Shown here piece after piece: positions 1 to 64,000 of a DNA stretch of 64,000 nucleotides. Below the pieces are notes generated by a model. It was given only the letters and a program-made list of their open reading frames with translations. It had not been told where the DNA came from and did no database searches. Source of the DNA: Micromonospora sp. NBC_00421 (lineage in GTDB: Bacteria > Actinomycetota > Actinomycetes > Mycobacteriales > Micromonosporaceae); contig NZ_CP107929.1 in the NCBI RefSeq assembly GCF_036017915.1, positions 7,167,839 through 7,231,838 on the forward strand, given 5' to 3'. The translations under genes were made by a program, and so were the position numbers. Position 1 is the stretch's first letter, and each line of letters opens with the position of its first letter.

Positions 1-819
1 CTCGACCCAGTCCGGCGGGCCAAGGCTCGGGTGTGGACGGCGGAGCGTGTGGAGCAGTGGAAGGCTACCGGCGAGCGACCCTCACCGGTCATGGTGTGGA
101 CCCCCGCCCAGACGGGGGCCTTCCTCGACGCAATCGTGGGTGACGAGCTGTACGCGCTGTTCCACCTGATCGCCTACCGAGGGCTGCGTAGGGGTGAGGC
201 GTGCGGAGTGCGGCCGGAAGACCTGGATCTCAAGGGGCGGTCGCTCGCTGTAGCTACCCAGCTCGTGGACATCAGTGGAGTGATCGAGGAAAACGAACCC
301 AAGAGTGAAGCGGGTAACCGGATTGTCGCTCTCGACATCGACACTGTTCGCGTCGTGAAGCGGCACATCAAGCGGCAGCGGAAAGCCCGCGAGAAGGCTG
401 CTGCGGCGTGGGTCGACAGCGGCCGTCTCTTCACCCGCCCTGATGGGCAATGGGTCGAACCGACGTGGCTGTCTGACTACTTCGAACGGTTGGTTAGGCG
501 CGTCGGCCTTCCGCCGATCCGGCTGCACGATCTCCGTCACGGGGCGGCCACGATGGCGCTCTTGGCCGGCACCGACAAGAAGGTGGTTCAGGAATTGCTC
601 GGGCATTCCTCCTACTCGCTGACGGCGAACACGTACACGTCCGTCCTGCCGGAGCTTGCCATGGAAGCCGCCGAGGCGACGGCCCGCCTCGTGCCGCGTC
701 GGCGCACCAAGGGCACCGCCGGGCTCACCTCGGGCTCACGTGGGGCCAATCCATCGAAGGATGGCGCTAAGAAAGATCGCAAGAAGAGCAAGAAACAGCA
801 GGTCAACCCCGCTGCATGA
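1..819 (+). CDS. Tyrosine site-specific integrase, C-terminal part (5' end outside window)
   Basis: The reading frame is open from base 1, so the gene begins upstream of the window; 272 residues are visible. They form the catalytic domain of a phage or AICE-type tyrosine recombinase. The first catalytic Arg lies in YRGLRRGEACG, the HxxR box is HDLRHGA, the later His is in LLGHSSY, and the nucleophilic Tyr is in TANTYTSV. The Lys/Arg-rich tail ends only 3 bases before the 3' end of a tRNA-Arg gene. That is the classic arrangement of an integrase beside its attachment site, so an integrated element should occupy the sequence to the left. The family is certain; the element type (pSAM2-like conjugative element or prophage) cannot be decided here. 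Confidence 0.95.
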   Translation, partial: LDPVRRAKARVWTAERVEQWKATGERPSPVMVWTPAQTGAFLDAIVGDELYALFHLIAYRGLRRGEACGVRPEDLDLKGRSLAVATQLVDISGVIEENEPKSEAGNRIVALDIDTVRVVKRHIKRQRKAREKAAAAWVDSGRLFTRPDGQWVEPTWLSDYFERLVRRVGLPPIRLHDLRHGAATMALLAGTDKKVVQELLGHSSYSLTANTYTSVLPELAMEAAEATARLVPRRRTKGTAGLTSGSRGANPSKDGAKKDRKKSKKQQVNPAA

Positions 820-822
820 AAG

Positions 823-895
823 TGCGCCCGGCAGGATTCGAACCTGCGGCCTTGGGATTAGAAGTCCCCTGCTCTATCCGCTGAGCTACGGGCGC
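823..895 (-). tRNA. tRNA-Arg (anticodon TCT), probable attachment site
   Basis: The minus strand folds as a cloverleaf. The 7-bp acceptor stem pairs 889-895 with 824-830, with discriminator A at 823. The anticodon loop CTTCTAA gives anticodon TCT (plus strand 860-862) and the T-loop has GGTTCGAATCC. CCA is not encoded. The 3' end faces the integrase gene, so the T-arm and acceptor half probably form one att junction of the integrated element. Confidence 0.95.
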
Positions 896-933
896 GCGGC
901 GTACGTGTCGCGCCAAGAGGGTACCGCCGACCC

Positions 934-949
934 TCCGCCGTACGGCGGA
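934..949. repeat. Perfect 16-nt palindrome upstream of tRNA-Arg
   Basis: TCCGCCGTACGGCGGA is a perfect palindrome in the 150-base gap between tRNA-Arg and the next gene. It could be an operator or hairpin for the tRNA transcript; nothing ties it to a known regulator. Confidence 0.35.
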
Positions 950-1047
950 ACGGGTCGCTTCCGGACACGCATGATCAGGGTCGCACGGCACCCCCGGGCC
1001 CGGGCACCCCTCATCCGGGCGGCGCGTCGGGCCGTACCCTCGGGTCC

Positions 1048-1734
1048 GTGTTGCTGGAACCGGATCTCGAGAACGAGGTCGCCTACGAGCTGTGCCAGCT
1101 CCTGGGCCGGGCCATCCTGCCGGTCGACGCGGCGGACGACCCGGGTACCGCCTTCTTCCTCGCGCATCCCGACGGTGGGTTCCTGCTGACCGCCGACGTC
1201 GTGGCCGGGCGGGCGCAGCGGCTCGGCCTGCGGCCCAGCGTCACCGAGCCGGCGGACGTGGCAGGTGAGTCGTTGGTGCTGGCGGACCTTCCGGCGCGCT
1301 GGGTGCGTGACACGCGGCTCGGGGTGGCGGCCCTGCCGACCGGCGAGTTGCACGCGTTCGCCGAAGGGCAGGGCTGGCGGTGGCGGGTGCAGCCGGTGCC
1401 GGCGGCGGTCGCTGTCGGGGCGGACGACCTCGCCGGGTTCGGTGCCGGGCCGGTCACCGCGATCGTGCTGGCCCTCGGCGTCGGCGGCGACGGCAGCCGA
1501 CCGCTGGAGGTCGCCGTAGAGCGGGCCGTCCGCGACGGCGACCGGCTGCGGATCACCGCCACGCTCCCCGCCGGCTACGTCGGCGCTCCCGTCTTCGGGG
1601 TACGCCCCGACGCCGCCGGGGAGATCAGTCTGCGCTGCCTCGGGGTGCTGCTGCCCGCCGACGGCAGTGGCTCCGGAGGCGGGCACCCGGTGGCCACTCT
1701 CGACCGGGTGCTCACGACCCTGCCCACCGCCTGA
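1048..1734 (+). CDS. Conserved hypothetical protein, possible degenerate trypsin-like fold
   Basis: A 228-residue protein starting at GTG, followed directly by a TTG codon. I do not recognise the family with certainty. It has no signal peptide or membrane segment. Near residues 175-185 the stretch LPAGYVGAPVFGV recalls the GxxGxPV region of trypsin-like folds, but no catalytic Ser, His or Asp can be assigned. If related, it would be inactive. Codon use is typical of the genome. It stands alone between tRNA-Arg and an inverted repeat. Function is unknown. Confidence 0.7.
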   Translation: MLLEPDLENEVAYELCQLLGRAILPVDAADDPGTAFFLAHPDGGFLLTADVVAGRAQRLGLRPSVTEPADVAGESLVLADLPARWVRDTRLGVAALPTGELHAFAEGQGWRWRVQPVPAAVAVGADDLAGFGAGPVTAIVLALGVGGDGSRPLEVAVERAVRDGDRLRITATLPAGYVGAPVFGVRPDAAGEISLRCLGVLLPADGSGSGGGHPVATLDRVLTTLPTA

Positions 1735-1773
1735 TCCCCACCATCGGCCCGGCGGGCGGCAGGCGGGCGTCCT

Positions 1774-1887
1774 GATCGACTCACCGGGGCCGAAACGGCG
1801 TGTCCCGCGCTGCTCGTTGCCGCGCCCCCGGCCCAGGTGAGTCGACCATTGCGGCCTTGCCGCTACCTCGGCCCCGGTGAGTCGATC
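1774..1887. repeat. Inverted repeat with 20-nt perfect arms (GTCGACTCACC-type palindrome)
   Basis: The arm at 1774-1793 (GATCGACTCACCGGGGCCGA) is exactly complementary to 1868-1887. A third, degenerate copy of the GGTGAGTCGA core lies in between near 1836-1845. The right arm supplies the last codons of the hydrolase gene on the minus strand. The core CGACTCACC recurs at about 3972, inside the foldback at 13414-13519 and near 22252, which suggests a dispersed REP-like family. It may also terminate transcription between the two converging genes. Confidence 0.7.
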
Positions 1888-2945
1888 ATGTCGCCGGCAC
1901 GCGGGGCGGGGATCGGGTCGGCCTGGGCGACCGGGGTCGGTTCGCCGGGGGGAACCGTTGCGGTGGAGGGCGGCGCGGTGTCGGCGGGGCGGGTGGGGCC
2001 GGCACCGAGGAAGGCTTCGGCCCAGCGGCCGACCTCGGTGAAGACCTGCTCGCGTACGGCCTGGCCGGAGAGGACCAGGTCGTGCTTGCCGCCGTCGAAA
2101 CGGGCCACGGTGACGTGCCGGCCGAGCCGGGGTGCCCAGCGGACCATGTGCTCCACGTCCAGCACCGCGTCGGCCAGGGCCGCCGAATCATGCCAGCAGG
2201 TGCCCCGGAAGCTCCGGGTCGAGCAGGCCAGCAGCACCGGGACGGGGATGTCCAGGCCGGCGCGGAGCTGCCGTTGGGCGGTGCGGATCGCGGCCAGCCA
2301 GCCGGCCCGCACCGGAAACCCGGCGAGCGGCTTCCAGGCCAGGTCGTACGTCCACTCGCCGCGATGGTCGGCGTGCAGGCTCTCGCCGTACACGGTGCCC
2401 AGGCCGAAGGGGAGGGCACGGTGCGGCGCGCGACGGCCCAGCCGGGCGACGGCCGCCGCGAGGGGTCGACGGACCAGCCAGGGGGCGTTGATGTCGAAGA
2501 AGGGGCTGTTCAGGACGAGCCCGTCGACCAGCCCTGCGTCGCGGCGGGCGTGTGCCCAGAGCGAGATGATCAGGCCGCCGGTGGAGTGGCCCATGACGAG
2601 CAGGGTGTCGTGCCCGTCCCCGTCGCGGATGATCCTGGCGGCGGCGTCCAGCTCGGGGAAGTAGTCGCTCAGGTCGCGGCAGAAGTTCGGGGTCTGGTGG
2701 GGCAGCAGGCTGCGGCCGTACTTGCGCAGGTCGAGGGCGTAGAAGTCCCAACCACGGGCGGCGTAGAAGTCGGCCAGGTGGGTCTGGAAGAAGTAGTCGA
2801 CGTAGCCGTGCACGTAGAGCACCGCCCGACCGGTGGGGCTGTCCGCGCGCCGGCGGACCAGCGTCGCGACCACCGGCCCCTCGTCGTCGGTGCCCAGGTC
2901 GATCGTCTGCCGCTCGTACGGCGGCCCCAGCACGTCCTGTTCCAC
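1863..2945 (-). CDS. Alpha/beta hydrolase, lysophospholipase/monoacylglycerol-lipase type
   Basis: A 360-residue cytoplasmic protein with a GTG start. The alpha/beta-hydrolase signatures are YVHGYVDY (oxyanion region), the nucleophile elbow GHSTGG near residue 130, and a C-terminal His in GGKHDLVLS. The arrangement resembles the serine aminopeptidase S33/Hydrolase_4 group that includes monoacylglycerol lipases and lysophospholipases. No signal peptide is present. After about residue 320 the sequence turns into a Pro/Ala/Thr-rich tail, and its final residues MIDSPGPR are encoded by the right arm of the inverted repeat at 1774-1887. The repeat has therefore probably changed the C-terminus. The substrate is unknown. 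Confidence 0.9.
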   Translation of the reverse strand: MEQDVLGPPYERQTIDLGTDDEGPVVATLVRRRADSPTGRAVLYVHGYVDYFFQTHLADFYAARGWDFYALDLRKYGRSLLPHQTPNFCRDLSDYFPELDAAARIIRDGDGHDTLLVMGHSTGGLIISLWAHARRDAGLVDGLVLNSPFFDINAPWLVRRPLAAAVARLGRRAPHRALPFGLGTVYGESLHADHRGEWTYDLAWKPLAGFPVRAGWLAAIRTAQRQLRAGLDIPVPVLLACSTRSFRGTCWHDSAALADAVLDVEHMVRWAPRLGRHVTVARFDGGKHDLVLSGQAVREQVFTEVGRWAEAFLGAGPTRPADTAPPSTATVPPGEPTPVAQADPIPAPRAGDMIDSPGPR

Positions 2946-3153
2946 GACCGTGACGCTACGCCCGCCGGCCTACCCGGCGGTAGCCCCCGGTTCGGCCGTG
3001 GTGGTCGACGTCTCCACGACCGGCGGCTCGGTCTTGCGGGGCGGGCCGGCGGGGCCTGGTGGAGCACCGTCCCGCGCCTGTCGTCGACGGGTTCGGGGCG
3101 GGCCGGGTCCCGTCCGGCGTGGCGCGCGGACGGGGACCCGGCCCGGTGGGCGG

Positions 3154-3582
3154 TCAGGCGGTCTCGGCGTCGACCCGGTCGGTGTCGGTGTCGGTGTCGA
3201 GGTCCGGCAGCGGTACGGGGACGGGCTGGGCCATCTCCCTGATGTGCTTGTTGTGCCGGGGCTCCTGCCGGGTCTTGGAGTCGTTGAGCTTGCGGCGCAT
3301 GTCGTCCCGGGCGTCGTTGAGGGCGGCCCGCAGGTCCACCTCGGTCGACGTGGTGACGATCTTCTGCCGGCCGGCGATCCAGCACTCCAGGGTGACCTTC
3401 TGCCCGCGCGCCTCCCGGTCCTTGACCGACACCTCAAGCTCGGTGGCGTCGGCGTGAAAGGCGGCCAGCCGGGCGTCCAGGGTGCCGAACTGCTCGACGA
3501 TCCAGTTCCGGTCGCCCTGGGAGAAGCCCGCGCCCATCCGCAGACACTCGGCCACGGTCGCCGGGTTCGCCACCGCGCTCAT
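3154..3582 (-). CDS. HPF/RaiA-like ribosome-associated protein
   Basis: Start ATG at 3582, chosen because GGGAGGTG sits just upstream; the longer frame has no such site. The 142-residue protein has the S30EA/sigma54-modulation (HPF, YfiA) pattern: a beta strand with LEVSVKDREARGQKVTLECWI, then a helix DLRAALNDARDDMRRKLND. Proteins of this fold bind the small ribosomal subunit and promote hibernation. It lacks the C-terminal dimerisation domain of long HPF and instead has a short acidic tail with DTDTDTD repeats, so it is a short form. It stands alone, divergent from the ssb paralogue. Confidence 0.8.
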   Translation of the reverse strand: MSAVANPATVAECLRMGAGFSQGDRNWIVEQFGTLDARLAAFHADATELEVSVKDREARGQKVTLECWIAGRQKIVTTSTEVDLRAALNDARDDMRRKLNDSKTRQEPRHNKHIREMAQPVPVPLPDLDTDTDTDRVDAETA

Positions 3583-4012
3583 CGCCGCACCTCCCGCTCG
3601 GTGCGGACGGAGCCGGTCGTACGGAGCGGGCTGCGAATCATCAGCACTGCCTTTCTCGTCGGACGTCGTGCCTGGTGGCGCTTGGTTGATCAACTCATTA
3701 CCCAGTCGGGGCCGGGCTCACTCCGGGTGCTGCCGTCTTCTCGGTGCTGCCGTGGTCGCCTCCTCCCGATGCCGGTCGCTCCCTCGGGGCGGTGATGGCC
3801 TCGATCCTCGTGAATTCATCCTGGCCCGGCCCGGTGGAGCTCCTCCAGGGCCGGTAGGCCTAGCACACCGGGACCTTGATCAGGTTGTTGTCCACAGCCG
3901 GCCCGGTTGTCCACAGGGCGCGGGTGAGTGCTCGCCGCCGGACGTCATGCGGGCCAGGCTCGGTGGCGAGTCGACTCACCATCGCATCCGCAAGGACCCC
4001 TGGGAGGGGACG
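3583..4012. other. Divergent intergenic region between hpf-like gene and ssb
   Basis: 430 bases with no supported gene. It must hold the promoters of both divergent genes. The recognisable elements are the two DnaA boxes listed separately, the palindromic GAGTCGACTC followed by ACC at 3968-3980 (same core as the repeat at 1774), and the ssb ribosome binding site GGGAGGGG at 4002-4009. Confidence 0.6.
3888..3915 (+). promoter_or_regulatory. Two perfect DnaA boxes (TTGTCCACA) in tandem
   Basis: TTGTCCACA occurs at 3888-3896 and again at 3907-3915, same orientation, 19 bases apart. This is the preferred DnaA-box sequence in Streptomyces and related actinomycetes. They lie about 100-125 bases upstream of the ssb start, so DnaA could regulate this gene. 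Confidence 0.6.
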
Positions 4013-4957
4013 ATGTTCGATACCTACGTCACCATCGTCGGTAACGTTTTGACCGCGCCGGAGTGGCGTCGTACGGCGCAGAGCAACACCCTGGTCGCCA
4101 ATTTCAAGGTGGCCTCGACCGCCCGCCGCCTCAACCGGGACAGCGGTCGGTGGGTGGACGGCAACAGCCTCCGCGTCCGGGTCAACTGCTGGCGCAAGCT
4201 GGCCGAGGGGGTGGCCGCCTCGGTGATGGTCGGCGACCCGGTGGTGGTGGCCGGGCGGCTCTACACCCGCGACTGGACCGACGACGCCGGCAACCACCGC
4301 GTCCTCTACGAGTTGGAGGCGGTCGCGGTCGGGCACGACCTGTCCCGGGGCCGGTCCCGCTTCCTGCGCAACCGGCCGAGCATGGCCACCAGCGCGGTGG
4401 AGGACGAGGAGGCGGCCCAGCGGGTGCAGGGCGAACCGACCGAGCCGGTGCCGGTCGGGCAGGCCCCCGCCAGGCCGGACGACCGCCCCCTCGACGACGA
4501 CTTCGAGCTGTCCGGCTTCGGTTTCCCGCGTGCCGGCCACGACCTGTCCGGCGGCAGGTACGCCCCGGCAGCCGACCCGCTCGACGACGAGCCCGACGGC
4601 CACGAGCCCGACGACGACCTGTCCCCGTTGCCCGACGACGGGACCGACCCCGACCTGGGGTCGCTGTCCCGGGCCGGCGGCGGGACCGGCACGGGCCGGG
4701 GACCGCTGGCCGGGGCTGGTGGCGGGACCGGCGCCGGGGTACCGACCGGGCGACCCGGCGACGAGGGACAGGCGGGAGATCCCGGCCAGCCGGACGACCA
4801 GGACCAGCCGGCAGAGCACGGTCAGCCGGGCTACGAGGGGGAGCCCGGCGACGAAGGCAAGCCGAGTGGCCCGGTCGCCCCGACGCCGGGCGAGGTGGCT
4901 GCCGGCCCGGCGGGTCGGGCTCGGCGTGGTCGGGGCCGGGTGCCGGTCCCGGCCTGA
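4013..4957 (+). CDS. ssb: Single-stranded DNA-binding protein paralogue with long acidic tail
   Basis: Start ATG at 4013 behind GGGAGGGG; the upstream extension of the frame is non-coding. The 314-residue protein has an N-terminal OB fold (residues 1-110, with TYVTIVGNVL, NFKVASTARR, VNCWRKLAE and VVVAGRLYTRDW) typical of bacterial SSB. The remaining 200 residues are a low-complexity Asp/Pro/Gly tail, far longer than usual. The tail ends GRVPVPA instead of the acidic DDDIPF tip that recruits partner proteins. It is probably an accessory SSB like the paralogue beside ettA in mycobacteria. The two DnaA boxes upstream suggest a link to replication control. Confidence 0.9.
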   Translation: MFDTYVTIVGNVLTAPEWRRTAQSNTLVANFKVASTARRLNRDSGRWVDGNSLRVRVNCWRKLAEGVAASVMVGDPVVVAGRLYTRDWTDDAGNHRVLYELEAVAVGHDLSRGRSRFLRNRPSMATSAVEDEEAAQRVQGEPTEPVPVGQAPARPDDRPLDDDFELSGFGFPRAGHDLSGGRYAPAADPLDDEPDGHEPDDDLSPLPDDGTDPDLGSLSRAGGGTGTGRGPLAGAGGGTGAGVPTGRPGDEGQAGDPGQPDDQDQPAEHGQPGYEGEPGDEGKPSGPVAPTPGEVAAGPAGRARRGRGRVPVPA

Positions 4958-5146
4958 GATCCCGGCCCGCAGCTGCCGGGCGCGGCGGGCCGTGTCCGTC
5001 AACTGCGCCGGGGAAGAGGGTGCAAGATCCGGTCTGCGCCGGGGAAGGGGCGCGGGCCGGGGGCTCGTAGGGGCGGGGCGGGGTGGCGACGGCGACGTGG
5101 CCGCCCCCGCCCAGGGACTAGGCTGGCCGGCCGGAGGTGGTGACGT

Positions 5147-6133
5147 GTGGGGCGGCGCACAGCGACGGCGAACGCGGTCGGCCTGGTGGCCGGGTACGCG
5201 CTGGACAGCCTGCTCGGCGATCCTCGGCGCTGGCATCCGGTGGCCGGCTTCGGGCGGGCCGCCGGCACCCTGGAACGTCGGGTCTACCGGGCCGATCGCC
5301 GGGCGGGAACGTTCTTCACCGCCATCGCGGTGGGTGCGCCGGTGCTGCTCGGCGTGGCCGTCGACCGGGCCACCCGGCGACACCCGGTGGCCCGGGTCCT
5401 GGTCGTTGCCGCCGGCACCTGGGCGGTACTCGGTGGCCGGACCCTGCGCCACGAGGCGAAGGTGATGGGTTCCGCCCTGCGCGCCGGTGACCTGCCGGCG
5501 GCGCGACACCGGCTCGGCCACCTCTGCGGCCGGGACCCGTCCCGGCTCGACGAGGCCGAGTTGGCCCGCGCCACAGTCGAGTCGGTCGCCGAGAACACCT
5601 CCGACGCCGTGGTCGCCCCGTTGCTCTGGGGTGCCCTCGCCGGTCTGCCCGGCCTGCTCGGCTACCGGGCGGCGAACACCCTGGACGCCATGGTCGGGCA
5701 CCGCTCACCCCGTTACGCCCGGTTCGGCACCCCGGCCGCCCGGCTCGACGACCTGCTCAACCTGGTACCGGCCCGGCTGACCGGGCTGCTCACGATCGCC
5801 GCCGCGCCCACCGTGCACGGCGACCGGGAGCGGGCCTGGCAGGTCTGGCGACGGGACCGCCACGACCATCCCAGCCCCAACGCCGGGCAGTGCGAGGCGG
5901 CCATGGCCGGGGCGCTGGGCGTCCGGCTCGGCGGCCGGAACGTCTACTTCGGGCGGTCCGAGGTGCGTCCGTTCCTCGGCGACGGCCCGCGCCCCGAAGC
6001 CCGGCACCTGAAGCGGGCCGCCCGGCTCTCCGGAAAGGTCGGCCTGGCCGCCCTCGCTCTGGCCGCGGTATGGCCGCTGACCGGTGGCCGGCTGGTCGCC
6101 GCCACCGGCCGCGCGCTGCTGGGCCGCCGGTGA
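5147..6133 (+). CDS. cobD: Adenosylcobinamide-phosphate synthase CobD/CbiB
   Basis: GTG start preceded by GGAGGTGG. The 328-residue integral membrane protein matches CobD/CbiB, which joins adenosylcobyric acid to aminopropanol phosphate in the late cobalamin pathway. Family hallmarks visible are the N-terminal [38 protein letters not shown], and [22 protein letters not shown]. Several hydrophobic membrane segments are present. Its stop overlaps the cobQ start (GTGA at 6130-6133), so the two are translationally coupled. No cobalamin riboswitch is apparent in the 190 bases upstream. Confidence 0.97.
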
Positions 6134-7671
6134 GCGGTGGGCTGCTCGTCGCGGGCACCACGTCCGACGCGGGCAAGAGCGTGCTCACCGCCGGCATCTG
6201 CCGCTGGCTGCACCGGCGGGGAGTCGCCGTCGCACCGTTCAAGGCGCAGAACATGTCCAACAACTCCGCCGTGGTGGTCGGCCCGGACGGGCGGGGCGGC
6301 GAAATCGGGCGGGCCCAGGCGATGCAGGCCGCCGCCTGCGGGCTCGCCCCCGACCTGCGGTTCAACCCGGTACTGCTCAAGCCGGGCAGCGACCTGGCCA
6401 GTCAGGTGGTGTTGCTCGGCGAGGCCGTCGACACGGTCACCGCCGGCAACTTCCGTACCCTGCGTCCGAGGCTCGCCGAGACGGCGTACGCGGCCCTAGC
6501 CGAGCTGCGCACGGCGTACGACGTGGTGATCTGCGAGGGGGCCGGCAGCCCCGCCGAGATCAACCTGCGGGCCGGGGACTACGTCAACATGGGGCTGGCC
6601 CGGCACGCCGGTCTGCCCGCCATCGTGGTCGGGGACATCGACCGGGGTGGCGTGTTCGCCTCGATGTTCGGCACGGTGGCCCTGCTCGACCCGGCCGACC
6701 AGGCGCTGATCGCCGGCTTCGTGATCAACAAGTTCCGGGGCGACCTCGGTCTGCTCCGCCCCGGGCTGGACATGCTGCACCGGGTGACCGGTCGACCCAC
6801 CTACGGGGTGCTGCCCTGGCAGCTCGACCTCTGGCTCGACGCCGAGGACTCGCTCGCCTACGGGCGGGTGCTCGGCCGCCCCGCCGCCCCGTACGGCAGC
6901 GAATGGCTCGACGTCGCAGTGGTCCGGCTGCCCCGGATCAGCAACGCCACCGACGTGGAGGCCCTGGCCACCGAGCCGGGTGTGCGGGTCCGGCTCACCG
7001 TCGAGCCCGCCGAGCTGGCCGCCGCCGACCTGGTCGTCCTGCCCGGCTCCAAGTCCACGGTCGCCGACCTGACCTGGTTGCGGGAGACCGGGCTCGCCGA
7101 GGCCGTCACCGCACACGCCGCCGCCGGTCGGCCGCTGCTCGGCATCTGCGGCGGCTTCCAGATGCTCGCCACCGCCATCCATGACCCGGTGGAGAGCCGG
7201 CGGGGCAGCGTCCCCGGCCTGGGCCTGTTGCCCGTCGAGATCACCTTCGACCCGGTCAAGACCGTCCGCCCGGCCGTCGGCACCGCCGCCGACGTGCCGG
7301 TGCGCGGCTACGAGATCCACCACGGGCACGTCTCCACCGCCGATCCGGAGCTGCCCCCGCTGCTGCACCACGCCGACGGTCGCCCCGAAGGCGCCCGGCT
7401 CGGCGCGGTGCACGGCACCCACTGGCACGGCGCGTTCGAGTCCGACGGGTTCCGCCGCCGGTTCCTCACCGAGGTGGCCCGGTCGGCCGGGCGGCACGGC
7501 TTCACCGTCGCGCCGGACACCAGCTTCGCCGCCGCCCGGGAACGCTCCCTCGACCTGCTCGGCGACCTGGTCGAGGAGCACCTGGACACCGCCGCGCTGT
7601 GGCGGCTCATCGAGGCCGGCGCCCCCGCCGACCTGCCGTTCATCCCACCCGGCGCACCACCTGCGGGCTGA
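6130..7671 (+). CDS. cobQ: Adenosylcobyric acid synthase CobQ
   Basis: The start is the GTG at 6130 that overlaps the cobD stop. The 513-residue glutamine-dependent enzyme amidates four side chains of adenosylcobyrinic acid a,c-diamide. The N-terminal ATPase domain has the loop GTTSDAGKS, followed by [22 protein letters not shown] and [11 protein letters not shown]. The C-terminal class I amidotransferase domain has its nucleophile Cys340 in [11 protein letters not shown] and the late His in [11 protein letters not shown]. All catalytic motifs are intact, unlike the CobB homologue at 14887. The early a,c-diamide step and cobO are not in this window. Confidence 0.97.
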
Positions 7672-7734
7672 CCGCGCCGGTCCGGCGGCCCCCGCCCGCC
7701 GGCTGACCGTCAGACCCGGAAGGCCGACCTACCG

Positions 7735-8136
7735 TCAGGGGCGGATGTCGGCGGGCTGGTCGGACAGGGGCAGCCCGGCCTCCCGCCACGCCTGCACGCC
7801 GCCGATCAGGTCGGTGGCCTTGCGCAGGCCCAACGCCTGGAGGCTGGCCGCCGCCAGGCTGGAGCTGTAGCCGTGCCGGCACACCACCACGATCTCCCGG
7901 TCGTAGCCGGTCGCCTCGGGGATGTGCCACTCGCTGGCCGGATCGAGCCGCCACTCCAGCACCGTCCGGTCGATGACGATCGCGCCGGGCAGCTCCCCCT
8001 GCTCGCGGCGCTGCCCCTCGGTGCGCGTGTCGACAAGCAGCGCACCCGCCCGTACCGCCTCGACCGTCTGCTGAGGACTCAACCGCCGCAGCCCGGCTCG
8101 GGCCTGTTCCAGCAGGGCGTCCACGCCCGGACTCAT
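7735..8136 (-). CDS. Rhodanese-like sulfurtransferase
   Basis: A 133-residue single-domain rhodanese. I start it at the ATG (8136) of MSPGVDALLEQ; GTG codons upstream are possible, and no clear Shine-Dalgarno settles it. The domain shows LLVDTRTEGQRREQGELPGAIVIDR, cut here as LLVDTRTEGQ and GELPGAIVIDR, then the active-site loop CRHGYSSS with nucleophile Cys86, and DLIGGVQAWREAGLPL at the end. Such proteins move sulfane sulfur in the cytoplasm. It is divergent from the kinase gene at 8249 and stands alone after cobQ. Confidence 0.9.
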   Translation of the reverse strand: MSPGVDALLEQARAGLRRLSPQQTVEAVRAGALLVDTRTEGQRREQGELPGAIVIDRTVLEWRLDPASEWHIPEATGYDREIVVVCRHGYSSSLAAASLQALGLRKATDLIGGVQAWREAGLPLSDQPADIRP

Positions 8137-8248
8137 CACGTCATTGAGCACGTCCAGATCATGCCCCGGCACCCGGAGCACCGCCCGACGAACAGCACTC
8201 CCCACGGCGGAACCAGGCTCACGGGGGACACCCACTAGCGTCACCTGA

Positions 8249-8905
8249 GTGACGGTGACCCTGGTCGAGGCGTACGCGATGCTGGCCCGGCGGGTGCTCG
8301 CCGGCCCGGCGCGGTTGGGCCGTACCCGACTGGTGGCCGTCGACGGGCCCAGCGGCGCGGGCAAGAGCGCCTTCACCGCGCGCCTCGCGGACGCCCTGGC
8401 CGGGTTGTCCGACGGTGGACGACCACAAGTGGTGCACACCGACGACCTGCTCGACGGCTGGGACGACCAGTTCACCTTCTGGGCCCGGCTGGAGGAGCGG
8501 GTGCTGGCCCCGCTGCGGGCCGGTCGACCGGGGTCCTACCGGCGGTACAGCTGGGTGCGGCGGGCGTTCCTGCCCCGCGACGTGCCGGTGCCTGTCGTGC
8601 CGGTGCTGCTACTGGAGGGGGTGAGCGCGGCGCGGGCGACGATCCGGCCGGAGCTCACCCTGTCGGTGCAGGTCACCGCGCCGGCCGGGCTACGGCTGCG
8701 CCGCGCGCTGGACCGGGACGGGGCACATCTCCTGGCGGAGCTGCGGCGTTGGCACGCGGGGGAGGAGGCCCACTTCGCGGCCGACCGGACCGCCGCCGCC
8801 GTCGACCTGGTGGTCGACGGCGCACCGACCCTGCCGCACGACCGGGACCACTACTACGTACGCCGCCCGGCATCCGGTCGCGGCTCGCCGGGTACGTCCC
8901 GGTAA
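8249..8905 (+). CDS. P-loop kinase of the uridine kinase/(d)CMP kinase-like family
   Basis: A 218-residue cytoplasmic protein starting at GTG. The Walker A loop VAVDGPSGAGKSAFT is near residue 35, followed by HTDDLLDGWDD and the mid-protein strand VVPVLLLEGVSAARA, as in uridine kinase-like NTPases. The C-terminus holds ELRRWHAGEEAHFAADRTAAAVDLVVDG, given here as WHAGEEAHFAADRT and DLVVDG. The substrate cannot be read from sequence: uridine, another nucleoside or a small molecule are all possible. It lies 12 bases before the M20 peptidase gene and probably shares its transcript. Confidence 0.85.
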   Translation: MTVTLVEAYAMLARRVLAGPARLGRTRLVAVDGPSGAGKSAFTARLADALAGLSDGGRPQVVHTDDLLDGWDDQFTFWARLEERVLAPLRAGRPGSYRRYSWVRRAFLPRDVPVPVVPVLLLEGVSAARATIRPELTLSVQVTAPAGLRLRRALDRDGAHLLAELRRWHAGEEAHFAADRTAAAVDLVVDGAPTLPHDRDHYYVRRPASGRGSPGTSR

Positions 8906-8917
8906 GGCCGGCATACC

Positions 8918-10294
8918 ATGCCGGTCATGACCTCTCCGATCATGTCCGAGTCCGAGGTACGGGCCGCCGTCGAGCGGGAAATGCCCGGTGTCCGTGCCGA
9001 CCTGGAACGCCTCGTCCGCATCCCCGGCATCGCGTTCGAGGGGTTCGACCACTCGCACGTCGAGCGGTCCGCCGAGGCGGTCGCCGAGTTGCTGCGCGGC
9101 TGCGGTCTCGACGTGCGGATCGTGCGTTCCGGCGGTCAGCCCGCGGTGATCGGAACGCGGGCCGCCCCGCCCGGCGCACCCACAGTGCTGCTGTACGCCC
9201 ACCACGACGTCCAGCCCGTCGGCGACCTGTCGCTGTGGGAGTCCGCGCCGTTCGAGCCGGTCGAGCGGGACGGTCGCCTCTACGGGCGCGGTGCCGCCGA
9301 CGACAAGGCCGGCGTGATGGCGCACGTCGCCGCCCTGCGCGCCTTCGGCGACCGGCTCCCGGTCGGTGTGGTGCTCTTCATCGAGGGCGAGGAGGAGTAC
9401 GGCTCCGACTCGCTGGAGCGGCTCCTCGTCGAGCACCGCGAGGAGATCGCCTCGGACGTCATCGTGATCGCCGACTCCGCCAACTGGGACGTGGGCGTAC
9501 CGGCTCTGACCACCTCGCTGCGCGGCATGGTCAACCTGTTCGTCGAGGTGCGGACCCTGGACCACGCGGTGCACAGCGGCATGTTCGGCGGTGCCGTGCC
9601 GGACGCGTTGACCGCGCTGGTCCGGCTCCTGGCCACGCTGCACGACGACGCCGGGGACGTGGCCGTCGAGGGCCTGACCGGCCGGCCGGGCGCCGCCGTC
9701 GACTACCCGGAGGACCGGTTCCGGGCCGAGGCCGGCCTGGTCGACGGGGTGTCGCTGATCGGCACCGGCCGGATCACCGACCGGCTCTGGACCAGACCGG
9801 CGGTGGCGGTGCTCGGCATCGACGCCCCGGCCACCGGCGAGGCACCGAACGCGCTGGTTCCGGCCGCGAAGGCCAAGGTGAGCGTACGGCTGGCGCCGGG
9901 TGACGACCCCAAGCGGGCGTACGACGCGGTCCGTACCCATCTGGAGAGGCACGCGCCGTGGGGTGCGCGGGTGGTGGTGACCCTGGAGCACGACGGTGAT
10001 CCCTGCGTCATCGACGCGTCGGGGCCGGTGTTCGACGCCGCCCGCGCGGCGTTCCGGGCCGCCTGGGACGGCGCCGAGCCGGTGGACATCGGCATCGGCG
10101 GCTCGATCCCGTTCATCGCCACCTTCCAGGAGATGTTCCCGCAGGCGGCGATCCTGGTCACCGGGGTGGAGGACCCGCACGCGCGGGCGCACGGCCCGAA
10201 CGAGAGCCTGCACCTCGGCGAGTTCGCCCGGGTCTGCCTCGCCGAGGCGTTGCTGCTGGCGAAGGTGGCAGGGCAGGGGCGACCGGTCGGTTAG
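8918..10294 (+). CDS. M20 family metallopeptidase (dipeptidase)
   Basis: A 458-residue cytoplasmic zinc peptidase of the M20/ArgE-DapE-CPG2 group, most like actinobacterial dipeptidases. The metal-binding motifs are YAHHDVQPV, YGRGAADDKAG (bridging Asp) and IEGEEEYGS (general-base Glu plus metal Glu); HSGMFGGAVPDA marks the lid region and EDPHARAHGPNES the C-terminal ligand His. The first ATG (8918) is used; ATG at 8927 is an alternative. No signal peptide is present. It probably trims dipeptides. Confidence 0.95.
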   Translation: MPVMTSPIMSESEVRAAVEREMPGVRADLERLVRIPGIAFEGFDHSHVERSAEAVAELLRGCGLDVRIVRSGGQPAVIGTRAAPPGAPTVLLYAHHDVQPVGDLSLWESAPFEPVERDGRLYGRGAADDKAGVMAHVAALRAFGDRLPVGVVLFIEGEEEYGSDSLERLLVEHREEIASDVIVIADSANWDVGVPALTTSLRGMVNLFVEVRTLDHAVHSGMFGGAVPDALTALVRLLATLHDDAGDVAVEGLTGRPGAAVDYPEDRFRAEAGLVDGVSLIGTGRITDRLWTRPAVAVLGIDAPATGEAPNALVPAAKAKVSVRLAPGDDPKRAYDAVRTHLERHAPWGARVVVTLEHDGDPCVIDASGPVFDAARAAFRAAWDGAEPVDIGIGGSIPFIATFQEMFPQAAILVTGVEDPHARAHGPNESLHLGEFARVCLAEALLLAKVAGQGRPVG

Positions 10295-10365
10295 GTCGCG
10301 GAACCGTAACTTCGGGGTCGATGTCGGAGTTTGCGGCGTGTCGGACGGCACACTGGTATAGCCTT

Positions 10366-10381
10366 TCGAACATGCGTACGA
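10366..10381. promoter_or_regulatory. Candidate LexA (SOS) box overlapping a start codon
   Basis: TCGAACATGCGTACGA matches the actinobacterial SOS box TCGAAC-N4-GTTCGA at 11 of 12 defined positions. A -10-like TATAGC preceded by TG lies at 10357-10362, which would put the transcription start at about 10369-10372, on top of the ATG at 10372. LexA bound here would block the promoter. Confidence 0.5.
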
Positions 10382-10578
10382 ACGACGTGATGACGCGGCT
10401 GGAAGCCGCCGTGAGCGCTCTGGGGGACGTCGACGTCTCCGCGTGGCCCGAGGACACGCTCAAGGAACAGCTCGGCGAGCTCTCGGCCGTGCTGGTCGCC
10501 CTGGACGGGGTGCTGTCCCGGGTCGCCGACGGGGTCCGCGCCCGTGGTCTGCGCGTCGAGGAACCCGTCTCGGCCTGA
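10372..10578 (+). CDS. Small protein, possibly related to the DUF222 (13E12) N-terminus
   Basis: A 68-residue helical, acidic protein. I take ATG 10372, which lies inside the LexA-like box and close to the predicted transcription start, implying a leaderless mRNA; an ATG at 10321 would add 17 residues. The pattern LEAAVSALGDVDVSAW followed by LKEQLGELSAVLVALDGVL resembles the start of DUF222/13E12 proteins, which in full form continue into an HNH nuclease and are often SOS-controlled in mycobacteria. Only the first part is present, so this is either an independent small protein or a remnant. Family assignment is tentative. Confidence 0.6.
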   Translation: MRTNDVMTRLEAAVSALGDVDVSAWPEDTLKEQLGELSAVLVALDGVLSRVADGVRARGLRVEEPVSA

Positions 10579-10641
10579 GCCGGGCGGCCCGGGTACGGCA
10601 ATGCCCGGGTGATGTCGGGGGTGGCTGGCAGGATGAGGTGC

Positions 10642-12231
10642 GTGCGGTTCCTCGACCTGGCAGCCACCTCCGCGGCCGTCTCGGCCACCTCCGGCCGACG
10701 CGCCAAGGTGGAGCTGTTGGCCGGCGCGCTCCGGGCGCTCGACCCGTCCGAGGTGTCGGTCGGCTCCGGCTACCTCGCCGGTGAGCTGCGCCAGCGGCAG
10801 ACCGGCGTCGGCTGGGCCAGCCTGCGTGACCTGCCGCCCCCGGCCACCGAGCCGGCCCTGACCGTGACCGCCGTCGACGCGGCGATCGACGAGATCGCCG
10901 CCGTGCACGGTCCGGGCTCCCAGGCCCGACGCCGGCAACTGCTCGTCGCACTCTTCGGCGTCGCCACCGCCGATGAGCAGCGGTTCCTGGTCGACCTGTT
11001 CCGAGGCGAGCTGCGCCAGGGCGCACAGGCCGGTCTGCTCGCCGACGCCATTGCCCGAGCCGCCGAGGTACCGGTGGCGACGGTACGTCGGGCCCTGTTG
11101 CTCGCCGGCGACCTGCGGGCCGTCGCGGTGGCCGCCCGCACCGGCGGTGCCGCCGCGCTGGCCGGGTTCGGGCTCCAGGTGGGCCGCCCGCTCGCGCCGA
11201 TGCTGGCCTCCAGCGCCCCCTCGGTCGACGCCGCCCTCGATGTCACCGGGGTTCCGGCGGTGGTCGACGTCAAACTCGACGGCATTCGCATCCAGGTGCA
11301 CCGCTCCGGCGACGAGATCGCGGTCTTCACCCGCAGCCTCGACGAGATCACCGCGCGGGTGCCCGAGGTGGTTGCCGCGGTGCGCGCGTTGCCGGCCCGG
11401 GAACTGGTGCTCGACGGCGAGGCGATCGGGCTGGACCTCAGCGGTAGGCCGTTACCGTTCCCGCAGACCTCCAGCAGGGCGGCCAGACGCGCCACCGCCG
11501 CCGCGACCGGGGCCACCTCCGCCACCGGTGCGACCGCGGCGACCGACGTCACCCCGCTGGCCGACGCGACCGCGCTCACGCCGTACTTCTTCGACCTGCT
11601 GCACCTCGACGGCGACGATCTGATCGATCTGCCCGGCCGGCGGCGGTGGGCCCAACTCGCCGATCTGGTCGACGGGCCGTTGCTGGTCGGCCGGGTCGAG
11701 GTCGACGACCCGGGGCAGGCCGCCGCGGCGTTCGCCGCCGCACTCGACGCCGGTCAGGAGGGGGTCGTGGTCAAGTCGCCGGACGCCCCCTACGACGCCG
11801 GTCGGCGTGGCTCCGCCTGGGTCAAGGTCAAGCCCCGGCACACCCTCGACCTGGTGGTGCTGGCGGTCGAGTGGGGCAGCGGCCGACGGCAGGGTTGGCT
11901 GTCCAATCTTCATCTCGGTGCCCGGGAGCCGCGCACCGGTGAGTTCGTGATGCTCGGCAAGACCTTCAAAGGCCTCACCGACGAGCTGCTGCGTTGGCAG
12001 ACCGAACGGTTCCTCGGGTTGGCCGTGGAGCGCGGCGACTGGGTGGTGCGGGTCCGCCCCGAGCAGGTGGTCGAGGTCGCCTTCGACGGGGTGCTCGCCA
12101 GCACCCGCTACCCGGGCGGGGTGGCCCTCCGGTTCGCCCGGGTGCTGCGCTACCGCGACGACAAGTCGGCCGCCGAGGCCGACACCATCGATACGGTCCG
12201 GGCACTGCACGCCGGGCGAGCCGCCGATTGA
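10642..12231 (+). CDS. ligB: ATP-dependent DNA ligase (LigB type)
   Basis: The 529-residue protein closely follows M. tuberculosis LigB along its length, which supports the GTG start at 10642 (first residues MRFLDLAATS); ATG 10633 is an alternative. The N-terminal helical DNA-binding domain spans about residues 1-195. Adenylation motif I is VDVKLDGIR with the nucleophile Lys211, followed by LVLDGEAIGLD, YFFDLLHLDG, GQEGVVVKSPDAPYDAGRRG and the motif SAWVKVKPRHTLDLVVLAVE (motif V). The C-terminal OB fold follows. It is an accessory ligase for repair; replication uses NAD-dependent LigA. The spacer of about 17 residues rich in Ala/Thr (TAAATGATSATGATAATD) inside the adenylation domain is an insertion. 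Confidence 0.96.
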   Translation: MRFLDLAATSAAVSATSGRRAKVELLAGALRALDPSEVSVGSGYLAGELRQRQTGVGWASLRDLPPPATEPALTVTAVDAAIDEIAAVHGPGSQARRRQLLVALFGVATADEQRFLVDLFRGELRQGAQAGLLADAIARAAEVPVATVRRALLLAGDLRAVAVAARTGGAAALAGFGLQVGRPLAPMLASSAPSVDAALDVTGVPAVVDVKLDGIRIQVHRSGDEIAVFTRSLDEITARVPEVVAAVRALPARELVLDGEAIGLDLSGRPLPFPQTSSRAARRATAAATGATSATGATAATDVTPLADATALTPYFFDLLHLDGDDLIDLPGRRRWAQLADLVDGPLLVGRVEVDDPGQAAAAFAAALDAGQEGVVVKSPDAPYDAGRRGSAWVKVKPRHTLDLVVLAVEWGSGRRQGWLSNLHLGAREPRTGEFVMLGKTFKGLTDELLRWQTERFLGLAVERGDWVVRVRPEQVVEVAFDGVLASTRYPGGVALRFARVLRYRDDKSAAEADTIDTVRALHAGRAAD

Positions 12232-12340
12232 CCGTCACCGGACGGAGCGACACAGGGTAGTCAGGCCGCTGGGCTAACGGGGCGGAGGGGCGATGGGGCG
12301 GAGGGCCGCTGGCCCGGGATTTGTGAAGACGACCCCGGGG

Positions 12341-13132
12341 TCAGACCGTCGACAGCGACCGGGCGTAGTTGACCTGATTGTTGATCTGCTGCACCTGGCC
12401 CGGGTCGACGACCGGGATGCGGGCCACGTACTGATGGGCGCCACTGGTCACCGTCACCTGCACGGTGCCGTGGTGTCGCGTCTCCTTGATCAGCAGGAAG
12501 AGCAGGCTGAAGATGGTCAGACAGAAGAAACCGAGGATGGCGCAGACGATCGCCCAACTGGCGATCTTCTCCTCCCGCTGCCAGTGGTCGGTCACGTACC
12601 AGCCGGCACCGGCCAGGGGCATCACCCCGGCCGGGGTACGGATCACCGGCGGGCTGACCATGATCTCACCGATCTGCACCGCCGGCGGCTGGTGCCCTAC
12701 TGCCGCCCCCGGCACCGCTCCCGTCGGCGCGAACAGCGGCGGGTAGGGCCCGGCCTGCGGCACGGCATAGGGACCGGTCCCGGGTGGCGCGGAGAACTGC
12801 GCCGGTGGGGCGGAGAACTGTGCGGGCGGTGCGAATGGGGCGGGTGGCGCGGAGAACTGCGCGGATGGCGGTGCGAATGGTGCTGGCGGCGCGGAGAACT
12901 GTGCGGGCGGTGCCGGGTACGGCCCGGCCTCCGGCGGGGTGGCGGGCTCGAACGGCGCTGCCGGGGAACCTGCCGTCGGGAACTGGGCGGTGGAGGGTGC
13001 GGGCTGCGTCGATGGCGGGTGGAACGTCGCCGTTGTCGAGGCCACGTCCGGCGACGGTGCCCACGGGTCGTAGGCGGGGCTCGCCTGCGTGGGCGGATCG
13101 GACGGGTACGACGGGGCAGGATCGGAGGTCAT
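12341..13132 (-). CDS. Proline-rich membrane protein of unknown function
   Basis: A 263-residue protein starting at the ATG (13132) after GAGGTG; the adjacent GTG is possible. The first 145 residues are a Pro/Ala-rich cytoplasmic region with near-perfect repeats of PAQFSAPPAPFAPP type. One clear membrane helix follows (IASWAIVCAILGFFCLTIFS and onward) and then a short basic segment and a possible extracellular C-terminal domain. I know no function for this family. The repetitive DNA in the first half makes the gene prone to length variation. It is convergent with ligB; the palindrome GACCCCGGGGTC at 12331-12342 sits at its stop codon. Confidence 0.85.
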   Translation of the reverse strand: MTSDPAPSYPSDPPTQASPAYDPWAPSPDVASTTATFHPPSTQPAPSTAQFPTAGSPAAPFEPATPPEAGPYPAPPAQFSAPPAPFAPPSAQFSAPPAPFAPPAQFSAPPAQFSAPPGTGPYAVPQAGPYPPLFAPTGAVPGAAVGHQPPAVQIGEIMVSPPVIRTPAGVMPLAGAGWYVTDHWQREEKIASWAIVCAILGFFCLTIFSLLFLLIKETRHHGTVQVTVTSGAHQYVARIPVVDPGQVQQINNQVNYARSLSTV

Positions 13133-13200
13133 CACGACACCTCACGCGCGTTGAACACGTTGCGGACCATACCGCCTCCCGCGTCGTCGTGCGTTCCGAC

Positions 13201-13350
13201 GATGGCGTCGTGGTCGTGGTCGTGGCGGTGGTGGCGGTGGCGGTGGTCGAGGTAATCGTGGCGGTGTCGCGGTCGTGTTAGCTGTGGTCGCGGTGGTCGC
13301 GGTGGTCGCGGTGGTCGCGGTGGTAGTGGTCGCGGTGGTCGGCGCTGCGG
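13201..13350. repeat. Simple-sequence array of GTGGTCGCG/GTGGCGGTGG units
   Basis: Stepwise repeats of GTGGTCGTG, GTGGCGGTG and at least four consecutive GTGGTCGCG 9-mers. It is strongly strand-asymmetric (G/T-rich on plus), and does not encode a plausible protein. Confidence 0.7.
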
Positions 13351-13413
13351 ATGCCACGACCACGACCCGCGCTTGAGCCCGGCAGGGGAGGGCAGGCCGG
13401 TATACCTGTTCGG

Positions 13414-13519
13414 GTCCTTTCGAGCTGATGACGTAAACGACTCACCACCGATCAGTGGTGGGCGACTCACCACCGACCAGTGGTGGGCTGAATCGCCAAC
13501 GTCATCAGCTCGAAAGGAC
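13414..13519. repeat. Foldback element, 21-nt perfect inverted arms with two inner hairpins
   Basis: The arm 13414-13434 (GTCCTTTCGAGCTGATGACG + T) is exactly complementary to 13499-13519. Between the arms a 25-base unit containing CACCAC-CGATCA-GTGGTG is repeated with one change, and each copy forms its own hairpin, so the whole folds into a three-way junction. A related copy lies at 22159-22280. No flanking target duplication is visible. Confidence 0.85.
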
Positions 13520-13707
13520 GTACACCCATAGGTCGGTGGTCCGTCGTGGCCTTGCGGTGGTGTCTGGCCCGGTGGTCCGTCGTGGCCTTGCGATGGTCTC
13601 AGCGGGTGATCCGTCGTGACGTAGCGATTGTGTCGGCCCGATGGGCTGTCGTGACCGGGGGTGTCGGCCCGGTGGTCCGACCTTGAGCCGGTGGCCCGAG
13701 GTGGGGT

Positions 13708-13824
13708 GACGTGGGTGGTGGCGCGACGTGGGCGGTGGCGCGACGTGGGTGGTGGGGTGACGTGGGTGGTGGGGTGACGGGGGTGGTGGCGTGACGGGGG
13801 TGGTGGCGTGACGTGGGCGGGGCG
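13708..13824. repeat. 17-bp tandem repeat array (about 6.9 units)
   Basis: Units of GACGTGGGTGGTGGCGC and close variants repeat head to tail with a 17-base period. The period is not a multiple of three, which argues against coding. Confidence 0.8.
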
Positions 13825-13892
13825 GCCGTCGGGTGGGGGCCGGGGGGGCGACGGAGCGGTCCACCAGCCCGGTTCCACACGCCGAATGCAGC

Positions 13893-14708
13893 TCAGGCAG
13901 GGGTGACGGGCTCGGCGGCCCGGTCGACGGGGAGCTTCGGGGCGTCCAGCCCGGCGGCGTGGCGGGCCTCCCGACGGGCCACCCAGCCGTAGCCGAAGAG
14001 CGTCATCGCGGCGAACAGCCACCACTGGACGACGTAACCGAAGTTCTGCCAGTTGTTGGTGTGACCGATCGGCACCGCCCGGAACGCCGGGTCGTTCGCC
14101 GGGGTCTGCTCGTCGAGCAGCAGGTAGGCCCCGTGCAGCGGGTAGGGCAGTTCCCGGGCCAGCTTGTCCACGGTCACCCGACGGGTCTCCAACCGGCCGT
14201 CGCGCCGGTCCACGCCGTTGCCGCCGGTCTCGGTGGGGTGCACCCGGCCGACGACTGTCACCGCACCGGTCGGCAGCGCGGGCACCTGGGGCATGGCCAG
14301 CGCACCACCGGGCGCTGGCGGCACCCAACCCCGGTCGACAAGCACCGCCGTGCCGTCGTCGAGCACCAGCGGGGCGAGCACCTCGAAGCCGACCTTGCTC
14401 TCCACGGTCCGACCCCGGACCAGGACCACGTTCGCGGCGTCGTACCGACCGGTGGCGGTGACCCGGCTCCACTCGGCCTGCTCGGCGGGGGGCGGGCCGA
14501 CGCTGCCCGCGCCACCGGTCGGGGCGGGCAGCGTGGCCCGCAGCGGCGCGGGGGTGCCTGCGGTGCCGGCGTCGATGCGCTCGTTGACCGCGGTGCGTTC
14601 CCGGTAGCGGTCCAGCTGCCAGTTGCCGAGCAGCACCATGACGGCGGCGGCGACCAGGGTCAACGCGAGGATGCCCAGCCAGCGTGGGGTCAGCAGGAAC
14701 CGGTACAC
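13893..14708 (-). CDS. SURF1 family protein (cytochrome c oxidase assembly)
   Basis: A 271-residue membrane protein of the SURF1 family, which helps insert haem a into aa3-type cytochrome oxidase. The first helix is near the N-terminus (LGILALTLVAAAVMVLLGNW), followed by the characteristic QLDRYRER. The extracytoplasmic domain has VTATGRYDAANVVLVRGR and VLVDRGWVPP. The second helix is near residue 230 (FGYVVQWWLFAAMTLFGYGW), with the family's NNWQNFGYVVQWW. The C-terminal tail is short and cytoplasmic. It is divergent from the CobB homologue. The downstream repeat block may act as its transcription end. Confidence 0.95.
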   Translation of the reverse strand: MYRFLLTPRWLGILALTLVAAAVMVLLGNWQLDRYRERTAVNERIDAGTAGTPAPLRATLPAPTGGAGSVGPPPAEQAEWSRVTATGRYDAANVVLVRGRTVESKVGFEVLAPLVLDDGTAVLVDRGWVPPAPGGALAMPQVPALPTGAVTVVGRVHPTETGGNGVDRRDGRLETRRVTVDKLARELPYPLHGAYLLLDEQTPANDPAFRAVPIGHTNNWQNFGYVVQWWLFAAMTLFGYGWVARREARHAAGLDAPKLPVDRAAEPVTPA

Positions 14709-14886
14709 AGCACGAGGCTACCCGTATGACCGACGCCACCCTCCGCGACGGCCCGGGACCGGTCCGTACGGCCTCGGATCGGCGGTCTCCAGCGTCGGCT
14801 TGGGCGGGTATGGTCACGCGAGCGGATCGCCGCCGGTGTTCCTCCCGGCCGTCCGCGCGCCACCACCCGTCGCCACCGAGGAGTCG

Positions 14887-16281
14887 ATGATGACCGCCGT
14901 GCCGCGCCTCGTGTTCAGCGCGCCGTCCTCCGGTCACGGCACCAACGCGCTCTCCGTCGGCCTGCTCGCGGCCCTCGCCGACCGGGGGCTCGACGTCGCC
15001 GGTTTCAAGGTCGGCCCGGACCACGTCGACGCCGCGTACCTCGGCCTGGCCGCCGGTCGCCCCGGCCGCACCCTCGACCCCCGGCTGGTCGGCGCCGACC
15101 GGCTCGGGCCACTCTTCGCGTACGGTGCCGAGGGCGCCGCGTTGGCCCTGGTCCAGGGCACCATGGGCCTGTACGACTCGGTCGCCGGCCGGCCCGACGC
15201 GGAGTCCACCGCCGCCGTCGCGACCGCGCTGCGCAGCCCCGTCGTGCTGGTGGTGGACGTGGCGGCGATGGGGCAGTCGGTGGCCGCCCTGGTGCACGGC
15301 TTCCGCTCGTACGACGAGCAGCTCTGGTTGGGTGGGGTGATCCTGACCCAGGTCGCCTCCGGCCGGCACGAGTCCATGCTCCGGGAGGCGCTCGACGACG
15401 TCGGGATGCCGGTCTACGGCGCGCTGCGTCGCCACGAGCTTCCCCCGGTGCTCCCCTCGCGCCGGCACGGTGTGGTGCCGGTCCTCGCCCGCGACGCCGA
15501 GGCGACCCGGGCGGTCCGCCGGCTCGGGGAGGCGGTTGCCGGCACGGTCGACCTGGAGCGCCTGCTCGCGCTGGCCCGTTCCGCCCCGGCGCTCTCCGTC
15601 CCACCGTGGTCGCCCGTCCCCGGGGCTCCGGCCACCACGGCTCCGGCCGGGGACGCGCCGGTGGTGGCACTCGCCGGGGGACCGGGTGGCAGCTACGGCC
15701 ACCCGGAGGTCGCCGAGCTGCTCCGGGCCGCCGGGGCGCAGGTGGTCACCGTCGACCCGCTACGCGACGAGGCGCTGCCCGCCGGCACCCGCGCGCTTGT
15801 CGTCGGCGGCGCGTTGCCCGAGTCGTACGCGCGGGATCTCTCGGCGAACCGGCGGCTCTGCATCGCGGTGGCCGAGCTGGCCCGCACCGGGCGTCCGGTG
15901 GTCGCCGAGGGCACCGGCCTGCTGTGGCTGGCCCGCGAGCTGGACGGGTTGCCGATGTGCGGGGTGCTGGACGCGATCGGCGGCAGTCGGGACGGCCTGG
16001 TGGTGGGCTACCGGGAGGCGGTCGCCCAGTCCGACAGCGTGGTCGCCGGCACCGGGGCGACCGTGGTCGGCTACAAGCAGCACGGTGCCGTGCTCACTCC
16101 CAGGTCGGGGCCGCGGGCCGCCTGGAGTTGGGAGGGTGGCACGCCCGAGGGCTTCGTCTGGCGGGGCGTGCACGCCTCCCAGCTCGGCCTGCACTGGGCG
16201 GCGTACCCCGAGATCGCGACCCGGTTGGTGACGGCGGCGGCGCTGCCCTCGCCGGTCGAGGGCGTCGCCGCCCCGGCCTGA
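14887..16281 (+). CDS. CobB/CbiA-family protein with degenerate ATP and glutaminase sites
   Basis: Start ATG 14887 (ATGATG after GAGGAG). The 464-residue protein is collinear with cobyrinic acid a,c-diamide synthase: FKVGPDHVDAAYLGLAAGRP, MGLYDS, VVLVVDVAAMGQS, LPSRRHGVVPV, GGALPESYARDL and a C-terminal HASQLGLHWAAYP. Key residues are changed. The Walker A loop expected as SGxGKTT reads SSGHGTNAL (Thr19-Asn20 instead of Lys-Thr), EGxMGLYDG reads QGTMGLYDS, and the glutaminase loop expected as AECGGL reads AEGTGLLWL with Gly342 in place of the nucleophilic Cys. Ordinary catalysis looks impossible. It may be a pseudoenzyme or an altered paralogue, with a genuine cobB elsewhere. Confidence 0.85.
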   Translation: MMTAVPRLVFSAPSSGHGTNALSVGLLAALADRGLDVAGFKVGPDHVDAAYLGLAAGRPGRTLDPRLVGADRLGPLFAYGAEGAALALVQGTMGLYDSVAGRPDAESTAAVATALRSPVVLVVDVAAMGQSVAALVHGFRSYDEQLWLGGVILTQVASGRHESMLREALDDVGMPVYGALRRHELPPVLPSRRHGVVPVLARDAEATRAVRRLGEAVAGTVDLERLLALARSAPALSVPPWSPVPGAPATTAPAGDAPVVALAGGPGGSYGHPEVAELLRAAGAQVVTVDPLRDEALPAGTRALVVGGALPESYARDLSANRRLCIAVAELARTGRPVVAEGTGLLWLARELDGLPMCGVLDAIGGSRDGLVVGYREAVAQSDSVVAGTGATVVGYKQHGAVLTPRSGPRAAWSWEGGTPEGFVWRGVHASQLGLHWAAYPEIATRLVTAAALPSPVEGVAAPA

Positions 16282-16332
16282 CCACCACCGCCCGGCGGCC
16301 CGGGTCTCACCCCCAACGCCAGCATCCGGGTG

Positions 16333-18465
16333 TCAGCCGACGATGGCGTCCGACGGTGGGGTGAACTGGCGGGTCGGGGTGCCCTTGAGGCCGTCCCGCA
16401 GGGTCTGGGCGACCGCGTTGACCGGGACCTGGGACTGCCCGTCGCCGACGGCGTTGAACGGGTTGTCCGGGTCGGCGATGAAGCTCGCCGCCGCCAGTTC
16501 CGGGGTGTAGCCGACGAACCAGGCTGACCTGGTGCTGTCCGTGGTACCGGTCTTGCCGGCCACCGGGCGGCCCACCGTGCGGCGGACGCTGTCCGCCGTC
16601 GACCAGCCGCCGCAGGTGCCCTTGGCCGGGGTGTCGCCGGTGGGGCAGCGGGCCGCGTCGGTGGCGGCGCGGGCCGCGTCGGCGTTGACCACCTGGCGGC
16701 AGCGGGGCTTCGCGACCTCCCGTTCGATGCCCCCGGCGGTCTTGTAGGTGGCCGGGGTGCCGTCCCGGTTGGTGATCGAGTTGACGGGCATCGCCTCGCA
16801 GTACCGGCCGTCGGCGGCGATCGCGGCGTACGCGTTGGCCATCTCCAGCGGGGTGGCGTCGGAGACACCCAGGGTGAACGCGCCCCACTTCTTCGCCTTG
16901 GCGGGCGACGCCTGCTCCTTGTCGACGTCGGTACGCCAGCGCAGCCCCAACTGCTCGGCGAGGTGCACCCCCCGGTCCGCGCCGATCTTCTCCTCCAACT
17001 GGACGAAGTAGGTGTTCACCGACTTGCCGAATCCGGACCACATGGTCTGCCGGCCGGTCATCGCCCCGCTGGCGTTGGACGGCGCCCAGCCGTCGTAGAC
17101 GGCCGACTTGTACCGGTACGGCGAGTCGAACGCCGTGGACAGTGGCATCCCGGCGTCCAGGGCGGCCAGCATCGGGAACATCTTGAACGTCGAGCCGGCC
17201 TGGTAGCCGGGGAGGGTGCCGCCGCCGAGCAGCGGGGCCACCGTGTTCGGATAGTTTGCTTTCGTCTTGGGGTCGGCCTCGGGGTTGGAGCTGGGTCCGT
17301 TCTCGCTGACGTCCAGCGAGTACGTCCGGTTCACCGCCATCGCCTTGATCCGCCCGGTGCCCGGTTCGGCGACCACGATCCCGTTGGCGAAGGGGCTGCC
17401 GACCCCGTCCTTCGCGCCGACGTTCTTCTCGGCGGCGGCCTGGACCTTGGGGTCGAGACTCAGCACGATCCGGTAGCCGCCCCGGCGCAGCTTGTCCATC
17501 CGTTCCAGCCGGTTCTCCCCGAACGCGGGCTGCGCGCTCCACCAGTTCTTCACGTAGTCGCAGGCGAAGCCCCAGGTGTTGTACCTACTGGGTATCGAGG
17601 CGCAGTCGTTGGGCGGGGTGGTGGGCCGGGTGCGGATCGGTTCGCTCTTGGCGACCGCGGCGGCGTCCGGGGACAGGTAGCCGAGTTGGGCCATCTTGTC
17701 GAGGACGTAGTTGCGCCGGCCGGTGGCCTCCTTCTGGTCCGAGCTGAGCGGGTCGTACTCGGAGGGCGACTTGACCAGGCCGGCGAGGGTGGCCGCCTCG
17801 ACCGGGGTGAGGGTGGCCGGGGTCTTGGAGAAGAAGATCTGCGCCGCCGCGTAGATGCCGTACGCCCGGTGGCCGAAATACGCCGAGTTGAGGTAGCGCT
17901 CCAGGATCTGCTCCTTGGTCAGCTCCTTCTCGATGTCCAGCGCCATCCGCATCTCCTTGACCTTGCGCAGGCTGGTCTGCTGGGTTGCCTCCTGCACCTC
18001 CTGTGGCGTCTGCGAACTGTCCCGCAGCGCCATCCGGACGTACTGCATGGTCAGCGTGGAGGCGCCCTGGGAGACGCCGCTGGAACGGGCGTTGGCCACG
18101 AAGGCGCGGGCGACGCCCTTGGGGTCGACCCCCCGGTGCTGGTAGAAGCGGTTGTCCTCGGCGGCGACGATGGCCTGCTGGATGTTCGGCGACATGTCCG
18201 ACAACTTGGTGTACTGCCGGTACTCCTCGTAGAACATCGTCAGGATCGTCGTGCCGTCCGGGGCGTAGAGGTAGGACGTCTCGGCGGGCAGGGCGGTGCG
18301 CAGGATGTTCGTCTTGTGCTCCACGGCGTGCGCGGTGGCCTTGGCACCCAGGCCTGTCACGGCGGCCAGCGGGTACGCCACGGCGGCGAGCACGATGCCG
18401 GCGATCAGCCCGGCGCGGAGGAGTGGAACGGAACGACCTGCGGCGGCGAAGGATCGATTGCTCAC
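16333..18465 (-). CDS. Class A penicillin-binding protein (transglycosylase/transpeptidase)
   Basis: A 710-residue bifunctional murein synthase. A cytoplasmic N-terminus and one membrane helix (about residues 15-38) lead into a GT51 domain with AAEDNRFYQHRG (Glu103), GASTLTMQYVRM and RYLNSAYFGHRAYGI. The transpeptidase domain has the nucleophile Ser425 in AGSTFKMF, the SxN motif in GKSVNTYF and the KTGTT motif near residue 645. It polymerises and cross-links peptidoglycan outside the membrane. The GTG start follows a relatively AT-rich region shared with the divergent cobC. It splits the cobalamin genes and has no obvious link to them. Confidence 0.96.
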   Translation of the reverse strand: MSNRSFAAAGRSVPLLRAGLIAGIVLAAVAYPLAAVTGLGAKATAHAVEHKTNILRTALPAETSYLYAPDGTTILTMFYEEYRQYTKLSDMSPNIQQAIVAAEDNRFYQHRGVDPKGVARAFVANARSSGVSQGASTLTMQYVRMALRDSSQTPQEVQEATQQTSLRKVKEMRMALDIEKELTKEQILERYLNSAYFGHRAYGIYAAAQIFFSKTPATLTPVEAATLAGLVKSPSEYDPLSSDQKEATGRRNYVLDKMAQLGYLSPDAAAVAKSEPIRTRPTTPPNDCASIPSRYNTWGFACDYVKNWWSAQPAFGENRLERMDKLRRGGYRIVLSLDPKVQAAAEKNVGAKDGVGSPFANGIVVAEPGTGRIKAMAVNRTYSLDVSENGPSSNPEADPKTKANYPNTVAPLLGGGTLPGYQAGSTFKMFPMLAALDAGMPLSTAFDSPYRYKSAVYDGWAPSNASGAMTGRQTMWSGFGKSVNTYFVQLEEKIGADRGVHLAEQLGLRWRTDVDKEQASPAKAKKWGAFTLGVSDATPLEMANAYAAIAADGRYCEAMPVNSITNRDGTPATYKTAGGIEREVAKPRCRQVVNADAARAATDAARCPTGDTPAKGTCGGWSTADSVRRTVGRPVAGKTGTTDSTRSAWFVGYTPELAAASFIADPDNPFNAVGDGQSQVPVNAVAQTLRDGLKGTPTRQFTPPSDAIVG

Positions 18466-18599
18466 CTGGTCAAGTTATGACATTTCCGATTCATCCATGA
18501 GAAGAATTCATGAACGCTCCGGAGTTGGTCGAGTCCCGTGATGTGGCCCACGCCCGGATCGGCTGTCCCAGGCGTCGGCTTCCCGGCAGGATCGCGGTC

Positions 18600-19685
18600 A
18601 TGCAAGGGCAACCGACAGGCACCGCGCCGGCCACCGGCACCGAGCCGGACCTCGCCCACCACGGCGACGCCGAGGCCGCCCCCGGCCTGGTCGACCTGGC
18701 CGTGAACGTCCGCCGGGACCCGATGCCGGACTGGCTGGCCGACCCGATCACGGCCGCCCTCGCCGACCTGGCCGGCTACCCCGACCCCCGCCCGGCCCGC
18801 GCCGCCGTCGCCGCCCGGCACCGCCGTCCACCGGCGGAGGTGCTGCTCACCGCCGGTGCCGCCGAGGGCTTCGTGCTGCTCGCCCGCGCCCTGACCGGGG
18901 TACGCCGGCCGGTGGTGGTGCACCCGCAGTTCACCGAGCCGGAGGCTGCTCTGCGGGCCGCAGGCCACCAGGTCGAGCGGGTGCTGCTCGACGCCGCCGA
19001 CGGTTTCCGGCTCGACCCGGCCCGGGTGCCGGTCGACGCCGACCTGGTCATGATCGGCAACCCGACCAACCCGACCTCCGTGCTGCACCCCGCCGCCGAC
19101 CTGGCCGGGCTGGCCCGCCCCGGCCGGGTGCTCGTCATCGACGAGGCGTTCTCCGACACCACCGGCGTACCCGGCGTCGACGGTGAGCCGGAGTCGCTCG
19201 CCGATCGTCGGGACCTGCCCGGCCTGGTGGTGGTGCGCAGCCTCACCAAGACCTGGGGGCTGGCGGGCCTGCGGATCGGTTACCTGCTGGGCGAGGCCGC
19301 CCTGCTGGAACGGCTGGCCGCCGCCCAGCCGCTCTGGGCCGTCTCCACCCCGGCGCTGGCCGCCGCCACCGCAGTCGCGTCGCCGACCGCCGTCGCCGTC
19401 GAGCGCGCCGTCGCCGCCCGGCTCGCCACCGACCGCGAGCACCTGGTGACCCGCCTGTCGGCTCTGCCCGGGGTACGCGTCGCGGGCCGCCCGGCCAGCG
19501 CCTTCGTCCTGATCCACCGGCCCGGGGCCGACCGGCTACGCCAGTTGCTGCGCGAGCGCGGCTGGGCCGTCCGACGCGGCGACACCTTCCCCGGGCTGGG
19601 ACCGGACTGGCTGCGGATCGCCGTCCGCGACCCGGCGACCACCGACGCGTTCATCGAGATACTGGCGGAGATCCTGGAGGCATGA
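18600..19685 (+). CDS. cobC: CobC-type threonine-phosphate decarboxylase (class I/II aminotransferase fold)
   Basis: I choose ATG 18600; an upstream ATG at 18510 would add 30 residues without family similarity. The 361-residue PLP protein has LTAGAAEGFVLLARAL, MIGNPTNPTSVLHP, VLVIDEAFSD and the PLP lysine in VRSLTKTWGLAGLRIGYLLG. CobC/CbiD-type enzymes of this fold produce aminopropanol phosphate from threonine phosphate for the corrinoid nucleotide loop, the co-substrate of CobD. Its stop overlaps the cobT start (ATGATG at 19682), so cobC-cobT-cobA form one coupled operon. The context makes the cobalamin role likely over histidinol-phosphate aminotransferase. Confidence 0.92.
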   Translation: MQGQPTGTAPATGTEPDLAHHGDAEAAPGLVDLAVNVRRDPMPDWLADPITAALADLAGYPDPRPARAAVAARHRRPPAEVLLTAGAAEGFVLLARALTGVRRPVVVHPQFTEPEAALRAAGHQVERVLLDAADGFRLDPARVPVDADLVMIGNPTNPTSVLHPAADLAGLARPGRVLVIDEAFSDTTGVPGVDGEPESLADRRDLPGLVVVRSLTKTWGLAGLRIGYLLGEAALLERLAAAQPLWAVSTPALAAATAVASPTAVAVERAVAARLATDREHLVTRLSALPGVRVAGRPASAFVLIHRPGADRLRQLLRERGWAVRRGDTFPGLGPDWLRIAVRDPATTDAFIEILAEILEA

Positions 19686-20797
19686 TGCTGGAGACGACGA
19701 TCGCGGCGATCGGTCCGCTCGACGGGTCGGCGATGACCGCCGCCCGGGACCTCCAGGCCCGGCTCACCAAGCCGGCCGGCTCACTCGGTGCCCTGGAGGA
19801 GCTGTCCGTACGCCTGGCCGGCCTGGCCGGAGCCTGCCCGCCCCCGCTGCCCGAACCGGCGGCGGTGGCGATCTTCGCCGGTGACCACGGCGTGCACGCC
19901 CAGCGGGTCACCCCGTGGCCGCAGGAGGTCACCGCCCAGATGATCGGAAACTTCCTGGCCGGCGGGGCGGTGGTCAACGCGTTCGCCCGGCAGGCCGGCG
20001 CCTCGGTCACCGTGGTCGACGTCGGGGTCGCCACCCCGCTGTCATTCCCACCCGAGGCGACCGCCGGCACCGCCGGCCCGGCGGGCGGCCCGACCGGTGC
20101 CGTCCTCGCGCCGCCGCGCCTGGTCGACGCGAACGTGCGGCGGGGCACCCGGGACATGACGGTCACCGCCGCACTCACCCGGGACGAGGCGCGGGCGGCG
20201 ATCGAGGTCGGCATCCGGGTCGCCGACGAGTTGGTCGACGCCGGGGCGGGTGTGCTGCTCACCGGGGACATGGGGATCGCCAACACCACGCCGTCCGCCG
20301 CACTGATCGCCGCTTTCACCGGGGTGGACCCGGGCGAGGCGACCGGCCGGGGGACCGGGGTGGACGACGAGACGTACCGGCGCAAGGTCGGCGTGGTGCG
20401 GGCGGCGCTGGAGCGGCACCGGCCCGACCCGGCCGATCCGCTGGGGGTGCTGGCGGCCGTCGGTGGCCTGGAGCACGCGGCGCTTGCCGGCCTGATCCTC
20501 GGTGCGGCGGCCCGCCGGGTTCCGGTGCTGCTCGACGGGGTGATCGCGGTCAGCGCCGCGCTGGTCGCCGCCGCCCTCGCCCCCGACGCGGTCGGCGCGA
20601 TGATCGCCGGGCACCGCTCCGCCGAGCCGGGTGCCAGCGTGGCGCTGCGCCACCTCGGCCTCGACCCGCTTGTCGACCTGGGCCTGCGGCTCGGCGAGGG
20701 CACCGGCGCGCTGCTGGCGTTGCCCGTGGTCACCGGCGCGGTCCGGGTGCTGCACGAGGTGGCCACCTTCGATGCGGCGGGGGTCTCCGAGAAGTGA
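19682..20797 (+). CDS. cobT: Nicotinate-nucleotide-dimethylbenzimidazole phosphoribosyltransferase CobT
   Basis: 371 residues; overlaps cobC by 4 bases and cobA by 4 bases (GTGA). It makes alpha-ribazole phosphate for the lower ligand of cobalamin. Family motifs visible are LTKPAGSLGALEEL, IFAGDHGVHAQRVTPWPQEV, MIGNFLAGGAVVNAFARQ, LLTGDMGIANTTPSAA, ATGRGTGVDD, LLDGVIAVSAALVAA and the C-terminal GLRLGEGTGALLALP, which carries the catalytic Glu. The insert of about 15 Ala/Gly/Pro-rich residues after VATPL is a lineage feature. The protein is complete. Confidence 0.98.
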   Translation: MMLETTIAAIGPLDGSAMTAARDLQARLTKPAGSLGALEELSVRLAGLAGACPPPLPEPAAVAIFAGDHGVHAQRVTPWPQEVTAQMIGNFLAGGAVVNAFARQAGASVTVVDVGVATPLSFPPEATAGTAGPAGGPTGAVLAPPRLVDANVRRGTRDMTVTAALTRDEARAAIEVGIRVADELVDAGAGVLLTGDMGIANTTPSAALIAAFTGVDPGEATGRGTGVDDETYRRKVGVVRAALERHRPDPADPLGVLAAVGGLEHAALAGLILGAAARRVPVLLDGVIAVSAALVAAALAPDAVGAMIAGHRSAEPGASVALRHLGLDPLVDLGLRLGEGTGALLALPVVTGAVRVLHEVATFDAAGVSEK

Positions 20798-22083
20798 GCG
20801 CCAACCCGTACCCCCTCGGCCTGCGGCTCGCCGGGCGGCGGGTGGTCGTGGTGGGCGGCGGCGCCGTGGCCAGCCGCCGGGTGCCCGCCCTGCTGGACGC
20901 CGGCGCCGACGTGCTGCTGGTCGCCCCCGAGGTGACCCCGGCGCTGCGCGCGCACGTCGATGCCGGGCGGCTGCACTGGCGGCCCCGCCGGTTCGCCCCC
21001 GACGACCTGGACGGCGCATGGCTGGTGCAGGTCGCGGTGGACGACCCGCACGCCGCCGCCTCGGTCAGCGCGGTCGCCGCCGAACGGCGGATCTTCTGCG
21101 TGCGGGCCGACGACCGGGCGGCGGCCACCGCCTGGACCCCGGCGGTCACCCGGCACGGGCCGGTGACGGTGGCCGTGTTGGGCGGGGGCGACCCGCACCG
21201 GGCGATGAGTGTCCGGGACGCCGTCCGGGAACTGCTCACCGCGCGGACCGGGCTGCTCGCCGATCCGGGGGAGACCGTGGTGGTCGGGGTCGCCGCGGGC
21301 GCGCAGGGTCCGGTACCGGCCGGGCTGGGAAGCGGGGAGGCCCCTCCCCCCGGCCCGATCGGACGGGTGTCGCTTGTCGGCGCGGGACCGGGCGACCCGG
21401 AGCTGATCACCGTGAAGGGGTGGCGGCTGCTCACCGAGGCGGACGTGGTGGTCGCCGACCGGCTGGTCCCCGGGCTGCTCCTGGACGAGTTGCGCCCCGA
21501 CGTCGAGCTGGTCGACGCCGCCAAGATCCCCTACGGGCCGTCCCGCGCGCAGGAGGAGATCAACCGGATCCTGGTCGACCGGGCGCTCGCCGGGAAGGTC
21601 GTGGTCCGGCTCAAGGGCGGTGACCCGTACGTCTTCGGCCGTGGCGGGGAGGAGCTGCTGGCCTGCGCGGCGGCCGGCGTACCGGTGACCGTGGTGCCGG
21701 GGGTGACCAGTGCGATCGCCGTGCCGGCGGCGGCTGGTGTCCCGGTCACCCACCGGTCGGTGGCGCACGAGTTCACAGTGGTCTCCGGGCACGTCGCCCC
21801 GGACTCGCCGGTCTCCCTGGTGCGCTGGGAGGCCCTCGCCGGCCTGCGCGGCACCCTCGTGGTGCTGATGGGGCTGAAGAACCTGGCCGCCATCACCGCC
21901 GTCCTGACCCACCACGGCCGGGACGCGGCGACCCCGGTCGCGGTGATCCAGGAGGGCACCACGGGGAGCCAGCGGAGCCTCCGCTCGACCCTCGGCGCGG
22001 TGGCGGCGGACGTCGTCGAGGCGGGTCTGCGTCCACCGGCCATCGTGGTGATCGGCGACGTGGTCGACGCCCTCACCACCTGA
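20794..22083 (+). CDS. cobA: Fused precorrin-2 dehydrogenase / uroporphyrinogen-III C-methyltransferase
   Basis: GTG start at 20794 overlapping the cobT stop. The 429-residue protein has the CysG arrangement. Residues 1-150 are a Rossmann dehydrogenase (RRVVVVGGGAVASRRV and WLVQVAVDDPHAA). After a linker comes the SAM-dependent methyltransferase, residues 185-429, with VSLVGAGPGDPELITVKG, VVADRLVP, VVRLKGGDPYVFGRGGEE and VPGVTSAIAVPAAAGVPVTH. It converts uroporphyrinogen III to precorrin-2 and sirohydrochlorin, feeding both sirohaem and cobalamin. It is the last gene of the cobC-cobT-cobA operon and is followed by a foldback repeat. Confidence 0.96.
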   Translation: MSANPYPLGLRLAGRRVVVVGGGAVASRRVPALLDAGADVLLVAPEVTPALRAHVDAGRLHWRPRRFAPDDLDGAWLVQVAVDDPHAAASVSAVAAERRIFCVRADDRAAATAWTPAVTRHGPVTVAVLGGGDPHRAMSVRDAVRELLTARTGLLADPGETVVVGVAAGAQGPVPAGLGSGEAPPPGPIGRVSLVGAGPGDPELITVKGWRLLTEADVVVADRLVPGLLLDELRPDVELVDAAKIPYGPSRAQEEINRILVDRALAGKVVVRLKGGDPYVFGRGGEELLACAAAGVPVTVVPGVTSAIAVPAAAGVPVTHRSVAHEFTVVSGHVAPDSPVSLVRWEALAGLRGTLVVLMGLKNLAAITAVLTHHGRDAATPVAVIQEGTTGSQRSLRSTLGAVAADVVEAGLRPPAIVVIGDVVDALTT

Positions 22084-22158
22084 CCGCCGGGCCGAGGGAC
22101 GGCGACTGGCAGCAGCGACGAGCAGTGCCGGCCGGCCGACTATGACCGTGCGCGGCCC

Positions 22159-22280
22159 CTTTGGACCTGATGACGTCAACGAATCGCTCGCGGCGGTGTG
22201 GGACCGGGTCGTCAGCCTGGTCGTCGACCGTCGCGGGCAGCAGCAGCGCGGGTGAGTCGCATACGTCATCAGCTCCAAAG
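22159..22280. repeat. Second foldback element related to 13414-13519
   Basis: The 18-nt arms 22159-22176 (CTTTGGACCTGATGACGT) and 22263-22280 (ACGTCATCAGCTCCAAAG) pair with one mismatch. They match the arms of the element at 13414 at most positions (CTTT-GA-CTGATGACGT). The inside differs, although GGTGAGTCGC near the right arm recalls the CGACTCACC inside the first copy. It follows the cobA stop by about 75 bases and could end that transcript. Confidence 0.75.
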
Positions 22281-22434
22281 CACGCGAATGTCAGCTCTGG
22301 AGCCCGCCACACGGTGCCGAGCCTCGTCGCCGTGCCGAGAGACCCGCGGCGCTGACCACCGGACCCGGGGCGGTTACCGTCGGGCCCGGGGCGGCGGTCA
22401 GCGGGACGGTAGGCGCTGCGGGACGGTACGAACG

Positions 22435-22472
22435 CGACGACGGCCGGGAGTGGCTCCTCCCGGCCGTCGTCG
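22435..22472 (-). terminator. Strong hairpin terminator after the otsB-GH15 gene
   Basis: CGACGACGGCCGGGAG (22435-22450) pairs perfectly over 16 bases with 22457-22472 around a 6-base loop. It lies 12 bases past the stop codon of the minus-strand gene ending at 22485. There is no U-tract, as usual for actinomycetes. Confidence 0.8.
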
Positions 22473-22484
22473 GTGCTGTTCAGA

Positions 22485-25087
22485 TCACTGCTTGAGCATG
22501 TTGTCGAGCAGCAGGGCGCAGCGGATCAGCCCGAGGTGGCTGTACGCCTGCGGGTGGTTGCCCAACCCGCGTTCGGCAAGCGGGTCGTACTGCTCGGGGA
22601 GCAGCCCGGTCGGGCCGGCGGTGTCGACCATCTGGGCGAACAGCTCCTCGGCGTCGGTGCGCCGACCGGTGCGCAGGTACGCCTCGATCAGCCACGCCGT
22701 GCAGATGTGGAAGCCACCCTCCCGGCCGGGCAGGCCGTCGTCCCAGTGGTACCGGTAGACGACCGGACCGCTGCGCAGATCCGCCTCGATCTTGAGCACG
22801 GTGGAGAGGAAGCGCGGGTCGTCCCCCGGGAGGAGGCCGGAGAGCCCGATCCAGAGCGAGGAGGCGTCCATGTCCTCGTCGCCGTACGCGACGCTGTACG
22901 CCTCGACCTCCTCGTGCCAGCCGTTCTCCAGCACGTTGGCACCGATCCGGTCGCGCAGTTCGACCCACTCCGGCCGGTCCTCGCCGTCGTGCTGACGCAC
23001 CACGTGCAGGGCCCGGTCGACGGTCATCCAGCACATCACCTTCGAGAAGATGTGGTGCCGAGGTGGGAGGCGGGCCTCCCAGATGCCGTGGTCGGGCTCG
23101 TGCCAGCGGCGACGGACCGCCTCGACCATGTTGTCGAGCACCCGCCACTCGTCGTCGCGGACCGAACCCCGGGCGTCGGCGACGGCCGCGATCAGATCGG
23201 CGATCGGCCCGAAGACGTCCAGTTGGAGCTGGTGGTTGGCGAGGTTGCCGACCCGGACCGGCCGGGAACCGGCGTACCCGGGCAGGGTGTCGATGACCGC
23301 CTCGGCACCCAGCTCGTAACCGTCGACGGTGTAGAGCGGGTGCAGCCGCTCGGGGTGCCCGCCGGTGCGCTCGATGCAGCCGTCCACCCAGCGCAGCAGC
23401 GCCTCGGCCTCCTCGATCGAGCCGAGGTCGACCAGGGCCCGCGCGGTCATCGCCGCGTCGCGCAGCCAGCAGTACCGGTAGTCCCAGTTGCGGACGCCGC
23501 CCAGCTCCTCCGGCAGCGAGGTGGTCGCCGCCGCCAGGATCGAGCCGGTCGCCTCGTGGCAGAGCCCGCGCAGGGTGAGCGCGCTGCGGGCGACCAGGTC
23601 CCGGGCGGTGGCGGGCAGCCGTAGCGAGGCCACCCAGTCCTTCCAGGGCTGCTCGGCCCTGGCCTGCCGGTCGTGGATGGCGACCGTGTGGTCCTCCAGG
23701 CTGTGCGTGCCGAAGCGTAGCTCCAGCACCACCCGGCCGCCGGTGGCGGAGAGGTCGACCACGGCGTGCGCGGTCTGGTACCCGCCGTCGTTGCGGACCT
23801 GCCAGGACACCCCGGGGGAGTAGAGCGCGACCGGCTCGTTGGAGCCGAGCACCAGCAGGCCGTCGTCCATCGGCTGGAGCTGGGTGGCGACCTGGCCGAA
23901 CTCGGGGCGCGGGGCGAACTCGATCCGGGCCCGGCCTGAGCCGGTGAGCACCCGGACCAGGGTGGAGTCACCGGTGATGACCGCCGGGCCGTCCGGGGTG
24001 GTCTCCCGGGCCGGTAGGTCCAGCCAGTCGGTGACGGTGAGCCCCGACCAGCGGGTCTCGACGGTCATCGTGCCGTTGCGGTAACGCTGGCCCAGCGGGA
24101 TTCCGCCGCGCTCCGGCCCGACCGTGAAGTGCCCGGCCGGGCTGCCGCCGACCAGGTCGGCGAAGATCGCCGCCGAGTCGGGCTTGGGGTGGCAGAGCCA
24201 GCTGACCTTGGCCTCGGGGGTGAGCAGCGCGACGGTACGGCCGTTGGCCAGCATCGAGTGCCGCTCGATAGGCACCGCCCGCTCGCCGAAGAGCCAGTGC
24301 CGGCGGGTCTCCAGCAGCAGACCGAGCGCGCGGGCCGCCTCGATCGGCTCGGCCACCCGGTAGTGCGCCTGGGTGTCGCCGGGGCCGATCTTGATGCCCA
24401 GGTCGGGGCCGTGCAGGTTGCCGAAGGCGTTCTCGTCGGTGACGTCGTCGCCGATGAAGAGCACCGCGCTGGCCGAGAGCTGGGTCCGGAGCTGGTCGAC
24501 CGCGGTGCCCTTGTGGGTGGCGACCACCGACAGCTCGATGACCTCCTTGCCCTGGGTGACGGTGACGTCGTCCCACTTCGCCGGCCCGTTGCGGACCGCC
24601 TCGACGGCGGCGGCGGCGACCTGCGGGTCGACCCCGCGGGTGTGCACCGCGACGCTGGCCGGCTTGCGCTCCAGCCGTACCCCCGGGTGGGCGACGGCGA
24701 TCTCGCGCAGCGCGTCGCGCAGCCGGGTGCGGACCGCGACCAGTTCGGGGGAGAGCCGCTCGACGAAGCCGATGTCGAACTCGGAGCCGTGGCTGCCGAC
24801 GAGGTGGATCTCGTTGGGCAGCCGGGACAGCGCGGCCAGGTCGCGCAGCGCGCGCCCGGAGACCACCGCGACTGTGGTCTGCGGCAGCGCGGCCAGCGCC
24901 CGGACGGCGGCGACCGACTCGGGCAGCGGCACCGCCTTGCTCGGGTCCTCGACGATCGGCGCGAGGGTGCCGTCGTAGTCGCAGGCGACCAGGAGCTGTG
25001 GTACGCGGGCGATCCGGCCGATCGCGGCGAGCAGCTCCGGGTCCATCGTCCCGGCGGCGGGGGTGATGATCTCGGCGGTGGGGGCGT

Positions 25088-25091
<4 letters not shown>
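22485..25091 (-). CDS. otsB: Trehalose-6-phosphate phosphatase fused to a GH15 glycoside hydrolase
   Basis: The start is GTG 25091, overlapping the otsA stop by 4 bases (GTGA); the longer frame upstream is inside otsA. The 868-residue protein joins two enzymes. Residues 1-250 are a HAD-type trehalose-6-phosphate phosphatase with nucleophile Asp38 in [16 protein letters not shown], and [13 protein letters not shown]. Residues 270-868 are a GH15 (glucoamylase/trehalase) domain with [25 protein letters not shown] and [20 protein letters not shown]. With OtsA it would make trehalose from UDP-glucose and glucose 6-phosphate; the GH15 part may hydrolyse trehalose or another alpha-glucoside. There is no signal peptide, so both act in the cytoplasm. 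Confidence 0.95.
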
Positions 25092-26488
<1,397 letters not shown>

Positions 26489-26629
26489 GATCGGCCACCT
26501 CCGGGTGCTGACGGGTCCACCGCGATGAGCGTACTGAGCGTAGCTGCGGCCTCTGGGACCCAGTGCCGCAGTTACCTACCCGTACCACGCCTGCTGAACC
26601 CGTACCGTGATCTTGTCGACATCGCCTGC

Positions 26630-27022
26630 TCAGAGGTCGATGACCGGCCACTGCTTGGGTAACACCTCAGCGAGCAGTTCCCGCCGGTCCGTCATGATCG
26701 GCACCAGGGGGTTGGTGGCGGCTTCCATGGCGAGCTGGGCCAGATCCAGCCGGCCGCTCATCCGGCGCGACCAGCCGCCGAGGTAGCTGCACATGTCCGG
26801 CTCCACCGCAGTGACCTGCACCTGGGGCAGCGCGGCGAGCAGTTCGAGCAGTTCCCACTGCGCGACCGTGGCCCGCTCGTGGGCGTGTGCCAGGCAGAGG
26901 CCGGGTACCAGCACGTCCCGGGCGTAGTCGGCGGCCTCGGCGATCCGCACCCCGACGGCCCTGGCGCCGGACGAGTAGGCAAGCAGCGCGGCGGTGTCGA
27001 GCGCCAGGCCGAACTGCGTCAC
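26630..27022 (-). CDS. PIN-domain-like toxin of a VapBC-type module
   Basis: 130 residues, overlapping the upstream antitoxin gene by 4 bases (ATGA). The N-terminal LALDTAALLAYSSG gives the first PIN acidic residue (Asp9), and a C-terminal DLAQLAMEAATNPLVPIMTDRREL provides two later acidic residues, here DLAQLA and MTDRREL. PIN toxins cut RNA, often tRNA. The match to canonical VapC is weak, so assignment rests on these residues together with size, overlap and the ribbon-helix-helix partner. The pair lies between otsA and ettA and is probably autoregulated. Confidence 0.7.
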   Translation of the reverse strand: MTQFGLALDTAALLAYSSGARAVGVRIAEAADYARDVLVPGLCLAHAHERATVAQWELLELLAALPQVQVTAVEPDMCSYLGGWSRRMSGRLDLAQLAMEAATNPLVPIMTDRRELLAEVLPKQWPVIDL

Positions 27023-27303
27023 CGGCGGGCCCTGGCCCGCGCGGCGCGTACCTCTGTCTGGACTCGCGTGGCCTGCTCGCGAAGCTCGGGCGTGATGCCG
27101 GCGGCGAGCTGCTGCATCTCCGCGTGGGCCCGGGCCACGTCCTCGTCGGTGATCGCGAACCCGGCGTGGGAGAGGACCGCCCGGGTCTGCTCACCGGCCA
27201 TCTGACGACGCACCGCCCGCGCGACGAAGGCGGAGACGTTCGGCTCCCGGGCCAACCGCTCCGCGACGTCGTCCGGCAGGCTCACCGCGATCTTCTTGGT
27301 CAT
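27019..27303 (-). CDS. Ribbon-helix-helix antitoxin of the adjacent PIN toxin
   Basis: 94 residues. The N-terminal MTKKIAVSLPDDVAERLA is a typical ribbon-helix-helix strand and helix, and VSAFVARAVRRQMAGEQ is the second helix. The charged C-terminal half would wrap the toxin. First gene of the two-gene module, with the toxin start inside its stop region. Such antitoxins repress their own promoter; no operator palindrome is obvious in the 200 bases up to ettA. Confidence 0.8.
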   Translation of the reverse strand: MTKKIAVSLPDDVAERLAREPNVSAFVARAVRRQMAGEQTRAVLSHAGFAITDEDVARAHAEMQQLAAGITPELREQATRVQTEVRAARARARR

Positions 27304-27515
27304 ACAAAGACGCTAACCAGTTATACCGCGCTGCCGCAACGCGGCACGCCGTACCGCTGCCGGGGCGGGGTGATGTGGGCGCGGCGGGCCGTACCTGTCA
27401 GGATTGACTATGGCGTGCGCGTGGCCGGCCCCCGGCCGGCGGCGGCGGGCGAAGGTCGCAGCCCGCGCCGCGCCGCCGCCCGAGGCGACAGCAATCGACG
27501 GAGGTAGCCCGCACC

Positions 27516-29192
<1,677 letters not shown>

Positions 29193-29194
29193 AC

Positions 29195-29641
29195 ATGGCG
29201 GACCGTTTCGTCTACCACTGCACCCTGCGCTGGTCCGACCTGGACGCGTACGGCCACGTCAACAACTCGCGCTTCCTCACCCTGTACGAGGAGGCGCGGG
29301 TGGCGTTGATGTTCGCCGGCGGCAAGGCGTGGGGGGTCGGCTCGTTCGCCGACGGGGTCGTCATCCGCCGACACGAGGTCGACTACCTGCGCCCGGTCGA
29401 CTACGCGCTCGGCCGGGCGACCGCCGAGGCCGCGCCGACCGTCCGGATCGAGCTGTGGGTGGAGCGGATCCGGGCCGCCTCGTTCACCGTCGCCTACGAG
29501 CTGTACGACGGTGCGGTGCTGGCCAGCACCGCCCGTTCGGTGCTGGTCCCGTTCGACCTGGTCGAGAAGCGGCCCCGCCGGCTCAGCGACGACGAGCGGG
29601 CCTTCCTGGCGTCGTGGGCCCTGACCGGCGGAGCGGCGTGA
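29195..29641 (+). CDS. Hotdog-fold acyl-CoA thioesterase
   Basis: 148 residues, ATG 2 bases after the ettA stop. The 4HBT signature is RWSDLDAYGHVNNSRFLTLYEEAR, seen as WSDLDAYGHVNNSRFL with the catalytic Asp in DLDAYGHVNN. This is the YbgC/FadM-type hotdog fold that hydrolyses acyl-CoA or acyl-ACP. It shares a transcript with ettA and overlaps the next gene by 4 bases (GTGA). The substrate is unknown. Confidence 0.93.
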   Translation: MADRFVYHCTLRWSDLDAYGHVNNSRFLTLYEEARVALMFAGGKAWGVGSFADGVVIRRHEVDYLRPVDYALGRATAEAAPTVRIELWVERIRAASFTVAYELYDGAVLASTARSVLVPFDLVEKRPRRLSDDERAFLASWALTGGAA

Positions 29642-30450
29642 ACGCCGGGTCGCCCGCCCACCAGGGGCGCGGGGACACTCCCCACCCGGTTCACGCAGGC
29701 GCGGCCGACGCGGGGCGCGGGGACGTCGCCCACGCCGGGCGCGGGGACACGGCCGACGCGGGGGCCTTCCTCGCCCGGCTGGTGCGCTTCGACCCGGCCA
29801 CGGTGGTCCGGTTGCGCCCGCTGGCCGATGTCGGCCGTACCGCCCTCTGGGCCCGGTTGCCGTGGGACGTGCTTGTGGTCCGGACGGTGGCGGGGCGGGC
29901 CCCGGCCGACGTCACGGTGGTCGCGGCCGAGCTGCTGGCCCGGTTGGCCCCGGCCGACGCCGGGCCGCCCGCGGCCGGCGATGCCCTGGCCGACGGCGAC
30001 CGGTGGCCCTGGCCGTTGCCCCCGGCCCGGGACGACCGGTGGCGCTGGCCGCTGCCCCCGGCGGCGAGTCGACCGGTCGAGGCGCTGCCCGCCGCCGAGC
30101 TGAGAGGGATCGCCGAGGCGGCGGCGGGCACCCTGCGTGCCGCCGCCACCGAGGGGGTACGCGGTCGCGCGGTGGGGCAGCGGATGCTGCGGGACGCGCT
30201 GTTGGACCATGTCGCGGTGACCGTCACCCCGGACACCGGGCCGACCGAGCCGGTGGAGGTGACCCAACGACTGGTGCAGGGTCTGGTCCGGATGGGATTC
30301 CTCGGCCCGGCCGGTGGCGGTGGGGCGAGGGAGGTCCAGGTCCGGGTGGCCGGTCGGTGGGTCGGCCTGGTGGGACCATACGGAGCCGCCTGGTCGCGGA
30401 AAGTTCCCGATCTCGCAATTCGTCCGGTACGGGATCAGCCGAAAGTATGA
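29638..30450 (+). CDS. Unknown protein translationally coupled to the thioesterase
   Basis: GTG start inside the stop region of the thioesterase gene. The 270-residue protein is not recognised. The first 40 residues are Gly/Ala/His/Asp-rich repeats (HAGRGDTADAG type), encoded by a short tandem DNA repeat of GCGCGGGGAC. The middle holds conserved-looking LVRFDPATVVRLRPLA and ALWARLPWDVLVVRTV, then two near copies of DRWxWPLPPA. The rest is predicted helical with no membrane segments. The coupling with the thioesterase suggests a joint role, but none can be named. Confidence 0.75.
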   Translation: MNAGSPAHQGRGDTPHPVHAGAADAGRGDVAHAGRGDTADAGAFLARLVRFDPATVVRLRPLADVGRTALWARLPWDVLVVRTVAGRAPADVTVVAAELLARLAPADAGPPAAGDALADGDRWPWPLPPARDDRWRWPLPPAASRPVEALPAAELRGIAEAAAGTLRAAATEGVRGRAVGQRMLRDALLDHVAVTVTPDTGPTEPVEVTQRLVQGLVRMGFLGPAGGGGAREVQVRVAGRWVGLVGPYGAAWSRKVPDLAIRPVRDQPKV

Positions 30451-30526
30451 CCCCGGCTCATTCTTCCGGACTGGGGCTGCCGTTGGGGGGGTGTCTCAAC
30501 CCGGCTGTCCGGGTACCGTCCATCCT

Positions 30527-30558
30527 CGGATCCAACGCACCGTAGGCGATTGGATCCG
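30527..30558. terminator. Hairpin with 9-bp perfect stem
   Basis: CGGATCCAA (30527-30535) pairs exactly with TTGGATCCG (30550-30558). It lies 24 bases before the YbjN start and 76 bases after the previous stop, so it may end the ettA operon or act as an operator/attenuator for the next gene. Confidence 0.5.
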
Positions 30559-30581
30559 CTGGGGAGTGAGGTGCGCGAGCG

Positions 30582-31163
30582 ATGCCGTGGTGGTCATGGC
30601 GCCCTGGTCCCGCCGCTGGCGGCGACTCGGAAACTCGAAGCGGGATCACGGTGGACAGTGTCCGGGTGGGGCCACCGTCCCCCCGCCAGCCGGCGGACGA
30701 CTGTCCGGTCAGCGAGCGGCCGGTGGTGACCGACCGGCCGGTCTCCGTGGCACCGGTCACCCTCGCCCGGGTCTGTGACGCGCTCGATCTGCTCGACGTG
30801 CGTTATCTGGCCGACGGCGACGGCAACCTGCTGGCCATGTGGGAACGGCACGCGGTGCTGGTCACCCTCGAGGGCCCCGAGGACGAGATCCTGGTGATGC
30901 GGGCCCGTCCACACGCGACCGTCCCGCCGGACTGGGCAGACCGGGCCTACCGGGTGGTCAACGAGTGGAACCACACCCGGCGGTTCTGCAAGGCCTATGT
31001 CGGTGACCCGACCGAGCGCGGCCAACTGCCCATCTACGCCGAGTTGCAGGTGCCGCTCGGTGCCGGGGCGCACGATGCCCTGCTGGTGGAGATGCTGGAC
31101 TGCGGGGCGGCAGTGGCGACCACCTTCGTCGACTGGTTGCACGACGAGGGCGCCCTGCTCTGA
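30582..31163 (+). CDS. YbjN domain-containing protein
   Basis: 193 residues. Residues 60-190 match the YbjN domain, an alpha/beta fold related to type III secretion chaperones that is widespread in actinobacteria: LDLLDVRYLADGDGNLLAMW, VNEWNHTRRFCKAYV and CGAAVATTFVDWLHDE are visible landmarks. The first 45 residues are low-complexity. Start ATG 30582 is chosen because the upstream region is the hairpin; the internal GTG codons would shorten the protein to the domain alone. The molecular role of the family is unclear (stress or adaptor function). Confidence 0.85.
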   Translation: MPWWSWRPGPAAGGDSETRSGITVDSVRVGPPSPRQPADDCPVSERPVVTDRPVSVAPVTLARVCDALDLLDVRYLADGDGNLLAMWERHAVLVTLEGPEDEILVMRARPHATVPPDWADRAYRVVNEWNHTRRFCKAYVGDPTERGQLPIYAELQVPLGAGAHDALLVEMLDCGAAVATTFVDWLHDEGALL

Positions 31164-31180
31164 GCGGGCGGCCGGTGCGG

Positions 31181-31603
31181 TCAGCCGGAGGCCGGGTCCT
31201 CCATCACGTTGACCATGAAGTAGGCCGACCGCTCCAGGTAGTCCCAGAGGGCGGTGGCGGTCTCCGGCGGCAGCGCCAACTCGTCCACCGCGTGGCGCAT
31301 GTGGCGCAGCCAGGCGTCCCGCTCGGCCGCGCCGATCCGGAACGGTGCGTGCCGCATCCGCAGCCGGGGGTGCCCCCGCTGGGCGGAGTAGGTGTTCGGG
31401 CCGCCCCAGTACTGCATCAGGAAGAGCGTCATCCGCTCGGCGGCCGGCCCGAGGTCGTCCTCCGGGTACATCGGCCGCAGCAGCGGGTCGGTGGCGATGC
31501 CGGCGTAGAACCTGTCGACCAACCTGCGGAAGGTGGGCTCACCGCCGACGGCCTCGAAGAGGGTCATCGACGGAACGGGCCGGGACTCGCCTGCGGAATT
31601 CAC
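31181..31603 (-). CDS. glbO: Truncated haemoglobin, group II (trHbO)
   Basis: 140 residues, complete. The 2-on-2 globin pattern is [60 protein letters not shown] and HAPFRIG, which includes the proximal His; the distal Tyr is in the YAGI helix region and Trp is in DAWL. It binds haem and oxygen or NO in the cytoplasm. Convergent with ybjN with only 17 bases between the stop codons. GlbO is also found in this conserved actinobacterial neighbourhood. Confidence 0.96.
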
Positions 31604-31654
31604 CGTTCCATCCTGCCAGGTGTGGCGGTGCCACGAGCGCCGCCGCCCGGCCGA

Positions 31655-33022
31655 TCACGTCACAGCGTGCCGGTGACCGGCCTGCTCGCCGACCCGCGTC
31701 GGCGCCGTGCCGGGCCGGTCGTCCGGCTGCGGACCGGTGGCGGCATTGGCCAGGTCAGCGGCCTTCACGGCGGCGTCGACGGTCGTCCGGGCCGGCCAGC
31801 GCAGCGCGGTGACCAGCATCAGCAGCACCCCCGCGGCGCTCCACACCCCCACCACCACCGGCACCGAGAAGCGATCGGCGAGCAGGCCGGTGGCCAGCAC
31901 CGCGCTACCCTGGATCACCTGGATACCGGTCGCCATCACGCCGAAGGCACGGGCCCGGTAGCCGTTGGGCAGGGCCCGGACGAAGAGGCCGTTCGCCGTC
32001 GGGATCAGACCGGCGACCGCGAAGCCACAGGCCGCCGCGAGCAGGGCGACCACCACCGGCGGGGGATTCAGCAGCGCCGGGACCAGGACCAACGGGGCGA
32101 GCACCGCCAGTGGTCGCATCAGGGCGAGCCGGCCGGCAGGTGACACCAACCGCCCCACGAGCAGGCCGCCGACGATGTAACCGACCGGGTTGGCCGCCAT
32201 GATGACGGCCTGGGCGGCGCCGGAGTCCAGGCCGTTGCCGGAGCGCTCTCCGGCCCAGGCCGCAGCGAGACCCTCCGGGACGATCGAGAAGAGCATGGCG
32301 CTGAACACCAGCAGGCTGACCGCCCGCAGGACCGGGGTGCCGAAGACGATCCGGAAGCCCTCGCCGGTCTCCCGCAGCAGATGGGTGCGGTGCGCCGCAC
32401 TCAGCGTCGGCTCGCGATCGTGGACGCCGAACTGGACGATCAGGGCCGACAGGCCGAAGGTGGCCGCGTTGAGCAGCAGCGCCGCCGTCGGACTGACCGC
32501 GGCGACCGCCGCGCCGGCCAGATAGCCGACCACCTGTGCGGCCTGGCTGGCGCTCGCGTTGAGCGACAGGCCCAGCACCAACCGGTCACCGGTGAGGATC
32601 ACCGGCAACAGCGCCGATCGGGCGGCCTGCCCGGGTGGGTTGGCGAGGGTGGCGGCGAAGAGCAGGGCCAGGATCGCCCAGACCGGCAGACCGGGCAGCA
32701 CGATCAGGGCGGTCAGCACCATCCGGATAACGTCGCAGGTCACCATCACCTGCCGGTGCCGGTGCCGCTCGGCCAGCGCGGCGAGCAGTGGACCGCCGAC
32801 CAGCCACGGCAGGTAACTGACCGCGAACGCGGCGGCGGAGAGGGCGACGGACCTGCTCTCCTGGTAGACCAGCACGGTGACCGCGGCCTTGGCGACGTAG
32901 TCACCGACCCAGGACAGGACGCTGGCGCCGAAGACCGCTCGGAACTCGGCCCGGCCGAACACCTCACGGAAGGTGGCCGGGTGGTCCGGATCGGGTCGCT
33001 GGTCGGACACCGTCGCCTCCAT
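31655..33022 (-). CDS. MFS transporter (drug efflux-type)
   Basis: I start at ATG 33022 (first residues MEATVSDQRP); the upstream GTG adds a basic segment without hydrophobicity. The 455-residue protein has about 12 hydrophobic segments. The N-terminal AVFGASVLSWVGDYVAKAAV and the loop LAERHRHRQVMV after TM2 match the enterobactin-exporter/MFS_3-type group. The C-terminal 40 residues are hydrophilic. The substrate is unknown. It precedes glbO on the same strand with 51 bases between them; a shared transcript is possible. Confidence 0.92.
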   Translation of the reverse strand: MEATVSDQRPDPDHPATFREVFGRAEFRAVFGASVLSWVGDYVAKAAVTVLVYQESRSVALSAAAFAVSYLPWLVGGPLLAALAERHRHRQVMVTCDVIRMVLTALIVLPGLPVWAILALLFAATLANPPGQAARSALLPVILTGDRLVLGLSLNASASQAAQVVGYLAGAAVAAVSPTAALLLNAATFGLSALIVQFGVHDREPTLSAAHRTHLLRETGEGFRIVFGTPVLRAVSLLVFSAMLFSIVPEGLAAAWAGERSGNGLDSGAAQAVIMAANPVGYIVGGLLVGRLVSPAGRLALMRPLAVLAPLVLVPALLNPPPVVVALLAAACGFAVAGLIPTANGLFVRALPNGYRARAFGVMATGIQVIQGSAVLATGLLADRFSVPVVVGVWSAAGVLLMLVTALRWPARTTVDAAVKAADLANAATGPQPDDRPGTAPTRVGEQAGHRHAVT

Positions 33023-33287
33023 CGTGCCCCGACGCCGGCCACTTGTGATGGCCCGGCGGGGCACCGTCGTCAGATTCGCGGATCAGCGATGACGCGATCA
33101 CGCTCCTCGGGAACGCGTGCACCGGATTCTGCCCGATCGTCTGACAACTGACTAGGGCGAACGGATTGATCGTCGTATCCCCGACTGAACGAACGGACGA
33201 TACCCGAGGGGTCAGCCGGTGCGCGAGCAGCGCCCTTCGGGTGGCCGCAACCCGTGTGGACGGCCCTGCGGAGCCACACTGTGGACG

Positions 33288-34406
33288 TCAGGTCGCGCTG
33301 CCCTGCCCGGTGCCGGTGAGGCCGCTCTGCCCGGTGCCGGTGGGGGCGGCCGGGCCGGGGGCGGCGGGGCCGGTGGTCATGCCGACCGGCGGCAGCCCCG
33401 GATAGAGCCGGGCCGCCGCGATCCGCGCGGTGATGCCCGAGTTCTCCAGCGCCTCGGCGAGCCTGCGGCGCAACTCCCGGCCGACCGCGAACTGGCCCTC
33501 CGCGGTGGTCTTGACCACCGTACGGATCACCGCGCCGTCGACCGTCACCTGCTCGACCCCGAGCACGTCGGGTGGCTCGACGATCTCCGGGGCCAGCTCC
33601 GGGTCCATCGCCACCGAGGCGGCGGCCGTCCGCAACACCGCGTTGGCCTCCTCGCTGCCGGCGAACCCGATCGGCAGGTCGATCACGACCAGCGCCCAGC
33701 CCTGGCTCTTGTTGCCCACCCGGATGATCTCGCCGTTGCGGATGTACCAGAGCACCCCACGACCGTCGCGGACCGTGGTGACCCGCAGCCCCACCGCCTC
33801 GACCACCCCGGTCGCCTCGCCCAGGTCGACCGTGTCGCCGACCCCGTACTGGTCCTCGATCAGCATGAACAGCCCGGCGATCAGATCCTTCACCAGGCTC
33901 TGCGCGCCGAAACCGAGCGCCACTCCGGCGATCCCGGCGCTGGCCAGCAGCGGGGCCAGGTCGAAGCTGAACTCGCGCAGGATCATCAGCAGGGCGATGC
34001 CGAAGACGAACGCGGTGACCAGGCTGCGCAGCACGGAGCCGATCGCCTCGGCGCGTTGGCGACGCCGTTCGGGCACGAACTCGGTCGGGTCGAGCGTGGC
34101 GGTGGGCACCCGCTCGCGCAGTGGACGCAGCAGCGTGGGCACCGCCCCGTCGGTGGTGGTACGGACCAGCCGGTTGATCGTCCGGTGCAGCGCCCACCGG
34201 GCCACCAGTGCCAGCAACAGGATCAACACCACCCGTAGCGGCTTGAGCAGGATCCAGTAGCTCCCCTCGGCGAACCAGTCCGAACCGGTCACCCGGTACA
34301 GGTATTCGCAGGAGGTGCTGCCCTGGCAGTCGGCACCCGAGCTGCTGCTCGGTTCCGGGCTCGGTGCGGCGGGCAGGACGACGGACCACAGGCTGACGGC
34401 GCTCAC
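33288..34406 (-). CDS. MscS family mechanosensitive ion channel
   Basis: Start GTG 34406 (first residues MSAVSLWSVV); longer frames upstream are not hydrophobic. The 372-residue protein has three membrane helices: a first near residue 50 (PLRVVLILLLALVARWAL), a second near 135 (VLRSLVTAFVFGIALLMIL), and the pore-lining third helix LLASAGIAGVALGFGAQSLVKD, seen as AGIAGVALGFGAQSLVKD. The beta domain has DQYGVGDTVDLGEATGVVEA and YIRNGEIIRVGNKS. The C-terminus is a Gly/Pro/Thr-rich tail with GTGQ repeats. It opens on membrane tension. The 265-base region between it and the MFS gene holds no gene. Confidence 0.95.
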   Translation of the reverse strand: MSAVSLWSVVLPAAPSPEPSSSSGADCQGSTSCEYLYRVTGSDWFAEGSYWILLKPLRVVLILLLALVARWALHRTINRLVRTTTDGAVPTLLRPLRERVPTATLDPTEFVPERRRQRAEAIGSVLRSLVTAFVFGIALLMILREFSFDLAPLLASAGIAGVALGFGAQSLVKDLIAGLFMLIEDQYGVGDTVDLGEATGVVEAVGLRVTTVRDGRGVLWYIRNGEIIRVGNKSQGWALVVIDLPIGFAGSEEANAVLRTAAASVAMDPELAPEIVEPPDVLGVEQVTVDGAVIRTVVKTTAEGQFAVGRELRRRLAEALENSGITARIAAARLYPGLPPVGMTTGPAAPGPAAPTGTGQSGLTGTGQGSAT

Positions 34407-34605
34407 CCTGTCTTCGTACCGCAGGGGGCCGGACGCCCGACGGGCGACCCACCGCGTCCGCCCCGGGCCTCTTCCTAACACGGCGCGGATCCTCAGACGG
34501 GTACCCCGGATTGGTGCGTGCGATCCCTGGTTGAGTAGTCGGTCTGCACCCCGCGGCTTGGCGGGTAGAACTGAAGACGTGCAGCGGTCTACCTGAGGAG
34601 GCAAG

Positions 34606-34773
34606 GTGGTTCCACGCTCGCAGCCCCAGCGGGGTCGGTGCGCCGTCTGCAAACGCGTCGTAGCCCTCACCGCTGACGGAAGAGTCGGGCGGCACGACGG
34701 CACCATTCGTGCCTACGCTCCGCCCGAGGAGTGCGCCGGGAGTGGACAGCGAGCGGAAGCTACCGGGTCATGA
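34606..34773 (+). CDS. Small Cys-rich (zinc-ribbon-like) protein, 55 residues
   Basis: GTG start 8 bases after a strong GAGGAGG, ending at TGA 34773. The 55-residue translation has RCAVCKRVVALTADGRVGRH, then ECAGSGQ near the C-terminus. The CxxC pair at residues 12-15, His at 30 and Cys at 43 could bind one zinc. Sequence patterns of this kind (CxxC-V-x-ADGR-x-RH ... CxGSGQ) recur in short actinobacterial proteins. It is divergent from mscS. Too short for routine gene calls. Function unknown. Confidence 0.75.
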   Translation: MVPRSQPQRGRCAVCKRVVALTADGRVGRHDGTIRAYAPPEECAGSGQRAEATGS

Positions 34774-35137
34774 TCGACAGCGACTGCCCGGCATGAGTGA
34801 GTGCCACCGGGCGCGCGACTTGATCAATTCCAGCAATCGGCTTCAATGTGAATTCATGATCACCGGGCACGGGACCGGCCCGACTGAGCGCGGAAACTGG
34901 TGCAGAACGTCGATAGCTGTTGAGCGCCCCCGCCCTGCTCAAGAGGCGGATCTGTCCGGTTCCGGGTGATGCCTGGGCGGTGTCCGACATTAGTACGTGC
35001 AATCCGGGGTCCGATCAGGGACGATTGGCGCAACGGACGACGGTGATCCCGCCGGAGCCGGTCGGGGGTTCCCTGTTGCCCGAGGGCCGACCAGCGCAGC
35101 CAGCGGTGGGAGCGGCTGGACCGGGAGGGTGAGCACG
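34774..35137. other. Intergenic region before the HNH gene, relatively AT-rich
   Basis: 364 bases without a supported gene. Around 34820-34860 it is clearly less GC-rich than its surroundings (TTGATCAATTCCAGCAATCG). It may hold the HNH promoter (a CATTAGTA -10-like stretch near 34988) or a small RNA, but nothing decides this. Confidence 0.4.
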
Positions 35138-35683
35138 ATGCCTGACATACGACCCACGGTGGGCTCCGGCGCGCTGGTTCTCAACGCCACCTACGAGCCG
35201 CTGTGTGTCGTGTCCGTGCGTCGTGCCGCGATCCTGGTGCTCACCGCCAAGGCGGTCTGCGTCGCCGACGGTGACGGCATCCTGCACAGCGCCCACGACG
35301 CGCTGCCCGTGCCCTCGGTGGTGCGGCTGACCCGCTTCGTCCGGGTGCCCTACCGCACCCACGTCGGGCTCTCCCGGCGGGCGATCTTCGCCCGGGACGG
35401 TGGCCGCTGCGCCTACTGCCGGGGGCCGGCCGAGACCATCGACCACGTCTTCCCGCGCAGCCGGGGCGGCCGGCACGCCTGGGAGAACGTGGTCGCCGCG
35501 TGCGCCCGGTGCAACCACACCAAGGGCGACAAGACCCCGGCCGAGCTGGGTTGGCGGCTGCACAGCCTGCCGGCGGCCCCGAAGGGCAACGCCTGGCGGG
35601 TGCTCGGCCACCGCGCGCCGGACCCGCGCTGGGCGGACTGGCTCGACCTGCGCGACCCGCTACGCGAGACCGAGGCCGCCTGA
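35138..35683 (+). CDS. HNH endonuclease
   Basis: ATG 35138 with GGGAGGG nine bases upstream. 181 residues. The N-terminal LVLNATYEPLCVVSVRRA is a landmark of this actinobacterial/cyanobacterial HNH group. The nuclease domain has zinc Cys pairs C91xxC94 and C122xxC125 framing the catalytic IDHVFPRSRGG (Asp102-His103) and ENVV (Asn117). A relative lies near glbO and pepN in M. tuberculosis. The end of the gene, including its stop codon, has been duplicated in tandem (35654-35709). The nuclease fold is clear; the biological role is unknown. Confidence 0.94.
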   Translation: MPDIRPTVGSGALVLNATYEPLCVVSVRRAAILVLTAKAVCVADGDGILHSAHDALPVPSVVRLTRFVRVPYRTHVGLSRRAIFARDGGRCAYCRGPAETIDHVFPRSRGGRHAWENVVAACARCNHTKGDKTPAELGWRLHSLPAAPKGNAWRVLGHRAPDPRWADWLDLRDPLRETEAA

Positions 35684-35709
35684 CCCGCTACGCGAGACCG
35701 AGGCCGCCT
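35654..35709. repeat. 28-bp tandem duplication across the HNH stop codon
   Basis: GACCCGCTACGCGAGACCGA plus 8 more bases (35654-35681) is repeated exactly at 35682-35709. The stop TGA (35681-35683) lies at the junction, so the second copy is not translated. A recent slippage duplication. Confidence 0.9.
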
Positions 35710-35728
35710 GACCCGGGCGGTGGGCGGG

Positions 35729-36511
35729 TCAGCGGGCCCGGACCAGGGTGGCGTACACCACGAGGTTGTCGGCGTAGCCGGTCCCGCCGCCGATCCAGCG
35801 TCCGCCACAGGTGATCAACCGCAGGTTGGGGCGGCTGAAGTCGCCGAAGATCTGGTCGACCGGTAACCGTTCCTTGCCGTACCGCTGGATCTGGTCGACC
35901 TCGAAGACGGCCACCCGGCGGTCGGCGCGGGTGACCTCGATCTCGTCACCGTCACGCAACTCCTTGAGCCCGTGGAAGACCGCAGGCCCGGTGGTGGTGT
36001 CCACGTGCCCGACGATCACCGCCGGGCCGTACTGGCCGGGGGTGGGGCCCTGGTCGTACCAGCCGGCCTCCTGGGCGCGGGCGGTGTCCGGGACGGCGAT
36101 GCTGCCGTCCGGGGCGATGCCGACCTGGTGCACCGCCGCCCGCAGGTCGATGCGGGAGATGGCGATCCGGGTCGGTGGGCTCCCCGGCATGACCGGGAAC
36201 TTCTTCGGCGGCGGGCGCAGGCCGGCGATGAACCGGTCCGGCAGGACGCGCAGTCCGGTGACCCGTTCCACCCCGAGCATCGTCACGATCAGCAGCATCA
36301 CGGCGGCGATCGCCAACACCGGGAACCCTGGTCCGGATCCGGCGAACCGGCCGCCGAACGCCGGATTCCGGGGCACCGGGCGTACCGGCCGGGCCTGGGT
36401 GACCGGGTCGGTGGTGGTCACGCTGGCGGAGAACGCCTGGCCGGCGACCTGGCGGACTCGACCGGCGACCCGGCCGACGCGACCGGCGACCCGGCGGAGA
36501 CGACGGGCCAC
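35729..36511 (-). CDS. Class E/F-type sortase (transpeptidase)
   Basis: I use GTG 36511, 4 bases after the upstream gene's stop; the longer frame overlaps that gene. The 260-residue protein has a cytoplasmic repeat-rich basic start (RRVAGRVGRVAGRV), one membrane helix (VLAIAAVMLLIVTMLGV) and an extracellular sortase domain: the catalytic His in AVIVGHVDTTTGPAVF, and Cys in LRLITCGGRW; the Arg follows in the C-terminal loop. Class F-like short sortases of actinomycetes attach or cross-link surface proteins. Adjacent to a membrane-anchored Ig-like protein that is probably its substrate or partner. Confidence 0.9.
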   Translation of the reverse strand: MARRLRRVAGRVGRVAGRVRQVAGQAFSASVTTTDPVTQARPVRPVPRNPAFGGRFAGSGPGFPVLAIAAVMLLIVTMLGVERVTGLRVLPDRFIAGLRPPPKKFPVMPGSPPTRIAISRIDLRAAVHQVGIAPDGSIAVPDTARAQEAGWYDQGPTPGQYGPAVIVGHVDTTTGPAVFHGLKELRDGDEIEVTRADRRVAVFEVDQIQRYGKERLPVDQIFGDFSRPNLRLITCGGRWIGGGTGYADNLVVYATLVRAR

Positions 36512-36515
36512 CCGG

Positions 36516-37040
36516 TCAGGAGCCTGGCCGGGGCCGCCGACGGTTGCCGCCGAAGACGCCGAGCCCGGCGACCACGGCGACCACGGCCAGGCCACCGACC
36601 AGCAGCAGGGAACCGGCGCCCCGGCCGCTCGCGGTGCCTCCGCCGCCGGTAGCCGGACCCTTGCTCGGCTGGGTCATGTTCAGCACGGTCAGCATGGTCG
36701 AGGCGGTGGTGCCGTTGGCGCACCGCAGGTCGACCGGGTAGTCGCCGGGTTGCTTGTTGCCGGGGACGGTGACCGCGCCGGTGAGGAAGCCGTGGTCGGG
36801 CCGCAACACCACCCGTCCGAAGGCGTCCGAGTGCACGGTGGCCTGCTGGTTGTTGGCGTTGTCGCAGCTGGCCCGGACGGTGACCCGGGTGCCGGCCTGC
36901 GCGCTGTTCGGCGTGACCTCGACGAAGGTGTTCTCGCCGGCCCGCGCCGCTGGGGCCGCCACCAGGACGAACGCCCCGACCAGGGCGAACATCGCCAGTA
37001 CGGCGAAGACGGCACGACGGTGCAGAGTGAGCCCCCGCAT
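36516..37040 (-). CDS. Secreted Ig-like protein with C-terminal anchor (putative sortase substrate)
   Basis: 174 residues, ATG 37040 behind GGGAGGGGGG. A signal peptide of about 34 residues (VFAVLAMFALVGAFVLVAAP then AARAGE) leads into a beta-rich domain of about 90 residues with FVEVTPNSAQAGTRVTVRAS and a Cys pair (Cys near 59 and 107), like bacterial Ig-like folds. A Gly/Pro/Thr linker with KGPATGGGGTASG, one membrane helix and the basic end GNRRRPRPGS complete a cell-wall-sorting layout. The sort motif is not a canonical LPxTG. Directly precedes the sortase on the same strand. Confidence 0.85.
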   Translation of the reverse strand: MRGLTLHRRAVFAVLAMFALVGAFVLVAAPAARAGENTFVEVTPNSAQAGTRVTVRASCDNANNQQATVHSDAFGRVVLRPDHGFLTGAVTVPGNKQPGDYPVDLRCANGTTASTMLTVLNMTQPSKGPATGGGGTASGRGAGSLLLVGGLAVVAVVAGLGVFGGNRRRPRPGS

Positions 37041-37127
37041 GATTCCCCCCTCCCGGCGACGATTCGCCGGAATCCTGCGACGGGTGTGCGGGCCTGCATT
37101 CCCGCTGGCCCGGGGGCAAACCCGGAC

Positions 37128-37589
37128 TCAGCGGTGCCGGGGCCCCGGTGCGGGCGGCAACGGGGTGACCGGATGCCATTGCAGCGGGCTGGAGAGCACC
37201 ATCGTGCTGGACGGCTGCCCGTATGGGGCGAGCCGGTCGATCACCGCCTCGAACTGCCCGATCGAGCCGGCGGCGACCTTGAGCATGCTGCACGCGTCGC
37301 CGGTGATCCGGTGGATCTCCCGGATCTCGGGCCAGTCGACGACCTGCGGGTCGTGCAGGATGCAGCGGGAGCCGTAACAGGACATCCGGATCAGCGCCAC
37401 CACCGGGCGTCCGGCGCGGGTCAGGTCGACGTGGGCGTGGTAGCCGGTGACCACCCCTGACTCCTCCAGCCGGCGGACCCGTTCGGCGACCGCCGGCGGG
37501 GACAGGTGCACCCGCCGGGACAACTCGCTGTACGACAGCCGCGCGTCGGCCTGCAACTCCCGCAGCAGCGCCCAGTCCATCTCGTCCAC
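37128..37589 (-). CDS. Lrp/AsnC family transcriptional regulator
   Basis: 153 residues: N-terminal winged helix (residues 1-60, WALLRELQADARLSYSELSR, VHLSPPAVAERVRRLEESGV) and C-terminal RAM-type ligand domain (IHRITGDACSMLKVAAG). It is divergent from tryptophan 2,3-dioxygenase, and such regulators commonly control an adjacent amino-acid catabolic gene, so tryptophan or a product may be its effector. A candidate operator CTTCAGCGCCGAAG lies between the genes at 37613-37626. The last 20 residues are Pro-rich. Confidence 0.93.
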   Translation of the reverse strand: MDEMDWALLRELQADARLSYSELSRRVHLSPPAVAERVRRLEESGVVTGYHAHVDLTRAGRPVVALIRMSCYGSRCILHDPQVVDWPEIREIHRITGDACSMLKVAAGSIGQFEAVIDRLAPYGQPSSTMVLSSPLQWHPVTPLPPAPGPRHR

Positions 37590-37612
37590 GCGCTGACCTT
37601 ACCTTCGACAGG

Positions 37613-37626
37613 CTTCAGCGCCGAAG
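37613..37626. promoter_or_regulatory. Candidate operator between lrp and tdo
   Basis: CTTC-AGCGCC-GAAG is an imperfect palindrome at the midpoint of the 145-base divergent region, flanked by ACCTTCGA and CGAAAGGT, which are themselves partial inverted copies. Lrp-type sites are loose, so this is only a candidate. Confidence 0.3.
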
Positions 37627-37734
37627 TGCTTACCGTACGAAAGGTGATCGGTGGGATCGCCGTCGAATCGGCATTCCATCGCCGGTGTGTGCCGGGGGAT
37701 CATGACGGGACGGGCATCCGGAGGAGGCGACACG

Positions 37735-38637
37735 ATGGAACAGACGGACCTGCGGGCGCGTACGCCGATCCCGGCGGTGCGCCCGGTCACCCCGCAGCAG
37801 CGCAGCGCGCGGGCCGCCCGCAACGGCGGTGAACCCACCCTGGAGTTCACCGACCGGGTGCCCTACGACACCTACGTGCAGGCCAGCACCCTGCACACCC
37901 TCCAGCAGCCGCTCAGCTCAGACCCGGGCGAGATGTCCTTCCTGATGGTCAGCCAGATCATGGAGCTGTACTTCGGGTTGACCTGTCACGAACTGCGCCA
38001 GGCCCAGCTCGACCTGCGGGCCGACCGGGTCTGGGCGGCGCTCGCCCCGCTGCGCCGGGCCGCCCTGCACCTGGAGGGGCTCAACGCCGCCTGGCGCGGG
38101 TTGCGCTGGATGACCCCGGCCGACTTCAACCGGTTCCGCAACCTGCTCGGTGAGGGCTCCGGCTTCCAGTCCGCCATGTACCGCCAGTTGGAGTTCCTGC
38201 TCGGGCTGCGCGAACCGGCGCTGATCCGCCCCTTCCGCCGACAGGCCCAGGTGTACGACGAACTGCGTGCCGCGCTGGCCGTACCGAGCCTCTGGGACGA
38301 GGTGGTCGCCCTGCTCGGCCGGTGCGGGCACGAGCTTCCCGCCGAACTGCTCACCCGGGACGTCGCCGTCGAACACCTGCCGCATCCCCTGGTCGAGGCG
38401 GCATGGGTGACGGTCTACGACGACGACGGGCCGGACAACCACCTGCGGCAGCTCGGCGACGCGCTGGCCGACGTGGCCGAGCAGTTCGGTGACTGGCGGT
38501 GGAACCACGTGAAGGCCGTCCAGCGCACCATGGGCGCCAAGGTCGGCAGCGGCGGGTCGGCCGGGCTGGCCTGGTTGCAGCGCAGCATGTCCCGGGTGGT
38601 CTTCCCCGAGCTGTGGTCGGCCCGTACCGCGATGTGA
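37735..38637 (+). CDS. kynA: Tryptophan 2,3-dioxygenase
   Basis: ATG 37735 after GGAGGAGG. 300 residues. Haem-dependent enzyme of the kynurenine pathway: PYDTYVQASTLHTLQQPLSS, EMSFLMVSQIMELYFGLTCH, RWMTPADFNRFRNLLGEGSGFQSAMYR (seen as FNRFRNLLGEGSGFQS), and the C-terminal HVKAVQRTMGAKVGSGGSAG, which contains the haem-ligand region. The N-terminal 30 residues are a poorly conserved extension. It opens tryptophan to N-formylkynurenine. kynB and kynU are not next to it, so in this organism the genes are dispersed or it serves a different pathway. Divergent from an Lrp regulator. Confidence 0.95.
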   Translation: MEQTDLRARTPIPAVRPVTPQQRSARAARNGGEPTLEFTDRVPYDTYVQASTLHTLQQPLSSDPGEMSFLMVSQIMELYFGLTCHELRQAQLDLRADRVWAALAPLRRAALHLEGLNAAWRGLRWMTPADFNRFRNLLGEGSGFQSAMYRQLEFLLGLREPALIRPFRRQAQVYDELRAALAVPSLWDEVVALLGRCGHELPAELLTRDVAVEHLPHPLVEAAWVTVYDDDGPDNHLRQLGDALADVAEQFGDWRWNHVKAVQRTMGAKVGSGGSAGLAWLQRSMSRVVFPELWSARTAM

Positions 38638-38682
38638 CCGGCCGGGTCCCCGCCGCCGTGCGGGGTGACGGGCCCGGCCGGT
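38637..38682. terminator. Bidirectional hairpin between kynA and the cutinase gene
   Basis: ACCGGCCGGG (38637-38646) pairs with CCCGGCCGGT (38673-38682) over 10 bases. It sits between two convergent genes, right after both stop codons. Confidence 0.75.
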
Positions 38683-38688
38683 GCGTGG

Positions 38689-39636
38689 TCAGGAGTGCGG
38701 GCAGGTGTCCCGGTACTCCTCGATCGCAGAGCCCCGGGGCGCGGGGCAGAGGAACTGCTCGTAGCGGGTGTCGTCGTCGACGAACCGCTTGAGCCAGGAG
38801 ATGCTGTACTTCGCCACCGTGACGTTCGCCGAGGTGGGCGCGGAGTGGCCGGCCGCGTTCAACTCCAGGTACGCCTTGTCCAGGCTGGCCGGCAGGCTGG
38901 TGTAGAACGGCTCCGAGTGTGACGCCACCGGGGCGGTGGTGTCGTTCTCCGCGCCGATCACCAGCGTCGGCACCCGTACCGACGACCAGTTCTTGACGGT
39001 GTGCCAGCCGGTCAGCGGGATGGCGGCCTGCAACGCGGGCCGGGTGTTCGCCGCCGACAGACTGCCGCCGCCGCCCATCGAGTGCCCCATCACCGCGAGC
39101 CGGTTCGGGTCGATCCGGCTACGCACCGCGCTGCTGCCGGTCAGGTAGTCCAGGGCGGCGAGCAGTTGGGTGCCCCGGGCGGCCGGCTGGTCGTACACCG
39201 AGAGGGTGTCGATGGTGATGACGACGAAGCCCTGCGAGGCCAGTCGCGGGCCGAGCCAGGCGACGCTGGACTGGCTGGCGGTGTAGCCGGGGGAGACGGC
39301 CACCGCGCCGAAGGTGCCCTCGGCGGTGCTGGTGGGGTAGTAGACGGTGCCACCCCGGAAGCCGCTCACGGTGGACGCGGCGACTGTGCTCTGGGCGATG
39401 GCGAACGGACCACGGGTGGCCTCGATGCCGGCCACCGTGGGGGCGGGGCCGCGTTCGTAGGGGTTGGCGGCGGCCGTGGTGGCGGGTCGGTTGTCGATGG
39501 TCGCGGCCGTCGCGCCCGGAGCGGCGACCGCACCGACGCCGACCAGGGCGAGGGTGAGCAGCGGCCGGGCGGCCAACCGGGGCCAGGAGCGGCGGGGGCG
39601 GACGGGGTGGGGGTGGAGGGCGGGCACCGGTTGCAC
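38689..39636 (-). CDS. Secreted cutinase / polyester (PET)-hydrolase-type esterase
   Basis: I use GTG 39636 with GGGAG upstream; ATG 39699 would add 21 residues. The 315-residue precursor has a signal peptide of about 45 residues and then follows Thermobifida cutinase (TfCut2-like) closely: [34 protein letters not shown] and the nucleophile Ser186 in [11 protein letters not shown]. Asp232 ([13 protein letters not shown]) and His264 (NAAGHSAP) complete the triad, with oxyanion Tyr118 and the aromatic-clamp Trp211 (TGWHTVKNW). Cys297 and Cys312 form the conserved C-terminal disulfide. It hydrolyses ester polymers or acylglycerols outside the cell. The Phe that often follows the triad His in cutinases is Ser here. 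Confidence 0.93.
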
Positions 39637-40018
39637 GGGGGCTCCCTGCGGGGTGGGTGGACCGGATTCGATCGATACTTGCCGATCGGTACGGGTCATC
39701 CTCCGGGTCGCGGCGCGGCGTCCGGCAATCCCGGCCGGGTCATGTCAGGGGAATATGGGGCGGACGCCACACCCGCGCCGCCCGTGTCGGCCCGGCGCAG
39801 CGCACACCGAACCGGCAGGATAGGGACGCGCGACCCGACTCGTCGCCACCGCGAAGCCACTGGGACACTGGAGTGACAGGTGGGATCGGCACCCCGCAGG
39901 CTCGCGGGGCGTCGGCTCCGCTAACGTGAATGGCAGCGGAGTCGGGAGCTCGATGCCATCATGATCGTCCACCCGACCCGGAAGCTCTGGTCTCTCTTAC
40001 CGCCTGGGGGCGTTGGGA
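39637..40018. other. Divergent intergenic region upstream of cutinase and CtaJ-like gene
   Basis: 382 bases without a supported gene. It contains a 7-bp stem hairpin CTCCGCT (39916-39922) / AGCGGAG (39935-39941) about 80 bases before the CtaJ-like start. No other structure is clear. Confidence 0.5.
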
Positions 40019-40321
40019 TTGTCTGTCACTGACACGTTGCTGATCTTCGTCGGCATCCCGGCGGCGGTGGTGCTGGTGATCGTCGGGCTGGTCTACGCCG
40101 CCAACCACGGCAGCGGCGGCGGCGCCAAGCGCTACCGCCCCGGCCGACGCTTCGACTTCACGCCGGTCTGGTTCCTGGGCCGCCCGGAGCAGTTGGCCGA
40201 CTCGGCCGGCACCGCCCTGGCCGCCGGTGCCCAGGCGCCGGCGCTGACCAGCCACAAGCAGGAGCAGGCCGGCATCGAGGCGCCGGCCGGTGGAACCGGA
40301 GGCGCAAGTGACCGTTGGTGA
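40019..40321 (+). CDS. Small membrane protein resembling cytochrome oxidase subunit CtaJ
   Basis: I use TTG 40019 (GGGGG eight bases upstream); TTG 40013 is possible. The 100-residue protein has one N-terminal helix (LLIFVGIPAAVVLVIVGLVY) followed by a basic patch KRYRPGRRFDFTPVWFLG and a flexible tail. The pattern IFVGIP ... RYRPG ... PVWFL is that of the actinobacterial protein annotated as aa3-type oxidase subunit CtaJ, and the following DUF5130 gene matches the known arrangement. It would sit in the cytoplasmic membrane. It overlaps the next gene by 14 bases. Confidence 0.75.
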   Translation: MSVTDTLLIFVGIPAAVVLVIVGLVYAANHGSGGGAKRYRPGRRFDFTPVWFLGRPEQLADSAGTALAAGAQAPALTSHKQEQAGIEAPAGGTGGASDRW

Positions 40322-40721
40322 GCAGGTCGACCAGACCGGGACGGGCACCCCACCCGAGGTGCTGGACGGGCCGTTCTCGACCCGCCAGCTGCTGCGCATC
40401 GACGAGGCGCTGCGCCTGGCCGACCAGGGCAGCGGCCTGGTCTTCTCGGTCTACGTCGGCGGCCTCGACGAGCCGGTCCGCGAGCACGCCGAGCGGCTGC
40501 ACCGCCAGCTCGCCGAGCCGGACCGGTCCGTGCTGATCGCCGTGTCGCCCAACCAGCGCCAGCTGGAGGTCGTCACCGGCAAGTACGCCCGCAAGCGCAT
40601 CCCCGACACCTACGTCAAGCTGGCCGCGCTGTCCATGGTGGCGTCGTTCGGCGGCGGCGACCTGGCCGGCGGCATCATCCAGGGCCTCGACCAGCTCGCC
40701 AGCCACGCCGGCCGAGGCTGA
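40308..40721 (+). CDS. DUF5130 family protein
   Basis: GTG 40308 after CCGGAGG, overlapping the CtaJ-like gene by 14 bases. 137 residues. The DUF5130 (TPM-like) pattern is FSTRQLLRIDEALRLADQGS, LVFSVYVGGL, VLIAVSPNQRQLEVVTG and RIPDTYVKLAALSMVASFGG; the last stretch and GGIIQGLDQLA are moderately hydrophobic. The molecular function is unknown. Overlap with the CtaJ-like gene implies coupled synthesis. Confidence 0.85.
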   Translation: MTVGEQVDQTGTGTPPEVLDGPFSTRQLLRIDEALRLADQGSGLVFSVYVGGLDEPVREHAERLHRQLAEPDRSVLIAVSPNQRQLEVVTGKYARKRIPDTYVKLAALSMVASFGGGDLAGGIIQGLDQLASHAGRG

Positions 40722-40745
40722 GCCCCACCCGCACGCCTGACCGAC

Positions 40746-40782
40746 CCGGAGCCCGGCCCGCACCACGCGGACCGGGCTCCGG
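40746..40782. terminator. Bidirectional hairpin between DUF5130 and Uma2 genes
   Basis: CCGGAGCCCGG (40746-40756) pairs perfectly with CCGGGCTCCGG (40772-40782) in the gap between convergent genes. Confidence 0.75.
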
Positions 40783-40855
40783 CACATCCGCACGCGGCCG
40801 GGGGCCCGCGCCAGACCGGACCGGTTCCGGTCAGCGGCCGCTGCGCGGGCAGCGC

Positions 40856-41419
40856 TCAGCGGGGCCAGCCGGCGGGATCGAGCCGCATCGGCCACGGCTC
40901 GTCGACCTGCACCGCCTCGTCTGGGCCGACCGTGCCGAGCAGGTTGTAGTGCACCCCTTTGACCAGGGTGTACCGGTAGACGACCGGACCGAAGTCGCCC
41001 CGCTCGACGCGCCAGTACGCGGGAATACCGGACTCCGCGTACAGCGCGGGTTTGGTCAGGCGGTCATGGCGGCGACTGTTGGGTGACTCCACCTCGACGA
41101 CCAGAGCGACGTCTGACGGGTCGGCCCACATCCGGTCCCGGGGGGCACCCGGCCGGAGCACCGTGACGTCCGGGATGAGGTTGCCCGCCGGCACCCGCAC
41201 CCCGATCTCCCGGATCACCCGCCAGCCGGCGGGCGCGCTCTGCCGCAGTGCCACCCGGATGTCGTCGGCGAGTTCGTGATGGTACGGCCCGGCCGGAGGG
41301 GTCACGTGCAGACTCCCGTCGATGATCTCGTAGCGGTTACCGTCCTCGGGCAGGTCGAACAGGTCCTGTTCGCGCCAGTCCCGCCCGGGTGGCCGCCACT
41401 CGTACGTCGGCTGTGCCAT
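40856..41419 (-). CDS. Uma2 family (DUF820) PD-(D/E)XK endonuclease-like protein
   Basis: ATG 41419 with GAGGAGGTGG upstream, so the longer frame is dropped. 187 residues: DLPEDGNRYEIIDGSLHVTPP, HHELADDIRVAL, IPDVTVLRP and VALVVEVESPNSRRHDRLTKPALYAESGIPAYW (seen as VALVVEVESPNSRRHDR and KPALYAESGIPAYW) are the family signatures. The fold suggests a nuclease, but no physiological role is established. Usually found in many copies per genome in actinobacteria and cyanobacteria. Confidence 0.92.
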   Translation of the reverse strand: MAQPTYEWRPPGRDWREQDLFDLPEDGNRYEIIDGSLHVTPPAGPYHHELADDIRVALRQSAPAGWRVIREIGVRVPAGNLIPDVTVLRPGAPRDRMWADPSDVALVVEVESPNSRRHDRLTKPALYAESGIPAYWRVERGDFGPVVYRYTLVKGVHYNLLGTVGPDEAVQVDEPWPMRLDPAGWPR

Positions 41420-41503
41420 CACGTCCACCTCCTCGACACACGATAACGGCCCGGGGTCGGCGTGGGCTGCCACCCGCGCCGGCCCCGGGCCGTGCCGCCT
41501 CAA

Positions 41504-44071
41504 TCAGCCGCTGCGGGCATCCCGGGCGCGGGCCTTCAGCGCGCGGACCACCCCGTCGCGCCCCTCGGCCACCAGCCGGCGCAGCGACGCCGGGTGGCCG
41601 TCGCCGGCGAGCCAGGAATCGGTGACCGTCACCGTCTCCTCCTCGACCAGGTACGCCGGGTACGCCAGCTGCACGAACTCCTGCGCCGGCTCGCTGTCGC
41701 GCTGCGCCCACACCTGCGCCACAGCGGCGAAGTACCGCTCCCGGTACGGCGCGGTCAGCGCCACCTGCGCCGGGTGGGTCAGGCCCTGCAACAACGCCCG
41801 GTTGCGCCAGTTGGGCAGTGCCTCCGGGCCGGTCAGCAGGGACCACACCGTCGCCTTGTTCTCCTCGGTCGGCACCAGCGCGTGCGCGTACGCGGCCTCC
41901 CGCTCACCGGAGGCCGTCCGGTCGCCGGCCAGCTCCGCCTCGATCTCGGCGGGGCCGGCCGCCCCGTTGGCCACCAGCACCTGCAGGACCGTCCAACGCA
42001 GCTCGGTGTCGATGGTCAGGCCGGTCGGCACACCGGTGCCGGCCAGCCAACCGCGCAGCGTCGCCAGGTCCTCGTCGGCGCGGGCCGCCGAGGCGTACGC
42101 GCGGGCCCAGGCGAGCTGGAAGCCGCTGCCCGGCTCGGCCGCCGCCAACGTCGTCTTCGCGGTACGCGACAACCCGGCCCAACCGGTCGGCGCCCATGCC
42201 GGGTCGGCGTAGAAGACCAGCGCGGTGCTGGCCTGCCGCAGGGTGGCGGTGACCAGGTTGATGTCGGTCTCGGCGGGCAGCCCGGCCAGCACCAGCGCCA
42301 GGTAGTCGCGGGCGGACAGCTCGGCGTCGCGGAGCATGTCCCAGGCCGCCGTCCAGCACAGCGCCCGGGCCAGCGACGACTCGAAGCCGGCGATGTGCTG
42401 CACCACGGTGGCCATGGACCGCTCGTCGAGCCGCAGCTTGGTGTAGGTCAGGTCGTCGTCGTTGAGCAGTAGCACGTCGGCGGCGGGCCGGCCGTGCAGC
42501 GCCGACAACTCGGTCGCCTCGCCGGTGACGTCCACCTCGACCCGTTCCCGGCGGACCAGCCGGCCGTCGGTCAGGTCGTACAGGCCGACCCCGATCCGGT
42601 GGGTGCGCAGCGTCGGGTGCCCGGCCGGTGCCTCCTGCCGGATCAGCACCCGCTCGTACCCGCCGTCGGCACCGATGGTCACCTCGGGGCGCAGGGTGTT
42701 GACCTGGGCGGTCTCCAACCACTGGGCGGCGAACTTGCGCAGTTCCCGGCCGGAGGCCGTCTCCAGCTCCGACAGCAGGTCGTCGAAGGTGGCGTTGCCC
42801 CAGGCGTGCTTACCGAAGTACGCCCGCAGCCCGGCCAGGAACGGCTCCTCGCCGACGTACGCCACGAGCTGCTTGAGCACGCTGGCGCCCTTGGCGTACG
42901 TGATGCCGTCGAAGTTGACCTCGACCGCCTCCAGGTCCGGCATCTCGCAGTAGACCGGGTGGGTGGAGGAGAGCTGGTCCTGCCGGTAACCCCAGTTCTT
43001 GCGGATCGACAGGAACGTCGTCCAGGCCTCGGAGAACCGGGTCGCGTGGGTGTTGCACCAGTGGCTGGCCCACTCGGCGAACGACTCGTTGAGCCACAGG
43101 TCGTTCCACCAGCGCATGGTGACCAGGTCACCGAACCACATGTGGGCCAGCTCGTGCAGGATCGTGTTGGCCCGCTGCTCGTACTCGAAGTCGGTGACCT
43201 GCGAGCGGAACAGGTAGTGCGACTCGGCGTGGGTGACGCAGCCGAAGTTCTCCATCGCGCCGGCGTTGAAGTCGGGCACCCAGAGCTGGTCGTACTTGGG
43301 CAGCGGGTAGCGCACCCCGAACTGCGCGTGGAAGAAGTCGAAACCCTGCTTCGTGACCAGGAACAGGTCGTCGGCGTCCAGGTGGGGCGCCATCGACGCC
43401 CGGCAGAAGACCCCCAGGTCGATGCCGTCGTGGCTGTCCCGCACCTCGTGGTACGGGCCGGCGCAGAGCGCGGTGACGTAGGTGCTCATCCGCACCGAGG
43501 TGGTGAAGTGGACGGTCTTGAGCCCTTCGCCGGCCGGCTCCTCCCGCTCGGCGGGCATGTTGGACACCACCCGCCAGTGCGCCGGGACGGTGGCGTGCCA
43601 GGTGTAGACGCTCTTCAGGTCGGGTTGGTCGAAGCAGGCGAAGACCTTCTGCGCGTCGGCCGTCTCGAACTGGCTGTAGAGGTAGGTCTCGCCGTCGACC
43701 GGGTCGACCGTCCGGTGCAGGCCCTGCCCGCTCGTGGAGTAGCCGAAGTCGGCGTCCACCACGAGCACGTTCTCGGCGGCCAGACCGGTCAGCGCCAGGC
43801 CCTTCTCGGCCGACCAGCCGGCCAGGTCCACCGGCTCGCCGTTGAGCGTGGCCGCGCGTACCGACTCGGCTGCGGTCTCGATGAAGGTGCCGGCACCGGG
43901 TTCGGCGCAACGGAACCTGACCTCGGTCACCGACCGGAACGTGCGGCCCTCGGCCTGCACCGCGGTCGACAGGTCGAGGTCGATGTCGTACCCGGTGACC
44001 TCCAGCAGGCGGGCCCGCTCGGTGGCCTCGACCTGGGTCAGGTTGCGCACTCCTGGCACTTTCGTCTCCAT
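41504..44071 (-). CDS. pepN: Aminopeptidase N (M1 family zinc metallopeptidase)
   Basis: I use ATG 44071 (METKVPGVRNL), giving 855 residues like Streptomyces PepN; ATG 44146 would add 25. The exopeptidase motif is GAMENFG, the zinc site HELAHMWFGD with the downstream Glu in WLNESFAEW. The ERAP1-like C-terminal half spans roughly residues 530-850. It is cytoplasmic and removes N-terminal residues from peptides. Divergent from the DsbA-like gene, as in mycobacteria where pepN adjoins Rv2466c. Confidence 0.97.
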   Translation of the reverse strand: METKVPGVRNLTQVEATERARLLEVTGYDIDLDLSTAVQAEGRTFRSVTEVRFRCAEPGAGTFIETAAESVRAATLNGEPVDLAGWSAEKGLALTGLAAENVLVVDADFGYSTSGQGLHRTVDPVDGETYLYSQFETADAQKVFACFDQPDLKSVYTWHATVPAHWRVVSNMPAEREEPAGEGLKTVHFTTSVRMSTYVTALCAGPYHEVRDSHDGIDLGVFCRASMAPHLDADDLFLVTKQGFDFFHAQFGVRYPLPKYDQLWVPDFNAGAMENFGCVTHAESHYLFRSQVTDFEYEQRANTILHELAHMWFGDLVTMRWWNDLWLNESFAEWASHWCNTHATRFSEAWTTFLSIRKNWGYRQDQLSSTHPVYCEMPDLEAVEVNFDGITYAKGASVLKQLVAYVGEEPFLAGLRAYFGKHAWGNATFDDLLSELETASGRELRKFAAQWLETAQVNTLRPEVTIGADGGYERVLIRQEAPAGHPTLRTHRIGVGLYDLTDGRLVRRERVEVDVTGEATELSALHGRPAADVLLLNDDDLTYTKLRLDERSMATVVQHIAGFESSLARALCWTAAWDMLRDAELSARDYLALVLAGLPAETDINLVTATLRQASTALVFYADPAWAPTGWAGLSRTAKTTLAAAEPGSGFQLAWARAYASAARADEDLATLRGWLAGTGVPTGLTIDTELRWTVLQVLVANGAAGPAEIEAELAGDRTASGEREAAYAHALVPTEENKATVWSLLTGPEALPNWRNRALLQGLTHPAQVALTAPYRERYFAAVAQVWAQRDSEPAQEFVQLAYPAYLVEEETVTVTDSWLAGDGHPASLRRLVAEGRDGVVRALKARARDARSG

Positions 44072-44272
44072 CCCACTCTCGCCGCCTTCCGGCTGCGCCA
44101 GCCCCTGCCGGCCGCTCGTGGCGGCGACCCGAGCCGAGTCTTCCATGCACCGACCCTGCGGTGGTCGACGTCACGCTCTCATTCCGCTACCGATCGACGC
44201 CCTCCGGGGTGAGGATCGAGGTCAGCCGCGCCGGGTCCGCCGGCGTGCCTGACGTCACGAAGGGACTCCACC

Positions 44273-44896
44273 GTGACCGAACGTGTCGCCGTCGACATGT
44301 GGTTCGACCCGCTGTGCCCGTGGGCCTGGATCACCTCCCGTTGGCTGCTGGAGGTCGAACAGGTCCGAGAGGTGGACATCAGCTACCACGTGATGAGCCT
44401 CTCCGTGCTCAACGAGGGTCGGGAACTGCCCGAGCAGTACCAGGAGATGATGAAGCTGGGCTGGGGGCCGGTGCGGGTCTGCATCGCCGTCGAGCAGGCG
44501 CACGGCGGCGCGACGCTGGCGAAGCTCTACACCGCGATGGGCACCCGGATCCACCTCGGCAAGGAACCGCTCGGCCGGGACATGATCACCGCCGCGCTCG
44601 CCGACGTCGGGTTGGACCCGTCGTTCGCCGACGCCGCCGACTCCACCGAGTACGACGAGGCGCTGCGGGCCAGCCACGAGGCGGGGATGCGGCCGGTCGG
44701 CACCGACGTCGGCACCCCCGTGGTGCACGCCCCCGGCCCGGACGGCGGCAAGATCGCCTTCTTCGGTCCGGTCGTCACCCCGGCCCCGAAGGGGGAGGCC
44801 GCCGGCCGGCTCTGGGACGGCGTCCTGCTGGTCGCCGGCACCCCCGGCTTCTACGAGCTCAAGCGTTCCCGCGAGCTGGGCCCGATCTTCGACTGA
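44273..44896 (+). CDS. Mycothiol-dependent nitroreductase/DsbA-like protein (Rv2466c family)
   Basis: GTG 44273, 207 residues. Thioredoxin-like fold with alpha-helical insertion: MWFDPLCPWAWITSRWLLE, HVMSLSVLNEGRELPEQY, GPVRVCIAVEQAHG and VGTDVGTPVVHA match M. tuberculosis Rv2466c. The active-site CPWC is CPWA here (Cys15, Ala18), so only the nucleophilic Cys remains. It could use mycothiol as partner rather than an intramolecular disulfide. It is likely induced by redox stress in related species. A strong terminator follows. Confidence 0.92.
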   Translation: MTERVAVDMWFDPLCPWAWITSRWLLEVEQVREVDISYHVMSLSVLNEGRELPEQYQEMMKLGWGPVRVCIAVEQAHGGATLAKLYTAMGTRIHLGKEPLGRDMITAALADVGLDPSFADAADSTEYDEALRASHEAGMRPVGTDVGTPVVHAPGPDGGKIAFFGPVVTPAPKGEAAGRLWDGVLLVAGTPGFYELKRSRELGPIFD

Positions 44897-44902
44897 TCCC
44901 GA

Positions 44903-44939
44903 CCCTGGTGGGGCCCGGCCCGGTCGGGCCCCACCAGGG
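44903..44939 (+). terminator. Strong hairpin terminator
   Basis: CCCTGGTGGGGCCC (44903-44916) pairs perfectly over 14 bases with 44926-44939, 7 bases past the DsbA-like stop. Confidence 0.85.
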
Positions 44940-45011
44940 GACGGTTCATCTGGTGGACCTGGTGCGGGGTCGGCGTGATGCGGACCGCCCGCGTCGGTAG
45001 CGTCAACCCCC

Positions 45012-46214
45012 ATGACGGTCGTACATCCGATCGCCCGGGCCTGGATCACCACTGGCGGCACCGGCGCGCAGAACTACGACGAGTTCGCCGACGACGCGGA
45101 GATCACCGCGATCATCGAGTCGAACCCGCACAGTGCCCTCGGCATCGAGATGCCCCACCGGGCGCCGGAGAGCCTGGGGAAGTCCTTCCTCGACTCGCTC
45201 GGCGACGCGGCGGCCCGGCTCACCGAGGCGAAGGCCGACGGCAGCTACACCCCGGCCGAGCAGGTGGTCGTCCTCTACCGGATCAGCGCCCCGGGCGAGG
45301 ATTCGGCGTACGGGCTGTTCGCGATGGTCGACACCGACCAGATCTCCACAAGCGCCGACGAGCCCGGCCTGGTGATCCGCAACGAGGACGTCTTCATCGC
45401 CAAGGTGCGGGAGCGGGTCGCCCTGGCCGAGGCGCTTGGTCACCTGCTCTCGCCCGTACTGCTGCTGCAGACCGGGCGGGGCGACGAGCTGCACGCCGCG
45501 CTCGCGGCGGCGACCGACGCGGCCGGCGTCCCGGCCGCCACCGACACCGACCAGGCCGGCCGGACGCACGCCATCTGGCTGCTCGGCCCCGGCCCCGAGC
45601 AGGACGCGCTGACCGCGCTGGCCGGCGGCGGCGAGCTGGTGGTCGCCGACGGCAACCACCGCAGCCTGGCCGCACAGACCGGCGGCTTCCCGCGCTTCCT
45701 CTCGGTGATCACCACCCCGGCCTCGGTCGCCATCCAGCCCTACAACCGGCTGGTCAGCGAGCTGACCAGCACCCCCGACGAACTGCTCGACCGGCTCCGC
45801 GCCGCCGGCGCGCAGATCGACCCGATCGACGGCCCGGTCGAGGTCCCGGCGACCGGCGGCACCGTGCACCTCCGCCTCGCCGGCCAGGGGTACGCGGTGA
45901 CCCTGCCGCACGACACGGCCGCCGCCCGGCTGGAGAACCTCGACCACGCCCTGGTCGAGCGGCTGCTGCTGCGTGACGCGCTCGGCCTCGACCCCGGCGA
46001 CAAGCGGATCACCTACGTCGGTGGCGACTACCCGGCGAGCTGGCTCACCGGCGAGGTCGACGCCGGCCGGGCCGAGCTGGCCGTCCTGATCGCCCCGGTG
46101 ACCGTGGACGACTTCGTCGCGGTGAACCTGGCCCGGGAGAGGATGCCCCGCAAGAGCACCTGGTTCACCCCGAAGGCGCGCGGCGGCCTGGTCGTCGCCG
46201 AGCTGCCGCACTGA
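45012..46214 (+). CDS. DUF1015 family protein
   Basis: 400 residues. Visible hallmarks of DUF1015 are VLYRISAPGEDSAYGLFAMV, LVIRNEDVFIAKVRERVALA, VVADGNHRSLAAQTG and the C-terminal RMPRKSTWFTPKARGGLVVAEL, here MPRKSTWFTPKARGGLV. Some archaeal homologues are ADP-dependent serine kinases (SerK), and VADGNHR is part of that active site, but the substrate in actinobacteria is not established. It carries a characteristic initial RAWITTGGTGAQNYDEFADD. It lies before rpiB on the same strand with 72 bases between. Confidence 0.88.
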   Translation: MTVVHPIARAWITTGGTGAQNYDEFADDAEITAIIESNPHSALGIEMPHRAPESLGKSFLDSLGDAAARLTEAKADGSYTPAEQVVVLYRISAPGEDSAYGLFAMVDTDQISTSADEPGLVIRNEDVFIAKVRERVALAEALGHLLSPVLLLQTGRGDELHAALAAATDAAGVPAATDTDQAGRTHAIWLLGPGPEQDALTALAGGGELVVADGNHRSLAAQTGGFPRFLSVITTPASVAIQPYNRLVSELTSTPDELLDRLRAAGAQIDPIDGPVEVPATGGTVHLRLAGQGYAVTLPHDTAAARLENLDHALVERLLLRDALGLDPGDKRITYVGGDYPASWLTGEVDAGRAELAVLIAPVTVDDFVAVNLARERMPRKSTWFTPKARGGLVVAELPH

Positions 46215-46286
46215 CCATGTGACGGATCCGCCCCGGCACGCGGCCCCCACGGCGGGCCGGGGCGCGGCCCTGACAGACTGCCCGGT

Positions 46287-46754
46287 ATGCGCGTCTACCT
46301 GGGATCCGATCACGCCGGTTTCGAGTTGAAGGTGCACCTGGCCAATCACCTGGCCAAGCAGGGATACGAGCTGGTCGACGTCGGCCCGCACGCCTTCGAC
46401 CCCGACGACGACTACCCGACCTTCTGCCTGCACACCGGCGACCGGGTGGTGGCCGACCCGGGCAGCCTGGGCGTGGTCATCGGCGGCTCCGGCAACGGCG
46501 AGCAGATCGCCGCCAACAAGGTCGTCGGCGTCCGGGCGGCACTGGCCTGGAGCGTCGAGACCGCCCAGCTCGGCCGGCAGCACAACGACGCCAACGTGGT
46601 GGCCGTGGGCGCCCGGCAGCACACCCTGGACGAGGCCGCCGCCATCGTCGAGGCGTTCCTCACCACCCCGTTCTCCGGCAACGAGCGGCACGGTCGGCGG
46701 ATCGCCCAGGTGGCCGAGTACGAGCGCACCCGCGAACTGCCCGAACTGCCCTGA
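46287..46754 (+). CDS. rpiB: Ribose-5-phosphate isomerase B
   Basis: 155 residues: MRVYLGSDHAGFELKVHL, DDDYPTFCLHTG, VVIGGSGNGEQIAANKV and HNDANVVAVGARQHT. It interconverts ribulose 5-phosphate and ribose 5-phosphate. The usual active-site Cys of the enterobacterial enzyme is replaced by Glu in GNGEQIAANK, as in M. tuberculosis RpiB. A terminator-like hairpin follows at 46790-46817. Confidence 0.97.
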   Translation: MRVYLGSDHAGFELKVHLANHLAKQGYELVDVGPHAFDPDDDYPTFCLHTGDRVVADPGSLGVVIGGSGNGEQIAANKVVGVRAALAWSVETAQLGRQHNDANVVAVGARQHTLDEAAAIVEAFLTTPFSGNERHGRRIAQVAEYERTRELPELP

Positions 46755-46789
46755 CCCAGTCCCGCCCCGCTCGTCGCCCGCCGCTCACC

Positions 46790-46817
46790 GACCGGGTCGG
46801 CCCCAACCGGCCCGGTC
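46790..46817 (+). terminator. Hairpin terminator after rpiB
   Basis: GACCGGGTCGG (46790-46800) pairs with CCGGCCCGGTC (46807-46817) over 11 positions with one G-T wobble and a 6-base loop. Confidence 0.7.
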
Positions 46818-46858
46818 TCTGCTCGGCGCCCGGTCCCTGGGCTGCCCGTTTCCTGGAC

Positions 46859-46970
46859 GGTCGCCGTCGGCGCCCGACACCGTGCCGGGTGGTCGGTCGC
46901 CGTCCGCGCCCGACACCGTGCCGCCGCTCGGTCGCCGTCGGCGCTCGGCACCGTGCCGGGGGGTCGGTCA
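46859..46970. repeat. Tandem repeat, three copies of a 35-36 bp unit
   Basis: GGTCGCCGTCGGCGCCCGAC with trailing ACCGTGCCG recurs at 46859, 46895 and 46930 with few changes, filling the gap between rpiB and the next gene and touching the latter's stop codon. Confidence 0.7.
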
Positions 46971-47300
46971 CCGGGCCGAGCGGGGGAGGTCCTCCCGGGG
47001 CGTCCAGTTCCGTCGGATGATCACCAGTCGTTCCTCGGCCTCGGTGAGGTCCTGTTCGGTGGGCCGGGCGGCGTCCCGGGCCCGTAGCGAGGCGCTCACC
47101 CCGACCTGCGACGAGCCGGAACCGACCAGCCCCCGCAGGCCCCGCTCACCGTCCTCGCCCCCCGGGCCACCCCGCCGGACCCGAGGTGCCGCGATCCCGT
47201 CGTGCACCTCGGCCGTGGTCGCCGCCGGAGGCGCGTCCGTGCCGGTCGCCGGCTCGGGTGAGTGCCGTAACCGGCGTCGTCGCCGCTCCACATCCGCCAT
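46968..47300 (-). CDS. Conserved hypothetical protein, 110 residues
   Basis: ATG 47300. The C-terminal half has a consistent pattern (GLRGLVGSGSSQVGVSASLR, ARDAARPTEQDLTEAEERLV, IIRRNWTPRE) suggestive of a real conserved domain; the N-terminal half is low-complexity, basic then Pro/Ala-rich. No membrane segment. I recognise no family. Divergent from the membrane protein at 47546. Confidence 0.72.
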   Translation of the reverse strand: MADVERRRRRLRHSPEPATGTDAPPAATTAEVHDGIAAPRVRRGGPGGEDGERGLRGLVGSGSSQVGVSASLRARDAARPTEQDLTEAEERLVIIRRNWTPREDLPRSAR

Positions 47301-47545
47301 CTGCCGACCGTACCGCCTGCGGCTCCGGGCGGGCCCGTGTCGGTCGGGCGGGCCGGGCGGGCCGTACCGCCCGGCGGCTCCGGGCGGGCCGTGTCGATTG
47401 GGCGGGACGGGCGACCCCAGGTGGCCCGGGCGGGCCGACCGTACCGCCCGGCGGCCCCGGGCCGGGCGGGGCAGTTTGTCCGCTCGCTACCCTCGAAGGT
47501 GGTGGACCGGTCGACGGCCGGCACCGGTCATGGGGAGGACACAAG

Positions 47546-48082
47546 ATGGCAGACCAGACACAGCCGTGGGCCGAGCGGACCGTCGAGGTACCCCAGCCCG
47601 GTGTCGGGGTGCCGCCGCAGCGGGACCCGTTCCGCCGGGGCGTCGCCTCGGTGGGGCAGCCCCGGGCTCCGCGCACCGAGCCGTTCCCGGTGGTCGATCA
47701 CGACGTACCCGACTGGGCCGAGCCGCCGGCGCCGCGCCGGCCGATGAGCTGGCACGTGGAGCAACTGCGTCGGGGCGGTGAGTGGAGTGCGGCCGGCGCG
47801 CTCTTCGCCTTCGTCTGTTGGGGGATCTGGGCCATCTCCGGTCGGGGTGACCTGGGTGCCCCGCTGCTCACCTTCCTGCTCAGCCTGCTGGTGGCGGCCG
47901 GCCTCTTCGCGCTCTCCCGGCTGCTCGGCCGGGTGATCCTGGAGCGCCAACTGGGCCGGGTACGCCGCAGTGCGCGCGGCGCCCACCTGGTGACCGGGAT
48001 CTTCCTGGCCGGGGTCGGCATCGCCTACCTCCAGCAGACCCAGTGGGTGATGGACGCCTGGAACTTCCTCACCGGCAACTGA
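47546..48082 (+). CDS. Membrane protein of unknown function
   Basis: ATG 47546 after GGGGAGGA. 178 residues. The first 85 are hydrophilic and Pro-rich (cytoplasmic). Membrane helices follow at about 92-108 (GALFAFVCWGIWAISG), 113-130 (LLTFLLSLLVAAGLFALS) and 149-165 (LVTGIFLAGVGIAYLQ). The basic loop VILERQLGRVRRSARGAH is between the second and third. No enzymatic motif. Confidence 0.85.
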   Translation: MADQTQPWAERTVEVPQPGVGVPPQRDPFRRGVASVGQPRAPRTEPFPVVDHDVPDWAEPPAPRRPMSWHVEQLRRGGEWSAAGALFAFVCWGIWAISGRGDLGAPLLTFLLSLLVAAGLFALSRLLGRVILERQLGRVRRSARGAHLVTGIFLAGVGIAYLQQTQWVMDAWNFLTGN

Positions 48083-48236
48083 CCACCCACCCCACCCCAC
48101 CCACCCACCCGCGCTGGCACGCCGCCCCCCGCCCCGCTCACCCCGCCCCCCGCCCCGCTCACCCTGCCCACCGGCCCGCTGGCCCGGCGGGCACTACTTC
48201 CAGGATCCGGTGGCCTTACTCGACACCAAGACCACT

Positions 48237-48464
48237 ACATCCTGGACAACACCGTTGCGTTAGGTGGAACGGCTGTTCGTCAACCAGCGCTGCCTCGCCG
48301 ATCATGGAGTTGTGGTGGGTAACAGAACGCCCGAAAAACCCCCAAAGCCGGCACCACCAATCCATGATCGCCAAGCGGGCCCACCCCGCTCCCCGATCGG
48401 GCACTTCCTGTCCCGGGTTGACCAGCCGCCCACGGCGTTAACGCAACGGTGTTGACATCCTGGA
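48237..48464. mobile_element. MITE-like element: 208 bp, 16-bp perfect TIRs, 10-bp target duplication
   Basis: CAACACCGTTGCGTTA at 48247-48262 is exactly complementary to TAACGCAACGGTGTTG at 48439-48454. Immediately outside both ends is the same 10-mer ACATCCTGGA (48237-48246 and 48455-48464), a target-site duplication. There is no transposase gene inside. An internal imperfect inverted pair GATCATGGA (48300-48308) / TCCATGATC (48361-48369) gives extra folding. It is a non-autonomous transposon, presumably moved by a full-length IS with the same ends. A 10-bp duplication fits the IS4 range, but the family is not proved. Confidence 0.85.
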
Positions 48465-48489
48465 ACCAGCAGGATCTTGATGAGGCGTG

Positions 48490-48710
48490 ACTGCCTGCGG
48501 GCCGGACTCGGCGAGGCCCGATCGGACCTAGCGAGGCTCGGCCGGACCCGGCGAGGCCCGGCCGGGTCGGGTGAGGGGCGGCCGGGTCGGGTGAAGGCTG
48601 GCGGGACCGGGGTGAAGGCCGGCCGGGTTGGGCGAGGAGGGGCCGGGCCGGGTAAGGGCGGGGCCGGGCCGGGTGAGGGCGGGTGGCACGGTACGGCGGG
48701 CGGGCCGGGG
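48490..48710. repeat. Degenerate GGCCGGGTCGGGTGAGGG repeats
   Basis: About ten imperfect copies of a 15-20 base G-rich unit (GGCCGGGTCGGGTGAGGG, GCCGGCCGGGTTGGGCGAGG and similar) follow the MITE. No protein reading frame is supported. Confidence 0.55.
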
Positions 48711-48959
48711 GTGACCCGGTCCGCCCGCGTCCGGTCGCGGGAGTGCCCACGACGCCGGTCGACTCCACCAGGCCGGGCGCTGTCTTACCCCGCCGGGCCC
48801 TCTTCATCCCCTCCGGCCGGGTGACCCGCACCGGACTTCTCCAGCACGGTGGACTTCCCCGCAGGGTGGACTTCCCCGCAGGTCATGGCCTGTCCCCGCA
48901 GGTCTTGGCTGTCTCTACCTGTGGGCTGCTTCAGCGCGGTGGAGCATGGTCGTATGACC
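48711..48959. other. Intergenic stretch upstream of the protease gene
   Basis: No gene is supported. The element CTTCCCCGCAGG and CCCCGCAGGTC recurs three to four times at 48838-48905 around a run of GTGGACTTCCCCGCAGG. Its role is unknown. Confidence 0.4.
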
Positions 48960-49852
<893 letters not shown>

Positions 49853-49962
49853 CCCGCCGGCACCGCCCGAGCTGCAGCACCCGCACCCGCCCGCTCCGCA
49901 CCCGGACCCGCCCGCTCCGTAGCGCCCAGTAGGCGTGTCCGGATCCGCCCGGCCGTACCCGG

Positions 49963-50009
49963 ACCACCGCGCCACCGACAGCTTCCGCGGCCGTCGGTGG
50001 CGCGGTGGT
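49963..50009. terminator. Bidirectional 17-bp-stem terminator
   Basis: ACCACCGCGCCACCGAC (49963-49979) pairs perfectly with 49993-50009 around a 13-base loop in the 308-base gap between convergent genes. The rest of the gap (49853-50160) has repeated CCCGCCCGCTCCG units and nothing else of note. Confidence 0.85.
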
Positions 50010-50160
50010 GTACGGCGATCCGGCCCGGACGTCGGCCGCGGTGACGGTGAGCCGACCCGGGAGCCCACCGAGCGGTCGCACCGGCCGGCACCGTTGACCC
50101 GCACCCGGCCGAGCGGTCGCACCGGCACCAACACGGCGCGGGGAGCCGGGCGCAGCCTGC

Positions 50161-53100
50161 TCAGCCGTCCCCGGCGAACCGGTACAGCACGAAGTCCCGC
50201 TCCGCACCGCAGACGATCACCGAGGTGTTCCACGAACACGACCCGCTCCGTACGCCCTGGAGCTGCCCCATCTCGGTCAGCTCACCGGCCGTCGACACCC
50301 CGGCGAGGCTGCGATCGTCCTCGACGCTGTTCGGCGGCTCGGCGAAGACCAGCAGGTTGCCGGCGTCGACTCGGGCCGCCGTACCCTTCCGGTCGGTCAG
50401 CACCGCCTTCCCGGCCGGGTCGAAGAGGCTGACGGTGGTCTTCGGGGACTCCCGCCGGACGAGCAGGTGCTCACCCACCGGCACCAGATCCGCTCCGTCC
50501 GGTGCCGGCCAGCGCCGGCTGCCCTTACCCTCGGTGGCCGCGACCACCTCGGTCCGGTCGGCGTCACCGTCGGGCACCTCGAGCAGGCAGGCCCGGTGCT
50601 TGCCGCAGGCCACCAGCCCGGTGACCCGCCGTTGGTCGCCCGCGCTGTAGAGCACCGTCGGTTCGGCGAAGCTGCCCAGGTCGTACCCGAGCAGTTTGTA
50701 TCCCTGGTCCTCCTCCACGACGTAGAGCCGGTCGGCGTACGCGGCCATCCGGTCACCCACGTCGGCGACCCCGTCGCGGTGGCGCAGCACCTTCCCGCTG
50801 TTCATGTCGAGCACCCGGACGGATCGGTCGGCACCCACCTGCACCAGCCGGTCGGCGTCGCCGAGCCAGGGGGCGCGCGGAGCGCCGTCGAACTGGGCGG
50901 GGCCGACCACGCCCTGCTCGGTGCCGACCGGCAGCACCGTGCTGCGGGTGTCGTCGTACTCGCTGCGGGGGTTGGCCTGCGTCCACTCCTGACGGCCGTC
51001 GCGCAGCCGCAGCCCGACCAGGCGGCTGCCGGCGCGGTCCACCCACACCAGGGTCTCCCGCGTGACGTGCACCGCGTCGTCCCCGTGCACCGGCAGCCGC
51101 CACCGTTCCTTCCCGGACCCGGCGTCGAGCACCACCACGTCCCGGGGGGTGCTGTCGCCGACCGCGTCCGCGACGGCCAGCACCGCCCCCGGCACCGCCC
51201 GGACCCCGGTCCACTGCTGGGCACCCGCCGAGATCGTGCTCCGCCACGCCGGCTTCCCGGTGCCGGCCTCGACCGCCACCACCGTCAGCCGGTCGTCGGG
51301 GAGCTGATAGGCGAGATAGGCCCGATCGCCGAGTACGGCGGTGAACATCGCCGTCGGCCGGTCGCCGTCGGCGGTGGGCCGGGCCACCTCGGTCAGGGTG
51401 TGGAACTCCAGCGCCGGGTAACGGTCCCGGGTGAACCAGAGCGCCGCCGCACCGAGCACACCGACCAGCGCCAGGCCCGCGCCGAGCCCGATCCACCACC
51501 TCCGACGTCCGCGCCGCGCCGACGCCACCGGCGGGCCACCGGCTTCCGGTGACGTCGGCAACCCCGCCCCGGGTACGCCCGACCAGCCCGTCCCCGGCGG
51601 GTAACCGCCCGGCCCGGCGTCGACCGGGTACGGCCCGGCAGCCGGTTGCCCGCCGACTCCCGGCGGACCCGGTAGCGGGCCCGCGTCGGCAGGTGCACCG
51701 GCACCGGCATACGCGACCGCCCGGGGACCACCCTGACCCGGTACGCCGGCGGGCGTGGGACCGACCGGCGTGGCCACCAGCGTGCCGCCGACCTCCGCTG
51801 CCGGGAGCCGGTCGCCCGGCCCGGCAGGGTTCCCGTCCGGCCGGGCCGAGATACCGTCCGGCCGGGCCGAGATACCGGGCGAGCCGGCGGGGGCGGTCTG
51901 CGGGTTCCCGAGCGGCTGGGCGGGGTTCCCTGGCGGTCCGGCGGGTGCGGTGGGCGGGGTGACCGGCGGTCCGGCGGGTGACGGGTGACCCGGGGTGGCC
52001 GGGGCGAGGGCCGCCGCGCCGGCCGGTGCGGGACGGTTGCTCCGCGGCAGCGGCAGGTCGGTGAGGGCGCCCTCGGCCACCGGCAGTTCGGGCTGTTCCA
52101 GCACGGTCGGCGCGATGCCCAGCTCGGCGTGGAGCAGCCGGGCGACCAACGGGATCCGGGACGAGCCGCCGACCAGGAAGAGCCCGGCGAGCCGGTCCGG
52201 GGTGAGTCCCGCCTCGACGACCACCTCCCGGGTCCGGGTGACGGCCCGGCTCAGCAGGGGAGTGGCCGACCGCTCCAGGTCCTCGCGGGTGAGCGACACG
52301 GTGGTCTCCAGGCCCGGTACCGCGACCGGTGCGACTGTCACCCGGGACAGCATCTCCTTCGCCCCGCGTACGGCGTCCCAGAGCTGTTGCCGCTCCCGCC
52401 ACTGCCCGGTCGTCTCCGGGCGGGCCAGCCGACCCCAGCGCGCAGGGTGCTCCCCGCCGATCAGTTCACCGAGCCGGCCGAGCAGGGCCGCGTCGAGGTC
52501 CAGCCCACCGAGGTCGGCCATCCCGCCGGTGGCGATCACCGTGAAGCCCGAGTCGCCCCACGGATCGGCGCCCTCGTTGCGGACGACCGCCACGTCCAAC
52601 GTGCCGCCGCCGAAGTCGAACACCGCGACCGACTCACCCACCGGCACCGGCCGGCGCAGCACCTCGGTGTAGTAGCGGGCGGCCGCGACCGGTTCCCGCA
52701 GCAGCCGGGTGCCGATCGGCACCGGGCCGGACATGGTGTGCTCGGCGGCCGACGGCCAACCGGCCAGGGCCAACGCGTCGTGCAGCACCTGCCGCCGGGG
52801 GGCCTGCCAGGCGGTGGGATAGGTGACCACCGCCGGGGGCAGGAAACCCACTGTCGCCACCGCCTGCTCGGCGACCGCCCACAGGGTCGCGGCGAGCAGC
52901 TCCGCCGGGGCGTACGACCGGTCGCCGAGGGGCACCGCCGGCTCGTCCACCCGACGCTTCGGGTTCGGCTCGTACCGGGTCGGGTCCGCCTGGGCCAGGC
53001 GTTGGGCGTCCCGGCCGACGTGCAGCCGGCCGTCGGTGTCGGCGTACACCCCGGAGGGGAGGATGGGTTGGCCGTCGACGAGCAGCGGCCGGGTCCGCCC

Positions 53101-53181
53101 GTCCGGCCAGCGCAGCACGGCCACGGTGTTGGAGGTGCCCAGGTCGACCCCGAGGGCGTATCCGTCCTGCTGGCCTGCCAT
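50161..53181 (-). CDS. Hsp70-type ATPase fused through a membrane helix to a beta-propeller
   Basis: 1006 residues, ATG 53181. Residues 1-375 are an Hsp70/DnaK-type ATPase with phosphate-1 GVDLGTSNT (11-19), phosphate-2 DFGGGTLD (189-196) and adenosine motif FLVGGSSRIP (335-344). The Hsp70 substrate-binding domain is missing. Residues 376-560 are a Pro/Gly-rich linker including tandem GISARPDG. A helix at about 562-583 (WWIGLGAGLALVGVLGAAAL) crosses the membrane, and residues 590-1006 are a PQQ/WD-like propeller with blades such as VTVVAVEAGTGKPAWRST and VVVLDAGSGKERWRLP. The ATPase would be inside the cell and the propeller outside. Function unknown; possibly ATP-gated surface sensing or scaffolding. 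Confidence 0.92.
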   Translation of the reverse strand: MAGQQDGYALGVDLGTSNTVAVLRWPDGRTRPLLVDGQPILPSGVYADTDGRLHVGRDAQRLAQADPTRYEPNPKRRVDEPAVPLGDRSYAPAELLAATLWAVAEQAVATVGFLPPAVVTYPTAWQAPRRQVLHDALALAGWPSAAEHTMSGPVPIGTRLLREPVAAARYYTEVLRRPVPVGESVAVFDFGGGTLDVAVVRNEGADPWGDSGFTVIATGGMADLGGLDLDAALLGRLGELIGGEHPARWGRLARPETTGQWRERQQLWDAVRGAKEMLSRVTVAPVAVPGLETTVSLTREDLERSATPLLSRAVTRTREVVVEAGLTPDRLAGLFLVGGSSRIPLVARLLHAELGIAPTVLEQPELPVAEGALTDLPLPRSNRPAPAGAAALAPATPGHPSPAGPPVTPPTAPAGPPGNPAQPLGNPQTAPAGSPGISARPDGISARPDGNPAGPGDRLPAAEVGGTLVATPVGPTPAGVPGQGGPRAVAYAGAGAPADAGPLPGPPGVGGQPAAGPYPVDAGPGGYPPGTGWSGVPGAGLPTSPEAGGPPVASARRGRRRWWIGLGAGLALVGVLGAAALWFTRDRYPALEFHTLTEVARPTADGDRPTAMFTAVLGDRAYLAYQLPDDRLTVVAVEAGTGKPAWRSTISAGAQQWTGVRAVPGAVLAVADAVGDSTPRDVVVLDAGSGKERWRLPVHGDDAVHVTRETLVWVDRAGSRLVGLRLRDGRQEWTQANPRSEYDDTRSTVLPVGTEQGVVGPAQFDGAPRAPWLGDADRLVQVGADRSVRVLDMNSGKVLRHRDGVADVGDRMAAYADRLYVVEEDQGYKLLGYDLGSFAEPTVLYSAGDQRRVTGLVACGKHRACLLEVPDGDADRTEVVAATEGKGSRRWPAPDGADLVPVGEHLLVRRESPKTTVSLFDPAGKAVLTDRKGTAARVDAGNLLVFAEPPNSVEDDRSLAGVSTAGELTEMGQLQGVRSGSCSWNTSVIVCGAERDFVLYRFAGDG

Positions 53182-53340
53182 CCGTCGCTACCTCCGCCGG
53201 GACGAGGGGATGCCCGGTCCCGCATGGTACGTCTCCCGTGCCGCCCCCGACGCCGGCCGGTCCGGCCCCCGTGTCCGCCGGCCGGTCCGGCCCTGCCGTC
53301 GGTCAGTTCGGTCGTGCCGCCGGGCGTCGCTGTGGCCCGG

Positions 53341-54279
53341 TCAGCCCCGGCGGCCCGGTTCGCGGGGCGGGATCTCGTCGGCGTAGGAGCCGGGCGGCCC
53401 CGAGTAGCGCACCCCGTCGCGGTACGGCGAGGCGTTGGCGGTGCAGCCGTGCAGGCCCAGCGTCTGCTGCTGCATCACCGGCGCGGGGCGGCCCCGCCCC
53501 GGGCACCGCTCGTGGCCGTGGCCGAGCCGGTGCCCGACCTCGTGGTTGACCACGTACCGGCGGTAGGTCTCCAGGTTGGCGCCGTAGCCCGGCACCCCCT
53601 TCACCCAGCGGGCCACGTTGACCACCACCCGGTCGCCGTTGCGGCACGAGGTGTAGCCGTCCGCCGCGTCCCCGCACAGCTCGTCCCGAGTGCCCGGGGT
53701 GGCCAGGTGGACGGTGAAGTCGGCGGGCCGATCGGGTCCGACCCGCCGCAGCCGCAGCGTCCGGCCGGTGGTCCACCCCTGTGGGGCGGTCAACGTCGCG
53801 CTGACCTCGGCCGCGAACTCCGTCACCGGCAGCCCCCGGATGTCACGCTCCACGGCGACCCGGTACCGCAGCAGCCGGCCGGTCCCGCCCGGTGCCGCCG
53901 GCTCGCCGGGTGCGACCTGCCAGTGGTTGTTCCCGTCCGCCGGATAGCTGATCGCGGCCGGTCCGGAGGCGAGCGGCGTCGGCCCGGCCGACCGTCCGGC
54001 CCCGCCGGACGTGGCCGACGGGGTGGCCGGACCCGCCGCCCCCCGGCCGGTGCCACCCACCCGGTCGGTGGTGGCCGGGTCGGTGGTACCCCGGTCGGCG
54101 GTGGCCCGGTCGGCGGTGGCCCGGTCGGCGGTGGCCCGGTCGGCGGTGGCCCGGTCGGCGGTGGCCCGGTCGGCGGTGGCCGGTGCCCCGCAGCCGGGCA
54201 ACCACCCCGCCACCAGCAGCGCCAACGCCGATCGACCGATCAGCCCACGGCCCACGCGGGCGGTACCCTTCGTCGCCAT
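53341..54279 (-). CDS. DUF3152 lipoprotein, putative zinc metalloprotease-like
   Basis: ATG 54279 after GGAGGGAG. 312 residues. The signal peptide ends in the lipobox LPGC (Cys near residue 25), so it is a lipoprotein outside the membrane. Residues 28-60 are six perfect copies of ATADR plus two variants. The DUF3152 domain (about residues 120-312) has LRYRVAVERDIRG, VHLATPGTRDELCG and a zinc motif NHEVGHRLGHGHERC (HExxHxxGxxH), so a metzincin-like activity is possible. Two Cys pairs are likely. It is divergent from the sigma factor gene and on the same strand as the Hsp70-propeller gene. Confidence 0.9.
   Translation of the reverse strand: MATKGTARVGRGLIGRSALALLVAGWLPGCGAPATADRATADRATADRATADRATADRATADRGTTDPATTDRVGGTGRGAAGPATPSATSGGAGRSAGPTPLASGPAAISYPADGNNHWQVAPGEPAAPGGTGRLLRYRVAVERDIRGLPVTEFAAEVSATLTAPQGWTTGRTLRLRRVGPDRPADFTVHLATPGTRDELCGDAADGYTSCRNGDRVVVNVARWVKGVPGYGANLETYRRYVVNHEVGHRLGHGHERCPGRGRPAPVMQQQTLGLHGCTANASPYRDGVRYSGPPGSYADEIPPREPGRRG
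54091..54180. repeat. Minisatellite: six identical 15-bp units inside the lipoprotein gene
   Basis: CCGGTCGGCGGTGGC repeats six times without a change from 54091 to 54180. On the minus strand it encodes ATADR five-residue units. Perfect identity indicates recent expansion by slippage; the 15-bp period keeps the frame. Confidence 0.9.
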
Positions 54280-54363
54280 GCTGCTCCCTCCGCACACCGC
54301 CGGTCGGCGATGGGCAGCGGGAAGGACGGGCGGCCCGACGGAACAGTTGATCCGGTCCGGACT

Positions 54364-54388
54364 CAACCTTTCGGCCGCCCGGCCCGTC
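54364..54388 (+). promoter_or_regulatory. ECF-type promoter of the sigma factor gene
   Basis: CAACC (54364-54368), 16-base spacer, CGTC (54385-54388). CAACC-N16-CGTC is the form of actinomycete ECF (sigmaE-type) promoters. The predicted start near 54395 leaves a 25-base leader to the ATG at 54420, so the sigma factor may drive its own gene. Confidence 0.6.
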
Positions 54389-54419
54389 GTGTCCGTCGTG
54401 GGATGCGGGAAGAGTGGGC

Positions 54420-54917
54420 ATGGCCCGGGGTGACGCCGAGTTCGTGGAGTTCGCCCGGTCGGCCTCCGGGCGGTTGACGCACGCCGCCTTCCTGATGACC
54501 GGCGACCACCACCAGGCCGAGGACGCCGCGCAGACCGCGCTGGTCCGCACGTACGCGTCCTGGTCCCGGATCCGCGACGAGGACGCCTACGGGTACGCCC
54601 GGACCGTCCTGGTCAACCACCTGGTCGACGGGTGGCGGCGGCCGATCCGGGAGTACCCCACCGACGAGCTGCCCGAGCAGCGGCGCGGTGACGTCGCCGA
54701 CGACGTGGCCACCCGCCGCTGGCTGCTCGACATCCTCGGCGCGCTCAGCCCCCGCGAGCGGGCCATCGTCGTGCTCCGCTACTACTTCGACCTTCCGGAG
54801 GCACAGGTGGCCCGTGAACTGGGCGTATCGCTCGGCACGGTGAAGAGCACCAGTTCCCGGGCGTTGCAGAAGCTGCGCGCCAGCGGAACCCCGGAAATCC
54901 ACGGGAGCCGCCGATGA
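54420..54917 (+). CDS. SigE-family ECF RNA polymerase sigma factor
   Basis: ATG 54420 (the GTG at 54414 is possible). 165 residues. Region 2: FARSASGRLTHAAFLMTGDH and HQAEDAAQTALVRTYASW. Region 4: LSPRERAIVVLRYYFDLPEA and VARELGVSLGTVKSTSSRAL. This is the SigE-family ECF group of Streptomyces and Micromonospora. It overlaps the next gene by 4 bases; that partner has one transmembrane helix and may restrain it. A sigmaE-type promoter lies upstream, implying autoregulation. Confidence 0.95.
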   Translation: MARGDAEFVEFARSASGRLTHAAFLMTGDHHQAEDAAQTALVRTYASWSRIRDEDAYGYARTVLVNHLVDGWRRPIREYPTDELPEQRRGDVADDVATRRWLLDILGALSPRERAIVVLRYYFDLPEAQVARELGVSLGTVKSTSSRALQKLRASGTPEIHGSRR

Positions 54918-55666
54918 ACGAGTTGGATCAGTTCCGCGAGGCGATGCGGGCGACCGAACGGCCGTACCACGACGACCTCGACCTGACCGTGATCATGCGG
55001 GACGGCCGGCGGCTGCGCCGACGTCGCCGGCTCGCCAGTGCCGGCGCGGCGGTGCTGGTCGGCGGGTTGCTGGCAGGCGGCATCGGGATCGGCGTGCGGT
55101 GGAGCGGGCCGCCGACGCCGGACCGGCCACCCGTGCCCGCCGCCACCGTCCCCGCCCCCACCGGGCGGCCGACGGACACGCTGCCGCCCACCCCTGCCCC
55201 GACCCGGTGGCAACCCCCCCGGCAGCCCCTCGGCGACGTGGTGGACAGCGGCATCCGGTACGGCAGCGAGCAGCGGGTGTTCTACGTCGTCGCCGTCGAC
55301 CTGCCGAAGGTGCCCCGGGTACAGATCGGGCTGATGGCCGGCCGGCGCACCTCAGGCGGCGAGCTGACCGACGACATCCTGGTCAACGACGTGCAGGGCA
55401 GCGACCGGGGTCCGGGCTTCCACCAGATCGGCTACGACGACTCGACCCCCTCGCAGGACCGTCCGCCGGTGCCCACCTTCGGGTACTTCGTCGGCCCGGC
55501 GCACCGGATCGTCGGCACGGTGGACGGTCGACAGGTCGACGCCCGGCTGGCCCGCTGGAACACGGACCCGACCGTGGTGATCTTCTGGTTCAGCCCGGCC
55601 GACCTCGCCCCCGGCGTACGCCTCGACGGCATCGTCGCCCGCGACGCAGCCGGACGGCTGCTGTGA
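54914..55666 (+). CDS. Transmembrane partner of the sigma factor (putative anti-sigma)
   Basis: 250 residues; ATG overlapping the sigma stop by 4 bases. Residues 1-40 are cytoplasmic and very basic near the membrane (RRLRRRRR), a helix at about 42-60 (SAGAAVLVGGLLAGGIGIGV), a Pro/Thr linker (65-105) and a predominantly beta extracellular domain with VFYVVAVDLPKVPRVQIGL and TVVIFWFSPADLAPGV. The short cytoplasmic part has no zinc-binding HxxxCxxC motif, so it is not a canonical ZAS anti-sigma factor. Position and topology support a regulator role; sequence alone does not. Confidence 0.8.
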   Translation: MNELDQFREAMRATERPYHDDLDLTVIMRDGRRLRRRRRLASAGAAVLVGGLLAGGIGIGVRWSGPPTPDRPPVPAATVPAPTGRPTDTLPPTPAPTRWQPPRQPLGDVVDSGIRYGSEQRVFYVVAVDLPKVPRVQIGLMAGRRTSGGELTDDILVNDVQGSDRGPGFHQIGYDDSTPSQDRPPVPTFGYFVGPAHRIVGTVDGRQVDARLARWNTDPTVVIFWFSPADLAPGVRLDGIVARDAAGRLL

Positions 55667-55717
55667 GGCCTGGTCGGCGAGGCAAACCACTGGCCTCAGG
55701 AGGGAACCCGGGCCATC

Positions 55718-56062
55718 ATGCCCCACATGGCCGATGACGAGGAGTTGCCTCTCGCCGACGTTCTGGCGCTCCAGAAGCTGGCCTACCTGCGTCAGCGTTC
55801 ACTGCGTAATCCGCGCTACCGGAATGCCGACCACGTCCGGCCCCACGTGAAGCCGGGTTATCTCCGCTGGAGCCGACCCTCGATCTTTGATCCGCATCCG
55901 GAGTCCGTGCAGCGCAGTCTGGCCGCCTTCGAGCGACTACTGGCCAAGCGCCACGACCCAGAGGCCGCCCACGCCTGGCAGCAAGTCCTCACTGCGGTGG
56001 ACCGCTTGCTGGCCGAAGGCAGGTACCGGGCGGGGCACGGCATCCGGCCGAGACGATTCTGA
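55718..56062 (+). CDS. Small hypothetical protein, 114 residues
   Basis: ATG 55718 (ATG 55727 possible) after CAGGAGGGAA. It is helical and basic, with LALQKLAYLRQRSLRNPRYR and SVQRSLAAFERLLAKRHDPE as visible segments. No known domain. Codon use fits the genome. Alone between the sigma/partner operon and an alpha/beta hydrolase. Confidence 0.65.
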   Translation: MPHMADDEELPLADVLALQKLAYLRQRSLRNPRYRNADHVRPHVKPGYLRWSRPSIFDPHPESVQRSLAAFERLLAKRHDPEAAHAWQQVLTAVDRLLAEGRYRAGHGIRPRRF

Positions 56063-56136
56063 TCGGGCACTACCGTCGGACCGGTCCCACACACCGGTGG
56101 CTGGGCAACGGGTGTGGGTTCTGGTAGACGTGAGCG

Positions 56137-56823
56137 ATGGGCCGAACCTATGTGCTGTTGTCGAGCCCGTTTCTCGGTCCGGTGGTGTGGGATCCGGTGG
56201 CCTCCGTGCTCCGGGCGGGCGGGCATGACGTCGTCGCGCCTTCGCTCCCACGGGACCCGCTGTCCACCCCCGGAGAGGTGCTGAGCGCACTGGAGGAATC
56301 CGTACCCGGGCGGGGCGAGTTGGTCCTGGTGCCGCACAGCAACGCCGGCCTGTACGTGCCCGCGCTCGTCGCGTCGCGTCCGGTGCGGGCAACCGTGTTC
56401 CTTGATGCCGTGCTGCCGCCACGGAGCGGTCGCCTACCGGTCGCACCGGCCGGGTTGGCCGCGATGCTCCGGGATCGGGTCGGTGCCGACGGCCTGCTGC
56501 CGTTGTGGAGCGAGTGGTGGTCGGAGGAGGATGTCGCCGCCCTGTATCCGGACCCGCAGACCCGGCAGCGGGTCGAGGCCGATCAGCGCCGGGTGCCCTG
56601 GGCCTATCTCACCGCCGAGGTGGAGGTCCCGGCCGGCTGGGCAACGAACCGGGCCGGGTACGTGGCCTTCGGGACCGCGTACGCCGACGAGCTTCGGGAG
56701 GCCGAGAACCGGGGATGGCCGGTTCGGATCCTGGACGGCCGCCATCTGCACATGTTGTGGGATCCGGCCGCTGTCGCTTCGACGTTGCTGGAGATCGCCG
56801 ACCAGCTATCGCCACGGGAGTGA
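56137..56823 (+). CDS. Alpha/beta hydrolase
   Basis: 228 residues. VLLSSPFLGPVVWDPVASVL is the first strand and oxyanion loop, and the nucleophile elbow is LVPHSNAGLYV (Ser in PHSNAG instead of GxSxG). The C-terminal His is in GRHLHMLWDP. Related actinobacterial proteins are annotated alpha/beta fold hydrolases without known substrate. No signal peptide. Confidence 0.85.
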   Translation: MGRTYVLLSSPFLGPVVWDPVASVLRAGGHDVVAPSLPRDPLSTPGEVLSALEESVPGRGELVLVPHSNAGLYVPALVASRPVRATVFLDAVLPPRSGRLPVAPAGLAAMLRDRVGADGLLPLWSEWWSEEDVAALYPDPQTRQRVEADQRRVPWAYLTAEVEVPAGWATNRAGYVAFGTAYADELREAENRGWPVRILDGRHLHMLWDPAAVASTLLEIADQLSPRE

Positions 56824-56912
56824 ACGGCCACCGGACGGCCCGCAGGATCGCAGCACGGGAGGGGCGGCCGGCCCGAGATCAGCAGCACCCCTCTGAACTG
56901 GGCCGGAAGGTG

Positions 56913-56986
56913 TGGAGCGGGCGACGGGAATCGAACCCGCACCGTCAGTTTGGAAGACTGAAGCTCTGCCATTGAGCTACGCCCGC
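56913..56986 (-). tRNA. tRNA-Gly (anticodon TCC)
   Basis: Minus-strand cloverleaf with acceptor GCGGGCG (56980-56986) paired to CGCCCGC (56917-56923), discriminator T and an encoded CCA (56913-56915). The anticodon loop CTTCCAA gives TCC, and the T-loop has GGTTCGATTCC. Confidence 0.95.
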
Positions 56987-57050
56987 GCGCCCTGGCGCCC
57001 CAGGACACCCGCCACCCTACCCCCACCCCCCAGCATCCCCCCCAACCCCC

Positions 57051-57070
57051 ACCCCCACCCGGGTGGGGGT
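57051..57070. terminator. Perfect 20-nt palindrome in the tRNA spacer
   Basis: ACCCCCACCCGGGTGGGGGT is self-complementary and lies between tRNA-Gly and tRNA-Pro in a C/G-rich stretch (57000-57110). On the minus strand it is upstream of tRNA-Gly; it may terminate or just be low-complexity DNA. Confidence 0.35.
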
Positions 57071-57138
57071 CACCGGGGCAGGGGTGGGGATGCCCCGGGG
57101 GACCGGGGTGGGTGGGACGGCATACACTTCTTTGGCCA

Positions 57139-57212
57139 CGGGGTGTGGCGCAGCTTGGTAGCGCACTCGCTTTGGGAGCGAGGGGCCGTGGGTTCAAATC
57201 CCGCCACCCCGA
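57139..57212 (+). tRNA. tRNA-Pro (anticodon TGG)
   Basis: Cloverleaf with acceptor CGGGGTG (57139-57145) paired to CACCCCG (57205-57211), discriminator A, and no encoded CCA. The anticodon loop TTTGGGA gives TGG; the T-loop has GGTTCAAATCC. tRNA-Pro sits about 160 bases before tig, as commonly seen in actinomycetes. Confidence 0.95.
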
Positions 57213-57372
57213 CTGCGTGCGCATCCGGGCGACGCCCGAGGTGACGCCGATTCCGTCAGGTACGCCGGGCGCTGCCGGAGCAGCGTCCCGGCTCGCCTAC
57301 ACTCGATGCGCGCATTCATGCCCAGATCCAACCCGCCCAGACCCAAACTGAGATCCGTCAAGGAGTACGCCT

Positions 57373-58719
57373 GTGAAGAGCACCGTCGAGACTCTGAGCC
57401 CGACGCGCGTGCGGCTCGCCATCGAGGTGCCGTTCGTCGAGCTCGAGCCGAGCCTCAAGAAGGCGTACCGGGAGATCGGCCAGCAGGTCCAGGTCCCCGG
57501 CTTCCGTCGGGGCAAGATCCCGGCTGCCGTGATCGACCAGCGGGTGGGCCGGGGCACCGTGCTCAACGAGGCGGTGCAGGAGGCCATCCCGCAGAACATC
57601 CTCGCCGCGGTCCGCGAGCACGACCTCAAGACGCTCGGTCGTCCGGAGGTCGAGATCACCGAGTTCAACGATGGTGACTCGCTCAACTTCACCGCCGAGG
57701 TCGACGTCCGGCCGGAGCTGACCCTGCCGGACCCGGCCACCGTCGAGGTGACCGTCGACGAGCTCCAGATCGACGACACCGAGGTCGACGAGCAGGTCAA
57801 GAACCTGCGCGAGCGGTTCGCCACGCTGAAGACCGTCGAGCGGGCCGCCGCCGAGGGTGACTACGTGCAGATCGACCTGAACGCGACCGTCGACGGCGAG
57901 GACGTGCCGGGCGGTTCGGCGAGCAACATCTCGCACGAGGTCGGCAGCAAGCAGCTCCTGCCGGGTCTGGACGAGGCCCTGGTCGGTCTGGCCGCCGGTG
58001 ACGACACCACCTTCACCACCCAGCTGGTGGGCGGCGACTTCGCCGGCCGCGACGCCGAGGTGGCGGTGACCGTCCGCACGGTCAAGGAGAAGGAGCTGCC
58101 CGAGCTGGACGACGACTTCGCCCAGATGGCCAGCGAGTTCGACACCATCGACGAGCTCCGCGCCGACCTGCGGGAGAAGGTCAGCCGGGGCAAGCGGGTC
58201 GAGCAGATCTACGCCGCCCGGGACAAGGCCCTGGAGCAGATGGTCGCCGCCGCCGAGGTACCGGCGCCGGAGGGCATCGTCCGCGAGGAGGTCGAGAGCC
58301 GCAAGCAGGCGATGGTCGACCAGCTGGAGCGGATCGGCGCCTCGATGGAGGAGTACCTCGCCGCCGAGGAGAAGACCGAGGAGCAGATCGACGCCGAGCT
58401 GGCCGAGGCGGCGACCGAGGGTGTCAAGATCCAGCTGCTGCTGGACAGCCTGGCCGACGCCGAGGACACCCAGGTCTCCGACGACGAGTTCGGGCACGAG
58501 ATCGTCCACCGGGCGCAGCGCGCCGGGATGGCCCCCCAGCAGTACTACGACCAGCTGGTCCGCTCCGGCGCAGCCGGTGCCGTCTTCGGTGACGTGCGGC
58601 GCGGCAAGGCGCTCGCCTCCGTGATGGAGAAGATCAAGATCAAGGACTCGGCCGGCAACGAGGTCACCCTCGACGCGCTGCGGGCCGAGAGCGAGCAGGC
58701 GCACGACCACGAGCACTGA
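57373..58719 (+). CDS. tig: Trigger factor
   Basis: GTG 57373. 448 residues, full length. The N-terminal ribosome-binding domain has the signature VPGFRRGKIPAAVID; a PPIase domain (about 160-245) has GDYVQIDLNATVDGEDVPGG and SKQLLPGLDEALVG; the C-terminal chaperone arms follow (TEEQIDAELAEAATEGVKIQ). It folds nascent chains at the ribosome exit. The tail ends in AHDHEH. First gene of the tig-clpP1-clpP2-clpX block, but a terminator separates it from clpP1. Confidence 0.98.
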   Translation: MKSTVETLSPTRVRLAIEVPFVELEPSLKKAYREIGQQVQVPGFRRGKIPAAVIDQRVGRGTVLNEAVQEAIPQNILAAVREHDLKTLGRPEVEITEFNDGDSLNFTAEVDVRPELTLPDPATVEVTVDELQIDDTEVDEQVKNLRERFATLKTVERAAAEGDYVQIDLNATVDGEDVPGGSASNISHEVGSKQLLPGLDEALVGLAAGDDTTFTTQLVGGDFAGRDAEVAVTVRTVKEKELPELDDDFAQMASEFDTIDELRADLREKVSRGKRVEQIYAARDKALEQMVAAAEVPAPEGIVREEVESRKQAMVDQLERIGASMEEYLAAEEKTEEQIDAELAEAATEGVKIQLLLDSLADAEDTQVSDDEFGHEIVHRAQRAGMAPQQYYDQLVRSGAAGAVFGDVRRGKALASVMEKIKIKDSAGNEVTLDALRAESEQAHDHEH

Positions 58720-58731
58720 CCGACCCGGTAG

Positions 58732-58763
58732 GCCGCCGTCCGCCCGTTGCGGCAGACGGCGGC
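58732..58763 (+). terminator. Terminator between tig and clpP1
   Basis: GCCGCCGTC (58732-58740) pairs with GACGGCGGC (58755-58763), 13 bases past the tig stop. Confidence 0.75.
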
Positions 58764-58796
58764 CGAACCCCTTTCCGGGTACGTCCCGAGCAGCTG

Positions 58797-58810
58797 CGCT
58801 GAGAGCGAAC
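58797..58810. promoter_or_regulatory. ClgR-type activator site upstream of clpP1P2
   Basis: CGC-TGAGA-GCGAAC, the complement of GTTCGC-N5-GCG, which is the ClgR operator motif described for Streptomyces clp genes. It lies about 78 bases before the clpP1 ATG. A weak promoter with -10-like GTTAAT (58847-58852) and no good -35 fits activator dependence. Confidence 0.65.
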
Positions 58811-58887
58811 AGTGCCGCGAGCGGGAGTCGATCACCCGGTCGAGCGGTTAATGTCGGGTACGACGGTACGGAGAGCGAAGGGCTGCC

Positions 58888-59529
58888 ATGACCGACATGC
58901 ACATCCCAGCGAAGCCGCTCCGGGCGATCGAAGCCCGAGGTGGGGACACCATTGGCAACCTCGACGACTCGGTCTACAACCGGTTGCTCAAGGAACGCAT
59001 CATCTTCCTCGGCAGCGAGGTGAACGACCAGGTCGCCAACCGCATCTGCGCGCAGCTGCTGCTGCTCGCCGCGGAGGACCCGGACCGCGACATCTTCCTC
59101 TGGATCAACTCGCCGGGTGGCTCGGTCTACTCCGGCATGGCGATCTACGACACCATGCAGTACATCGACAACGACGTGTCGACCGTGGCGATGGGCATGG
59201 CCGCCTCGATGGGCCAGCTGCTCCTCTGCGCGGGCACCAAGGGCAAGCGGTACGCCCTGCCGCACGCGCGGATCATGATGCACCAGCCGTCCGGTGGCCT
59301 CGGTGGCACCGCGTCGGACATCGCGATCCAGGCGGAGCAGATGCTCTACACCAAGCGGATGTTCCAGGAGCGGGTCGCCCACCACACCGGCCAGAGCCAG
59401 GCGCAGATCGAGGCCGACTCGGACCGGGACCGTTGGTTCACCGCCCAGGAGGCCATGGACTACGGCTTCATCGACAAGGTGATCATCGGAGCCACGCAGG
59501 TTCCGGATGGCGCCGGGACCCTGAGCTGA
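58888..59529 (+). CDS. clpP1: ATP-dependent Clp protease proteolytic subunit ClpP1
   Basis: 213 residues. Serine peptidase S14 with nucleophile Ser107 in MAASMGQ, His132 in MHQPSGG and Asp further on (SDRDRWF region). [20 protein letters not shown] is the family core. A short N-terminal propeptide precedes the mature start. Paired with clpP2 (10 bases apart); in actinobacteria the two form a mixed tetradecamer that works with ClpX and ClpC1. A ClgR-type site lies upstream. Confidence 0.98.
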
Positions 59530-59539
59530 GGAGCTGACG

Positions 59540-60202
59540 ATGACCGATCTGAGCCTGCCGCCCCAGTTCGCGGCCGTGCACAACCGTTACGTCCTGCCGT
59601 CGTTCGTCGAGCGCACCTCGTACGGGGTCAAGGAGTCCAACCCGTACAACAAGCTCTTCGAGGACCGGATCATCTTCCTCGGCGTCCAGGTCGACGACGC
59701 GTCGGCCAACGACGTGATGGCGCAGCTGCTGACTCTCGAGGGCACCGACCCGGACCGCGACATCATCATGTACATCAACTCGCCGGGTGGTTCGTTCACC
59801 GCCATGACGGCGATCTACGACACCATGCAGTACGTCCGGCCGGACATCTCCACGGTCTGCCTGGGTCAGGCGGCCAGCGCGGCGGCGGTGCTGCTGTCGG
59901 CGGGTACGCCGGGCAAGCGGATGGCGCTGCCCAACTCGCGGATCATCATCCACCAGCCGGCCACCGAGGGCGGTTACGGGCAGGGCTCGGACATCGAGAT
60001 CCAGGCCCGGGAGATCCTGCGGATGCGCACCCAGCTGGAGGACATGCTCTCCCGGCACTGCAACCGGCCGATCGAACAGGTCCGTAAGGACATCGACCGT
60101 GACAAGATCATGACGGCCGAGGAGTCCAAGGAGTACGGGCTGGTCGACACCATCCTGACCAGCCGCAAGAAGGGCCTGCTGGCCGCCAACGCGGCCCGCT
60201 GA
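59540..60202 (+). CDS. clpP2: ATP-dependent Clp protease proteolytic subunit ClpP2
   Basis: 220 residues. Ser113 in QAASAAAVLL, His138 in IIIHQPATEGG, and the core YINSPGGSFTAMTAIYDTMQ. Longer N-terminal segment than ClpP1 (VLPSFVERTSYGVKESNPYN), presumed propeptide. ATG preceded by GAGGAG. Second subunit of the mixed ClpP1P2 protease, in the same transcript as clpP1. Confidence 0.98.
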   Translation: MTDLSLPPQFAAVHNRYVLPSFVERTSYGVKESNPYNKLFEDRIIFLGVQVDDASANDVMAQLLTLEGTDPDRDIIMYINSPGGSFTAMTAIYDTMQYVRPDISTVCLGQAASAAAVLLSAGTPGKRMALPNSRIIIHQPATEGGYGQGSDIEIQAREILRMRTQLEDMLSRHCNRPIEQVRKDIDRDKIMTAEESKEYGLVDTILTSRKKGLLAANAAR

Positions 60203-60216
60203 GCACCATCGGGTCG

Positions 60217-60250
60217 GAGGTCGGTCGGCGGCACATTCCCGGCCGACCTC
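60217..60250 (+). terminator. Hairpin between clpP2 and clpX
   Basis: GAGGTCGG (60217-60224) pairs with CCGACCTC (60243-60250), 14 bases past clpP2. It could end or attenuate the clpP transcript; clpX has 160 further bases of its own leader. Confidence 0.55.
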
Positions 60251-60414
60251 TGACACACCCGTTTTGGGGGTCGGAGAAACCTCCGCCAGCGGGTAACGTC
60301 GGTCCGTACGGCGTGGCCGGGTCGGACCGGCGGAACGGTTTTTCACCACGGACGGGCGCCCCGCGCCCGCGGTTCAGGGCCGGGCTCCGGTCGACGAGTG
60401 CAGGGAGAACGTAG

Positions 60415-61710
60415 GTGGCACGGATCGGTGACGGCGGCGACCTACTGAAGTGCTCGTTCTGCGGCAAGTCGCAGAAGCAGGTCAAGAAGCTCATCGCGGG
60501 CCCAGGTGTCTACATCTGCGACGAGTGCATCGACCTCTGCAACGAGATCATCGAGGAGGAGCTGGCCGAGTCCGGCGAGGTGAAGTGGGAAGAGCTTCCC
60601 AAGCCGATGGAGATCTGCCAGTTCCTCGACAACTATGTCATCGGCCAGGACCAGGCCAAGAAGGCGCTCGCGGTCGCCGTCTACAACCACTACAAGCGGA
60701 TCCAGGCCGAGGCGGCCAACGCACCGGGCTCCGGCAGTGACGCGGTCGAGCTGGCCAAGTCCAACATCCTGCTGCTCGGCCCGACCGGGTGTGGCAAGAC
60801 GCACCTCGCGCAGACCCTGGCCCGGATGCTGAACGTGCCCTTCGCGATCGCGGACGCCACCGCCCTGACCGAGGCGGGTTACGTCGGCGAGGACGTGGAG
60901 AACATCCTCCTCAAGCTGATCCAGGCCGCCGACTACGACATCAAGCGCGCCGAGACCGGCATCATCTACATCGACGAGGTCGACAAGATCGCCCGCAAGT
61001 CGGAGAATCCGTCGATCACCCGGGACGTCTCCGGTGAGGGTGTGCAGCAGGCCCTGCTCAAGATGCTGGAGGGCACGGTGTCGAACGTGCCGCCGCAGGG
61101 CGGCCGCAAGCACCCGCACCAGGAGTTCATCCAGATCGACACCACCAATGTGCTGTTCATCTGCGGTGGCGCCTTCGCCGGCCTCGACCAGATCATCGAG
61201 TCCCGCACCGGCTCCGGGGGCACCGGCTTCGGTGCCCGGCTCCGGTCGGTCTCCGAGCGCTCCACCGACGACATCTTCAGCCAGGTGATGCCAGAGGACA
61301 TGCTCAAGTTCGGGCTGATCCCCGAGTTCATCGGCCGGCTGCCGGTGATCACCAACGTGCGCAGCCTGGATCGCTCCGCCCTGGTGCGCATCCTCACCGA
61401 GCCGCGCAACGCCCTGGTCCGGCAATACCAGCGCCTCTTCGAGCTGGACGGTGTCGAGCTGGAGTTCGAGCCGCCGGCCCTGGAGGCGATCGCCGACCAG
61501 GCAATGCTCCGGGGCACCGGTGCCCGTGGCCTGCGCGCGATCATGGAAGAGGTCCTCCTCTCCGTGATGTACGAGGTGCCGAGCAACCCGGACGCCGCCC
61601 GGGTGCTGATCACCCGCGAAGCGGTCCTGGAGAACGTCAACCCGACCATCGTGCCGCGTGAGTTCACCGGCCGCCGGGCCCGCCGCGACCGCGAGGAGAA
61701 GTCGGCCTGA
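60415..61710 (+). CDS. clpX: ATP-dependent Clp protease ATP-binding subunit ClpX
   Basis: GTG 60415; 431 residues. N-terminal zinc domain with C13, C16, C35, C38 ([17 protein letters not shown]). AAA+ domain: Walker [10 protein letters not shown], Walker [12 protein letters not shown], pore-loop region [10 protein letters not shown], sensor and GGAFAGLD, and the IGF-type loop for ClpP docking expected after residue 260 (EFIGRLPVI is nearby). It unfolds tagged proteins for ClpP1P2. A strong terminator follows the stop. Confidence 0.98.
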
Positions 61711-61730
61711 CCGGTTTCCCCCGAACACCC

Positions 61731-61765
61731 CAGAAGCACGGCCGCCGCACGGGGCCGTGCTTCTG
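61731..61765 (+). terminator. Terminator after clpX
   Basis: CAGAAGCACGGC (61731-61742) pairs perfectly over 12 bases with GCCGTGCTTCTG (61754-61765). Confidence 0.85.
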
Positions 61766-61802
61766 CGCGTACCCGCCGCACCGGAAGCCGCGACCTCGAT
61801 TG

Positions 61803-61879
61803 CTCGGTGTCGCCACTGCACACGGTCACTCGGTGTCGCCACTGCACAGGGCCACTCGGTTCGCCACTGCACACTGCCA
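61803..61879. repeat. 26-bp tandem repeat, three copies, after clpX
   Basis: CTCGGTGTCGCCACTGCACA plus six bases starts at 61803, 61829 and 61855; the third copy lacks two bases. Located in the 401-base gap between clpX and the nitrilase, which otherwise holds only the terminator and unremarkable sequence. Confidence 0.75.
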
Positions 61880-62111
61880 CCTGACGCGACCGCGCCCGGC
61901 CCCGGAACGGCACCGCGAGCGGGCACAGTTGGCCGCTGCCGGACGGAGGCTGCCGAGTCGGCACCTGGGGGTCACCCACGGCCACGCGGCGTGGTGTGGG
62001 GGCACCGTCATCTCGCCGGGTCGACCGGGCCGGACTGCTGCCGCTCACCGTCGCGGGAACCGATGCGTCGGGTGCTGTCCCGGGCCGACGTCCACCCGTA
62101 CCCTGATCATC

Positions 62112-62909
62112 ATGCGCGTCGCCGTCTGCCAGCTCAACGCCCGCGACGACAGGTCGGCCAACCTGGCCGCCGCCGAGGCCCTGCTGGCCAGGGCCGCGGC
62201 GGCCGGTGCCGACCTGGCGATCCTGCCCGAGTACGTCGACTATCTCGGTCGGGCCGACGGAATGCCGCCAGCCGAGGGCGTCGACGGCACGGTGGGGACG
62301 TTCTTCGCCGAGGCGGCCCGCCGGCTGGGGATCTGGGTGGTGGCCGGCTCCTTCCACGAGGTCGGGCCGGACCCGACGCACACCTGGAACACGTCGATGG
62401 TCTTCGACCGTGCCGGCAGGCTCGCCGCCAGCTACCGGAAGATCCACCTGTACGACGTGGAGATCCCGGGCCGGGTGTCCTACCTGGAGTCCGCCACGGT
62501 GTCGCCGGGCCGGGAACCGGTGGTGGTCGACGTGGAAGGCCTGCGGGTCGGTCTCTCCATCTGTTACGACCTGCGCTTTCCGGAGCTGTACCGCCGGCTC
62601 GCCACCGACGGGGGCGCGCACCTGCTGGTCGTGCCGGCGGCGTTCATGATGCACACCGGGCGGGACCACTGGGAGGTCCTGCTGCGGGCCCGCGCGATCG
62701 AGAACCAGTGTTTCGTGGCCGCCGCCGGTCAGACCGGCGACCATGATCCGGGCCGGACGTGCTTCGGGCGCAGCATGGTGATCGACCCGTGGGGCACGGT
62801 GCTCGGTCAGGTACCCGACGGGCCGGGGTTGACCGTGGTCGACCTGGACCTGGGCCGGTTACGGACGATCCGTGCCGAGCTGCCCAGCTTGGCGAACCGC
62901 CGTCTCTGA
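62112..62909 (+). CDS. Carbon-nitrogen hydrolase (nitrilase superfamily)
   Basis: ATG 62112; the longer upstream frame runs through repeats. 265 residues with the Glu-Lys-Cys triad: Glu40 (ILPEY), Lys110 (YRKIHLYD) and Cys151 (SICYDLRFPE). This motif set places it near the deaminated glutathione/omega-amidase branch (Nit1/Nit2-like), acting in the cytoplasm. Exact amide substrate unknown. No strong Shine-Dalgarno. Confidence 0.93.
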   Translation: MRVAVCQLNARDDRSANLAAAEALLARAAAAGADLAILPEYVDYLGRADGMPPAEGVDGTVGTFFAEAARRLGIWVVAGSFHEVGPDPTHTWNTSMVFDRAGRLAASYRKIHLYDVEIPGRVSYLESATVSPGREPVVVDVEGLRVGLSICYDLRFPELYRRLATDGGAHLLVVPAAFMMHTGRDHWEVLLRARAIENQCFVAAAGQTGDHDPGRTCFGRSMVIDPWGTVLGQVPDGPGLTVVDLDLGRLRTIRAELPSLANRRL

Positions 62910-62928
62910 CCGGTTGCGCCGGCCCCGT

Positions 62929-62958
62929 CCGCGGGGAAACCGTCCGCGGGGAAACCCG
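62929..62958. repeat. Short direct repeat CCGTCCGCGGGGAAAC
   Basis: Two copies of CGTCCGCGGGGAAAC follow each other directly after the nitrilase stop. Local slippage. Confidence 0.6.
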
Positions 62959-63067
62959 TCCGGCTCCGGGCGGGTGGCAGCCGGTCGGCTCCGGGTCGAT
63001 CGGGGTCGGGGCCGGTGAAACCGGTCGGGGCGGATGGGTCGGGCCGGCGGTACTTCGGGTGCCGCGG

Positions 63068-63292
63068 TCAGCTCAGCAGTATCCCCACGACGGCCAGGCC
63101 GATGATCACCGCTGCGGTCACCAGCAGGGCGGTTCCCATCCTGGATGGTCCGCGCCGGGCCAGCCGACCTACCGACAGCACGACCACGACGAGCACTACC
63201 GCTGCGATCACCAGTTGCCAGAAGGGCAGCAGGAGTCCCAGCAGCGCGTCGTCGGCGAGGGTGACCGTGGGGGACCGGGGCGCCTCATCCAT
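63068..63292 (-). CDS. Small membrane protein, 74 residues
   Basis: Start ATG 63292 (MDEAPRSPTVT), since the long upstream frame is not coding-like. Two membrane helices: LVIAAVVLVVVVLSVG and ALLVTAAVIIGLAVVGILLS, joined by a basic loop RLARRGPSRMG. No known family. Between the nitrilase and the probable rRNA promoter. Confidence 0.7.
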   Translation of the reverse strand: MDEAPRSPTVTLADDALLGLLLPFWQLVIAAVVLVVVVLSVGRLARRGPSRMGTALLVTAAVIIGLAVVGILLS

Positions 63293-63755
63293 GGCAGCCA
63301 CTCTGGCACGGATCGGCCACCACGTCGTCGTTTCCGATGGGCAGGCCGCAGGGAGGACGCACACCGTGTGGTGAGGAAGCGCAACGCGGTCAGGACGTGC
63401 AGGCCGCCGTTGAGCGACGCGTAGACCCTGGTGAGGACGCGAGGGCCGCAGTGAGGCGCGCTGGGCGCAGTGAGGCGCGCAGGCCGCAGTGCCCCGGGAC
63501 GGCTGCCCGGCTGGACGGCAGTGGAGGAAGTACCGGTCGCCGGTATCCCCGCGATGGCCCCGACCGGGTCGGTCCGCTCCAGACACCAGCGCATACAGCG
63601 ACATCTGTTGATTTGCCTTCCGTGGGGCGCACGCGTAACTTTCTCTCTGCACGCGGCAGGCCGGACGAACCGGCCGAGAGCGGGCACCAGGACCGTGGCG
63701 GAGACGCCGAGCGGTGCTGGGGATCGGGCGGTGCGAAACTCCCCAGAAGTTGGGG
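63293..63755. other. Gene-free stretch upstream of the putative rRNA promoters
   Basis: No supported gene. Between about 63360 and 63500, GTGAGGACGCG, GCCGCAGTGAGGCGCGC and similar 15-20 base units repeat irregularly. At 63740-63755, CTCCCCAGAAGTTGGGG can form a short hairpin (CCCC/GGGG) before promoter P1. Confidence 0.5.
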
Positions 63756-63784
63756 TTGCGAACGCGAAGTCGGCCGGGTAGAGT
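63756..63784 (+). promoter_or_regulatory. Candidate sigma70 promoter P1 (rRNA operon)
   Basis: -35 TTGCGA (63756-63761), 17-base spacer, -10 TAGAGT (63779-63784). First of two tandem promoters reading out of the window. Confidence 0.6.
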
Positions 63785-63928
63785 GCATAAGCCGGCAGGG
63801 AGCCGGGCGAGCGCCGCGAAAGCGGAGCTGACCGGTCTGCCGAATCCCACGACAGTAGCGACCACCATTCACGGTGTGCGTAGACGTGGAAATGACTTAG
63901 CCGAGCTGGAGAGATCGCGAAAGCGAAT

Positions 63929-63957
63929 TTGACAGCGGAAGTAAGTCAAAGTAAGTT
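63929..63957 (+). promoter_or_regulatory. Candidate sigma70 promoter P2 (rRNA operon)
   Basis: -35 TTGACA (63929-63934), 17-base spacer, -10 TAAGTT (63952-63957). Consensus -35 and unusually AT-rich for this genome. CGCGAAAGCG motifs upstream of both (63815-63824 and 63916-63925) and the AT-rich stretch fit an rRNA operon leader. No 16S sequence is reached before the window ends. Confidence 0.65.
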
Positions 63958-64000
63958 AGAGAAGTTGCCCCGGACGGGAATTGCAGCTGCGATAACCAGA

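Follow-up and report, generated by a model that had tools for sequence, protein, structure and literature searches.

A glutaminase-dead CobB paralogue retained beside surf1 in Micromonosporaceae independently of cobamide synthesis

The window, i.e., the whole stretch of 64,000 nucleotides of Micromonospora sp. NBC_00421 analysed in this work, represents the end of a single contig of 7.23 Mb. The genes to which we refer in the following are:

5147..6133, + strand, cobD (PF03186, 330 bits)
6130..7671, + strand, cobQ, intact (TIGR00313 over cut-off; PF07685; GICGG and G-x-E-x-H motifs)
13893..14708, - strand, surf1 (SURF1 family; PF02104, 129.6 bits), the divergent neighbour conserved with the dead gene
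14887..16281, + strand, the glutaminase-dead CobB paralogue that is the subject of this work (open frame, 464 aa; CobB family of NCBIfam and Pfam; AlphaFold2 model)
16333..18465, - strand, class A penicillin-binding protein (PBP), the usual neighbour (PF00912, PF00905)
18510..19685, + strand, CobC-like aminotransferase (PF00155)
19682..20797, + strand, cobT (PF02277, 421 bits)
20797..22083, + strand, cysG/cobA-type siroheme synthase (PF00590, PF13241)

Positions 12341-13135 (-) encode a protein rich in Pro and Ala, with a C-terminal part of membrane-like character and no Pfam match, which is often found near surf1 in relatives. No cobalamin riboswitch was detected at the gathering score in the 64,000-nt window or in eight other loci.

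The frame at 14887-16281(+), whose translation may start at the second ATG (14890), has no internal stop and codes for a product of 464 amino acids. This protein scored 322.6 bits with NF002204, the NCBIfam equivalog of CobB (cut-off 254), and 237.2 bits with TIGR00379 cobB, below the cut-off of 261.4; the Pfam domains CbiA (41.9 bits) and GATase_3 (28.9 bits) were each above cut-off. The two-domain CbiA + GATase_3 architecture of CobB was recovered by Pfam, AlphaFold2 and Foldseek, and the protein shares 41-59% of its residues with the intact CobBs that were read from the family. The full-length match to CobB and the frame free of stops, both proposed in an earlier sequence-only reading of this DNA, were confirmed, and the product is, on these matches, a genuine relative of CobB. 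The AlphaFold2 model, built with 54 dead sequences, exhibits two well-folded domains (pLDDT 90.2, pTM 0.91). When this model was searched with Foldseek, CTP synthase and MurT/GatD glutaminase chains ranked first, and no solved CobB structure was retrieved by sequence search or present in the listed top 50 of the fold matches.

The residues of the active sites were compared in all the 51 full-length orthologues found in a sample of 61 Micromonospora genomes (the genus sample), in 57 full-length members from other genera, chosen by locus or score, and in alignment rows bearing or lacking the glutaminase Cys, near-copies included. The changed residues of the window protein are:

14941..14946, + strand, Walker A Lys-Thr changed to Thr19-Asn20 (position 19: Lys 26, Thr 24 and Arg 1 of the 51 genus orthologues, Lys in 57/57 from other genera; position 20: Asn 35, Gly 10, Ser 4 and Thr 2 in the genus, Thr 54 and Ser 3 in other genera)
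15154..15156, + strand, Glu90 of EGxMGLYDG changed to Gln (Gln in 51/51 genus orthologues; in other genera Glu in 50/57, Ala in 4, Gly in 2, Lys in 1)
15910..15912, + strand, glutaminase nucleophile Cys changed to Gly342 (Gly in 51/51 genus orthologues; Cys in 0/57 members from other genera, with Gly, Ser or Asn instead)
16075..16077, + strand, Glu of GHEFH changed to Lys397 (Glu in 55/55 Cys-bearing rows, Lys in 285/293 Cys-less rows)
16186..16188, + strand, glutaminase His of the YLH motif changed to Gly434 (His in 55/55 Cys-bearing rows and 1/293 Cys-less rows)

Thr19-Asn20, Gln90, Gly342 and Ser98, the last at the Gly of the EGxMGLYDG motif of CobB, had all been read correctly from the sequence, whereas the changes of His434 to Gly and Glu397 to Lys affect the same glutaminase site and were not in that first list. 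In the alignment, the GatD encoded by the same strain has the His of its YSH motif at the column of Gly434, and the Glu found in G-x-E-x-H, replaced by Lys397 in the window protein, is common to CobB, to the CobQ of the window and to this GatD. CobB/CobQ-type glutaminases are described as using a Cys-His dyad (PMC5871853); both members of this dyad are absent from the window protein (Gly342, Gly434), which also lacks Lys-Thr in Walker A and Glu in EGxMGLYDG, residues that the remaining genera of the clade mostly keep. The substrate loop GPDYIDPxYH of CobB was not found either, since Pro49 is changed to Ala and His52 to Leu clade-wide (the latter in 289/293 Cys-less rows, near-copies included), while Asp45 and Asp48 are retained; among 88 non-redundant rows, almost all conserve Asp45, Asp48 and Asp97. 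Mutagenesis of CbiA reportedly covered the Asp pair and Glu90.

The search for a second CobB with intact motifs, suggested by the sequence-only reading, was successful. An intact CobB (L003) is located in the same genome at C1:2573254-2574606, with GHGKTT, EGVMGLYDG and AECAG motifs. CobN lies at a distance of about 3 kb and CbiC at one of about 6 kb, and the frame adjoining this CobB resembles, by eye, a precorrin methyltransferase. Given this vicinity to CobN and CbiC, the strain probably makes cobalamin via this other CobB, and the possibility that the window gene is the only CobB of a cobalamin producer is refuted.

The full-length matches of the genus (51/61 genomes) share 76-95% identity with the window protein, its own copy aside, and one of them (G017) carries a stop marked by the tool. 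Only pieces of the gene were found in 6/61 genomes, where the frame shifts near the linker (G038, G039, G049), residues 2-81 alone are retained (G047) or the copy sits at a contig end (G013, G053), and none was found in 4/61; the gene is dispensable, being absent from some genomes of the genus and from several genera. The three changes singled out in the first reading are thus unequally conserved, Gly342 and Gln90 being invariant in the genus and Thr19-Asn20 not, with Lys19 still present in about half of the orthologues. With a full-length orthologue in 51/61 genomes and the Cys missing in 51/51, a lone decayed copy or a sequencing error was discarded. The CobBs of the other, intact kind in the genus are 35, and the Cys is present in the 32/32 that were checked; two of them (L125 in G021 and L126 in G049) are divided between two frames close to the interdomain linker, and both genomes are near-complete and harbor CobN.

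Glutaminase-dead relatives were found across Micromonosporaceae at one site beside surf1. Since rows were sorted as dead or intact by the Cys itself, the statement that no dead row has a Cys would be circular, and the independent marks are His434, Glu397 and His52; similarly, the row set named “micro” was chosen by Gln90, so that its 73/73 Gln is circular. A non-circular check was obtained by picking members by score and place, without the Cys, and then reading them: the Cys is absent from every locus so picked and read, including all the 59 orthologues classed by score alone, and it is present in all 28 further CobBs of the genus and, in the family, in G121 and in 11/12 lower hits. Intact CobBs keep Cys, His and Glu in 20/20 cases from other families and in 20/20 from the same family (L098-L117). 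The protein lists used comprised 120 of 7152 and 120 of 7798 proteins, and the locus set the best 80 of 484.

A tree of 157 rows separates all the Cys-less rows from the others by a single branch (support 99), and the same split was recovered (SH-aLRT 96) in a tree of 63 rows deprived of the nine diagnostic columns, from which the broken copy L071 was excluded. The position of the clade among intact CobBs differs between FastTree (rooted on one row) and IQ-TREE. This split, together with the residue counts by genus, points to one early loss of the glutaminase and to later losses of the ATP site. Therefore, on the evidence of tree and alignment, the clade is defined by the lost Cys-His dyad, this loss was a single event preceding the diversification of most of Micromonosporaceae, and the ATP-site losses were later, in Micromonospora and partly in the genus g34. 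Some early branches of the dead clade were also observed (P0199, P0206, P0211), in which the Cys is already Ala, Thr or Ser; P0206, labelled Cryptosporangiaceae, still has the glutaminase His and carries Met at position 397, as if the loss had been caught stepwise. The loss of the dyad alone is not unique to the clade: a different CobB-like copy (L321) of G166, a genome without CbiC, has independently lost Cys and His, keeps Glu397, Pro49 and His52, and has one stop in the aligned stretch.

As for the ATP site, Glu90 is Ala or Gly in all six read members of g34 (G093, G118, G137, G151, G163 and G171), Lys in the copy of G067, and retained with Lys-Thr in the copy of G063, which has lost two P-loop glycines. 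The g34 loci concerned (L050, L276, L278 and L281-L283) are separate from the Micromonospora loss, and the idea that ATP-site loss is confined to Micromonospora is countered by them. The original description of a CobB homologue that has lost its ATP-binding and glutaminase residues is consequently valid clade-wide for the glutaminase and wrong for most of the clade as far as ATP binding is concerned, since Lys19, Thr20 and Glu90 are mostly retained outside Micromonospora.

The interdomain linker does not exceed 31 aa in Cys-bearing rows but reaches 126 aa in rows that lack the Cys, as would be expected if ammonia need not pass between the domains. Some dead CobBs of Actinoplanes, Dactylosporangium, Asanoa and Plantactinospora (P0162, P0204, L137, L138, L142, L151) also bear Pro/Ala/Gly-rich C-terminal tails of up to several hundred residues.

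The distribution of the dead gene was then compared with that of cobamide biosynthesis (counts are given as both genes/first only/second only/neither). In the genus, the intact CobB tracks CobN (35/0/3/23, p=7e-14), whereas the full dead gene shows no association with CobN (30/21/8/2, p=0.29) and no co-occurrence with intact CobB (27/24/8/2, p=0.17). The distribution of the dead gene among 121 genomes of the family does not depend on CbiC (49/25/25/22, p=0.18), and the association of the gene with CobQ is weak (67/7/37/10, p=0.11); at least nine split family copies, a number that is possibly undercounted, enter the co-occurrence count, and four of them (L071-L074) were read in pieces or partly. 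The full dead gene is present in 21/23 Micromonospora genomes without CobN, CbiC and intact CobB. In four genomes of the Stackebrandtia group (g4; G063, G124, G141 and G155), 98-99% complete, the dead gene with Lys-Thr-Glu is present and CbiC, CobQ, CobS and CobD were searched for and none was found; in G066 (Actinorhabdospora) and G085 (Phytomonospora) it is present and CbiC, CobS and CobD were not found. A fifth g4 genome, G104, has no dead gene. Thus, the dead gene is independent of cobamide synthesis, and the hallmark of CobB represented by the co-occurrence with corrin ring synthesis does not apply to it. Two side observations concern CobQ, which is over cut-off in G066, G085 and G104 although CobS and CobD are absent, and which is kept by 22/23 ring-less Micromonospora genomes, with no obvious source of the a,c-diamide substrate. 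Proteins of this clade bear the database label cobyrinate a,c-diamide synthase; since the four defining features tested (the dyad, the ATP-site residues, the substrate loop and the co-occurrence with ring synthesis) were all found to be lacking, the window protein should not be filed under this name.

These data bear on the hypothesis that the protein binds corrinoids in the late or the salvage steps of cobamide synthesis, where it would pass cobyrinate-type precursors to CobQ or to an adenosyltransferase. The locus commonly includes cobD, cobQ, cobC or cobT in most of the genera read, the substrate-loop residues Asp45 and Asp48 are retained, and the ring-less Micromonospora genomes nearly all keep both the gene and a CobQ over cut-off. 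However, the gene persists in the four Stackebrandtia-group genomes, in G066 and in G085 where the enzymes mentioned above were not found, the association with CobQ is weak, and the two changes at Pro49 and His52 lie right beside the Asp pair. We therefore consider this hypothesis unlikely; of the corrinoid-binding pseudoenzyme imagined at first, the pseudoenzyme stands and the corrinoid role is weakened by the Stackebrandtia-group genomes.

The strength of selection was estimated by pairwise NG86 dN/dS, as simple counts, keeping genus pairs with dS of 0.05-0.6 (426/435) and pairs of named loci with dS of 0.05-0.8 (for the dead gene, 300/325 in Actinoplanes-type genera and 120/120 in Micromonospora). 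In the genus, the median of the dead gene (0.25) lies between those of the PBP part (0.18) and of surf1 (0.38). In the Actinoplanes-type genera, where the ATP site is intact, the dead gene has a median of 0.15, the lowest of five genes (surf1 0.27, PBP 0.28, cobT 0.26, cobC 0.22); in the Micromonospora named loci the corresponding medians are 0.26 for the dead gene, 0.35 for surf1, 0.22 for PBP, 0.20 for cobT and 0.29 for cobC. Accordingly, the ratio of dN between the dead gene and its neighbours is 0.51-0.83 in Actinoplanes-type genera versus 0.86-1.5 in Micromonospora (with PBP, 0.58 versus 1.5; with cobT, 0.83 versus 1.35). Nine loci of other genera made up a third, mixed set, in which the dead gene has 0.35 and surf1 0.55, the values being higher for all genes and the ratios 0.58-1.07. 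Constraint is therefore real in all sets and, relative to the neighbours, weaker where the ATP site is lost, being roughly halved in Micromonospora. This check, called for at the outset, bears out the impression that selection keeps the gene: what is kept is a conserved paralogue with a dead glutaminase under purifying selection. Apart from the 6/61 genomes with pieces only, neither the broken frame nor the unconstrained evolution of a pseudogene was observed, whereas the features of a pseudoenzyme (fold kept, catalytic residues lost, purifying selection) are found clade-wide for the glutaminase and, for the ATP site, in Micromonospora and partly in g34.

It might be argued that the Micromonospora gene is merely decaying, that is, that its function ended with the ATP site and that the remainder is a slow pseudogene. 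The relaxed constraint with respect to Actinoplanes, the genomes with pieces of the gene or none, and the residues lost in other lineages too (g34, G166) are in agreement with this idea. Against it stand the full-length match in 51/61 genomes, the medians of 0.25 and 0.26 in two samples, between those of PBP and surf1, and the fixation of Gln90 in 51/51 orthologues, with no drift. On balance, we regard decay, too, as unlikely.

The place of the gene beside surf1 is kept nearly everywhere. In the family, surf1 adjoins the dead gene in 25/26 loci (22 divergent and 3 on the same strand), the exception being a 3.5 kb contig, and in 76/77 named loci, a set that overlaps the previous one; in L050 a gap of 1.7 kb separates the two genes. 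Surf1 was not found beside intact CobB in any of 40 loci (flanks of about 1-4 kb). In all four g4 genomes, surf1 comes first and the dead gene follows on the same strand, with 1-260 nt between the matches. The place is nevertheless older than this link: in 16 surf1 loci of genomes without the dead gene surf1 is kept, in 14 of them beside the same PBP, which indicates that surf1 does not need the dead gene and that the locus is probably ancestral, with the dead gene probably lost cleanly several times. The PBP is mostly followed by cobC, cobT and cysG, and intact cobB adjoins cobC in several other families (relatives of the CobC-like gene lie next to it in L080, L081, L085, L086, L094, L096 and L116), which suggests that the dead gene occupies an old cobB site. 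The location in a cobalamin region, invoked at first in support of the gene's use, is hence correct as to the place (cobD, cobQ, cobC and cobT are nearby) and loses its value as a proof of use, the place looking ancestral.

A GNAT acetyltransferase gene (PF13302) lies downstream on the same strand in 56/103 dead loci (the sets overlap; e.g., L139:7485-8072), and a 43-46% relative follows intact CobB in L088, L089 and L090. It was set aside as a partner gene, since it persists near surf1 in 12/16 loci without the dead CobB and is absent from the window between 16281 and 16333.

The same neighbourhood data allow one to evaluate whether the protein handles tetrapyrroles in partnership with SURF1, when haem A is delivered or cytochrome oxidase assembled. 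Tetrapyrroles are the substrates of CobB-type proteins, the adjacency to surf1 is nearly constant in dead loci and never seen in intact ones, and in the Stackebrandtia group the two genes follow each other on one strand; moreover, Surf1 is described as handling haem A, and further assembly proteins are expected (PMC9145763). Yet the adjacency may simply be inherited, since surf1 stays in place without the dead gene, and such a partnership appears very unlikely to us. Lastly, a regulatory or structural subunit of intact CobB, the activation by a dead paralogue being a common theme and the strain itself carrying both genes, is so strongly disfavoured by the co-occurrence counts (24/51 carriers without intact CobB, and the gene kept in 21/23 genus genomes devoid of CobB, CobN and CbiC, whereas CobB tracks CobN) that we reject this proposal of the first reading.

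The interpretation that we prefer, and to which we give a little less than an even chance, is that the protein, devoid of glutaminase, has been repurposed and in most genera uses ATP, probably as a ligase, while in Micromonospora it is probably a non-catalytic binding protein. An old paralogue of CobB lost the Cys-His dyad early in the family, the predicted fold and, in most genera, the ATP-site residues being kept. In these genera ATP would still be used, probably for activating a carboxylate that reacts with free ammonia or another amine rather than with glutamine; alternatively, the protein might work as an ATP switch and not as an ATP-dependent ligase. The ligand would be other than cobyrinate, as suggested by the presence of the gene without detectable cobamide synthesis and by the altered substrate loop, an argument drawn from residue conservation. 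In Micromonospora, including the strain of the window, the ATP-site residues were then lost, and the protein, most likely no longer catalytic, would be kept for binding a ligand or a partner. The phylogenetic part of this interpretation is far firmer than the mechanism. Indeed, the Glu90 losses in g34 and G067 and the loss of P-loop glycines in G063 speak against it: as the ATP site has also decayed outside Micromonospora, it is less certain that the remaining members of the clade are catalytic, and the ATP motifs that they retain may have a role in folding or in switching.

The comparison with known systems helps to define the repurposed protein. With respect to CobB/CbiA, the cobyrinic (hydrogenobyrinic) acid a,c-diamide synthase whose two-domain architecture it shares, the window clade lacks the dyad, has Lys in place of Glu397 and an altered loop (Pro49, His52) and is unlinked to ring synthesis, the Micromonospora members being additionally devoid of the ATP-site residues. 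CfbB, the Ni-sirohydrochlorin a,c-diamide synthase, is likewise a relative of CobB and acts on another tetrapyrrole substrate in the F430 pathway; however, the five different dead proteins scanned (226-338 bits; the window protein 225.6 bits) fall far below the cut-off of 560 of NF033195 (CfbB). Carbamoyl phosphate synthetase I is an amidotransferase without the glutaminase Cys that uses free ammonia via an intact ATP-dependent synthetase; its ATP fold is unrelated, the use of ammonia is only putative in the dead CobBs, and Micromonospora has lost the ATP-site residues too. The glutaminase domains of GatD/CobQ type have the same GATase fold (Foldseek) and a dyad of the type described in PMC5871853, whereas the window protein lacks both dyad residues and the Glu of G-x-E-x-H. 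Finally, the dead activator paralogues (prozyme, the deoxyhypusine synthase paralogue) are likewise conserved inactive paralogues of active metabolic enzymes; unlike them, the dead CobB occurs in many genomes without the active enzyme, so that it does not appear to be an activator of CobB.

One might go further and speculate that the clade represents a new enzyme family concealed by the CobB name, i.e., an ATP-dependent ligase without glutaminase and with a changed substrate loop, joining an amine to a carboxylate of a ligand outside cobamide synthesis and reduced to a binding protein in Micromonospora. The fixed place beside surf1 and near cysG makes a ligand of the haem- or siroheme-type tetrapyrrole class possible. 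We regard this extension of the preferred interpretation as doubtful.

No description of this clade was found in the open-access literature searched, including that on Micromonospora cobalamin biosynthesis and diamide synthase. What appears to be new here, as judged from sequence comparison, is a CobB fold without glutaminase retained through much of a bacterial family, one of soil bacteria. Its persistence in members with no sign of B12 synthesis makes it probable that the dead gene has a job other than B12 synthesis, and one practical consequence is that a B12 enzyme is attributed to genomes that lack the corrin pathway. The clade shows a staged loss of active sites, the glutaminase and then the ATP site, accompanied by a measurable shift in constraint, and it offers a clean system for studying the role of the CobB fold after pathway loss, the Stackebrandtia group keeping the gene with no cobamide synthesis detected.
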